IMG/VR virus record: IMGVR_UViG_3300017971_000165
Location: 1-34,505 of that record
DNA: 34,505 nt
Strand: one strand, 5' to 3'
DNA from: a virus
Positions 1 to 34,505 of this stretch are shown piece by piece. The stretch's first letter is position 1. The number at the start of each line of letters is the position of its first letter. Position numbers and translations under genes: made by a program. The notes below the pieces were generated by a model that saw only the letters and a program-made list of their open reading frames with translations, was not told where the DNA came from and ran no database searches.

Positions 1-123
1 ACCGAGTCGTCGGCAATTAAGTAGGCTTGAGCAAAGCCCTGCATCATGACTACTTGTGCCAAAGAGCTTTGTAGTGAGTTGTATTCAATGGTGAACTCAG
101 ATAAAGAGTCACCTTGACGCACC
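1..123. repeat. Terminal direct repeat (left copy)
   Basis: These 123 bases are identical to the last 123 bases of the window. The portal reading frame continues exactly from one copy into the other, so this is the overlap of a circular or circularly permuted genome written out linearly. The length is short for a biological terminal repeat and fits an assembler overlap. It does not by itself show where the packaged ends lie. Confidence 0.93.
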
Positions 124-911
124 CAGTACTCAAAGTCCTTCATTTGAGAGACTTCTACAATAGGGATCACGCCAGCTATGTTGCGAGTGTCTTCGCCTGA
201 TACGATCTCACCCTTTTCATTCATTATGAAGTTGAACTCGGGTGTCCATACTACATATCTTTTGGCTTTCTTTAGAAAGTCATCCGGGTCACCTGATAGT
301 TGATCGCGAAAGTCGCTGTCTTGGTCAGTCCAGTTGTCGTATCGACCGATTGAGCTTGTGCCGCCTATTTGATCGCGCCTATTTCTTCTAAACATGTTCT
401 TATCAACGGTCGAGATAACGTAACCCGCTGCTGTCTCTGGGTCTTTATCATCGTCAATCTTGTCAATGTGGTGAGACGGAAGAATACGCATCTGCAGTTG
501 ACCATTCACAGGTACGATCATGATATGGTTTTGTGATTGAAGCTTGAACATCTCGTTGGACTTAAGCATTTTGGCATTTATTGCCATGTCCATATAGATG
601 TTCTCTAGCGCCATTATTTGTTGATCTGAAACCTCTCCAAATATCCTTTCTGGTGGGTTCTTGTAGATAGAAGCTTCTTGCTTGGCGATACGTCTGGCCA
701 AATTGATTGAACTCACTACTGGCATCTCATTGACAGTGCCTCTATTGAATCGCCTTATAAGTCGCTCGTACACATGATCAAAGATGCGATCGTTAAAGAT
801 CTCTACCTGTCTAAGAGACTCAGCTTTCCTGCCGATGTTCTCGCTGGATTCAATGTCTTCGATTAAAGAGACTCTGCCTCGTTTATTGCTAAGATCAACC
901 GAAATTGCCAT
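1..911 (-). CDS. Portal protein, N-terminal part (continues at the other window end)
   Basis: Reading starts at ATG 909-911, which follows an AAGGAAG ribosome site nine bases after the large terminase stop. It begins MAISVDLSNKRGRVSL and runs off the window at base 1. It then continues in the same frame from 34504 down to the stop at 33695, giving 532 residues in total. Size, the position directly after terminase and before neck, scaffold and capsid genes, and the charged N-terminus fit an SPP1 gp6-like portal, the dodecameric ring at the capsid vertex through which DNA is packaged. The assignment rests mainly on gene order and length. Confidence 0.82.
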   Translation of the reverse strand, partial: MAISVDLSNKRGRVSLIEDIESSENIGRKAESLRQVEIFNDRIFDHVYERLIRRFNRGTVNEMPVVSSINLARRIAKQEASIYKNPPERIFGEVSDQQIMALENIYMDMAINAKMLKSNEMFKLQSQNHIMIVPVNGQLQMRILPSHHIDKIDDDKDPETAAGYVISTVDKNMFRRNRRDQIGGTSSIGRYDNWTDQDSDFRDQLSGDPDDFLKKAKRYVVWTPEFNFIMNEKGEIVSGEDTRNIAGVIPIVEVSQMKDFEYWVRQGDSLSEFTIEYNSLQSSLAQVVMMQGFAQAYLIADDS

Positions 912-920
912 AAGACTTCC

Positions 921-2135
921 TTATCTTTTAATTTGTTTTACTTTTCCTTGTCCCTTGAGAGGGTTAATCGTTCTGTAAATTAAATAACCAAGAGCGTCTG
1001 ATATGTGCGTGAGCATTTTGTCAGAATCGTCCGGCTTATTTGTACCTTCCTTGTAGACTACAGACTCTAGATCCTTAATAGTGTATTGACAATTCGGAGA
1101 TATGACAACACGACCGCGTGCGAAAGCACCATTGACCGCTGCATATCTGTCAATTCTAAATGGGTTATTTGCCACTTTTACCGTGAAATATTTCTTCAAA
1201 ATCTGAATATCGCTTATGCTCGCGTTAGTAGTTGACTTTCTACCTGTAGAATCTGGTACAACCGTGACATTTCTGCCATACCTGGCAATTATCTCGCTTG
1301 ATAGAGCCTCTGTGTTTGAATGCTTTAAATAGAACTCGTCTACAATTCTAAGCTGATTGTTGATAACTTGACCGACCACTGCAGTCATCGGGTTCACGTT
1401 AAAGTCGCATCCTATCCATATCGGAAACTCCCAGTCTATTTTTACATCCTGAATGTTTTTGTCCCGGTCAAAGGCATAGTAGATGTTTCCTGCTTGGACA
1501 TTCACAAACTCGCCCTCTAGTTCTTGCTTGATAAGCTTATCGTCATACTGCTGCTTAAGAGTATCGATGTATCCATCTGGCAGAAAAGGATTATCTGTTG
1601 ATTTTGCCCTGACCCACCTGTAGATGTTTGGATCATGCTTTTCGCCATTAGGGTGAAAGTACTCATAAACCCAGTTGTAGCCCTTTAGCGTTGTAGTAAA
1701 TAAAACGTCCAGCTTGCCTCTTCTATCCCTGAGTCGACCCGCCATAACCTCAAATGCTTCTCTTTTGTTGTAAGCAACCTCATCGCCCCACCACTCTCCT
1801 ACTTCAATTCCTCGATGATTGTCATACGAGTCAAGACCAAGGCATAAGAATTCTTTTTGATCGCCAACGGTTAGTATAGATGTGTTCTTGTTGTAATTAT
1901 AAGGTATGCCCCAGTCACTAAACAATCTAAACACGGCAGCAAGCGTTGCTTTCTGTAACTGACCATAAGTATTTGCAGTTATTAACCCTAAAGAGTCGGG
2001 ACTTGTATCGCATTTGCTCAGTATCCATCCGGCCCCTGTGTGCGTTTTACCTGAACCAATACCGCCCGATAGAAGCGTGAACTTATGATACGTATCAATA
2101 GCATCAAATTGGTGGTCTAAGAGTCTGACTTGCAT
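921..2135 (-). CDS. terL: Terminase large subunit
   Basis: This is the ATP-driven DNA packaging motor and headful or end-cutting nuclease. Residues 24-31 (GGIGSGKT) are the Walker A loop. VGEWWGDE near residue 115 is the Walker B region with its catalytic acid, followed by a TTT coupling motif (LFTTTLKG). The C-terminal nuclease half carries the expected acidic residues in GCDFNVNP, VPDSTGR and HISDALGY. At 404 residues it is complete. The start ATG overlaps the end of the small terminase gene by 19 bases, and the stop is nine bases before the portal start, so small terminase, large terminase and portal are read in sequence. Confidence 0.95.
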   Translation of the reverse strand: MQVRLLDHQFDAIDTYHKFTLLSGGIGSGKTHTGAGWILSKCDTSPDSLGLITANTYGQLQKATLAAVFRLFSDWGIPYNYNKNTSILTVGDQKEFLCLGLDSYDNHRGIEVGEWWGDEVAYNKREAFEVMAGRLRDRRGKLDVLFTTTLKGYNWVYEYFHPNGEKHDPNIYRWVRAKSTDNPFLPDGYIDTLKQQYDDKLIKQELEGEFVNVQAGNIYYAFDRDKNIQDVKIDWEFPIWIGCDFNVNPMTAVVGQVINNQLRIVDEFYLKHSNTEALSSEIIARYGRNVTVVPDSTGRKSTTNASISDIQILKKYFTVKVANNPFRIDRYAAVNGAFARGRVVISPNCQYTIKDLESVVYKEGTNKPDDSDKMLTHISDALGYLIYRTINPLKGQGKVKQIKR

Positions 2136-2476
2136 TCGCTGGCCTTAACCAGTTTAACCTCTATCTTATCACCTGAAAGCGTTTGGTCTATCTTGTCTGA
2201 CCAACTTGCCATGTTCTTAAGACAGAAGATCATCATAGTAGCATTGCCATTTATGGCCATCTCTACGGCTTTTTGTTGGAGTTTTGTCGCAGTACGCTGT
2301 CTTTTTAGATCTGCATACTCCTTAAAAGTCATGCCGTGCTTCTCTTTTATCCTTCTAATTACAGTATCTCTGGAAAAGCCTGTATAATCACACACATGCT
2401 CAAGCGTCACCTTGAATTGCAACAGTGCGTTTAACTCTCGCCAGTCTGCGTCAGTAAACTCTATTTTAGCAGTCAT
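2117..2476 (-). CDS. terS: Terminase small subunit
   Basis: This 119-residue protein is the likely DNA-recognition partner of the large terminase. Residues about 24-45 (VTLEHVCDYTGFSRDTVIRR) form a helix-turn-helix typical of small terminases. A middle helical part (NGNATMMIFCLKNMASWSDK) matches the common 'A..G....lIf.LKN...w.d' pattern of the family. It lies directly upstream of and overlaps the large subunit. A GGAG ribosome site precedes the ATG. Its start overlaps the end of the methyltransferase gene by 11 bases. Confidence 0.9.
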   Translation of the reverse strand: MTAKIEFTDADWRELNALLQFKVTLEHVCDYTGFSRDTVIRRIKEKHGMTFKEYADLKRQRTATKLQQKAVEMAINGNATMMIFCLKNMASWSDKIDQTLSGDKIEVKLVKASECKSDS

Positions 2477-3680
2477 CGTATAACACTCCTGTTGATTCTA
2501 GTTTTGCTTTTTTACCTGTATATTTTTGCCACCTTTCAACAATAACATCACAGTAATGTACATCTAGTTCCATACCGTAGCATTTACGGTTGTTTTTCTG
2601 CGCCCCTAATAAGGTTGACCCGCTACCTAGGAATAGGTCTAAAATGAGTTTTGCATCATGATTTCTAATAGCTCTATCAGATAGCTCCACGGGTTTTTGA
2701 GTTGGATGCAATTTGTTCACTCCATCTTTATTTATATCCCAAATGGTGCTCTCGGTTGTTGGGCCGATAAAATTGAGTTTTTTATTAAACGGCTTCCAAA
2801 AAACACAGGGCTCGTGTTTTTGTTTATAGGTTGCATTTAGTGCGCCATAACCACCGTTCTTGACCCAAACAATCATGGCGTGGTAATTACCGTTTTCAGA
2901 TATTGCATTGTAGAGTTCTTTTTCCTTTGAGGCAGCGTACCAGGTATATATAGGGCCATTACAATAAGCAGCCATAATTGGGATGGAGCTAGTATATATC
3001 TCTTCTGAGTGATCGTTTTTTAACTTTTCTCTTTGTTCTTTTCTTACTCCATCTTTTGTAAACTGCACCCCCCCCGAGTAGTCAACGCCATAGGGTGGAT
3101 CAGTAAAAACCATGTCGGCTTTCTCACCCTTCATTAGCTTCTCAACATCATCAATCATGGTTGAATCACCACACATAACCCTATGTTCACCTAATAACCA
3201 AATATCACCTTTTTTAGTTTTAGGATCATGAGTTACTTCCGGCACATCGTCTTGAGTTTCTTCGTCGTATTTCTCGATTGGTTCTATTACAAAGTCTTTT
3301 ATACCAAGCATGTCCACGTCTAGATCTGGTCCAAGATCAAGCATTTCCATGTTTATTTCTTTTAGATCTTGTGCTGCCCATTCAGCGATTGCATTATCAG
3401 CAACCATATCAGCGTATTCCTGCGCTTCATCTTCGTAGTCTTGATAGTCAACAGGCGCTTTGTCCCAACCGAGTTTTTTGAGCGCTTCAAGTCTGCCGTG
3501 CCCCTTGGTAATAAATCCAGACCTATTCGATACCACTATAGGACTTCTCATTCCCTGATAGTCGATTATCTTGGCGAGTCTTTCGATTTGCTCTTCTGGG
3601 TGTTTGTTAGGATTCCTTGGGTTTGGTGTTAGCTTGTGAAGATCTACCAGATCTCCTTTGCATTTTACTTGGATGGTCAC
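2466..3680 (-). CDS. ParB-domain DNA methyltransferase
   Basis: This is a 404-residue fusion. Residues about 10-100 are a ParB/sulfiredoxin-like domain (HKLTPNPRNPNKHPEEQIE, then GHGRLEA). Residues about 165 to the end are an S-adenosylmethionine-dependent amino-methyltransferase with catalytic DPPY at 194-197 and the cofactor loop LFLGSGSTLL near the C-terminus. That motif order is the beta class, which methylates adenine N6 or cytosine N4. HPTQKP fits the family. The start is GTG at 3678-3680 with AAGGAG six bases upstream; longer starts would fuse it to the overlapping upstream gene. It probably modifies phage DNA against host restriction. Confidence 0.9.
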   Translation of the reverse strand: MTIQVKCKGDLVDLHKLTPNPRNPNKHPEEQIERLAKIIDYQGMRSPIVVSNRSGFITKGHGRLEALKKLGWDKAPVDYQDYEDEAQEYADMVADNAIAEWAAQDLKEINMEMLDLGPDLDVDMLGIKDFVIEPIEKYDEETQDDVPEVTHDPKTKKGDIWLLGEHRVMCGDSTMIDDVEKLMKGEKADMVFTDPPYGVDYSGGVQFTKDGVRKEQREKLKNDHSEEIYTSSIPIMAAYCNGPIYTWYAASKEKELYNAISENGNYHAMIVWVKNGGYGALNATYKQKHEPCVFWKPFNKKLNFIGPTTESTIWDINKDGVNKLHPTQKPVELSDRAIRNHDAKLILDLFLGSGSTLLGAQKNNRKCYGMELDVHYCDVIVERWQKYTGKKAKLESTGVLYDDC

Positions 3681-3840
3681 GAACCTCTCCTTGGATCTTT
3701 GCCTGGTTGATTTTTCTAATAGCATCACTTGCGTCAGGCGAAACAACTATCGTGTTGTTATCAAAATACAAGTGCCATTCATTTTCGTTTACCTTAACAC
3801 CAAAGAGTAGGTTATCACTATTCACGTAGATATCTTTCAT
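3607..3840 (-). CDS. Hypothetical protein, 77 aa
   Basis: This small protein has no recognised family. The start ATG at 3838-3840 overlaps the previous gene's stop (ATGA), which favours MKDIYVNSDN over the longer start three codons upstream. The first 50 residues look like a small beta fold (WHLYFDNNTIVVSPDASDA). The C-terminus is basic and probably disordered. It overlaps the methyltransferase start by 74 bases in another frame. Confidence 0.65.
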   Translation of the reverse strand: MKDIYVNSDNLLFGVKVNENEWHLYFDNNTIVVSPDASDAIRKINQAKIQGEVRDHPSKMQRRSGRSSQANTKPKES

Positions 3841-4085
3841 TTGTCCCACGGTATAGATGTCCCCTTTTTCCTTTCCTTAATAGCCCAGTAAAGATTAACC
3901 ATTATCTGCTGGAAATACTCTTTCGTTCTGCTTAAGTATAGGTGGTTAGGATTTACTTTGGCAATACATGTCAATGCCTTCATTAGGTGATTACCCGCAT
4001 CTTCATAGTGCTTCCAATAGTCCTCGGTGTCCCAGCTTGAGATTTTCTTTTTACTTTTAAAGTCTACGTCTATTATTCGTGCCAC
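3837..4085 (-). CDS. Hypothetical protein, 82 aa
   Basis: The sequence is basic and helical, with an aromatic-rich middle (DTEDYWKHYEDAGNHLMKAL) and no recognised domain. It starts two bases after the phosphoesterase stop and ends by ATGA overlap with the next gene, so it belongs to the same translation-coupled run. I cannot assign a function. Confidence 0.65.
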   Translation of the reverse strand: MARIIDVDFKSKKKISSWDTEDYWKHYEDAGNHLMKALTCIAKVNPNHLYLSRTKEYFQQIMVNLYWAIKERKKGTSIPWDK

Positions 4086-4087
4086 AA

Positions 4088-4891
4088 TCAGCCTTTTAAT
4101 ATCGTGCCATCCAGTAGGGCCAATTCGTCATCCCATATCTGATAAGTGTTAAAGTTGAAGTTTCCGTTGTGCTTAACATTCAGGACACCAAACCCATTTG
4201 ACCAGTTATTGTCAGTATTCTTTATATACTCAGGGTTTAGCTTGCACATTGCCGGCAAAGACCATCCCTGTCTAGTTTCTCCCCTACTTACAAAGGGTCT
4301 ACACTCAAGCTTGTGTACATGGCTAAATATTACCGATCTCCCGCAGCACGCCTCATAGTGCTTTTTAACAGCGCTAGTCCCATGGTACATCCCATGAGTT
4401 ATCGTCACGTTCCCCACATCGAGCCAGTCGTTGTAGTTTATCATCGAAATATTCCTCGATCTCAGATGCAGTTGGGTTTTCAGGCAGAAGTTGTGTCGGT
4501 ACGCCGCTGGTGAATGGTTCTCCATAAACCATCTGTAGCGAGCGCAGTGGTTGCCTTCTATGAACGTGATGCTTGGGAATACCTTTTGGAGTTCGTCTAA
4601 CATCTCGTTCGCCCATAAGTACTCCTCTTCGCTTTTAGGTAGAAAATACTCTTCAATCCCGCTGGACAGCTTTATCCATTTCTTAAAGCCATCGCCTCTT
4701 TTCATTAAGTGTTCGGCGTCAACAAAATCGCCATTGATGACTAGCTTTCTTCTCTTCTTGGGTACCCTTTGCGCTAACTGTAGTAGGATTTCGCATGATG
4801 CTGCGTCGACATGGAGGGAGTGCCAGTCACCGGCGATGAAGTACGTATCAACCTTTCCTTTTGCTGGTAACTTTAGCCTGTTGACTTTCAT
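4088..4891 (-). CDS. Calcineurin-like metallophosphoesterase
   Basis: This 267-residue protein has the complete motif set of the metallophosphoesterase superfamily: GDWHS (21-25, the D-x-H metal site), GDFVDA (54-59), GNH (113-115), THG (165-167) and SHVHK (190-194, the G/S-H-x-H motif). Such enzymes use two metal ions to cut phosphodiesters or phosphomonoesters. The substrate cannot be read from the sequence. Phage members include DNA-processing nucleases and protein or nucleotide phosphatases. It stands among small accessory genes, not next to the recombination genes. There is no signal peptide, so it should be cytoplasmic. Confidence 0.88.
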   Translation of the reverse strand: MKVNRLKLPAKGKVDTYFIAGDWHSLHVDAASCEILLQLAQRVPKKRRKLVINGDFVDAEHLMKRGDGFKKWIKLSSGIEEYFLPKSEEEYLWANEMLDELQKVFPSITFIEGNHCARYRWFMENHSPAAYRHNFCLKTQLHLRSRNISMINYNDWLDVGNVTITHGMYHGTSAVKKHYEACCGRSVIFSHVHKLECRPFVSRGETRQGWSLPAMCKLNPEYIKNTDNNWSNGFGVLNVKHNGNFNFNTYQIWDDELALLDGTILKG

Positions 4892-4954
4892 TACCTAAAA
4901 TTGTGATTTAAATTTGAGTGATTGGCAATATGCGTATTAACCGATGTAATAGAT

Positions 4955-5146
4955 TTAATATTCTTCTGGATAAACCTTAACGCGACTCTTTTTACACTTA
5001 TAGCAAACCCTATTAGATGTTGACTCGCTTTCAAACTTCTTTTCACACTTAAGGCACAGTCTCTCTTTGTATTCTATCTGTGGCAATCCAAGTGCGCTTC
5101 TAAGTTCTGCTACTCGCATTTGATCTTTTTGTTGTGGTGTCAGCAT
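4955..5146 (-). CDS. Small zinc-ribbon protein
   Basis: This 63-residue protein has two cysteine pairs, CLKC and CYKC, spaced about 17 residues apart, which would bind one zinc ion. The N-terminus is helical and the C-terminus is basic (KKSRVKVYP). The start at 5146 has a GGAG site eight bases upstream that overlaps the stop codon of the preceding 41-residue gene. It could bind DNA or a host protein. After its stop, 63 bases before the phosphoesterase in genome order hold nothing clear. Confidence 0.72.
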   Translation of the reverse strand: MLTPQQKDQMRVAELRSALGLPQIEYKERLCLKCEKKFESESTSNRVCYKCKKSRVKVYPEEY

Positions 5147-5154
5147 TACTACTC

Positions 5155-5280
5155 CTAGAGATGGCCTATAAAGATAACGTCCTTATAGTGTTCAACTTCT
5201 ATAGAATAGTAATTCAGGTGAATTTGATTGTCATGTGGGTTGTAATACAGTGGGATCTCGATGTTCAAGCCCTTATTCAT
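5155..5280 (-). CDS. Hypothetical protein, 41 aa
   Basis: The short frame begins MNKGLNIEIPLYYNPHD and ends VIFIGHL. Its ATG overlaps the stop of the previous gene in an ATGAATAA arrangement, and its TAG lies inside the ribosome site of the zinc-ribbon gene. That fit on both sides, and the lack of any other explanation for the 126 bases, makes it a likely real gene. It has a beta-strand-like pattern and no known family. Confidence 0.6.
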   Translation of the reverse strand: MNKGLNIEIPLYYNPHDNQIHLNYYSIEVEHYKDVIFIGHL

Positions 5281-5659
5281 CTTCCCCAAAACATTCTTCA
5301 AGTGCGGTTTTGGCTATATCGCAAATGCCTATTACATCACCGCCAAAAGACACTTCGCCATCATTATAGATGGCATCGCCCATATATTTATCACTGGCAT
5401 AAAACTCCAAAGCCTCTCGGAGTTTAGTTATTTTCCTGTCACACTTAGCCGCATAAACCGCCATTGTGTCAAAGTCCATATTTTCATAAAAAGTTCCAAT
5501 TTCTCCATCCAGAGCTTGTTGAAGCTCCTCGATCCGTGACTCAAGTTCTTTTACTTTCTGGCTAAGTGGCTTTGTGTTTAGGTCTATAAGCCCCCTGATT
5601 ATACCAAGGTGTGACTCGTAGTCTTTTCTGTATTCTTCTAGTCCTATATAGCTACTCAT
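5273..5659 (-). CDS. Hypothetical coiled-coil protein, 128 aa
   Basis: Start ATG 5657-5659 overlaps the upstream stop, giving MSSYIGLEEYRKDYESHLG; a longer reading would run 25 codons into the upstream gene. Residues about 25-55 (LSQKVKELESRIEELQQAL) are a clear coiled coil, followed by a mixed region and an acidic C-terminus ending FGEDE. The coiled coil suggests an oligomer or a protein-binding role. Nothing more can be said. Confidence 0.68.
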   Translation of the reverse strand: MSSYIGLEEYRKDYESHLGIIRGLIDLNTKPLSQKVKELESRIEELQQALDGEIGTFYENMDFDTMAVYAAKCDRKITKLREALEFYASDKYMGDAIYNDGEVSFGGDVIGICDIAKTALEECFGEDE

Positions 5660-6005
5660 TTGCCCGCTTCTTTTTTGGTTCGGGGTTAGCCTCTTTGTTT
5701 TCTTGTAGGAAGGTTCGGGCGCGTTTGCCAGCACAGTATTGATTTACGCAGTGATCTGTTTCTGTAAAAATATCATGGCGTTCTTTACCCATGGGATAGT
5801 AAAACTCTTCAGAAAGCCAGTTGTCAGTGTCCCCATAAAACTCAATCACACTCACAGCTTCTTTGAGTAGTGCTTCAAGATGGTCTATATATGGTTCGTT
5901 GGCGTGGAAGGCGTCTTTTGTGTCCGTAAAAGAACAATTACATCCATAGAATAATGTATACTCTTTTTTAAATTCTTCCCATGTATGTCGCCTTGGTTTA
6001 ACCAT
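5652..6005 (-). CDS. Hypothetical protein, 117 aa
   Basis: No recognised family. It has a basic N-terminus (MVKPRRHTWEEF), several cysteines (YGCNCSF, HCVNQYCAG) that do not form a standard zinc motif, and a lysine-rich tail (EPKKKRANE). It overlaps both neighbours by eight bases, as usual in this run. Confidence 0.65.
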   Translation of the reverse strand: MVKPRRHTWEEFKKEYTLFYGCNCSFTDTKDAFHANEPYIDHLEALLKEAVSVIEFYGDTDNWLSEEFYYPMGKERHDIFTETDHCVNQYCAGKRARTFLQENKEANPEPKKKRANE

Positions 6006-6240
6006 AAATCACCCCCATCGTTAGCCCTAATATCATTGCGATCATTAAAACTGTTTGCCACATCCATATGTGACCGGCGTGGTAAGCGTGAGATCTGCAA
6101 GCCTCTACAAACATATTTGTAAAAGAGTGGGTCCACCCCTTTAATACTAAAAGCCTTTTAGCGTGTACTTTCATTTCAGCAATAAACTCTTGAGTTGTTT
6201 TTCCGTTGGATTTTTCTACTTTATCAAGCTTCCAGCTCAT
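5998..6240 (-). CDS. Small membrane protein, 80 aa
   Basis: The first 55 residues are soluble and basic. The last 22 (MWQTVLMIAMILGLTMGVIYG) form one transmembrane helix at the very C-terminus, which is tail-anchored topology. The ATG overlaps the stop of a 12-codon reading frame left downstream of the first glycine-repeat gene. It could be an inner-membrane accessory or holin-like factor, but the location among accessory genes gives no support for a lysis role. Confidence 0.65.
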   Translation of the reverse strand: MSWKLDKVEKSNGKTTQEFIAEMKVHAKRLLVLKGWTHSFTNMFVEACRSHAYHAGHIWMWQTVLMIAMILGLTMGVIYG

Positions 6241-6275
6241 CTGTTTTTCCCGTTTTTAAATTCGGCTTTTTTCAT
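6237..6275 (-). CDS. 12-aa frame MKKAEFKNGKNR downstream of glycine-repeat gene 1
   Basis: This very short frame opens with ATGAAAAAAGC, the same start found at the 139-residue gene at 7168 and at a four-codon frame at 6540. Its ATG overlaps the stop of glycine-repeat gene 1, and its stop overlaps the start of the membrane protein gene. It is either a translation-coupling bridge or the stump of a duplicated gene start; I favour the stump. Confidence 0.4.
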   Translation of the reverse strand: MKKAEFKNGKNR

Positions 6276-6529
6276 TCTAAAACTCCGTCTCCGTCTCCTT
6301 GTCCGTGTCCGCTTCCGTCTCCGTTTCCGTGTCCGCTTCCGTCTCCGTAACCGTTTCCGTCTCCGCTTCCGTATCCGTTTCCGTATCCGTTTCCGTCTCC
6401 GTATCCGTTTCCGTCTCCGTCTCCGTCTCCGTCTCCGCATCCAAATCCGTCTCCGTGTCCGCGCCCGTTTCCGTAGCCGTAGCCGTAGCCGTGGCCGCTT
6501 CCGTCTATAGTTTCGTGTGTTATTTTCAT
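6272..6529 (-). CDS. Glycine-X repeat protein 1, 85 aa
   Basis: After the leader MKITHETIDG, the protein is an unbroken alternation of glycine with D, N, Y, H, S, C or R (for example GDGNGYGDGSGHG), ending DGVLE. The DNA is a tandem hexamer, mostly GGA followed by an N-A/G-C codon. This frame is preferred because the first two bases of each glycine codon are fixed while the third varies silently, and because leader and tail match repeat gene 2. The start ATG overlaps a stop of a four-codon MKKA frame. The protein should be flexible and very hydrophilic. I do not know its function. Confidence 0.7.
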   Translation of the reverse strand: MKITHETIDGSGHGYGYGYGNGRGHGDGFGCGDGDGDGDGNGYGDGNGYGNGYGSGDGNGYGDGSGHGNGDGSGHGQGDGDGVLE

Positions 6530-6540
6530 GCTTTTTTCAT
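6526..6540 (-). pseudogene. Four-codon MKKA frame, echo of a duplicated gene start
   Basis: ATG AAA AAA GCA TGA sits between glycine-repeat genes 2 and 1. Its ATG overlaps the stop of gene 2 and its TGA overlaps the ATG of gene 1. The first four codons equal those of the 139-residue gene at 7168. I read it as the remains of that gene start, duplicated along with the repeat gene. Confidence 0.5.
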
Positions 6541-6752
6541 TCTAAAACTCCGTCTCCGTCTCCGTCTCCGTAACCGCATCCGTATCCGTGTCCGCTTCCG
6601 TCTCCGTAACCGTTTCCGTCTCCGCTTCCACCCCCGCCTCCGTATCCGTCTCCGTGTCCGTAGCCGTATCCGCGTCCGTGTCCGTGTCCGCGCCCGTTTC
6701 CGTAGCCGTAGCCGTAGCCGTAGCCGCTTCCGTCTATAGTTTCGTGTGTCAC
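6537..6752 (-). CDS. Glycine-X repeat protein 2, 71 aa
   Basis: The GTG at 6750-6752 overlaps the stop of the 139-residue gene (GTGA) and gives the leader THETIDGSG, the same as in repeat gene 1, so it is chosen over an ATG ten codons upstream. The body is glycine alternating with Y, H, D, R, S, N or C, with one short all-glycine run (GYGGGGGSG). It ends DGDGDGVLE like gene 1. The segment DGNGYGDGSGHG is shared by genes 1 and 2, so the order of the X residues is partly conserved. Confidence 0.7.
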   Translation of the reverse strand: MTHETIDGSGYGYGYGYGNGRGHGHGRGYGYGHGDGYGGGGGSGDGNGYGDGSGHGYGCGYGDGDGDGVLE

Positions 6753-7168
6753 TTTATGGCGTCCTCTAATTTCTCCGCCCAAAAACCACCGCCCTTTTCC
6801 CTAAACTCTCTAATGGTCATCTTGGCGGTAAAGTCCAGCCCTCTCTCTTTTAACCAATCCTCGCAGCCGGACCTACACGCCCTTGTAAGCTTACGAAAAA
6901 GTCTTACAGAGAATTTAAAGTCTTCCGATTTGTACTTTTCCTTTTCTTCTTGCGATATAGGTTTTTCGCCGTCACGCTTTTCTACCGCGTCCTCAATTGC
7001 TTCCTCGATGGTTACACCGTGGGCGCAAGCTGGCTCTCCTTGTAGCTCAACAAAAAATCTCTTTTCGCCATTTTCTGTGTAGAGTACCTCTATTATCTCA
7101 CCGCCTGGTGACTCGAATACCTCTCCCTTAGTAAATAAATCTATTCCATCTCTATATGCTTTTTTCAT
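6749..7168 (-). CDS. Hypothetical phage protein with CAHG / TRAC motifs, 139 aa
   Basis: Start ATG 7166-7168 overlaps the stop of glycine-repeat gene 3; upstream codons stay open only because the hexamer repeat has no stops. Residues about 45-60 contain CAHGVTIEEAIEDAV and residues about 90-105 contain LTRACRSGCEDWL. From memory, a CAHG...EAI...TGAC-type region is also found at the C-terminus of some phage repeat proteins whose N-terminal part is leucine-rich, which would make repeat-plus-CAHG a recurring pairing. That is recall, not a search. Function unknown; probably cytoplasmic. Confidence 0.65.
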   Translation of the reverse strand: MKKAYRDGIDLFTKGEVFESPGGEIIEVLYTENGEKRFFVELQGEPACAHGVTIEEAIEDAVEKRDGEKPISQEEKEKYKSEDFKFSVRLFRKLTRACRSGCEDWLKERGLDFTAKMTIREFREKGGGFWAEKLEDAIK

Positions 7169-7380
7169 TGCAAAACTCCGTATCCGTGTCCGTATCCTTG
7201 TCCGCTTCCGTCTCCGTAACCGTTTCCGTCTCCGTCTCCGTCTCCGAGTCCGTGTCCATATCCGTAACAGAGTCCGTGTCCGTATCCGTCTCCACTTCCG
7301 CTTCCTTCTCCGTATCCGCATCCGTGTCCGCGTCCGGGTCCGCCTCCGTGCCCGTGTCCGCTAATAACCCCGTTATTCAT
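7165..7380 (-). CDS. Glycine-X repeat protein 3, 71 aa
   Basis: The start ATG overlaps the upstream stop in an ATGAATAA arrangement. The leader (MNNGVISGHGHG) differs from genes 1 and 2, and the end is GVLQ in place of GVLE. It is the most degenerate copy: P, E, L and Q occur at X positions and one glycine has become cysteine (HGLCYG). It still shares DGNGYGDGSGQG with the others. The stop overlaps the ATG of the 139-residue gene. This may be the oldest copy. Confidence 0.68.
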   Translation of the reverse strand: MNNGVISGHGHGGGPGRGHGCGYGEGSGSGDGYGHGLCYGYGHGLGDGDGDGNGYGDGSGQGYGHGYGVLQ

Positions 7381-7681
7381 AGTTGGCTATCGACTCCCAT
7401 GCAATATCAGTCATTTCACTAATTTCCAAGCCTTGCGGATTAACAATAGTTGTTGTTGGGATGACTGCGCCTATGCTGTGGTCCGCGTTCGGCTTTAGTC
7501 CATTGGCGCAAACGTCAGATATAGATCCGCTGGAGTCCCTTGTGTAGACCCTCCAAAGTCTCCTGGTGTTTTTTAAACAGATTGTTTGATTGCCGAGATC
7601 GACTGAGACAACTTCCCCTGCATGAACACCTGCTACGTTTGCCCTTACAATTACTCTTTTACCGATTAGACCTTTTTCCAT
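7373..7681 (-). CDS. DUF6948-like phage protein, 102 aa
   Basis: The pattern VIVRANVAGVHAGEVVSVD, then NTRRLWRVYTRDSSGSISDVCANGLKP, and finally AVIPTTTI matches what I remember of a widespread phage family (DUF6948: R-x-x-x-AGV-x-AG, RRLW/RRIW, then 'E-I-I-P-x-T'). Members are small beta-rich proteins of unknown role. It ends in an eight-base overlap with glycine-repeat gene 3 and begins after a weak ribosome site 13 bases from the lipoprotein stop. Confidence 0.65.
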   Translation of the reverse strand: MEKGLIGKRVIVRANVAGVHAGEVVSVDLGNQTICLKNTRRLWRVYTRDSSGSISDVCANGLKPNADHSIGAVIPTTTIVNPQGLEISEMTDIAWESIANYE

Positions 7682-7694
7682 TTTTCGCCTCCAT

Positions 7695-7946
7695 TTAGCT
7701 GAAATCTATTTCCTCGTCGGACTCTTCTTCTATATCTTGCGCTATATCTCTTTCCACGCACTCAAAATAAAGCGCCTCATCAAAATTGGCGTCAGGCCTC
7801 TCTTCTAGTAGCGCATCAAGTTCTTCACAGGTGTCCACGTCTTCATTTAATACCAGAACACCTGAGTCTATTTCAACTACACCTACTGGCTCCCTGTACT
7901 CTGAATGACCGCAAGAAATCAATAATAACAAAACTAAATACTTCAT
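7695..7946 (-). CDS. Small acidic lipoprotein, 83 aa
   Basis: The signal peptide MKYLVLLLLISC ends in a lipobox (L-I-S-C at residues 9-12), so the mature protein should be lipidated on Cys12 and membrane-anchored. The rest is strongly acidic, with a tail rich in D and E (EEESDEEIDFS). A GGGAG ribosome site lies upstream, after a hairpin with a T-tract. Early phage lipoproteins of this size sometimes block superinfection; that role is inference from type only. Confidence 0.72.
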   Translation of the reverse strand: MKYLVLLLLISCGHSEYREPVGVVEIDSGVLVLNEDVDTCEELDALLEERPDANFDEALYFECVERDIAQDIEEESDEEIDFS

Positions 7947-7962
7947 GTTTACTCCCTTTTTT

Positions 7963-8009
7963 AAAAATTAAGACCACCAGGATTTCTCCCGAGTCCCAGT
8001 GATCTTAAT
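7963..8009 (-). terminator. Hairpin with T-tract upstream of the lipoprotein gene
   Basis: On the minus strand, 8009-8003 (ATTAAGA) pairs with 7973-7967 (TCTTAAT). The stem continues inwards through CACTGGG with CCTGGTG by Watson-Crick and G-U pairs, about 15 pairs around a 13-base loop, and then TTTT follows. It looks like an intrinsic terminator for the block ending at 8124, or an attenuator in the lipoprotein leader. The remaining bases up to 8123 show further short inverted repeats (GAACCT/AGGTTC, TTGAAC/GTTCAA) but no gene. Confidence 0.5.
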
Positions 8010-8123
8010 TAAATCCATCTCCCCAGACTTCATGACTCTTTACATTGCGAACCTAGGGCCATAATTAAGGTTCTAATTTTGAACACTTGCGCCGCTTTAT
8101 GCGTTCAATCAATTTTCGACCGT

Positions 8124-8312
8124 CTATTTTTTAGACGATCTCCATAATTGTTGTTTACCGTTCTTTACCATCATGTCGATAATCGCCAACCCGCCTGGCT
8201 CGGCAAACAGCCTACAAAGTATTTTTCTTATCTCTTTTATTTGGGCGATATCTACTTGCTTCTTACCGCCCTCTAGTTTTGCTATAAGTAGATCAAGTTC
8301 TTTAATGTTCAT
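8124..8312 (-). CDS. Hypothetical protein, 62 aa
   Basis: A short, basic, helical protein (MNIKELDLLIAKLEGGKKQ) with a leucine-spaced N-terminus that could dimerise. Its ATG overlaps the stop of the upstream gene. Its last codons lie in a six-base-pair hairpin (CGTCTA with TAGACG). No family recognised. Confidence 0.6.
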   Translation of the reverse strand: MNIKELDLLIAKLEGGKKQVDIAQIKEIRKILCRLFAEPGGLAIIDMMVKNGKQQLWRSSKK

Positions 8313-8968
8313 TTAAAATTCCTGTTCGGGTGGTTTGGGTTTTTGTAATAAATATCCATCATTGCCTGCACCCATTCTTCGTCATACTTGCGCTTCAATA
8401 GCGGGACTATTAGTCTTTTCGTCCAGTGAATAAAGCGAAACCTTTCGGGAAGATTGATGCGTATCCAGAAAAGTATTTCTGTATCTGTTTTGAATATCTT
8501 TTTACCATTTCTCTTTTTGTACTTAGTGAGTGCCATGTGCAGAAATATAATTAGCAGTAACGGCAATAATGGATATGCCCACCATCTTCTTTGCAGATAA
8601 CCCATATAGATAAAGTCTCTTGGATGGTAGTACCTGTGAAATATCTTTAAGTGATTTATTGGCATGTTTAGAATAACCATCATTGTTATGATTGCGGTCA
8701 TGTTGTCGTGACTTGTAGGCTCCTTTTTGTTAACTGGAGCCTCGTAAAGTACTCCGTCCCTTTCAAGTGATTCCAAAACCCTTTTAGCTCTTATCTTTCG
8801 CCCTAAGAAATCTTCATACGTGAAACACTTTCTTATATCAAAATTATGCAAAAGCCAGTAGGTCACAGTAAACAGTATGGCGTTTTCTGGCACCGGGCTA
8901 GGCATCGGCTCAAGCCTCATTAACCCATCGTCATCTATCCATTTGTCGCCTGACTCAGTTACCATCAT
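8309..8968 (-). CDS. Hypothetical protein with one membrane segment, 219 aa
   Basis: The N-terminal 125 residues are soluble. Residues about 130-155 (WWAYPLLPLLLIIFLHMAL) form one strong transmembrane helix, followed by a basic, aromatic-rich C-terminal part (RINLPERFRFIHWTKRL). Two adjacent ATG codons overlap the HNH gene end; either may be used. Its position between the nuclease block and a terminator suggests an early membrane-associated role, but no family is recognised. Confidence 0.65.
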   Translation of the reverse strand: MMVTESGDKWIDDDGLMRLEPMPSPVPENAILFTVTYWLLHNFDIRKCFTYEDFLGRKIRAKRVLESLERDGVLYEAPVNKKEPTSHDNMTAIITMMVILNMPINHLKIFHRYYHPRDFIYMGYLQRRWWAYPLLPLLLIIFLHMALTKYKKRNGKKIFKTDTEILFWIRINLPERFRFIHWTKRLIVPLLKRKYDEEWVQAMMDIYYKNPNHPNRNFK

Positions 8969-9239
8969 CGTCCCACCCCTTGCTTGTTAAAAAGATCCAC
9001 TTGCCCATGAATTTATCGAAAAGCCAATTGTGCTCTACCATCCAATCGTTAAGGTTGTGCTTGGACACAAAACCATTTCTACCTATGCGGTGATACTCTT
9101 GGTGACAGCGTCTACATAATGGCATTAAGTTGTTCGGGTTTTCAGTCCCACCAGCGCCTCGGCTTTTAATGTGATGGATATCAAGCTCGCCATCTATCTT
9201 GCACGCAGTACATGCACCTTCTGTCGAGTAGCGGCTCAC
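8955..9239 (-). CDS. HNH endonuclease
   Basis: A compact 94-residue HNH (beta-beta-alpha metal) nuclease. Cysteine pairs C10-C13 and C42-C45 would hold a structural zinc. DIHHI at 20-24 gives the first catalytic histidine, NPNNLMPL the asparagine region and CRRCHQEYH the last histidines. The start is GTG overlapping the previous stop (GTGA). Being in the recombination block, next to a PDDEXK-type nuclease, ERF and SSB, it is more likely a junction- or branch-cutting repair nuclease than a homing enzyme, though homing cannot be excluded. Confidence 0.87.
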   Translation of the reverse strand: MSRYSTEGACTACKIDGELDIHHIKSRGAGGTENPNNLMPLCRRCHQEYHRIGRNGFVSKHNLNDWMVEHNWLFDKFMGKWIFLTSKGWDDDGN

Positions 9240-9439
9240 TGTTTTAGGGCCTCATGAACCCAGCTTTTTTCTGAGGAGATAGTGACCCCGATATTATTGT
9301 CGTCGTAGACATTCACTGTTTTAACATTCTCTTCTTTTATTACTATATTGAATTTTTGCCTAAACATCTCGACCATAGCTCTCTTGATGTGATCTTCTGG
9401 TAGCTTTTTATTAACTAATATCTCAATTGTGTCGCTCAT
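9236..9439 (-). CDS. Hypothetical protein, 67 aa
   Basis: A small alpha-beta protein (MSDTIEILVNKKLPEDHIKRA, then TVNVYDDNNIGVTISS) with no recognised domain. It overlaps the nuclease gene upstream by 17 bases and the HNH gene downstream by four, so it is co-translated with both and may serve the same recombination step. Confidence 0.62.
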   Translation of the reverse strand: MSDTIEILVNKKLPEDHIKRAMVEMFRQKFNIVIKEENVKTVNVYDDNNIGVTISSEKSWVHEALKQ

Positions 9440-9755
9440 AGATCACTCCGTTATTGTTTATTATTTCTAGAAAGTCGTCCTCGTACATGCATACTATAGG
9501 CCTCCTCCGGTCCCCTTTTGTCCATAGTATCGGGATACCACCTTCGGTCTTAATCTCCTCGATTTTTCCGATTGGAGCATAATTTCTATTGCGTTTAGCT
9601 TGGATATGCAGCCTTCCAGCTCCTCTAATGTCAACGCCCTTGAGATCGAGGGAGTCGCCACACTTAACTCTTTCAGCGTTTGGGAAAAATTGCTTGAGTT
9701 TGTTGACAATATACCTTTCGAATCCGTGACCCTTCGTTCTTCCATTGATTGACAC
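9423..9755 (-). CDS. PDDEXK-type Holliday-junction-resolvase-like nuclease
   Basis: The chosen start is GTG at 9755 (SINGRTKGHGFERY), because AGGAGG stands five bases upstream; an ATG eight codons earlier has no such site. GHGFERYIVNKL supplies the family's early glutamate, LKGVDI the catalytic aspartate, and HIQAKR the Q/E-x-K pair, the layout of small archaeal-type resolvases and phage restriction-fold nucleases. At 110 residues it is a typical minimal version. Likely role: cutting branched intermediates made by ERF-driven annealing, before packaging. Confidence 0.76.
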   Translation of the reverse strand: MSINGRTKGHGFERYIVNKLKQFFPNAERVKCGDSLDLKGVDIRGAGRLHIQAKRNRNYAPIGKIEEIKTEGGIPILWTKGDRRRPIVCMYEDDFLEIINNNGVIYERHN

Positions 9756-9797
9756 CCTCCCCTCCTGTTTCGACTCCATATGTGAAATCGATAGCTA

Positions 9798-10010
9798 CTA
9801 TTCATGCTTGCTTATCTGGGTATTACAAACTTGCACACAAAACATCATTACGATCGACAGATAGATGTTCATGACAAACCCAACAACAGGCACCGATATC
9901 GGTAGCGATTTATTAATTAATATATAGATAAGTATAGAGCCAATGACTGCCGTACAGAAAAGCCCTGTTGTAAAAAATCTCTTTGCTATTATTACGTCTT
10001 TCATTTTCAT
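9798..10010 (-). CDS. Small membrane protein with two membrane segments, 70 aa
   Basis: Residues about 13-32 (TTGLFCTAVIGSILIYILI) and 40-60 (PVVGFVMNIYLSIVMMFCVQV) are hydrophobic helices, with a short positively charged N-terminus. Size and topology resemble a class II holin, but the gene sits inside the recombination block, away from the amidase, so this is only a possibility. It follows two back-to-back hairpins that may end transcription from ssb and erf. Confidence 0.6.
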   Translation of the reverse strand: MKMKDVIIAKRFFTTGLFCTAVIGSILIYILINKSLPISVPVVGFVMNIYLSIVMMFCVQVCNTQISKHE

Positions 10011-10215
10011 AATTAAAATGCCGGCAGGGTCAAACCCTTAGCCCTACCGGCGAGAGCGCCACGGTAAAACAGCGCTCGATAGTTTTAAACATTTATTTTC
10101 TAGCATACTCAATCTGCAATCAAAATACCTACTCAAGAGGTTGGTTGAGTTATAAAAAACACACCTCGTAAGTTCTTCTTTGTGTGGCTGATAACTAATC
10201 AGCATAACTATTAAA
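10011..10215 (-). terminator. Non-coding stretch with stem-loops; probable terminator at its end
   Basis: There is no convincing gene in these 205 bases. Four inverted repeats stand out: GCCGG...CCGGC at 10020-10051 with one mismatch, followed on the minus strand by ATTTTAATT (terminator-like); GAGCGC...GCGCTC just before it (to about 10078); ACTCAA/TTGAGT at 10131-10150; GCTGAT/ATCAGC at 10187-10203. The first two are adjacent and strong. Together they probably end or attenuate the ssb-erf message. A role as a replication origin cannot be excluded. Confidence 0.5.
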
Positions 10216-10818
10216 CTAGCTTCTATCATTTAGTTTATTTATCCATGTTTGTACGGTGTCGGGGCTCTTCTCGGCTTTTATCTCTTTGCCGTCCCTAACT
10301 CCTAGCTCTTTATAAATATCTACAAGGCTGTCTTTGTCTTTAAAGCCATCTGTTAACTTGGCAATGACTGCCCATAAAACTTTAAGCCTTTCATCTGTTA
10401 GGTAATGTTTGCCCGAATTCGCTTTGCCGTGATCATTAGTCGCGTCAGCGTCTTTAGTGTCGTCAATGCAAAACATGCCGCTCAAGCAATACTTTCTACT
10501 GTAAGAAGAAGCTGCACCAGTTATCTGTGACTCATCCGCGCCTTTTTTGTTTTGAGGCTCTCTTGCATAAGCACTACTTTCTACCGTTGCTTTGCCATCT
10601 GTTATTTGGGCCGTTGCTTTTACGTAGTAGCGCTCGCCTATTTGTACAATCTCATCTGTCATGAATAATGCTAAACCATGTTGCGACAATAGAGGTTTAA
10701 TTGCTTCAAGTATGTCTTCACAAGATCTGTACTTGTACCTACCAAAAGCATTGACTTGATTTTTTGGTGCCTTTAGCTCGCCTTGTATTTTTTGTATTTT
10801 CTTTATTAATGCTTCCAT
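10216..10818 (-). CDS. erf: ERF family single-strand annealing protein
   Basis: A 200-residue recombinase of the ERF superfamily, which anneals complementary single strands and circularises or recombines phage DNA. Diagnostic parts: FGRYKYRSCEDILEAIKPLL (25-44), HGLALFMTDEI, YYVKATAQITDG, then the core QITGAASSYSRKYCLSGMF with IDDTKDAD (about 98-125). The C-terminal 75 residues are a variable helical part. It begins two bases after the SSB stop with no ribosome site of its own, so it is translationally coupled to SSB, its expected partner. Confidence 0.92.
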   Translation of the reverse strand: MEALIKKIQKIQGELKAPKNQVNAFGRYKYRSCEDILEAIKPLLSQHGLALFMTDEIVQIGERYYVKATAQITDGKATVESSAYAREPQNKKGADESQITGAASSYSRKYCLSGMFCIDDTKDADATNDHGKANSGKHYLTDERLKVLWAVIAKLTDGFKDKDSLVDIYKELGVRDGKEIKAEKSPDTVQTWINKLNDRS

Positions 10819-10820
10819 GA

Positions 10821-11225
10821 CTAAAACGGTATCTCGTCAACACTGAAACTTTCTTGAGCTTCAACTGCTTTTACATTGTCAAACGATTGTTTTAAAGATT
10901 GCTGCGGCTCGCTGCTTTGTCGACTACCAACAAACTCAATCTTTTGTGCGTTAACAACAGTCGTGCGTCTCTTGTTGCCAGACTTGTCTTCCCATTCTGT
11001 CGTCTTATTAGAGCCCTCTATTATCGCCTCTGAGCCCTTTTTAAGGTATTGAGCTGCCACTTCACCTGTCTTGCCCCAAGCTTCTATCTGGTGCCATTCA
11101 GTGTGTTTACCAGTTTTCCTGTGCTCCGTAGTGGCCAAGCTAAACTTGCTAACGGCACTGCCGGTTTGTGTGTGGGCAACTTCTGGATCTCTACCTAATC
11201 TGCCGCATAGTATTACTTTGTTCAT
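10821..11225 (-). CDS. ssb: Single-stranded DNA-binding protein
   Basis: A 134-residue OB-fold SSB. MNKVILCGRLGRDPEVAHTQ and VSKFSLATTEHRKTGKHTEWHQIEAWGKTGEVA are standard bacterial-type SSB sequence, and the protein ends in the acidic, aromatic tip DEIPF that recruits partner proteins. The start ATG at 11223-11225 is set by a strong AGGAGG seven bases upstream; an upstream in-frame ATG would lie in the structured leader. It is expressed from a good promoter at 11349-11377, followed by erf, so it is the lead gene of the recombination operon. Confidence 0.95.
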   Translation of the reverse strand: MNKVILCGRLGRDPEVAHTQTGSAVSKFSLATTEHRKTGKHTEWHQIEAWGKTGEVAAQYLKKGSEAIIEGSNKTTEWEDKSGNKRRTTVVNAQKIEFVGSRQSSEPQQSLKQSFDNVKAVEAQESFSVDEIPF

Positions 11226-11342
11226 ATGGCCTCCTGATAAGAGCCCCCACAAGCTGTTTCAAGGGTTGCAGGGGCATTTTATCGTTGCGGGGTGACAAAG
11301 GACACATGCCTCCCGCTTCAATTTCTCAGTAGATGAAACAGC
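11226..11342 (-). promoter_or_regulatory. Structured 5' leader of ssb
   Basis: From the predicted transcription start (about 11342) to the ATG there are about 117 untranslated bases. The first eight transcribed bases, GCTGTTTC (11342-11335), are the perfect complement of GAAACAGC (11260-11253), closing a roughly 90-nt domain. Inside are GCGGG/CCCGC (11287-11291 with 11312-11316) and GTG/CAC (11292-11294 with 11303-11305). The ribosome site follows 17 bases after the closing helix. The layout resembles a regulated leader RNA; no known riboswitch class is recognised. Confidence 0.55.
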
Positions 11343-11348
11343 GAAGAG

Positions 11349-11377
11349 TTTATATGATGCCCGACTTGGCTTGTAAA
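11349..11377 (-). promoter_or_regulatory. Sigma70-type promoter for ssb-erf
   Basis: On the minus strand TTTACA (11377-11372) and TATAAA (11354-11349) are separated by exactly 17 bases, five of six consensus matches in each box. Predicted transcription starts near 11342. The -35 box lies inside a 15-bp palindrome, so it is likely to be repressed. Confidence 0.7.
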
Positions 11378-11385
11378 GTTTACAA
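11371..11385. promoter_or_regulatory. Palindromic operator candidate 1 (TTGTAA-AGT-TTACAA)
   Basis: Perfect 15-base inverted repeat around a central base, overlapping the -35 box of the ssb promoter. It shares the form TGTAA-N3-TTACA with the site at 12591-12605. A dimeric repressor bound here would block the promoter. On the plus strand it is followed by T8, so a weak plus-strand terminator is the alternative. Confidence 0.5.
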
Positions 11386-11749
11386 AGAGTTTTTTTTAGC
11401 TCAGAATGCTCTGGTCCCGGAAGAGTTTGCTCCTCACCTCAACCACAGGCCATAACCGGGGCATGCTAGTGGCAGAAAGGAGAAGGTGACCTTGACCGTC
11501 TTTATACGGAAAAGTTGCTCAGGGGTTAAGCGCTTCCCCCAAGTTTGAATTAGAGGAAAACGCGGCCGATTCCACCCACATATCAGGATAGGCGTCTACC
11601 ACTCCCTTAAACTCTCTGATTACGAGAGGGAAGGACATGGGATCCAGGAGGAGTGCGCGGAAAGAAGGACGAACTGTTTGTTGAAGATTAGCTTTTTCGA
11701 CAAGTCCTTAAGGCTCCCTATTCCCATCTTTACCGGAAGGTTTTGGGAA
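11386..11749. ncRNA. Candidate structured non-coding RNA or replication region
   Basis: The 364 bases have no plausible gene and are about 51% G+C by hand count, above the surrounding AT-rich genes. Inverted repeats are dense: ATTCCCA/TGGGAAT (11720-11726 with 11744-11750) capping ACC-GGAA-GGT; CTCTC/GAGAG (11612-11616 with 11624-11628); GGGG/CCCC (11522-11525 with 11537-11540); CCGT/ACGG (11496-11509); AAGG-TGA-CCTT (11483-11493); CCAC/GTGG (11443-11446 with 11469-11472). This fits a folded RNA of unknown class. The strand is uncertain, and a replication origin is an alternative. Confidence 0.45.
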
Positions 11750-12028
11750 TCACTCAGCGTAGCGATCATGGATAGACATAATAACGTCATACTGCCTACT
11801 AGATATCGATAGGTTTTTCTTTGCGTAATCGGCAATACATTCACACCATCTAAGATCGTTGGTAGACAGATGCTCCCTGATATCGTGGAGCTCCTGCATC
11901 ATAGTGACAAAATGCTCTTTACACTCAGAGTCGATCTGGATCCACGACTTTCGCTTAATTGACCTCTTTTTGAGGACCTCGTTAAAGCCCTGTGAAAATA
12001 ATTCTAACTGCTCGCAATAATCACTCAT
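11750..12028 (-). CDS. Hypothetical protein, 92 aa
   Basis: Start ATG 12026-12028 has GGAGG six bases upstream, giving MSDYCEQLELFSQG; an ATG two codons earlier lies in that spacer. The protein is helical with basic patches (KKRSIKRKSWIQ) and four cysteines without a zinc pattern. The C-terminal part (SSRQYDVIMSIHDRYAE) resembles the 'l...Q...l..I..RY' helix seen in some small phage replication-region proteins, but I cannot name a family. The 117 bases between it and the next gene at 12152 hold no clear gene or promoter. Confidence 0.66.
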   Translation of the reverse strand: MSDYCEQLELFSQGFNEVLKKRSIKRKSWIQIDSECKEHFVTMMQELHDIREHLSTNDLRWCECIADYAKKNLSISSRQYDVIMSIHDRYAE

Positions 12029-12151
12029 TCGCATCCTCCGTTTCGTATATAGCGATAAGTTTCAAGGGATATATGACAAGCCAGTCGGATATTAAAGAGT
12101 TTTTATCGGAATACTAAAAGAAAAATAAGAATATACAAAAATAACAAATAC

Positions 12152-12547
12152 TTAGATCTTGCGAAGCATGGGGTGGTCATTACCTCTTTCGCAGTTGCAT
12201 CTAAAGATGTCGTCACCTACAAAGACTACACCAGAGTTTCCACAATCCAGACAGTCGGGCAGTGGTTTAGCTTTCTTCTCCCGTGCAGGTATCTTTGCCA
12301 TAAAGTCTGCGGGTTGTGGCGGGGTCTTGAATTTCTCCCATTTCATTGACCTATAAGAGTCGTAAATATCTCGCAATGAAAACCGCTCTAGAAGTGTTTT
12401 GGCCAAAACTTTATACTCCTCTGGCGATCGCCTAAAGCCCAGTATTCTGTGGAGGTCTTCTAGCATGTTGACGCACCTAGTTTGATCGTCCTTTGGGTCG
12501 ATGCCTGTATTTTTCATGAACTTTCTATAAGACTCTGGTGTTTCCAT
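12152..12547 (-). CDS. Putative replication-region protein with zinc-binding tail, 131 aa
   Basis: The first 90 residues are helical and contain PPQPADFMAKIP, a proline-aromatic segment common in phage replisome-loading or primosome-type proteins. The C-terminus carries four cysteines (CLDCGNSG ... FRCNCERG) that would bind zinc. Position upstream of the recombination operon and downstream of a palindromic operator suggests an early replication role. It could equally be a transcription factor. No helicase or polymerase motif is present. Confidence 0.6.
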   Translation of the reverse strand: METPESYRKFMKNTGIDPKDDQTRCVNMLEDLHRILGFRRSPEEYKVLAKTLLERFSLRDIYDSYRSMKWEKFKTPPQPADFMAKIPAREKKAKPLPDCLDCGNSGVVFVGDDIFRCNCERGNDHPMLRKI

Positions 12548-12590
12548 GCTGTGGCAACTCTAAGCATATCAAGCTGTATGTAAAGCTTGG

Positions 12591-12605
12591 GTGTAAGATT
12601 TACAC
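12591..12605. promoter_or_regulatory. Palindromic operator candidate 2 (GTGTAA-GAT-TTACAC)
   Basis: Perfect 15-base inverted repeat upstream of the gene starting at 12547, of the same TGTAA-N3-TTACA form as the site on the ssb promoter. Two more TGTAA half-sites flank it (near 12569 and 12611). No clear -35/-10 pair could be placed, so which promoter it controls is open. Confidence 0.48.
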
Positions 12606-12621
12606 ATAATGTAACGCGCGT

Positions 12622-12927
12622 CTATTTGACGTTAAAGTTTTCGGAAATCATTGCGGCCACACCGTCTGCAATTACTTCTTCTAGTTGTGAATCGATTACC
12701 TGATAAAGCGATAGTCTTTTAACTAGTACGTGAAACATTTCATGAATAAGTGTTGAAACTTTTTCTTCGTGTGAAAGCTCTTTATCTATTTGTATTTCTT
12801 TTTTATCGTGATCAACAATACCGTCGTTGCCACTAGATGAGCCATCGCCTTTGTAGTTGGGATTAGATACTAAGCGAACTTTATACCTAACCCCAAACAC
12901 AGCAATGGACTTCGGAAGCGTCGTCAT
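12622..12927 (-). CDS. Putative zinc metallopeptidase (HEMFH), 101 aa
   Basis: The small protein has HEMFH (about residues 64-68) preceded by STLI and followed after about 20 residues by EEVIADGVAAMI, the HExxH...E layout of gluzincin-type proteases such as the ImmA/IrrE or SprT-like groups. The N-terminal part is beta-rich (IAVFGVRYKVRLVSN). IrrE/ImmA enzymes cleave repressors; SprT-like ones act on DNA-bound proteins. The target here is unknown. No ribosome site is obvious before the ATG. Confidence 0.68.
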   Translation of the reverse strand: MTTLPKSIAVFGVRYKVRLVSNPNYKGDGSSSGNDGIVDHDKKEIQIDKELSHEEKVSTLIHEMFHVLVKRLSLYQVIDSQLEEVIADGVAAMISENFNVK

Positions 12928-12949
12928 AGAACAAGTCTAGACGCTTATA

Positions 12950-13183
12950 TTACTTTTTCAATACTGAGTTTTTGTCGGTCTTTAATTCCTTATCAATTTT
13001 GGCAATCGCTTTATCAATACAACTTTTATCAAGTTTTTTATTCTTTCTTGTAAAGCAACCACCGTAATTCCAAGAGTGAAAAGTCTTGATAAGTAGGTGA
13101 GGGTTTTGCTTTGCTACCCGACCACACTCCTGGCAATACTCTTCTTCTTCGCTATTATAATCTGGATCTAATACTGTTCTCAT
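12950..13183 (-). CDS. Hypothetical cysteine-containing protein, 77 aa
   Basis: The N-terminal acidic stretch leads into CQECGRVA, then GGCFTRK and SCIDK, so a zinc site made from a CxxC pair plus later cysteines or histidines (TFHSWNYGGC) is possible. The C-terminal half is a lysine-rich helix. It starts by ATGA overlap with the upstream gene. No known family. Confidence 0.62.
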   Translation of the reverse strand: MRTVLDPDYNSEEEEYCQECGRVAKQNPHLLIKTFHSWNYGGCFTRKNKKLDKSCIDKAIAKIDKELKTDKNSVLKK

Positions 13184-13266
13184 TTTTTACCCCAATAGTT
13201 TTTCATTAAGCTTTTTATAAGTAGCGGATGCTTTCTCTCGCATTCTAGCACGCTATTGAGCCACAT
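13180..13266 (-). CDS. Short frame ending SLMKNYWGKK, 28 aa or longer
   Basis: From ATG 13264-13266 the product is 28 residues (MWLNSVLECERKHPLLIKSL and on). The same frame is open back to 13407, which would give 75 residues, but that upstream part overlaps the 47-residue gene in another frame, and the latter has the better ribosome site and codon pattern. LECERKHPLL reads like real protein. Either the short version is correct, with its start coupled to the end of the 47-residue gene, or two frames overlap. Confidence 0.42.
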   Translation of the reverse strand: MWLNSVLECERKHPLLIKSLMKNYWGKK

Positions 13267-13396
13267 TATTTTCAGTTGCTCTTGTGTTAGCGCTGTCTCT
13301 CTTGGGTCTGTCAGGGTATTTTTCTTTGAGTTTTTCTGTCGCTTCAATAAGCTGGTCAATAAGTTTGTTAAATTCATCTCTTCCTCCGTTGTCCAT
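13253..13396 (-). CDS. Hypothetical helical protein, 47 aa
   Basis: Start ATG 13394-13396 lies four bases after GGAGG and directly downstream of an extended -10 promoter. The sequence begins MDNGGRDEFNKLIDQLIE and continues as an amphipathic charged helix. Codons are purine-rich at the first position, as in neighbouring genes, unlike the competing longer frame at 13180-13407. It is the first gene after the promoter, so it leads this small operon. No family. Confidence 0.55.
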   Translation of the reverse strand: MDNGGRDEFNKLIDQLIEATEKLKEKYPDRPKRDSANTRATENNVAQ

Positions 13397-13417
13397 GTTG
13401 CCTCCATTGTTGAATCA

Positions 13418-13448
13418 ACTATAGCATGAGGTCCAGAATTACATGTAA
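13418..13448 (-). promoter_or_regulatory. Extended -10 promoter with palindrome at -35
   Basis: Minus strand TGCTATAGT (13426-13418) is an extended -10 box. No good -35 is at the right distance; instead a perfect palindrome TTACATGTAA (13439-13448) occupies that region and shares the TGTAA/TTACA half-sites of the two 15-bp operators in opposite arrangement. Transcription would start about 15 bases before the 47-residue gene. The remaining bases to 13505 show nothing. Confidence 0.45.
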
Positions 13449-13505
13449 GTGTGCGAAATGCAGTAGACGCGGCATTGAGATAGTGACAATAAAAGTTGCC
13501 CTAAA

Positions 13506-13676
13506 CTAGCCTTCTTTAGGGATAAACACTACAGCTTTGGCCCAACCATCTTTTTCTTCTTCTTTAAATGGTTTTTGTCCGTAGTACATTTTAATACCTA
13601 GAGTCTCAGACCCCTTATGGTACCAAACTTCAACTTTATCGTATTTGTCTAGATCGTATGTTTCAAAATCGCTCAT
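13506..13676 (-). CDS. Hypothetical protein, 56 aa
   Basis: A short frame starting MSDFETYDLDKYDKVEVWYH and ending VVFIPKEG. It is a plausible small beta fold with aromatic residues (MYYGQKPF). Its ATG overlaps the stop of the upstream zinc protein by 14 bases. It fills what would otherwise be an empty interval. No family recognised. Confidence 0.6.
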   Translation of the reverse strand: MSDFETYDLDKYDKVEVWYHKGSETLGIKMYYGQKPFKEEEKDGWAKAVVFIPKEG

Positions 13677-13884
13677 CGTATTTAATATAACACTTCATGC
13701 ACGTAAAATCACAATTAGATGAGGACCATGTAGTTTTTACACACTTACCCTCTTTGATTTCCTCACCACAGATCATGCACTCTTTCGGTTTCTTGATTTC
13801 GATTATTGAGTCTTTGGTTTTGCGCGTGTGTCGCTTTAGTACGTACCCGCTGTGTAGACTATTTAGATTTTCTACTGTGTGCAT
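13663..13884 (-). CDS. Small zinc-finger-like protein, 73 aa
   Basis: After a basic N-terminal part (VLKRHTRKTKDS) come CMICGEEI and, about 25 residues later, CMKCYIKY: two CxxC knuckles, the arrangement of a treble-clef or rubredoxin-like finger. Start ATG 13882-13884 has GGAG five bases upstream. It probably binds nucleic acid or a host protein. Confidence 0.66.
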   Translation of the reverse strand: MHTVENLNSLHSGYVLKRHTRKTKDSIIEIKKPKECMICGEEIKEGKCVKTTWSSSNCDFTCMKCYIKYDERF

Positions 13885-14188
13885 TTTTACTCCTGCTTAT
13901 TACTGATAGCTCGTATGGTGTTAACGGCTCAAACTGGCGTTCATAGGCCTCGGTTTCGTAACTTATGTCCCAGTAGCCACTAAGTAGATACTCGTAAAAA
14001 TAACTTAAGTAAAATTTAATAAACCCAACCTTCCTGACTTGGTACACGTGGATGAATTCATGTTTTAGAAGCATCGAGGTTGCCTCTTCTGGCGGGCAAT
14101 TGAGTAAAATAAAGGGGTAAACAACCATGCCATTTACTCTTACTAATTTAGGCAGCCAATGGCTGTAGATAATCCTGACTTCAAGCAT
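13859..14188 (-). CDS. Putative metallopeptidase-like protein (HEFIH), 109 aa
   Basis: LLKHEFIHVYQVRKVGFIKF contains an HExxH zinc motif, followed by an aromatic helix and SYETEAYERQF, where the downstream glutamates could give the third ligand. The pattern 'HE-x-x-H-x-x-Q...G...F...Y' is known from small bacterial and phage proteins of the DUF4157-like type. Start ATG 14186-14188 is preferred over an upstream TTG. With the HEMFH protein at 12622, this phage has two different HExxH proteins. Confidence 0.62.
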   Translation of the reverse strand: MLEVRIIYSHWLPKLVRVNGMVVYPFILLNCPPEEATSMLLKHEFIHVYQVRKVGFIKFYLSYFYEYLLSGYWDISYETEAYERQFEPLTPYELSVISRSKNAHSRKSK

Positions 14189-14238
14189 ACAAATATAATA
14201 TTGTTGAATACTGGCGTATGGCAAACTAAAATACTTAA

Positions 14239-14457
14239 ATGGGTGATAGCTTTGATCTCGTTATTGCTGAGCTAAAGCGAAACAGAGAAGAAATTAGGGT
14301 TCTTGATAAGGAGATGAGGGTTCTTAACGAAAGGATCACTGACGTTCGTGTTGAAATTGCACGACTCAAGACCACTTCAAGACTATGGGGCGGGGTTGCT
14401 GGGGCGATACCGGCACTGCTAGCGCTAGTTATTTCTTGGATGAATGGCCGTCACTAG
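14239..14457 (+). CDS. Coiled-coil membrane protein, holin/XhlA-like, 72 aa
   Basis: This is the only credible plus-strand gene. Residues 8-45 are a heptad-rich coiled coil (ELKRNREEIRVLDKEMRVLN), followed by one membrane helix (GGVAGAIPALLALVISWM) and a short charged end. That layout matches XhlA/hemolysin-type phage membrane proteins that work with holins. Its 3' end overlaps by 29 bases the 3' end of a convergent gene. No strong ribosome site is visible; TATAAT occurs at 14194-14199 without a good -35. Confidence 0.6.
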   Translation: MGDSFDLVIAELKRNREEIRVLDKEMRVLNERITDVRVEIARLKTTSRLWGGVAGAIPALLALVISWMNGRH

Positions 14458-14635
14458 AGTTTAAATCGTCTACCTGCTTTTTTACGTCGTCATATTGTTC
14501 TGCACTTAAACTCTTTTTCTTTTTGTATGACTCTACAAACTCAACGTATCTACGTTTTGCTTCTTGATTTGCTGCCGACTTATCTAAGAGCCAGCCTACT
14601 AGTTTTAAAACTACTTCTATTATTGTTGATACCAT
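14429..14635 (-). CDS. Small protein with N-terminal hydrophobic helix, 68 aa
   Basis: Residues 2-18 (VSTIIEVVLKLVGWLLDK) are a hydrophobic or amphipathic helix that could insert in a membrane. The rest is a charged helix (RRYVEFVESYKKKKSLSAEQ). Phage proteins of this shape sit in lysis cassettes as holins, antiholins or spanin-like partners. It follows a lipoprotein gene by a one-base overlap and converges on the plus-strand membrane gene, which supports a lysis or envelope block. Confidence 0.55.
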   Translation of the reverse strand: MVSTIIEVVLKLVGWLLDKSAANQEAKRRYVEFVESYKKKKSLSAEQYDDVKKQVDDLNSSDGHSSKK

Positions 14636-15288
14636 TATAAGTCCCTTATGATAATTTCTTCATACCCTATGGTTAGAAGTTTGTGCATTTTTCCACTGGT
14701 GCCTTTAAATATAAAAGTGCATTCCCTGTTAGGCATATTAAACACAAAGACCTTTCCATCTTCTGTAGGTAGTGTCCCGCACTTTGCCAGTGAACTCATA
14801 ACAACCTCTTCTGTGAACTCTATTCTTTGAAGAAGCCCTTCTTTTGATTGGCAAACTGTTACGCCTCTTGAGTTGTAAGAACTACCGTTGCATCTGATAT
14901 GTGCTGGTAGTTGAAACTTTTCGTTATTAAAGTCTACTAGCCCCCAAGAGTGTCGCCCTTCTTTGTCAAACGCTTCTATTTCTAGGTAGCAGTAACCGCT
15001 TTGCTCCATGATCTCGTCGGGGATAAAGTTAAAGCTTTCCCTTCTACCAAGATCAAGCATTTCCTCTTCCCTGTGGCACGTCTTTAGAGTGACCATGTCA
15101 CCCTTCCCGCCAAACTTAACTTTTATTCTGTGCTCTGGCAGTGGTTGGACAACTAGCGTCCCGTATCCTTTATGGCCATCAATCTCTATTCGCATGTCTT
15201 TCTTATAGTACACAGCGGGGTTAAGTTTTTGCATTGTCGGAGCACATGAAAATAAAAACAAACAAATAAAGAAAGTTACTTTTTGCAT
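14635..15288 (-). CDS. Lipoprotein of unknown function, 217 aa
   Basis: The signal sequence MQKVTFFICLFLFSC ends with lipobox L-F-S-C, so Cys15 should carry the lipid. The mature part is mostly beta-rich and contains six further cysteines that may form disulfides in the periplasm. A short C-terminal stretch reads NMPNRECTFIFKGTSG. It sits between tail-tip and membrane-protein genes. Options are outer-membrane spanin partner, superinfection-exclusion lipoprotein or virion component; its size is large for a spanin. Confidence 0.68.
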   Translation of the reverse strand: MQKVTFFICLFLFSCAPTMQKLNPAVYYKKDMRIEIDGHKGYGTLVVQPLPEHRIKVKFGGKGDMVTLKTCHREEEMLDLGRRESFNFIPDEIMEQSGYCYLEIEAFDKEGRHSWGLVDFNNEKFQLPAHIRCNGSSYNSRGVTVCQSKEGLLQRIEFTEEVVMSSLAKCGTLPTEDGKVFVFNMPNRECTFIFKGTSGKMHKLLTIGYEEIIIRDL

Positions 15289-15398
15289 ATCTTACCCTTT
15301 AAATACTCCCATAAAGCAACAAAACCCTTGATAGCAAACAATAGTCGCCACCAAGGGAATTGTATAAAGTATCGTATGAACTGATTAAGCTTGTGCAG
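15276..15398 (-). CDS. Possible small W-rich frame without standard start, 40 aa
   Basis: Between two genes a frame reads LHKLNQFIRYFIQFPWW and ends EYLKGKICKK. It looks protein-like, but the only upstream start candidates are CTG 15396-15398 or an internal TTG. It also contains CCCTTG/CAAGGG followed by TTTTGTT on the minus strand, so the interval may instead be a weak terminator after the 100-residue gene. Confidence 0.28.
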   Translation of the reverse strand: MHKLNQFIRYFIQFPWWRLLFAIKGFVALWEYLKGKICKK

Positions 15399-15687
15399 GC
15401 TCTTCTTCTTCCTTCTTTAACCAGAGGTTTCCAATGTCTAGCGCCATGTCAGTGAAGCATCTCATAAAAGCTGCGGGGTCTTCCTTCCACTCCTCGTCAA
15501 GCTGATCAAGACCTTCAACTGCCCCCAAAAGCTTGGGTAGAACTGCTGCGAAGATAGTTGAAAGATCGCTAGCAGGGTCAAAACCATCTTGTGCTGCCTC
15601 GACTGAAACAACGACCATTTCTCTTAGTGCGTCTGCAAGCTCACTTGCTTCTTTTGATTTTTTAACTGTTACGTCTAAAGTTGCCAT
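15385..15687 (-). CDS. Hypothetical protein, 100 aa
   Basis: An acidic helical protein (SKEASELADALREMVVVSVE) ending in a charged tail (KKEEEEPAQA). The clean ATG has AAGGAG upstream. It lies at the end of the tail-tip block. It could be a small virion component or a late regulatory protein; no family recognised. Confidence 0.62.
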   Translation of the reverse strand: MATLDVTVKKSKEASELADALREMVVVSVEAAQDGFDPASDLSTIFAAVLPKLLGAVEGLDQLDEEWKEDPAAFMRCFTDMALDIGNLWLKKEEEEPAQA

Positions 15688-15696
15688 TTAAACTCC

Positions 15697-16011
15697 TTAA
15701 GGTTTAGAAAATTCAGTTATAAAAGCAGCACCATCTAGCGTGCCGTTTACTTGTATGTCGTAGCCAGTGTCCATCATGATTGGCTCACCAACGCTTAATG
15801 TAGTCAGATCTTGGTCCGAGCCAGTGGCGGCCACCTCATAAATGATTGTACCAGTGTTTGTCCTAACTCTGATAGACCCAGAGCCTGCCCCTAAGTGTTG
15901 TATTTGTGCGCGTGCATACGTGCTGGCTGGCACGGTGTATTGGACACCACTAGTTGTTGTGTCGAACGATACTACCCCAGTGAAATTTTCCCCACCCGAT
16001 GAAGTGGCCAT
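15697..16011 (-). CDS. Small beta-rich virion-type protein, 104 aa
   Basis: Serine, threonine and glycine-rich beta sequence (ENFTGVVSFDTTTSGVQYTV, then GSIRVRTNTGTIIYEV). This composition is typical of tail-tip or decoration domains. It starts with a ribosome site just after the upstream tail-tip gene. Probably a minor structural protein; not identified more closely. Confidence 0.6.
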   Translation of the reverse strand: MATSSGGENFTGVVSFDTTTSGVQYTVPASTYARAQIQHLGAGSGSIRVRTNTGTIIYEVAATGSDQDLTTLSVGEPIMMDTGYDIQVNGTLDGAAFITEFSKP

Positions 16012-16021
16012 AAAGATCTCC

Positions 16022-16561
16022 TTATCTTGGTCTGTACATCACAGCTATATTAAAGTTTTGAAAGCCCGTACCTCTTTGATCTAGATCCATCCTTAAAGCG
16101 TCACCAACATTCACTTGTGTTGTTGATAAAACTGCAAGCGTGTGACCTGTCGGATTAGACAAAGTTGTTGAATTTAGCTCATCTCTTAATGTGTAAGATC
16201 CATCGCTTGCGGCAGAGCTTATCTCTGGTCTGGTTGAGAATATAGAGCCTGCGTCTGTGTCGCCACCAGTGAGTCGATGTATGTCGACAATAATACTTGA
16301 AGCACTGCCAGCGTCACCGATGTAGTAGTGAAAGCCAGTTATTTCTGCGTCAAAAAGAAAGCTAAAGATGCCATCTAACCCAGGTGCAACAGTAAAGAGC
16401 CCTATCGGACCGTTTAAATGAAACGAGTGAGTGTCGTATTGTCGATCATTGATAAAGTTGATCGAGCCACCAAGTTTAGTGGCAAACGCCTCTGATACGG
16501 CCGCGCGGTATTCAGCCTCTTCCTGTTGGATGTTCTTCCTTGCCGCACTAATCTCAGCCAT
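16022..16561 (-). CDS. Putative minor tail protein, 179 aa
   Basis: The N-terminal helix (ISAARKNIQQEEAEYRAAVS) would attach to the tail tip. The rest is a beta domain (HLNGPIGLFTVAPGLDG, ITGFHYYIGDAGSASSIIVD) with the look of a jelly-roll receptor-binding or carbohydrate-binding module. It directly follows the 825-residue tail gene, a usual place for host-recognition proteins. Confidence 0.6.
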   Translation of the reverse strand: MAEISAARKNIQQEEAEYRAAVSEAFATKLGGSINFINDRQYDTHSFHLNGPIGLFTVAPGLDGIFSFLFDAEITGFHYYIGDAGSASSIIVDIHRLTGGDTDAGSIFSTRPEISSAASDGSYTLRDELNSTTLSNPTGHTLAVLSTTQVNVGDALRMDLDQRGTGFQNFNIAVMYRPR

Positions 16562-16583
16562 GAGATCTCCTTGCGTTTAAAGC

Positions 16584-19061
16584 CTACACATATCTATATG
16601 GGAGGCCTCCATCGTCACTAAAGCCTATCAGATCAACAAAGTATCCTGCAACAGGTGTGAATGTAAGATCCCTGTCTACGGTTACCGTATTTGTGCCAGT
16701 GTCGACTATTGTGACCCTTGCATCGTCATCTAGTGACGTTTCGTTGCTATCTATTGAGTAATCTTCATTGTGTACACGTACGTATGAACCCACAAAAAAC
16801 TTAGTAATATCTGCTGGCGCTACTGTAAACTCCGTAGCTGAAATACCTGATACTACCTCAACTTGAGGGTCCCAAAAGCAGTGAAGTCCTTTTTCTTTTG
16901 GATTAACGTCAGTATCACCAGTGTAGTCGACAAAATCAACCAAGTAGTCTTCTGGTGGGGCGACTGATAATGGCGGATTGACGATTAACGCATCATTTCT
17001 AGTGGGGTCAATTTCTGTCAACGTAACTGTCTCTCTAAAAGAGTAGTCTTCTGTTCTTATCTCTACTTGTTCGCCAACAAAGTTAACCCATTTGGATGTC
17101 TCTAATTCAAACTCTCCGGTGCCAAAGGATCTTTTTATAATTATCTGTGTTGTGCTCGAGCCTGTACCAATGAATGAGCTAGGCGAGATTGTACCGAATC
17201 GTCCATCAATGCCGTAACCAGATTGGAGAAGACGCAATTTAACGTCACCAGTTTTTAAGTTAAAGCTGCGATTTACCACCTCATAAAGCTGAGGCTCCGT
17301 ACTTCTTGACGCATTCTCGTGGTTACTTATCTGCAGGTCTTCGCCAAATAAAACAACGTCAGTTATCTCGGTGTCAAAACCACTCTTGTAGTTAACTTGT
17401 ATCGTAGTTGAGTATGGTGCGAATTGAAATCTGTCGTTGTATCTCTTTGCTTGAGTTTGTATGAAGTTTCTAGTGGCGTCATTGTCTCTGAGTCCTCTAG
17501 AGTTTATCGTGAGTGTTTTTGTGTTGGTCTTTATTCTCTGCCTGGATCTATTGGAAACTATAATCTGACCCGATTTAAAGTCGTCCTCAACCTGGTCTTG
17601 TTCAAACCTGTAGACAATTGTATTGAAAAACTCTTTTGTTATCTGGCGAGAGGTTTGTATCTTGTTTGCACTTTTAACATTCGTTGTGTTGTATTCGGTG
17701 AGTTCTTCTAGCGCTAGTGGGGGGATTGCTATATTAACAGATGCTCTCGCCTTCCTTGGCACAGCAATATAGCCAGCAGGAAAGTATAGCTCTTGGGATA
17801 TAAAGTCTTTTCCGTTTTCTGTTTCCTTTAAAAAGAAGTCATAGTCTGGCTGGGACGCTGCAAACAACGCGGCCAAAGACTCGTGTTGCTGAATATCAAC
17901 CTGTGATGGTTTCATCCCAAGACCCGCTGTAGAGCCTGGCAATGTATCGTACTTGCTTTTTAGTGTGGCAGTTGCGGTTGCTTCTATTTCGCTAACAAGT
18001 CCCTCGCCATCCACATGCAACACTGTACCGGTAGATATCTGTGTTATTTGAGTTATGACGGCGTCAGTTACATTGCTCGCCGGATTGGTTGCGCCTATAA
18101 CAGTTATAAGATCGCCAGTGGTTACGTTTTTATCTGTAACCAGTCTTGTGTCAGGAATAAAAATACCGTCTGTTATTGTTTCAGTTGGGCTCACGTCTAC
18201 AAAGCGGGTGACATTCAAGTCTTCTGCGTAAAAGCCATCTTCTGTTGTGAGCATAATCTTTAGAGCTAAATCAAGCGGTTGGCCTATTAACCTATAAGCG
18301 CTACTTATCTCTGTTTCATCCGCGTGTGCGGCGGCAATGGTGCCGAACTCACCCCTGGTAAGACCTGATATCGTGTTGGTGCCAGTATCAACTGTTGTGT
18401 ATTGAATTATCTCATCGTCGATAATTAAATAAGTGCTGACGGCGTCAGATGGACTAACAAAGCTTCCTGCCTCGTAAACTAACGATGTGTCGCCAGCACC
18501 TATAGAACCGACTAGCTTAGTTTGTATTTGTTGAAATATTTCAGATCTTTTCAAGGAGTCTGGGTGCGCTATTGCCAGCTTCCAAAACCCGGCACCAGCA
18601 CTAGTACTATCAATGATTCCATTGAATATTCTAATGCTGTCTTCTGGGTGGTTACCGCCAGCAAAGTTTATAAAAACATTCGCCTCGCGACCCAGAAGAT
18701 CAGACACCAGCACACCAGGTGTGAAAATCTCATTAGTTAATTTACTGTCTTTATCAATTAGCTGTACATTGAACTTCTGCACAGACTGACTATCGCCCTT
18801 ATCGACTTCGAGTTGTTGCGTGATAGAATTGGTTGTGCCTTCTAGTGATATCCAATCTCTTGAGTTTGGATCTTCTAGGCCTCCACCAATCTTTAAGCCT
18901 GTTTGGCCTATCGTGACGCCAGCTTGACCTATTTCCCAGATTGAAAATATCGGTTGCGCACCAAAGATAAAGGGGATGCCATCTATCTCTAGTATAACCT
19001 GTTGCTCAATATTAACTTTTTGCGAGAGTAGCCTAGCTTTAGTTGATACTTCTAATGCCAT
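16584..19061 (-). CDS. Large tail-tip / central hub protein, 825 aa
   Basis: The largest gene in the window. Start ATG 19059-19061 follows GAGGG; a longer reading would overlap the amidase. The N-terminus (QQVILEIDGIPFIFG) and the first 200 residues are beta-rich, and IVSNRSRQRIKTNTKTLTI is a later strand-rich part. The sequence contains several repeats of a TSLVYEAGSF/EIIQYTTVDTG/GLTRGEFGT type that also occur in other phage tail-tip proteins. Size, place after fibre and amidase, and content support a baseplate hub that contacts the host surface. Confidence 0.68.
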   Translation of the reverse strand: MALEVSTKARLLSQKVNIEQQVILEIDGIPFIFGAQPIFSIWEIGQAGVTIGQTGLKIGGGLEDPNSRDWISLEGTTNSITQQLEVDKGDSQSVQKFNVQLIDKDSKLTNEIFTPGVLVSDLLGREANVFINFAGGNHPEDSIRIFNGIIDSTSAGAGFWKLAIAHPDSLKRSEIFQQIQTKLVGSIGAGDTSLVYEAGSFVSPSDAVSTYLIIDDEIIQYTTVDTGTNTISGLTRGEFGTIAAAHADETEISSAYRLIGQPLDLALKIMLTTEDGFYAEDLNVTRFVDVSPTETITDGIFIPDTRLVTDKNVTTGDLITVIGATNPASNVTDAVITQITQISTGTVLHVDGEGLVSEIEATATATLKSKYDTLPGSTAGLGMKPSQVDIQQHESLAALFAASQPDYDFFLKETENGKDFISQELYFPAGYIAVPRKARASVNIAIPPLALEELTEYNTTNVKSANKIQTSRQITKEFFNTIVYRFEQDQVEDDFKSGQIIVSNRSRQRIKTNTKTLTINSRGLRDNDATRNFIQTQAKRYNDRFQFAPYSTTIQVNYKSGFDTEITDVVLFGEDLQISNHENASRSTEPQLYEVVNRSFNLKTGDVKLRLLQSGYGIDGRFGTISPSSFIGTGSSTTQIIIKRSFGTGEFELETSKWVNFVGEQVEIRTEDYSFRETVTLTEIDPTRNDALIVNPPLSVAPPEDYLVDFVDYTGDTDVNPKEKGLHCFWDPQVEVVSGISATEFTVAPADITKFFVGSYVRVHNEDYSIDSNETSLDDDARVTIVDTGTNTVTVDRDLTFTPVAGYFVDLIGFSDDGGLPYRYV

Positions 19062-19456
19062 TTTTCCCTCACGTAATGATCGCGAAACCACTCAATCTCA
19101 AAGTTCGGACAAGTCTTATTCGCAAACTCGTAGTGCGCCCTGATATCCTTAGCTTTTAGGTCAAACAATTGACACATCATTTCACTAAGAACACCCAGCA
19201 TGTACATTTGATCATGGGTAAATTGAAGTCCCAGTACACAAATGCCAATCGAGTGAGCATTTCGACCCCGGCAATGAGCTCCGGGCTTTTCTACATCTCT
19301 AAGTATATGTACGTTAGCGTCATAATCCACGCCAAAATGGTAACCAATGTCAGACCAGCCACGATTAGATACATGATCGCGTTTGATAGCTTCAAAATCA
19401 TAGCTGTTAACATTTGAAGCTGAGCAATGGAGAATAACTTCACGTATAGCTCTTAT
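19052..19456 (-). CDS. N-acetylmuramoyl-L-alanine amidase endolysin; likely AUA start
   Basis: This T7-lysozyme-type amidase cleaves peptidoglycan. It has VILHCSAS (first zinc histidine), WSDIGYHFG (catalytic tyrosine), GRNAHSIGIC, and RAHYEFANKTCPNF (second histidine, lysine and zinc cysteine). These need the frame back to about 19456, where it follows an in-frame TAG. No ATG, GTG or TTG is in frame before the first zinc ligand. ATA 19454-19456 is six bases after AGGGG in the upstream gene end, giving 134 residues. A GTG at 19330 would remove the active site. Confidence 0.85.
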   Translation of the reverse strand: MRAIREVILHCSASNVNSYDFEAIKRDHVSNRGWSDIGYHFGVDYDANVHILRDVEKPGAHCRGRNAHSIGICVLGLQFTHDQMYMLGVLSEMMCQLFDLKAKDIRAHYEFANKTCPNFEIEWFRDHYVREKWH

Positions 19457-19457
19457 T

Positions 19458-20234
19458 TTACACCCCTAGATAGTCGTTGATCATAGAGTTTATTCTGTCT
19501 TTATAAGATTGATCCATCGGTGCCAGCCCGGTCAGATCAAGCGGGGTTATTAAAGCTTGGGCCGTCAACAAACTACCTGTTTGAAGCGCCTGCATTATTT
19601 GTTGGATCGTTGCGTTAGAAAAGATTGCGGTAAGCTGTTCGGCAGTTATATTGCTATCTTCATTTAGCTTATTTATAACCGCTATTATGCGGGTCCCTAG
19701 ACGCATTCTAGACTCTTTCTCGTCAACCCCTGACTGGAAGACTAATTCGGCTTGGATACTGGCGTCCTCGGCTTCCAGGAGCGCTAAAAAGGCTGTGTCG
19801 TCAGCGTCAGCGATTGCCTTGGCGAACAACGCCACATTAACGTAGGTGTCATACTGTCCAAGGTTAATTGCTGCTTGTCGCCAGTTGTGTAACGCATCAA
19901 CACGGTCGGTTATATCTTTGACCCTTTGCAGCTCGTCAAACTCGGCAGTTAAGGCGGTGACTAGATCTGCCTTGTAGTCAGTTACCTCATCTACTACAGC
20001 AGGAGAGTATGGAAGCTTTGTGTCATATATTCTAGTATTGCCCGATAATTGGTAAGGTCTAAGCATGTCGTAAAGAGTCTCGCCCGGTTCAACTCCTGTT
20101 GAGTTATTTTCAACCGCAGAGGAGGGATAGAGCCTTGCCATGACCGATGGCCATACGTCCCGAAACGCCAGTGCATTTATTTGGGTTTCAAGCTGTTCAA
20201 ATGTTTGTTCGTTTTTAGTTACTGTATATGGCAT
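19458..20234 (-). CDS. Putative tail-fibre-associated protein, 258 aa
   Basis: Mostly helical, beginning MPYTVTKNEQTFEQLETQ, with later segments DITDRVDALHNWRQAAINL and KDRINSMINDYLGV. It overlaps the fibre gene by one base and precedes the endolysin. This position often holds a fibre chaperone or fibre-attached protein. No family identified. Its last codons supply the ribosome site of the endolysin. Confidence 0.58.
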   Translation of the reverse strand: MPYTVTKNEQTFEQLETQINALAFRDVWPSVMARLYPSSAVENNSTGVEPGETLYDMLRPYQLSGNTRIYDTKLPYSPAVVDEVTDYKADLVTALTAEFDELQRVKDITDRVDALHNWRQAAINLGQYDTYVNVALFAKAIADADDTAFLALLEAEDASIQAELVFQSGVDEKESRMRLGTRIIAVINKLNEDSNITAEQLTAIFSNATIQQIMQALQTGSLLTAQALITPLDLTGLAPMDQSYKDRINSMINDYLGV

Positions 20235-21760
20235 TATAACTCCCAGATCATAACTGTTGTATAAACCTCATCAACCCCAAAACCAGCACCAACACCATGA
20301 CCGCCAGTTGCAGTTGCACCCACCCTGGTCCTTATTTCGAAGTCTTCGTTAGCACCATCGGTTGTGAATGAACCAACAATGAAAGAATGCGTTTGCACCT
20401 GGTTTGTTGAAAAGGCTGAAAACTCATCCGTACCAATAATCTCATTGGCTGCGTCTGTTACGTTGTAAAGAAGTGACACATGGCTACTGGACCTATAAGC
20501 ATTACAGATAGCTATAATGAAATAGTCACCGGCATTGGTAAGCCTTATCTGGTTTGAACTTAGAGAGCTAAAAGATGTGTCGCCCTCGGTGGTATTTAAA
20601 ACCCTTGTCTGAAAAGACCCAGCGGTTGAGTTTCGACCAAAAGATCCTGTGGGCAAAACGTCTTTAAATATTGCTGGCTCGGCAAACCCGCCGCCACCGC
20701 CTCCAAACGCGGTCCATGCAGATCCATTATTCCAAACAGGGCTACTAAGTGTTGTATCAATGGCAATTGATCCAAGCTTATTTGTCAAAAGGTTTAAGTT
20801 TGTAGTTGTTTCATTTGGCACAACAATTCTGTTTGTGTCACTTGCGGACGAGGCTGATCCATCCACATCCTTATTTGTTATTACCTGGCTAGAAGAAATA
20901 TCAACTACGTCAACGCTTGCTATTGTTGGTCTTGATACAAAGTTTTTAATACCAGCAAAGTCTTGCGCGCCAGTGGAAACTTTACCAGCCTGAGTTGAAC
21001 TGGCGTCAATAATGTCTTGAGTGGCTTGTAGTGAATCAAATACACCTACATTGGCGCCAATCGTGGGGCGGTCGCTACCCGCAAAGACTTCCCTATAAAA
21101 GTATCTTATGTCAGTGGAAGTTAAGGAGTGGGCAGTTTCGACCCCAGATATATTTACGAAATAACTTAGTGTCCATGTACCGGCTGCCTCTGTTAATCTA
21201 CCAAAGACTCGCCTACCAGAGCCATCTTCCACTTCTGAGTTATCACTAGAGACGACAATGCTTACAAGGTTGTTTGGCGGGTCAGTGATTACACCCGCAG
21301 TGTTGGCGTCACCACCAGATGTCTTAGCAGCAAAATCAGCAGACACGTCATCACTTGTGCCGGCAGCGCCAGTGAATGTCTCCTCTACGTAGTCGGACCA
21401 AAGGTTATTGAAATCACCCAGAGCGTCTGCACTTATCGCTTTCGAATTAACACCATCATGGTCATGACCAGTAGAAGTATCAAACTCTCCGTCAAGTTTT
21501 CCAACGGCAGTCTTTTGATCGTCTCCGTTTGCCACAACATTGTTTGATGAATACGTCTTTGCAGTTGCATCTGTTGCCGCCTGGTTTGCTATACCCGATT
21601 GATCAGCGATCTCATTTACAACCCTCTGTACGTCAATCAAGTCTGTGGTGTCAGCGTTTTCTAGATCTATTTTCCCAGAGGCGCTTGTGTCTGCACTTCG
21701 TGAGACGAATGCCGTATTAAACGTAGTTTCGTCAGCATTTTGTCCGTTGGTTACACTCAT
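20234..21760 (-). CDS. Tail fibre / receptor-binding protein, 508 aa
   Basis: The N-terminus SVTNGQNADETTFNTAFVSR with SGKIDL matches the common phage fibre start 'V-x-N-G-Q...F-N-x-A-F-V-S-R...G-K-I-x-L'. After helical and beta shaft parts and a glycine hinge (FGGGGGGFA), the last 140 residues form a C1q/jelly-roll-like head (RVLNTTEGDTSFSSLSSNQI ... FGVDEVYTTVMIWEL) seen in many phages. It probably binds the receptor as a trimer. Confidence 0.75.
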   Translation of the reverse strand: MSVTNGQNADETTFNTAFVSRSADTSASGKIDLENADTTDLIDVQRVVNEIADQSGIANQAATDATAKTYSSNNVVANGDDQKTAVGKLDGEFDTSTGHDHDGVNSKAISADALGDFNNLWSDYVEETFTGAAGTSDDVSADFAAKTSGGDANTAGVITDPPNNLVSIVVSSDNSEVEDGSGRRVFGRLTEAAGTWTLSYFVNISGVETAHSLTSTDIRYFYREVFAGSDRPTIGANVGVFDSLQATQDIIDASSTQAGKVSTGAQDFAGIKNFVSRPTIASVDVVDISSSQVITNKDVDGSASSASDTNRIVVPNETTTNLNLLTNKLGSIAIDTTLSSPVWNNGSAWTAFGGGGGGFAEPAIFKDVLPTGSFGRNSTAGSFQTRVLNTTEGDTSFSSLSSNQIRLTNAGDYFIIAICNAYRSSSHVSLLYNVTDAANEIIGTDEFSAFSTNQVQTHSFIVGSFTTDGANEDFEIRTRVGATATGGHGVGAGFGVDEVYTTVMIWEL

Positions 21761-21767
21761 TAGTACC

Positions 21768-22550
21768 TCACTCTATTAATCTAAACCTTAAATTGCCAGT
21801 TTCGTAAAAGCCCTCTAGTCCTTGTCCAACCAATTCTCTTAAGCGAAAGCCTGTACCGTCCCTGCTGGCGGTAGTGGACTCAAGCAGCACCTTGTGAAAT
21901 GTCGCCCTGTCGCTTCGGTCTTTCATAAACTCAAGATTGGACTTTGTTATGGCAAAGCTTAAAAAGTCTCTAGCGTCTTGAACAGCGTTGCTATTGTTTT
22001 CTATAAAGTTGCCTTTGGCCTTAAACCTATCTGTTATATTGGTGATATTCATGGTCATGGTTTTTCTTTGACCAAATGTTACCACCTCTTGTATCCCGCT
22101 AGCTGACTCGTTTACATTTGATTGCACGTTTTGAACATCGTCATCGAAATCAATGAAGTTTTGCACAGGAAACTGTGGTACGTACTCATCGCCCATTGCA
22201 GTCACACCGTCATAAGTAGAAGCACCTGTTCTATCAGTTGATCCAAAGCCAATCAGATCGTTTATCTGTATTGTTGACGTACCGCTAGAGAACAATAACT
22301 CGAAGGTGTCGCTAGATGATATCGTAACAATCCTTGTGTCCCTGTTAAATGTTGCGGTGTAAGTTTGGTCACCAGCACTATTTAGTGCCAGCACTATTTC
22401 ATTCATAAGCTCGGTCATACTATACGATCCAACAGATATATTGGCCGTCAGCTCTGTGGGGGCTATATTAGGTTCAACAAAGTTTATCTGGTTGTTGAGT
22501 TCGTTAACGTCACCTACCGTGTAAAAGACTGGTCTTGTTTGTAAACTCAC
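21768..22550 (-). CDS. Distal tail-like protein, 260 aa
   Basis: Immediately downstream of the tape measure gene with a four-base overlap, the place of the distal tail protein in siphoviruses. Beta-rich N-terminal half (TANISVGSYSMTELMNEIV), then a second domain (TFGQRKTMTMNITNITDRF). It would form the ring that joins tail tube and tip. Assigned by gene order and size; the sequence itself is not diagnostic. Confidence 0.55.
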   Translation of the reverse strand: MSLQTRPVFYTVGDVNELNNQINFVEPNIAPTELTANISVGSYSMTELMNEIVLALNSAGDQTYTATFNRDTRIVTISSSDTFELLFSSGTSTIQINDLIGFGSTDRTGASTYDGVTAMGDEYVPQFPVQNFIDFDDDVQNVQSNVNESASGIQEVVTFGQRKTMTMNITNITDRFKAKGNFIENNSNAVQDARDFLSFAITKSNLEFMKDRSDRATFHKVLLESTTASRDGTGFRLRELVGQGLEGFYETGNLRFRLIE

Positions 22551-24442
22551 GAGACTGCCCCTCCGTTAACTACTACGCCCTCGCTATCAAAAGCCTCATT
22601 GATGACTTCTACTATCTGTCTACCCAGGTCGCCATTATCAGTGGTTAGGACATTTCCTTCCACGTTTACCGTAACAGCAGTTTGTTGCGTTTCTCTTTCT
22701 TCTGTTTGACCTGTTAGGCTACCACCGTCACCAAACTGTGGACCTCCACCAACAGCACCAACGCCACCTCCTGCACCCGCTTGTGCCCCGGCACCGCCAC
22801 CACCAAGAGCGGACAAAACCCCACCGAATGTTGCTAATGCAGCACCAGTTGCTATTAGTGTCGCCCCATTACCTTGAAGTCCTGGAATAACACTAAAGCC
22901 AAGACCTTGGAGTATAAATGCAGTACCTTGTTGGATCATTAGCTGCCCTAATGTACCAAGGAATGCCTTGGCGAATGCATCTAATGCGTTCTCGCCATCT
23001 ACAAGCGCTTTACCAAAGGCACCAAACCCGGCGCCAATACCTTGCCCGATACCACGCTTTATATTTTGCCCCACTTGTATTGCGGCTTTACTTATCCTTA
23101 AGGAGCCCTCTGTTATCTGTGCCTCTGTAGCAGAAAAACCAGCACCTATTTCGTCAAACAACGTGTTGAGTGAAGTGCCAGCCTCGATAGATTTCTGTAC
23201 AGGGTCTTCTCCGGTAGTTGCGCCAAATGCAGCGCCATCTCCGGTTGGGGCTATACCCTCTTGCGTTTGATTTATAGAAGACCTGATTGTTTCCAGTGAT
23301 TCAGTAAGGGCTCTTGTATCAATAGGCTCACCAAGGGCTTTAAGCTGCGTATTCAGCTCGGCAAGGTCTTCGCCAGCAACTTGTCTTGAGGTCTCTCCGA
23401 ACTGGATAAGGCTTTCTGATATCCCGCCGCCTGCACCAAGGAGCTTTGCAACTCTCCCAATGCCTTCTCCGATTGTGCCTATAATTGCTGCAATAACATT
23501 CCCGCCAGCCACAATAGAGTTTACCAGGGCGGTGAATGCTCTACTTATTACGGTGGTCGATATAATTGCGTTTCTTGCCCATAACTCGAAGACATCTATC
23601 AAGGCTATAATTGGGCCTCTTAGAAAGTCACCGCTTTGTGCTGTTTGATTGATACTTGCAGTAACGCCAGAGAGCACTTGAGATATGCCTCTGAATGCAC
23701 CTATTAAAGCAGGAGAACCTGTAACGAATGAGCCTATGCTTTCAAGAAAGTCTGAAAATATATTTGTTAACTGTTTAAGCGAGCCCGAAAACGTGACTAT
23801 TTGTGCAGATGCGATACCCCTGAACTTGGCACCAAGTAAGTCAATTGCGGCGCCCGCTCTTAGTTGTTCTGCTGATAAGTTCTTAAGCTCTGGAATAACC
23901 TCGCCTAGCTCACCAGCAAACCCGCCCAGTGTTCTCGCAACATTTCTTGTAGCGCTGTTAAGATCAATGTTTAATGCGCCAGCAAGATCAGCGGCAGCGG
24001 CGACTACAGCCTTTGATTGCTCTGCAGTTGCTCCCAGACCTTGTGCGAATGCCAGTTGTTCTAAGACTGCCTCGTCACCAAAGCGTGTCACTGATTGCAA
24101 TTGTGAAGCAAAGTTTTGCAGGTCTTGACTTGCTCCCTGCGAGAACTCTCCAATTCTTCTTAGTGATGCGTTAAGGTTATTAACAGCATCTTCTTGTCTT
24201 GCGGCAGCGGCAATAATCTCTCTTCCTGCAAACACTGCAGCAACAGATGCAGCGGCGGCAGCGGCAACAGCGCCAAGCCTTACGAGTCCGGCCCTAGCAC
24301 CGTCGGTAAAGCTTCTACCGAAGGCACGTCCAGCACCCTGGCCAGACCTCTTAACTCTACCTTCTAGATCGCCAACAGCATTTCTTACCGAGGCGTCATC
24401 GGTTTCTAGCTCTAATTCAATTCTGATCTTTTCGTCAGCCAC
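22547..24442 (-). CDS. Tape measure protein, 631 aa
   Basis: It sets tail length and passes through the tube before DNA. The N-terminal part is helical (IELELETDDASVRNAVGDLE), followed by alanine-rich membrane-like helices (LGAVAAAAAASVAAVFAG), a DUF/tape-measure core (RIGEFSQGASQDLQNFASQL, AFAQGLGATAEQSKAVVAAA) and a second hydrophobic, glycine-rich region near the end. The start is GTG overlapping the end of the tail chaperone extension. At 631 residues the tail should be short to medium, near 95 nm by the usual 0.15 nm per residue. Confidence 0.9.
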   Translation of the reverse strand: MADEKIRIELELETDDASVRNAVGDLEGRVKRSGQGAGRAFGRSFTDGARAGLVRLGAVAAAAAASVAAVFAGREIIAAAARQEDAVNNLNASLRRIGEFSQGASQDLQNFASQLQSVTRFGDEAVLEQLAFAQGLGATAEQSKAVVAAAADLAGALNIDLNSATRNVARTLGGFAGELGEVIPELKNLSAEQLRAGAAIDLLGAKFRGIASAQIVTFSGSLKQLTNIFSDFLESIGSFVTGSPALIGAFRGISQVLSGVTASINQTAQSGDFLRGPIIALIDVFELWARNAIISTTVISRAFTALVNSIVAGGNVIAAIIGTIGEGIGRVAKLLGAGGGISESLIQFGETSRQVAGEDLAELNTQLKALGEPIDTRALTESLETIRSSINQTQEGIAPTGDGAAFGATTGEDPVQKSIEAGTSLNTLFDEIGAGFSATEAQITEGSLRISKAAIQVGQNIKRGIGQGIGAGFGAFGKALVDGENALDAFAKAFLGTLGQLMIQQGTAFILQGLGFSVIPGLQGNGATLIATGAALATFGGVLSALGGGGAGAQAGAGGGVGAVGGGPQFGDGGSLTGQTEERETQQTAVTVNVEGNVLTTDNGDLGRQIVEVINEAFDSEGVVVNGGAVS

Positions 24443-24964
24443 GTCCCATTACCTTGAAAAATTCGTCAAAATCCATTTCTTTTTGCAACCCCTGTGGATA
24501 GGCAAGTTTCCTCATCTCTCTAAAGAACTTCTGCCTGGCTTCCCTTTTCATTTTCGGGTAGTCGACAATGTTCATATCAACGAGCCTTTGTTGTGCCTCG
24601 ATAACAGTAATCGATTCGTAGTATTCGATTGCCGTATTGTATTCAAGGTCACAAACCTCCTTGTCTGTCCATCCGTAGAAACTTGCCAGCTTTGCCTTAA
24701 AGAAGATCGATGGATCTACTTTTTTTTTGCTGGCATTAGAGCGTTGACCACTTGCTGTAGATGATCACTCTCCATTTCCCCAGACACTTCCTTAGGTAGT
24801 CCTAGCTTGTCGAGAAACTCTAAAAGTAGTTCGCCAGCATCTTCCTCGCCACGCTTGTTTAACTCTTTTGCGTAGTTTTGGACCTGGCTAACAGTGGGAA
24901 AGAGTATCTTGTACTCTTCCCCATATACTTTTAAAGCAAGTTCTCGTCGTTTAAACTCGAGCAT
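24435..24964 (-). CDS. Tail assembly chaperone, frameshifted long form (about 176 aa)
   Basis: The reading frame of the short form ends at 24716 in a run of nine A residues (plus-strand T at 24720-24728). A -1 slip there continues KVDPSIFFKAKLASFYGW to a stop at 24435-24437, right at the tape measure start. That extension has no start of its own, about 95 residues, and ends FFKVMGRG. This is the classic G/GT arrangement: the long form binds tape measure, the short form binds tail tube protein. The slippery run is seen directly; the shift itself is inferred. Confidence 0.85.
24716..24964 (-). CDS. Tail assembly chaperone, short form, 82 aa
   Basis: MLEFKRRELALKVYGEEYKI is typical of small tail chaperones. 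The protein ends ALMPAKKK at TAG immediately after the A9 slippery run. It starts one base overlapping the major tail protein stop. Most ribosomes should make this form, a minority the long form. Confidence 0.83.
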   Translation of the reverse strand: MLEFKRRELALKVYGEEYKILFPTVSQVQNYAKELNKRGEEDAGELLLEFLDKLGLPKEVSGEMESDHLQQVVNALMPAKKK

Positions 24965-25896
24965 TAAACCCTCACGTCTTGTTCGTTATCTCCAAAGGCC
25001 ATTAAGTTAATTGCCTCTTCTACATCTCTGTCAGCGAGTGCAGTGAATGTTACAGACATTGTTTGTGGCTCTTCACCAGAGAAGTTAATAGTCTCGGGTC
25101 GTGGAGCTGATTTCCAGAATACAATGTCGCGACTTCTATCACTTGCAGCGAATCTAGTTGGGTGAAGAACTAATTCACCGCCTAGATCAAAGAAAGATTG
25201 ATACAATCTTGACTCACCATAACCAACTAGCTGAGTACCACCAGAGGGAGTGAATGTATCACCAGTAACTGAACCAACGATAGTTTCCCATCGCTCAGCA
25301 GTCATTTCTAGAAAGCTCATAGAAGCTGAAACAGATGAACCAGTAAAGACCTCATCTAGTACAAGTTGTCCTGTTTGGTCGGCAGTAATGGTTACAGTGT
25401 TGGCTTCCATTGTTACTTCAACACCGCCAGATGTACGACCAAGATCGCCACCTAGACCAGTTCTTTGAAGAGTAATAGTGACACCAGAATCAACGTCAGC
25501 AGCAGCATTAGTCACGGCACCTTTCTTGTCGGCCTCCATGATAACAGTAGCGCCACTTGAATCGGCTGGATCTACCTTGGATCTAAAAGCAGCATTGGCC
25601 TCTAGTGCGGCAGCTAGCTTAGTAGCAACTTGAGCTGCAGTGTCGCCGGTAACAACGTCAACTTCCAACAGAGTCTCACCAGATGGTGGAGTTGGTGGAG
25701 TTGAAGAAGCATCCAGGTCAAACCATACTTGAAACCCAGCTTCAGAACTAAAGTTTGCAGACGGTACGTAAACGATAAAGCTTTCACCGTCTAGATCTGC
25801 CGCCGCATCGTTAACTAAAACGGTGTAGCATTGACGAGTGCCCCAAGAGACATCCGCCGCACTCAATAAAAATGTGCTTGATGATGAACTTGCCAT
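24964..25896 (-). CDS. Major tail protein (tail tube), 310 aa
   Basis: Lies directly upstream of the tail chaperones, as in nearly all siphoviruses. The sequence is small-residue-rich and beta-heavy (SSSSSTFLLSAADVSWGTRQ, TSGGVEVTMEANTVTITADQ) and ends in SVTFTALADRDVEEAINLMAF, similar to tail-tube C-termini. An insertion of about 100 residues (SGETLLEVDVVTGDTAAQVA) may be a surface domain. A strong AAGGAG ribosome site fits high expression. The 45 bases after the previous gene hold two copies of TCCTTATGT. Confidence 0.78.
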   Translation of the reverse strand: MASSSSSTFLLSAADVSWGTRQCYTVLVNDAAADLDGESFIVYVPSANFSSEAGFQVWFDLDASSTPPTPPSGETLLEVDVVTGDTAAQVATKLAAALEANAAFRSKVDPADSSGATVIMEADKKGAVTNAAADVDSGVTITLQRTGLGGDLGRTSGGVEVTMEANTVTITADQTGQLVLDEVFTGSSVSASMSFLEMTAERWETIVGSVTGDTFTPSGGTQLVGYGESRLYQSFFDLGGELVLHPTRFAASDRSRDIVFWKSAPRPETINFSGEEPQTMSVTFTALADRDVEEAINLMAFGDNEQDVRV

Positions 25897-25941
25897 ATAA
25901 CATCTCCTTATGTTTTATGGGCACTCAGGTATCACATATCC

Positions 25942-26400
25942 TTATGTGCCAAAGTAAAGTCTTACGTTAAATTCTAGTTGAATTTGAACGATATTGTCAT
26001 TAGAAGCAGCTATCTCAGATGGCGTTATTGAGACAGACTGCACATCTTCTATGTTTCCTGTTCTTCCTGCGGTTATTTCCGCTTGTTTATATAATTCCAC
26101 GTTTTCCACATCGATGATATCTAGCCGGATGCAGTTTGCCACGTCTAAGAGTTCATCTGTTGCTGTTACAATGTCGACAAAGCCTCTTTTCCATATAGTC
26201 AGCACGACAGGGAATTGATCTTGTATCGATCTATCTTGTTGTGGGCTTGATGTTAACGCGCCAAGTCCTACATGGTACTTGCTGTCTAATACTGTAGTGG
26301 GGACGTTTTCTATATTAAAAGAGTCGGTCCATTCCTCATATGTAGGCTCAACTATTGCCATACGTGTGTTGAAATATCTTCTAACTTGCGAAAGGCTCAA
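25942..26400 (-). CDS. Tail terminator / completion protein, 152 aa
   Basis: Between the connector and the tail tube gene. It begins SLSQVRRYFNTRMAIVEPTY, a helix followed by the beta-sheet layout of gpU-like tail terminators, and ends in a strand (IVQIQLEFNVRLYFGT). It would form the ring that stops tail tube growth and joins the head. Assigned by position and fold pattern. Confidence 0.65.
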   Translation of the reverse strand: MSLSQVRRYFNTRMAIVEPTYEEWTDSFNIENVPTTVLDSKYHVGLGALTSSPQQDRSIQDQFPVVLTIWKRGFVDIVTATDELLDVANCIRLDIIDVENVELYKQAEITAGRTGNIEDVQSVSITPSEIAASNDNIVQIQLEFNVRLYFGT

Positions 26401-27083
26401 CGTCTCACCATCCCGAATGATCTAAGATCTGTCTTTGAAACATCTTCCTCCGAGTCACCGTCCCTGTCGAGCCTAATTGCCCCGCGATTTCGGGCCTTCT
26501 CCGCCATTTCCATGTATTTCTGTGCTTTCTGCATAAAGATGTCGTCAACAGCATTAGACAAACCCTCGAATATCAACCCAAGTGTTAAGAACTTGCTCCA
26601 ATCATTCACTTCTTGAATGTCGATAATCGCCGCCTTTGTTAAACGATCACCGTTGGTGTCCCATATGCGATTTTCATCCAGCCATGTGATTATTCTATCC
26701 TGCGCGCTCCTATGAACGTCCAGAAAACTGTTTCGCCCATTTCTTGTATAGTTTAATAGGTCTGGCTCATGAGGCAGTAACTCTTCATCACTTGAGAATA
26801 GTTTGTCGTCAGCAGCGCTGATAATGGTCAGCGCCTTAGTAACAGTCGAAGGGGCACCATCCGTAGTAACTCTTACCGTCACGTCCTTATCGCCATCGAC
26901 TGCATACTGATAGTCTAGGTATTGGCTTGACGTAACGTCAATAAAGCCAGCGCCAGATTCCGGTTCAATTTCAATTAATGTTATGGCCGCCTCGTCTGGT
27001 GTGACGTATGAATCACTGGCATCTAGCCTGGTCCTGTCGTCTACTTGAACTATTTCTTCTAGCTTCAATACTGGGAAGATCAT
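26397..27083 (-). CDS. Putative head-tail connector, 228 aa
   Basis: The N-terminal 90 residues are beta-rich (AAITLIEIEPESGAGFIDV). The C-terminal 130 are helical: NSFLDVHRSAQDRIITWLDE, then FLTLGLIFEGLSNAVDDIFM and KYMEMAEKARNRGAIRLD, resembling helical connector proteins attached to the portal. It lies just before the tail terminator with a four-base overlap. The fused beta domain is unusual. Confidence 0.58.
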   Translation of the reverse strand: MIFPVLKLEEIVQVDDRTRLDASDSYVTPDEAAITLIEIEPESGAGFIDVTSSQYLDYQYAVDGDKDVTVRVTTDGAPSTVTKALTIISAADDKLFSSDEELLPHEPDLLNYTRNGRNSFLDVHRSAQDRIITWLDENRIWDTNGDRLTKAAIIDIQEVNDWSKFLTLGLIFEGLSNAVDDIFMQKAQKYMEMAEKARNRGAIRLDRDGDSEEDVSKTDLRSFGMVRR

Positions 27084-27331
27084 TACTTGCTCTCCTGTTT
27101 TTCAATTTGCTCAGCAGGCTTATCTGGTATTTTCCAATCATTTGTGTCCATTGACCAGAAAAGATGTCCACAAACAAAGCCAACAAGGAAGGGTATTGAG
27201 GGGTATTTGCGAGAAAGCCTTATAATCCACGCAGAGATAGATTCGTATTTGCCACGATTATATATAATAACAAAGTCGTAAATAATTATGAAGGCAACTA
27301 TCAGGAGTATAACTAAAAGTGTTAAGTTCAT
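27083..27331 (-). CDS. Small membrane protein (GHLFW motif), 82 aa
   Basis: Two hydrophobic segments, LTLLVILLIVAFIIIYDFVI and YPSIPFLVGFVCGHLFW. The second matches a pattern I have seen in other phage small membrane proteins of unknown role. It sits within the connector genes by one- and four-base overlaps, so it is made late. Possible roles are lysis or DNA entry; neither is shown. Confidence 0.6.
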   Translation of the reverse strand: MNLTLLVILLIVAFIIIYDFVIIYNRGKYESISAWIIRLSRKYPSIPFLVGFVCGHLFWSMDTNDWKIPDKPAEQIEKQESK

Positions 27332-28359
27332 ACAGGTCTCTCTATTAAGTAAAAGGTTGCTGTGCCATATGTGCCGGTCAACTCGATATTGCTTTCTGAG
27401 TATACATGCAAAACCGCATTCATCGAGCTACTCATAATCTTTTCCCCCACATAGTGAAATGGGAATATAATAAGCTGCCTGCCGATATCGGGCATACTTG
27501 GCACCGTATAACCAAGGTTTGATTCGTTAATGATATCTCTTATAGAATTGTATTTAATGGTCTCGCCAGGTATTCGCTCTATCAGCTCCCATGGATGACC
27601 AGGTACTCCAAAGAAGGGGTTATCTACCCATATCTCAAAAACTAGAGGGGTGTTAACGCTTACATCGTCAGTAAACTGCACCTCTGAGTGTTCGATAACC
27701 AATAGCTTACCTGGATTAACTGGTAGCTTCCACACACTTGTAGTGGGGTAGCTATAGCTGCATGTGACCTCGCCAACAGGGGGCACGTCAAAGGTTATGG
27801 TTCCATTAGAGTGGTTAACGGTGTAGCCAGACGTTTGAACAACACCGTCCACGCTAACCGAGATCGCATACTGTTGGTGGATGTCTTGTCTGTGGATAAC
27901 TCCATTTTCTACATCGATAAAAGCATCATTGGCTGCTGAATAGATATTAGGGGTATCCATTGTGAGTATTTCATCTGTAACCCTAACACTATCACTGTAC
28001 CAAGTAGTCTTGTTGCAGAAATCATGAGTTGCCCTACTCATGGTCGTGTCTTGAGTTTTCTGGCTTATCGCCCTTTGGACTATGTGCCCAGAGGCATCGT
28101 ATTCCTGACCTTCAATTTGAACCAGCTCGGGGTCTACTAGGGGTACCCCCTGGTGATCGGCAACGACAACATCTAGAGCGTCTTCATCTGTTTGCCCCAG
28201 ATTACCTTTAAAGTTTATCGTTAAATCGTCTTCTGCTGTTGTAATACTATCAACGGCAATAAGTATGGAGCTTTCCTGTATTTCAACATTTAAAGAACCG
28301 GCATCGGCAACACCGTTGGCAGTATCATTTTCTATTGAGTAAACATATGATTGTGGCAT
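27328..28359 (-). CDS. Putative virion protein, 343 aa
   Basis: Beta-rich with several small domains: SIENDTANGVADAGSLNVEI at the N-terminus, a middle part with SVSVDGVVQTSGYTVNHSNG (a repeat-like surface fold), and a C-terminal domain (MSSSMNAVLHVYSESNIELT). It lies in the capsid-side late genes. Probably a structural protein at the head-tail joint or on the capsid; no family recognised. Confidence 0.55.
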   Translation of the reverse strand: MPQSYVYSIENDTANGVADAGSLNVEIQESSILIAVDSITTAEDDLTINFKGNLGQTDEDALDVVVADHQGVPLVDPELVQIEGQEYDASGHIVQRAISQKTQDTTMSRATHDFCNKTTWYSDSVRVTDEILTMDTPNIYSAANDAFIDVENGVIHRQDIHQQYAISVSVDGVVQTSGYTVNHSNGTITFDVPPVGEVTCSYSYPTTSVWKLPVNPGKLLVIEHSEVQFTDDVSVNTPLVFEIWVDNPFFGVPGHPWELIERIPGETIKYNSIRDIINESNLGYTVPSMPDIGRQLIIFPFHYVGEKIMSSSMNAVLHVYSESNIELTGTYGTATFYLIERPV

Positions 28360-29045
28360 TACAAAACCCTCCAGACTTCTAGCGATGCTTGAAACATTCT
28401 CGAAACTCTTGACGCTGTTGCGGGTCTATATTGAAGATCGATAGTGTGAGAGCCTGCTGTTAAATTCAAACCCGGTCCAAGTATATTGCTGTAATACCTT
28501 TGGTCAGCACCGGCATCCTTTGGCTCCTGGCGAAGCTCCTCGCCAACCTGCACTCCGTCTAATAGAAGCTGCACTCTAATGTCGTTTGACGCACTATTAT
28601 GCCCCCAAACAAAGTTTGCATTTATTCTATATATGTTAGGTGTTGACTCGGCGGTGACATCAAATGTTAAAGAGCTATAAACGGTAAAAGATGAACCGGT
28701 AGTGGTTTCGTCTGCCGTCTTTAAGCTGGCGTCAAAGTCTTTGCCAAAGTTTCTATTAGAAAGTGTTTCCCCAAGGCTTTGCATGTCAGTGTCGGTTACG
28801 TTTTGAGCGTTGGTCGCATCAAATGGGATGTCTTGAGCGCTAAGTTGCCTCCAATCATTTATCCCTGTTGAGAACTTTTGCCAGATGATCACTTTCGAAG
28901 ATGGATTTGTTTGCACATAGATGGTCCTGGTCGGAAGGTCTAGTCCAACCGGAGAAGATGCCCCTCCCGTGTAGAAGGGGCCGTCTTCATTATCTGTACT
29001 TACTGTAAATCCATTTTCAGCTTCAAAAGCTTTGGCTATATCCAT
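28359..29045 (-). CDS. Putative capsid-side fibre/decoration protein, 228 aa
   Basis: The N-terminus (DIAKAFEAENGFTVSTDNED, then IYVQTNPSSKVIIWQKFSTG) is related in pattern to the N-terminus of the next gene (29045). The C-terminal 110 residues are a jelly-roll-like domain (LTFDVTAESTPNIYRINANF ... GSHTIDLQYRPAT). Such modular proteins bind other virion proteins at one end and glycans at the other. It is one base from the next gene on each side. Confidence 0.58.
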   Translation of the reverse strand: MDIAKAFEAENGFTVSTDNEDGPFYTGGASSPVGLDLPTRTIYVQTNPSSKVIIWQKFSTGINDWRQLSAQDIPFDATNAQNVTDTDMQSLGETLSNRNFGKDFDASLKTADETTTGSSFTVYSSLTFDVTAESTPNIYRINANFVWGHNSASNDIRVQLLLDGVQVGEELRQEPKDAGADQRYYSNILGPGLNLTAGSHTIDLQYRPATASRVSRMFQASLEVWRVL

Positions 29046-30355
29046 TAGAAGAGTGTTTCAATCCTTTTAGCGTAAACATCGATTGTATCCGTTGAGTTAA
29101 ATTGAAGCTCCATTGTTTGCGAAGCTCCTGTGCCAGATAGAACAACCTGCACCTGAACATTAAAGTTTGATCCAAGTTTTAAAACCTTGGACTTATTGTC
29201 ATCAACATTAGAAGCATCTGTTACACCATCGGCAGATCCATCGTGACCAGCAAAGATGTCAAAGTGCTGCTTATTGGCGGGGGTACCGTTCTCTTCAACG
29301 GTTACTTGCCATGTACAGCATGAAACATCGTCAACCAAAACGCTATCAACAGTTGTGAACCCAGCAGTGATGCCAGTGGAACTTGATTTACCGCGCTGTC
29401 TGGTTAACTCGTTATCAATCTCTTGAAATAGGGCGTTGTTTGTAGCTGCATCACTCAAGATGTCGCCAGGCATGGCGCCCTGGTCAGTACTATTTTCGGG
29501 TCTGCCTGATAAAGTGATTAAGTCATCAACATTAGCGTCAGTTTCCTCGTAAGCAGTTTCAAGTGATTGAATTGCCTGCTTAATATTTTGCCCATCGGGG
29601 ACGGTTACGCCGGTAAATGCGCCTAGGTCAGTTGACCCTTGAGAGACACCACTTAAAGTGGTTAAGTCGTCTTGGTTTCCATCGAGAAACTCAATTGCCG
29701 TCTCGACACTGTTGCCAGCGGCAGGGTTTCCGTTTCCTGGGGTGTAGCCAGAGCTTAGGTTAATACCTGTGGCAAAGTTCCAGTCGATATCGGAAAGCTT
29801 AACCATGATGCCATCAGAGAAAACAACTAAGGCTTGATTTTCTTGACCGGCGCCATCTGGGAGATATTTCTTAGTGATAAACGCATCGCCATCGACAAGA
29901 GCTGGTGATCCAGCAGCAAAAGTTACAGTGTCACCAACTACGTTTGTAATCTCTAAAAACGTGGGAGTGCCATCTGCGTCTGAGATAATATAGTGACCGA
30001 TAGTGAAATCAGCACCAGTTAGGCCGTCATCGTCGTCACTAAAGGGGGATGCAACAACGTCACGAGATCCAGCGCCTTGAGTGTCGTCAGTTAATACGTC
30101 AAGTTGCTCTGGTCGCCAGCGAGTTACGGTTGAGCCAGTCGCAAAGATAACCCAGTCAGAGCTATCGCCTACATTGGTCTTTTTCTGGTAAAGCTCACCA
30201 TTGTTGATACGTTGATAAATGGCACCAATGGTTGCCGCTGCCTGATCACCTAATCCGTCCGGTGCTCCGGTGCCAACTAGCCATTCGACTGACGTATTGG
30301 AATTTTCAACGTCAATTCTAAACCCTTTTTCTACTCCAAAATAATCTCGTGCCAT
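29045..30355 (-). CDS. Putative fibre-like virion protein, 436 aa
   Basis: It begins ARDYFGVEKGFRIDVENSNT and contains GTGAPDGLGDQAAATIGAIY with RINNGELYQKK, a phage fibre module ('G-x-x-x-PDG...G-S/A-I-Y-x-R-x-x-x-GELY-x-K'). The middle holds two copies of a DLTTLSG/DLITLSG segment with SVETAIEFLD- and NIKQAIQSLE-type helices. The end is a beta domain (CTWQVTVEENGTPANKQHFD) with a CC pair. Its place next to the capsid gene cluster is odd for a tail fibre and suggests a capsid or neck appendage. Confidence 0.58.
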   Translation of the reverse strand: MARDYFGVEKGFRIDVENSNTSVEWLVGTGAPDGLGDQAAATIGAIYQRINNGELYQKKTNVGDSSDWVIFATGSTVTRWRPEQLDVLTDDTQGAGSRDVVASPFSDDDDGLTGADFTIGHYIISDADGTPTFLEITNVVGDTVTFAAGSPALVDGDAFITKKYLPDGAGQENQALVVFSDGIMVKLSDIDWNFATGINLSSGYTPGNGNPAAGNSVETAIEFLDGNQDDLTTLSGVSQGSTDLGAFTGVTVPDGQNIKQAIQSLETAYEETDANVDDLITLSGRPENSTDQGAMPGDILSDAATNNALFQEIDNELTRQRGKSSSTGITAGFTTVDSVLVDDVSCCTWQVTVEENGTPANKQHFDIFAGHDGSADGVTDASNVDDNKSKVLKLGSNFNVQVQVVLSGTGASQTMELQFNSTDTIDVYAKRIETLF

Positions 30356-30364
30356 AACCCCTCC

Positions 30365-30748
30365 CTAGGCTAGCACAAGCCGCCCTATTTCGACTTGCAC
30401 ATCATATAATTCGTTATTCGTTATCTGTAATTCTAAAGTGCCAGCGTTATTTACAGTATTCACATTTAAGCTTAAACCGCCAGCTTGTAGCCTGTGTGAA
30501 ACAGTGTCCTTGTAGCTACCATTGTTGTTTAGGACATTTAGCTCGAAGGTCCTGTATGCCGTATTGGCATCGTTAAAGACCGTGATAATGTATTTTAAAC
30601 TTTGAAACATGCCATTTGCAACAGAGTCTACAACTCCGGTACTGGAAGCCGTCACGCTAGAGCTTATAGTGTCCCACACGCTTGAGCCCGCACCACCTGT
30701 GACAACTTTGTCTAGTTGGCCTGTGAATGGATTAAATCTCCAACTCAT
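30365..30748 (-). CDS. Small beta-rich virion protein, 127 aa
   Basis: The N-terminus SWRFNPFTGQLDKVV is a short motif (FNPFTG-x-LD) that recurs at the start of phage structural proteins. The rest is a beta sandwich (KYIITVFNDANTAYRTFELN, TLELQITNNELYDVQVEIG). Probably an accessory capsid or fibre protein working with the 29045 and 28359 products. Confidence 0.58.
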   Translation of the reverse strand: MSWRFNPFTGQLDKVVTGGAGSSVWDTISSSVTASSTGVVDSVANGMFQSLKYIITVFNDANTAYRTFELNVLNNNGSYKDTVSHRLQAGGLSLNVNTVNNAGTLELQITNNELYDVQVEIGRLVLA

Positions 30749-31008
30749 GTTCTCACCACCGACGTTACATCATTCTTAGATGCGGTTGCATAGGTGACTG
30801 TTACAGTTGCCAGCAACGTGCCCGCCAGCCCGCCTTCGTAGTATTCGAATACTTCTACTGTTGACGATGGATAGCTCACCTCTATTGCGTCAAATATAAG
30901 CCCTTGGATAATGGAGCCAGTGCCACCAACTCTTACTGCTGGCTGATCGTTTCCATTATCGAAAAACTTATGCTGATTTAATGTGTTTATGCCGCAAGGG
31001 ATAGTCAT
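30745..31008 (-). CDS. Small virion-type protein, 87 aa
   Basis: Compact beta protein (LIFDAIEVSYPSSTVEVFEY, TLLATVTVTYATASKNDVTS) with four-base overlaps on both sides. It could be a capsid decoration protein. No family recognised. Confidence 0.55.
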   Translation of the reverse strand: MTIPCGINTLNQHKFFDNGNDQPAVRVGGTGSIIQGLIFDAIEVSYPSSTVEVFEYYEGGLAGTLLATVTVTYATASKNDVTSVVRT

Positions 31009-31238
31009 TCGTTACCTCCCTGCATCACATCTTCGAGACCTTTGAAGTCTTCTGTCTCGTAGTACCAAACATACCACTTGGACTCCTTCTCATTCCATGT
31101 TGGCTGTCCAATGTATTGAACAAACCCTTTTAGCCTCATATTGTTTCGGGCTATTAACCTACGGAGCCCCGACGCAGTCGAGGCCCGAAGGAAATTGGGA
31201 ATGTGATTTATCCCAAGTGGTGATTGAAAGTAATTCAT
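31005..31238 (-). CDS. Hypothetical protein next to the capsid gene, 77 aa
   Basis: Basic N-terminal half (FLRASTASGLRRLIARNNMR) followed by GFVQYIGQPTWNEKESKWYV with several tryptophans and an acidic end. It starts six bases after the capsid gene stop. May act in the head, but the sequence does not say how. Confidence 0.55.
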   Translation of the reverse strand: MNYFQSPLGINHIPNFLRASTASGLRRLIARNNMRLKGFVQYIGQPTWNEKESKWYVWYYETEDFKGLEDVMQGGNE

Positions 31239-31244
31239 CTACTA

Positions 31245-32117
31245 TTAGTTGTTATCCTTAACAATCAAAGCAGACTCAGATGCACCAAGTGCAGTAGTCC
31301 CGTCAGCTTGGAAAGCGTTAGGTACGTTAACTTGTAGTGCTTTTACGCCGTACTTTTGTCCAAGTACTTGGATCTTGGCTCCCGGTCCGTACTCAGGACG
31401 ATTGTCTTCGTCAAACTGAGGACGTCTCTGGAATCCAACAGAGATACCTTCTGACTCGTACATATAGTAAGAACCAGCAGCAAGCTCTGGGCTCATAAGG
31501 ATCTTGACTCCGTAAAGAGTACCAAGAACACCTGAGGGAATTACGGCAGAGCCATACTTCTCAGCAGATACAAAAGGATCGATCTTTAAAAGAGCGGCTT
31601 CTTCTGTTGGGCTAACTGCCATCCAAAGGTTGCCAGGTCTAGCTTTGTTTTGAAGAAGTACTTGACGCATTTCAAGAACAACGTCTTGAGTTAAAGCACC
31701 AGCAGTAGTTGTAGTAATACCAGCGGCCTCTAGCTCAGCGATGATCTTACGATCAACGTCAGCAGCGTGCTCAGCAGCAGCTCTTTCGATGTATTCACGT
31801 TGAACATCTAAGCGAGACTCAAGCTCATCGTCGCTATCGATCAACCAAGCGATGATTGCTCTTTCGTCTAAATCCATAGTGTCTTTAGCGAAATCTACAT
31901 CTTGAATAGTTGCAGCAGCAGCAGAAGCTCTGTTTTCAACTGAGAAAAGAGTAGAGTTCTTAGGGAAAGAAATTTGAGAGTTACCTTTGCTTGCGAACAT
32001 GGATACGTCACGAGCAGAAGGAAGAAGTACACTGTTTGAAATAAGTGCACGTTGAGCGATCTCAGCGATCAGCTCCATTTTAGTTGGACCCAATTGGGTA
32101 TCACCAGTAACAGCCAT
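31245..32117 (-). CDS. Major capsid protein (HK97 fold), 290 aa
   Basis: AIIAWLIDSDDELESRLDVQ, then AAAEHAADVDRKIIAEL form the long spine helix region; GNLWMAVSPTEEAALLKIDP and VKILMSPELAAGSYYMYE are the P-domain and A-domain pieces usual in HK97-fold capsids of this length. Two ATG codons follow GGAGG; the second (32115-32117) has normal spacing and is used here. No protease is nearby, and a separate scaffold gene precedes it, so the scaffold probably leaves without cleavage. Codon use is more regular than in neighbours, as expected for high expression. Confidence 0.88.
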   Translation of the reverse strand: MAVTGDTQLGPTKMELIAEIAQRALISNSVLLPSARDVSMFASKGNSQISFPKNSTLFSVENRASAAAATIQDVDFAKDTMDLDERAIIAWLIDSDDELESRLDVQREYIERAAAEHAADVDRKIIAELEAAGITTTTAGALTQDVVLEMRQVLLQNKARPGNLWMAVSPTEEAALLKIDPFVSAEKYGSAVIPSGVLGTLYGVKILMSPELAAGSYYMYESEGISVGFQRRPQFDEDNRPEYGPGAKIQVLGQKYGVKALQVNVPNAFQADGTTALGASESALIVKDNN

Positions 32118-32131
32118 CATGGCCTCCTTGT

Positions 32132-32752
32132 TTAATTAGCGTTTTGTAATGCTTCCATTATCTCTTCATCAGATAAGTTGGATAGCGGTTTTTCTTTTTC
32201 TTTTGGCACTATCCCTCCGATAGGTGCCATATCCTTTACCGTACCACTTGCAACAAAACCCATGTCAGAGTTTTCGTTAAGAAACTTGTCTACGAACATT
32301 TCAAGATCTCTTCCATCCACGTTGTAATTGTCATCAACTTGAATAGATTTAATCTCATCTTCGTGAACAGACTTGGCATACTTGAAGGCCTTATCAGGGT
32401 TTTTAACTCCCTTTTGTGCCATCTTTGCCTTAACTTGAGCGCCAATGACATTCCAAGTGTAAGACGTAGCCTGTTTCTTCACCTTTTCTGTCAGATCACT
32501 AACCTGACGTTTGTAGTTTGTAAGTAACTCATCTTTCTTACCCTCAGCCTCTAAGCGACCATGCTCTAGCTCTTGCAACCTTTGTTGCATTTCACTTAGT
32601 TTTTCCTGGTCTGCTTTTCTTTGAGATAATACTTTGCGGTAAGTTTCATAAGCTACTTTGTCACCACCCTCTTCTGCTGGTTTCTGCAAATTGCTCTCAG
32701 TATTGCTACTAGCATCTTGAGATAGGTCACTAACCTGTACGCTTTCATCCAT
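32132..32752 (-). CDS. Scaffolding protein, 206 aa
   Basis: It lies directly upstream of the capsid gene. The sequence is acidic and disordered at the N-terminus, then a long coiled coil (LSQRKADQEKLSEMQQRLQE ... KKDELLTNYKRQVSDL), and an acidic C-terminal part (SNLSDEEIMEALQNAN): the usual layout of phage scaffolds. The ATG at 32750-32752 is eight bases after GGAGG; an ATG five codons earlier contains that site and is less likely. Confidence 0.83.
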   Translation of the reverse strand: MDESVQVSDLSQDASSNTESNLQKPAEEGGDKVAYETYRKVLSQRKADQEKLSEMQQRLQELEHGRLEAEGKKDELLTNYKRQVSDLTEKVKKQATSYTWNVIGAQVKAKMAQKGVKNPDKAFKYAKSVHEDEIKSIQVDDNYNVDGRDLEMFVDKFLNENSDMGFVASGTVKDMAPIGGIVPKEKEKPLSNLSDEEIMEALQNAN

Positions 32753-32776
32753 TTTATTTTCCTCCATGTGTTAATG

Positions 32777-33283
32777 TCAAGCGAACGCCCGACGTAGTAA
32801 TTGCTGTATTTTCTTCCTGATCTGTTGAACTCTTTTCTTGCTAAACGTGATTACGTTTCTTCCCATTGCCTCTTGGCCCTCAGCGATCGTCTTATTGCTG
32901 ACAGGCGAGCTTTTGCCGCCCCTAACAAGGTTGTATCCAGGGTGAATGCCTGTGGGTTCGATGATTATTGTTTTTGAGTTTCCTTGTTTAGTTAATTTGG
33001 CCTTAATGCTTTTTAGAAAGTTGCCAGTAAACGTGAGATTACTCTTGGATGGTGAATACTTACTAGATGTTCTGTTGACCTTAGATAAGACCTTTCTTCT
33101 TTTGATCGTTGATGACTTTAGCCCTTTGTATGCCCTGCCAGTCTTTGGGTTTTTACCTGACTGAATATCTTTTACTAGGTCACTTGCGATTGACTGTAGG
33201 TCCTGATCATCTATAGCGTTATTGATAGTCTTCGCTATGCGAGCGCTAATACCTTTAGGGAATTTAACTTTTAGTCTCGCCAT
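32777..33283 (-). CDS. Putative neck / HK97 gp10-like protein, 168 aa
   Basis: A strongly basic protein: ARLKVKFPKGISARIAKTIN, KNPKTGRAYKGLKSSTIKRR, LTFTGNFLKSIKAKLTKQ and a basic end. 'GR-x-Y-x-x-L...T-I...R...NLTFTGxFLxSI' is the pattern of small phage neck and tail-completion proteins of the gp10/gpG type. It is similar in size and logic to the next gene (33283), so the two may be divergent partners at the neck. Confidence 0.6.
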   Translation of the reverse strand: MARLKVKFPKGISARIAKTINNAIDDQDLQSIASDLVKDIQSGKNPKTGRAYKGLKSSTIKRRKVLSKVNRTSSKYSPSKSNLTFTGNFLKSIKAKLTKQGNSKTIIIEPTGIHPGYNLVRGGKSSPVSNKTIAEGQEAMGRNVITFSKKRVQQIRKKIQQLLRRAFA

Positions 33284-33789
33284 TACAGTATTTCCAGATC
33301 CAATCTATCTATTGCCGAGAAAAGCTCTTGCACTGTTTGCTTGCGCTCTTCTTGTATTTCCTCTTGCTCTTTGATTCTCTTTACAGCCTCGTCAACCCTT
33401 CTTCGTATGGATTGCTTGAACTTCTGACCTTCTGCTGGGATAAACTTTCTCTCAGGGACTGTGTCTCCTTCGTTATGATTGAAAGCTTTAGGAGCTTCTC
33501 TCTTAGAGAATACGCCGACTTCAATAGTTGATCCTTTTCTTCTCTTGTAAGTGATTGAGTTTCTAAGATCTCCTGTTTCAAAGAGCTGAGAAGGTCCCCC
33601 GTCTTGTTTAAAAGATTTGAACTTTCCTCCAGAGACTGGGCTATTTGATCCATCGAGAAATTTGTTGATTTCTTCAACTATTATTCTCCCTGCCTCATTC
33701 TTCGCTTGGGTCTTCTGATCCCTGTTCAAGTCCTCCAGGTCCAGGTCGACTGTCGTCGTTACTATCTTCTCCCCTAGTGATATTGGCAT
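33283..33789 (-). CDS. Phage virion morphogenesis (neck) protein, 168 aa
   Basis: SPVSGGKFKSFKQDGGPSQL, FETGDLRNSITYKRR, TIEVGVFSKREAPKAFNHNE and RKFIPAEGQKF match the virion morphogenesis/gpG-like family ('L-x-x-T-G-x-L-x-x-S-I...V-G-V...A...HN-x-G...R-x-F-I-P'), which completes the neck or tail. It overlaps the portal end by 95 bases. A second open frame inside it (33381-33677) looks like an out-of-frame shadow. Confidence 0.66.
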   Translation of the reverse strand: MPISLGEKIVTTTVDLDLEDLNRDQKTQAKNEAGRIIVEEINKFLDGSNSPVSGGKFKSFKQDGGPSQLFETGDLRNSITYKRRKGSTIEVGVFSKREAPKAFNHNEGDTVPERKFIPAEGQKFKQSIRRRVDEAVKRIKEQEEIQEERKQTVQELFSAIDRLDLEIL

Positions 33790-34505
33790 TCATACCTCCA
33801 ATCATCATTTCTTCTGCTTCAATCTCTTTAAGGCGCTCTATTGCTACAGATCTGTCCTCGATACCCTCAAGGTCCATGATCATATCCACTCTAGAGGCGA
33901 CTCCCTCTTGCATTTTCTTAATCCATGAGTCGAGCCTGTCCTCGTCAGTCTTGATCATTTCAGGCCCTGCAAACTTAACAAACATCTGTGCGCCCTCGCT
34001 GATAGTTGAGGACTGATATTTTGAGTCTAGTATTTCGCGTGAACCCAGTGAGGCATTGTGCCATGCGCGAACAATGTTAAAGATCTCCTTCTCGGCACGC
34101 TCATACATGTCAAAGTCTGATCTAGATGCTTCGAACTGGCTCACCATACTGAGTAGTCGCTCTACACCGCTTCCAAATTGCTGGCTCTCGCCTCGACCTG
34201 ATACAAGCGATGGATCTAGTCCCCTTGATGTCAGAAAGCTCGCTAGAAGCTGTTCAGCGTGTGAGATACCACCTGAGATATCACCACCTGGATTAGCAAA
34301 GCCAAACTCGGGTCGTTCACCCGTTGCATCAACTGGAAGCTTTAGTACGAAGTTTGGACCAATCTGTAGATTGTCTGGCGTTACCGAGTCGTCGGCAATT
34401 AAGTAGGCTTGAGCAAAGCCCTGCATCATGACTACTTGTGCCAAAGAGCTTTGTAGTGAGTTGTATTCAATGGTGAACTCAGATAAAGAGTCACCTTGAC
34501 GCACC
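33695..34505 (-). CDS. Portal protein, C-terminal part (start is at 911 across the junction)
   Basis: This is the C-terminal half of the gene that starts at 911. An apparent GTG start at the right edge is only an internal valine in the motif YWVRQGD once the circle is closed. The tail is acidic and contains a helical stretch (RLKEIEAEEMMIGG). It overlaps the following neck gene by 95 bases, which is an unusually long overlap in this genome. Confidence 0.82.
   Translation of the reverse strand, partial: VRQGDSLSEFTIEYNSLQSSLAQVVMMQGFAQAYLIADDSVTPDNLQIGPNFVLKLPVDATGERPEFGFANPGGDISGGISHAEQLLASFLTSRGLDPSLVSGRGESQQFGSGVERLLSMVSQFEASRSDFDMYERAEKEIFNIVRAWHNASLGSREILDSKYQSSTISEGAQMFVKFAGPEMIKTDEDRLDSWIKKMQEGVASRVDMIMDLEGIEDRSVAIERLKEIEAEEMMIGGMNANITRGEDSNDDSRPGPGGLEQGSEDPSEE
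34383..34505. repeat. Terminal direct repeat (right copy)
   Basis: Second copy of the 123-bp sequence at the window start. It lies inside the portal coding sequence. Removing one copy gives a circle of about 34,382 bp. Confidence 0.93.

Follow-up and report, generated by a model that had tools for sequence, protein, structure and literature searches.

Gene layout of the module

Within the window, by which we mean the whole 34,505 nt stretch of IMG/VR virus record IMGVR_UViG_3300017971_000165, three genuine genes on the minus strand (R1, R2 and R3) encode almost pure Gly-X repeats, abbreviated here to (GX)n, in which glycine occupies every second residue. They belong to a compact module whose features are listed below from its first gene onwards.

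7373-7681 (-): DUF6948 gene, 102 aa, first gene of the module; Pfam PF22253; predicted Sm/LSm-like small beta-barrel
7165-7380 (-): R3, (Gly-X)n gene, 71 aa, tail GVLQ; its first bases overlap the 3' end of the DUF6948 gene
7176-7179 (-): GGAG, Shine-Dalgarno-like, putative site for the AHG gene; inside the GV codons of the R3 tail GVLQ
6749-7168 (-): AHG gene (previously labelled 'CAHG/TRAC'), 139 aa; start overlaps the R3 stop (ATGA)
6537-6752 (-): R2, (Gly-X)n gene, 71 aa when started at the GTG that shares bases with the AHG stop (GTGA); tail DGVLE
6526-6540 (-): 4-codon frame, MKKA and stop; copy of the AHG start (ATGAAAAAAGC)
6272-6529 (-): R1, (Gly-X)n gene, 85 aa, tail DGVLE
6237-6275 (-): 12-codon frame, MKKAEFKNGKNR and stop; again a copy of the AHG start ATGAAAAAAGC

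The order of R3, the 139 aa gene, R2, the 4-codon frame, R1 and the 12-codon frame had been given in a preliminary description of the sequence and was correct by coordinates. The shared elements named there were also present as described, namely the leader THETIDGSG of R1 and R2, the tails DGVLE (R1 and R2) and GVLQ (R3), and the common string DGNGYGDGSG followed by H or Q. Junctions were tight throughout: ATGA joins the R3 stop to the AHG start, the R2 stop to the MKKA start and the R1 stop to the MKKA start that follows it, GTGA joins the AHG stop to the R2 start, and a further ATGA joins the stop of the 12-codon frame to the start of the gene that follows. An alternative upstream TTG start would extend R2 to 81 aa. 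Both R2 and R1 end with the same arrangement of GGAG within GV codons as R3 (GGAGTTTTAGAATG), a motif that could serve as the ribosome-binding site of the next gene. Because both short frames repeat the AHG start, their sequence suggests that they are the trace of a duplicated cassette comprising a (GX)n gene and the start of AHG.

IMG/VR classes the record as having linear ends. The same portal-like stretch (MRQGDSLSEFTIEYNSLQ...) was, however, encoded at both ends of the window (3-911 and 33695-34504), which makes it probable that the genome is complete, ~33.7 kb long and either circularly permuted or terminally redundant. A megablast search of named phages with a 12 kb query returned no match.

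Selection on the glycine frame

Glycine alternation was scored across the window and in control phage loci. The best score elsewhere in the window, from tiles over 8400-34000, was 6 compared with 28-37 in R1-R3, and none of the 19 control loci scored 8 or more. Among the glycine codons of the window, the third position departed from the consensus in 18 of 96 codons, whilst the first and second positions together departed at 1 of 192 sites (Fisher p ~1e-8). A broader set of 220 distinct arrays (6,983 hexamers), drawn from loci found through neighbouring genes, displayed the same pattern: hexamer positions 1 to 6 were off the array consensus in 2.1, 1.2, 10.7, 39.3, 28.9 and 10.7 % of cases, with the rates at positions 1-2 somewhat lowered by the recognition of arrays through Gly alternation. 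Since an array was present in 155 of the 160 phage loci collected through DUF6948 (see below), any unrecognised class of broken arrays must be small. The first two positions of the glycine codon were 5-9 times more constant than the third, and because this synonymous base varies far more than the other two, it is the protein, not the DNA, that is kept.

All four glycine codons were found across phages (GGC, GGT, GGA or GGG). Each phage array relied on one of them, usually for >80 % of its glycines, and usage was mixed in other genes of the same genome. Serine was encoded by AGC in GGA arrays and by TCC in GGT arrays, and the third base of the X codon was C, T or G depending on the phage. These data bear on the alternative that the GGNNNC repeat has its function as DNA or RNA, for example as a recombination hotspot, G-quadruplex or CsrA sponge, with the reading frame incidental. 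The hexamer is homogenised and length-variable, ACGGA motifs in GGA arrays resemble CsrA sites, and genes are flanked by tandem copies, as could be expected of recombination tracts. However, the conserved entity is glycine rather than any one DNA sequence, given four codons for it and a phage-dependent third base for X, the constancy of positions 1-2 far exceeds that of position 3, and starts and stops are kept between isolates, and we consider this explanation improbable. As a general account, a CsrA sponge or any other DNA or RNA motif was rejected in view of the GGT, GGC and GGG arrays. A universal C at hexamer position 6 was also rejected as a DNA constraint, as it partly reflected biased search patterns, and L133, L135 and L146 use T.

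Recent array evolution could be followed in ten Rheinheimera Barba phages, whose DUF6948 genes were identical or one base apart. Their arrays differed only where whole 6-nt units had been gained or lost or X had been swapped, and that of Barba19A was largely rebuilt, with 34 units versus 29. Shifted frames, stops in the glycine frame or an unconserved leader and tail in related phages had been proposed as signs that the repeat is not coding; in these ten phages the leader, frame and stop were all kept. The preliminary description was thus right to regard the repeats as real genes rather than a stray microsatellite, as the glycine frame persists in relatives whose DNA repeat is built from different hexamers (GGA, GGT, GGC or GGG). 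Its view of the tails applied more narrowly: they are conserved among close relatives, but beyond these many related arrays stop directly in the repeat.

Many viral contigs ended inside a (GX)n array (L001, L131-L133, L143, L148, L193 and L200), and since assemblies break in arrays, (GX)n copy numbers are underestimated. Another (GX)n subfamily, with the leader M..[YF][FM]YPVG and the tail SIST(R)TRRR, was present in L153, L165, L206 and L240; in L206, L165 and L240 the locus starts or ends in an array.

The residues at X in the 220 arrays were predominantly Tyr (28 %), Asp (23 %), Ser (20 %), Asn (7 %) and Thr (5 %), with aliphatics at ~2 %, basic residues rare and a net charge of about -11 per 100 aa. 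Their order was random by runs test for aromatic and acidic residues alike, and aromatic stickers (Tyr/Phe/Trp) were not spaced more evenly than chance (mean z 0.1). The composition of X also varied by phage, with Trp, Ala, Thr and Cys in L135, Lys, Thr and Glu in L147, Val in L129 and few Asp in L133 and L135, so that no exact sticker set is conserved; common to all arrays were only glycine at alternate residues and the class of X. Arg and Lys were nearly absent from the arrays, and tryptic proteomics would consequently miss the (GX)n proteins.

Asp, Asn and Ser at alternate residues might form DxDxDG-like loops that bind Ca2+ or Mg2+, reminiscent of the loops of EF-hand, dockerin or RTX proteins. 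Whilst the shares of Asp, Ser and Asn and the strongly acidic character of the arrays are in keeping with such a role, the commonest X is Tyr, Asp is scarce in L133 and L135, X is rich in Lys and Thr in L147, and the random order of X provides no fixed loop order, making metal binding a quite unlikely function. A diversity-generating retroelement target was rejected on the spectrum of X, in which Thr, Ile, Ala, Pro, Val and Leu are nearly absent, contrary to that expected from adenine mutagenesis of AAC codons; no reverse transcriptase was recognised by eye among the window ORFs. Matches of the repeat to Pfam TrAA12, an NCBIfam 'serine-rich protein' and PHROG families were dismissed as composition artefacts.

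DUF6948 and AHG as neighbours of the arrays

The association between (GX)n and DUF6948 was assessed with alignments of two other DUF6948 clades alone as bait, without reference to the repeat. These detected 560 and 400 relatives in IMG/VR, from which 80 loci per clade were sampled. An array was found on the same strand within ~1.5 kb of DUF6948 in 155 of the 160 phage loci (79/80 and 76/80 in the two clades) and none lay on the opposite strand; in 139 loci (73 and 66, respectively) it was situated no more than 400 nt downstream. Loci fetched as controls through the SSB gene of the window contained a (GX)n array in 0 of 19 cases. Close relatives of the window DUF6948 in IMG/VR (21 loci) were adjoined by one to nine (GX)n frames, with a single exception that was cut at a contig end. 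In the reverse direction, repeat DNA patterns alone yielded 89 loci, 55 of which carried DUF6948 according to an iterated HMM, all on the same strand and 50 of them with an array within 150 nt; many of the loci that lacked it start at a contig edge.

Nine named or isolate phages were examined, and every one had the pair: Pectobacterium Abuela, Rheinheimera Barba1A, Rhodobacter RcapNL, Eggerthella PMBT5, Iodobacter PhiPLPE, Chlorobiaceae CV-1-33, Vibrio IKEMa6-1, and the metagenomic ctOK67 and ct8d5349. (GX)n is a widespread gene family, conserved at the protein level, with DUF6948 as a nearly obligate same-strand neighbour in phages. Bacterial-genome contigs from several phyla also carried an array directly downstream of DUF6948 in 9 of 13 cases (second clade), and a scan of such contigs with the narrow DUF6948 clade gave no relatives. 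No gene fusion between DUF6948 and (GX)n was seen among the loci collected. The preliminary description had raised the question of whether the AHG gene is always adjacent to the repeats. The almost invariable neighbour is DUF6948, although AHG is frequent in the clade of the window and sometimes fused to an array.

Gene callers mishandle the family. The array of Chlorobiaceae phage CV-1-33 (L278 2286-2531) was annotated in another frame (MAMAMALAM...), and that of PhiPLPE (L277 ~1161) was not annotated at all. A Neisseria gonorrhoeae record (L463 ~1683-2560), of chromosome size yet filed as a plasmid, contained DUF6948 followed by a (GX)n gene, neither of which was annotated in the gene table used.

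Genes neighbouring the module encode SSB, RecE-like, Sak4-like, HNH and regulator proteins. This context is relevant to a role as a virion or surface protein, such as an adhesive or masking coat, for which the names given in databases, 'adsorption protein' for PMBT5 and 'lamprin' for ctOK67, and the silk-like composition might be cited. These names are not backed by any evidence that we saw, the array genes sit with replication and regulator genes, and no secretion signal was evident by eye in the leaders, leaving a surface role very unlikely. Mass spectrometry of PMBT5 virions reported six structural proteins without (GX)n among them, a result to be read in the light of trypsin being hardly able to detect (GX)n (PMC9394477). 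A low-complexity Gly-rich chain could instead stall host AAA+ proteases, and the composition and variable length of the arrays, which carry no sequence specificity, would suit a blocker of proteases or unfoldases. The Gly-Ala repeat of EBNA1, which stalls proteasomes, offers a precedent. Such a function would nonetheless leave the near-constant DUF6948 partner unexplained, and we rate its probability as very low.

The DUF6948 protein of the window matched Pfam PF22253 over model positions 1-85 of 85 (E 4e-12, 46.5 bits against a cut-off of 27). Its AlphaFold2 model (pLDDT 92.7) comprised an N-terminal helix and five bent strands in Sm order. All 50 matches listed by VIA were Sm/LSm proteins or spliceosomal complexes containing them, the best with Z 8.8 and an rmsd of 2.3 over 76 residues, and 1i8f with Z 8.6 and an rmsd of 1.9 over 67. 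The top Foldseek match was the LSm domain of LSM14 (E 0.009), with others worse, and the Pfam LSM14 family was weakly matched by 9 of 19 DUF6948 members, the best (E 0.0026) falling below the curated cut-off. PDB sequence searches with the DUF6948 and AHG alignments produced no meaningful match, and no Sm protein for DUF6948. Small barrels do resemble one another. The model has the alpha1-beta1 to beta5 order of Sm/LSm proteins, and especially of the LSM14 LSm domain, but its loop between strands 3 and 4 is enlarged and contains a helix. The Arg-Gly motif of Sm2 was absent from the DUF6948 alignment (A2), which has N-P-x-G-L-E in the region of strands 4-5, and for this reason we describe the protein as predicted to be Sm-like rather than as a member of the Sm family. 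LSM14 and EDC3 are likewise divergent at the Sm2 motif.

The AHG protein takes its name from an invariant A-H-G (alignment A1, 23 sequences). Searches for a corresponding Pfam, PHROG, NCBIfam or PADLOC family found none, and the alignment points to AHG as a new domain. In most members of the window's clade AHG is located either between DUF6948 and the arrays or amid the arrays, whilst most DUF6948 loci are without it. Residues 21-67 of its AlphaFold2 model (pLDDT 92.4) gave weak matches of dsRBD type, with VIA returning uS5, DGCR8/Drosha, Dicer and R2D2 at Z of 4.9 or less and Foldseek giving E ~1. In L071, L141, L205, L213, L228, L236, L242, L272 and WP_320691052.1, AHG was fused in frame behind (GX)n. 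The last of these occurs in Monoglobus pectinilyticus (L464 2261-3022), where DUF6948 is followed by the (GX)n-AHG fusion in a RefSeq-annotated element. In L101 (4834-5286, minus strand), (GX)n was fused in frame to DUF7666, another uncharacterised phage domain. A protein of Riemerella phage CRP5 (L271 87-527), annotated 'ribonuclease inhibitor', resembles the (GX)n-AHG fusions in placing a repeat region before an AHG-type domain, but differs in having BspA-like leucine-rich repeats in place of (GX)n.

Fusions to AHG and DUF7666 tie the repeat to defined domains, and could indicate that (GX)n is a flexible spacer, a linker or stalk that positions AHG or DUF7666, with the free-standing genes being split fusions. 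The in-frame arrangements of leader, (GX)n and AHG in L205, L228, L236, L272 and WP_320691052.1, the (GX)n-DUF7666 protein of L101, and the substitution of leucine-rich repeats in the Riemerella phage are all consistent with a spacer. Most arrays, however, stand alone, often as several genes in a row, with as many as nine frames in L135, and the scarcity of AHG among DUF6948 loci weighs in the same direction, so that we judge a spacer function unlikely.

Candidate function of the (GX)n proteins

The fixed glycine register and class of X, together with the random order of X, free length, acidity and richness in Tyr, point to bulk polymer properties rather than a folded enzyme. Of the roles previously suggested for these proteins, the composition favours a phase-forming one, with metal binding and surface masking less supported. 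Considering also the Sm-like partner, the occasional presence of a possible RNA-binding-like domain and the SSB, annealing and exonuclease genes nearby, an intracellular self-associating scaffold is the most likely reading, and we tentatively infer, at less than even probability, that (GX)n is a disordered or silk-like self-associating polymer that works together with the Sm-like protein encoded next to it in the replication region of the phage. Alternating glycines would keep the backbone uniform, whilst Tyr as stickers and Asp, Ser and Asn as spacers, in random order, would produce weak self-association. Together with the Sm-like DUF6948 protein, and with AHG in those phages that have it, the polymer would serve as a scaffold on which factors for phage replication or RNA may be assembled in early or middle infection. 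Slippage of 6-nt units would cause arrays to grow and shrink, which would be tolerated since length and order matter little, and selection would remove glycine loss and loss of X diversity.

Some observations count against the polymer. Ordinary condensate-forming domains do not need strict Gly alternation, and Arg, a common partner of Tyr in condensates, is the residue noted above as nearly missing from the arrays. The phage arrays resemble prion-like domains of the FUS/hnRNPA1 type in being Gly-rich, Tyr-bearing and of low complexity with random order. In SmD1, an Sm fold is joined to a Gly-Arg tail in which glycine alternates strictly. The arrays differ from this group in being without Arg and Gln, in alternating strictly and in being encoded by genes separate from that of the Sm-like partner. 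In the Gly-rich protein AtGRP2, removal of Tyr eased condensation (PMC13261584), which also argues against a polymer. Long strict Gly-X stretches, with X including Ser and Tyr, occur in the silk fibroin heavy chain of Bombyx mori (PMC6947416). The likeness to the phage arrays, strictly alternating Gly with small or polar X, is one of composition only and implies no homology: X in the fibroin is mainly Ala, and the protein is eukaryotic, secreted and forms crystalline sheets, whereas the arrays have Tyr, Asp, Ser and Asn at X and are acidic, 60-100 aa long and intracellular by context.

A more specific and doubtful proposal is that phages of many bacterial phyla carry a ribonucleoprotein-granule kit of two or three genes, composed of LSm-fold DUF6948, a separate low-complexity (GX)n scaffold and sometimes a dsRBD-like AHG, in which a phage-made condensate or fibre would organise the RNA of the phage or its replication during infection.

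A literature search returned no paper on DUF6948, DUF7666, such repeat strings or phage low-complexity Gly proteins, and the genome papers for three carriers, including those on the Barba phages, do not mention the gene. The pair probably escaped description because low-complexity filters hide (GX)n and its partner is a DUF. These results describe a gene pair located beside replication genes in phages and prophages of many phyla, with >900 DUF6948 relatives in IMG/VR. If the self-associating polymer is correct, phages would encode a silk-like or granule-forming protein that evolves fast yet keeps one fixed, Sm-like partner; if it is not, the family would still provide a clean natural case of protein-level selection on a hexanucleotide repeat.
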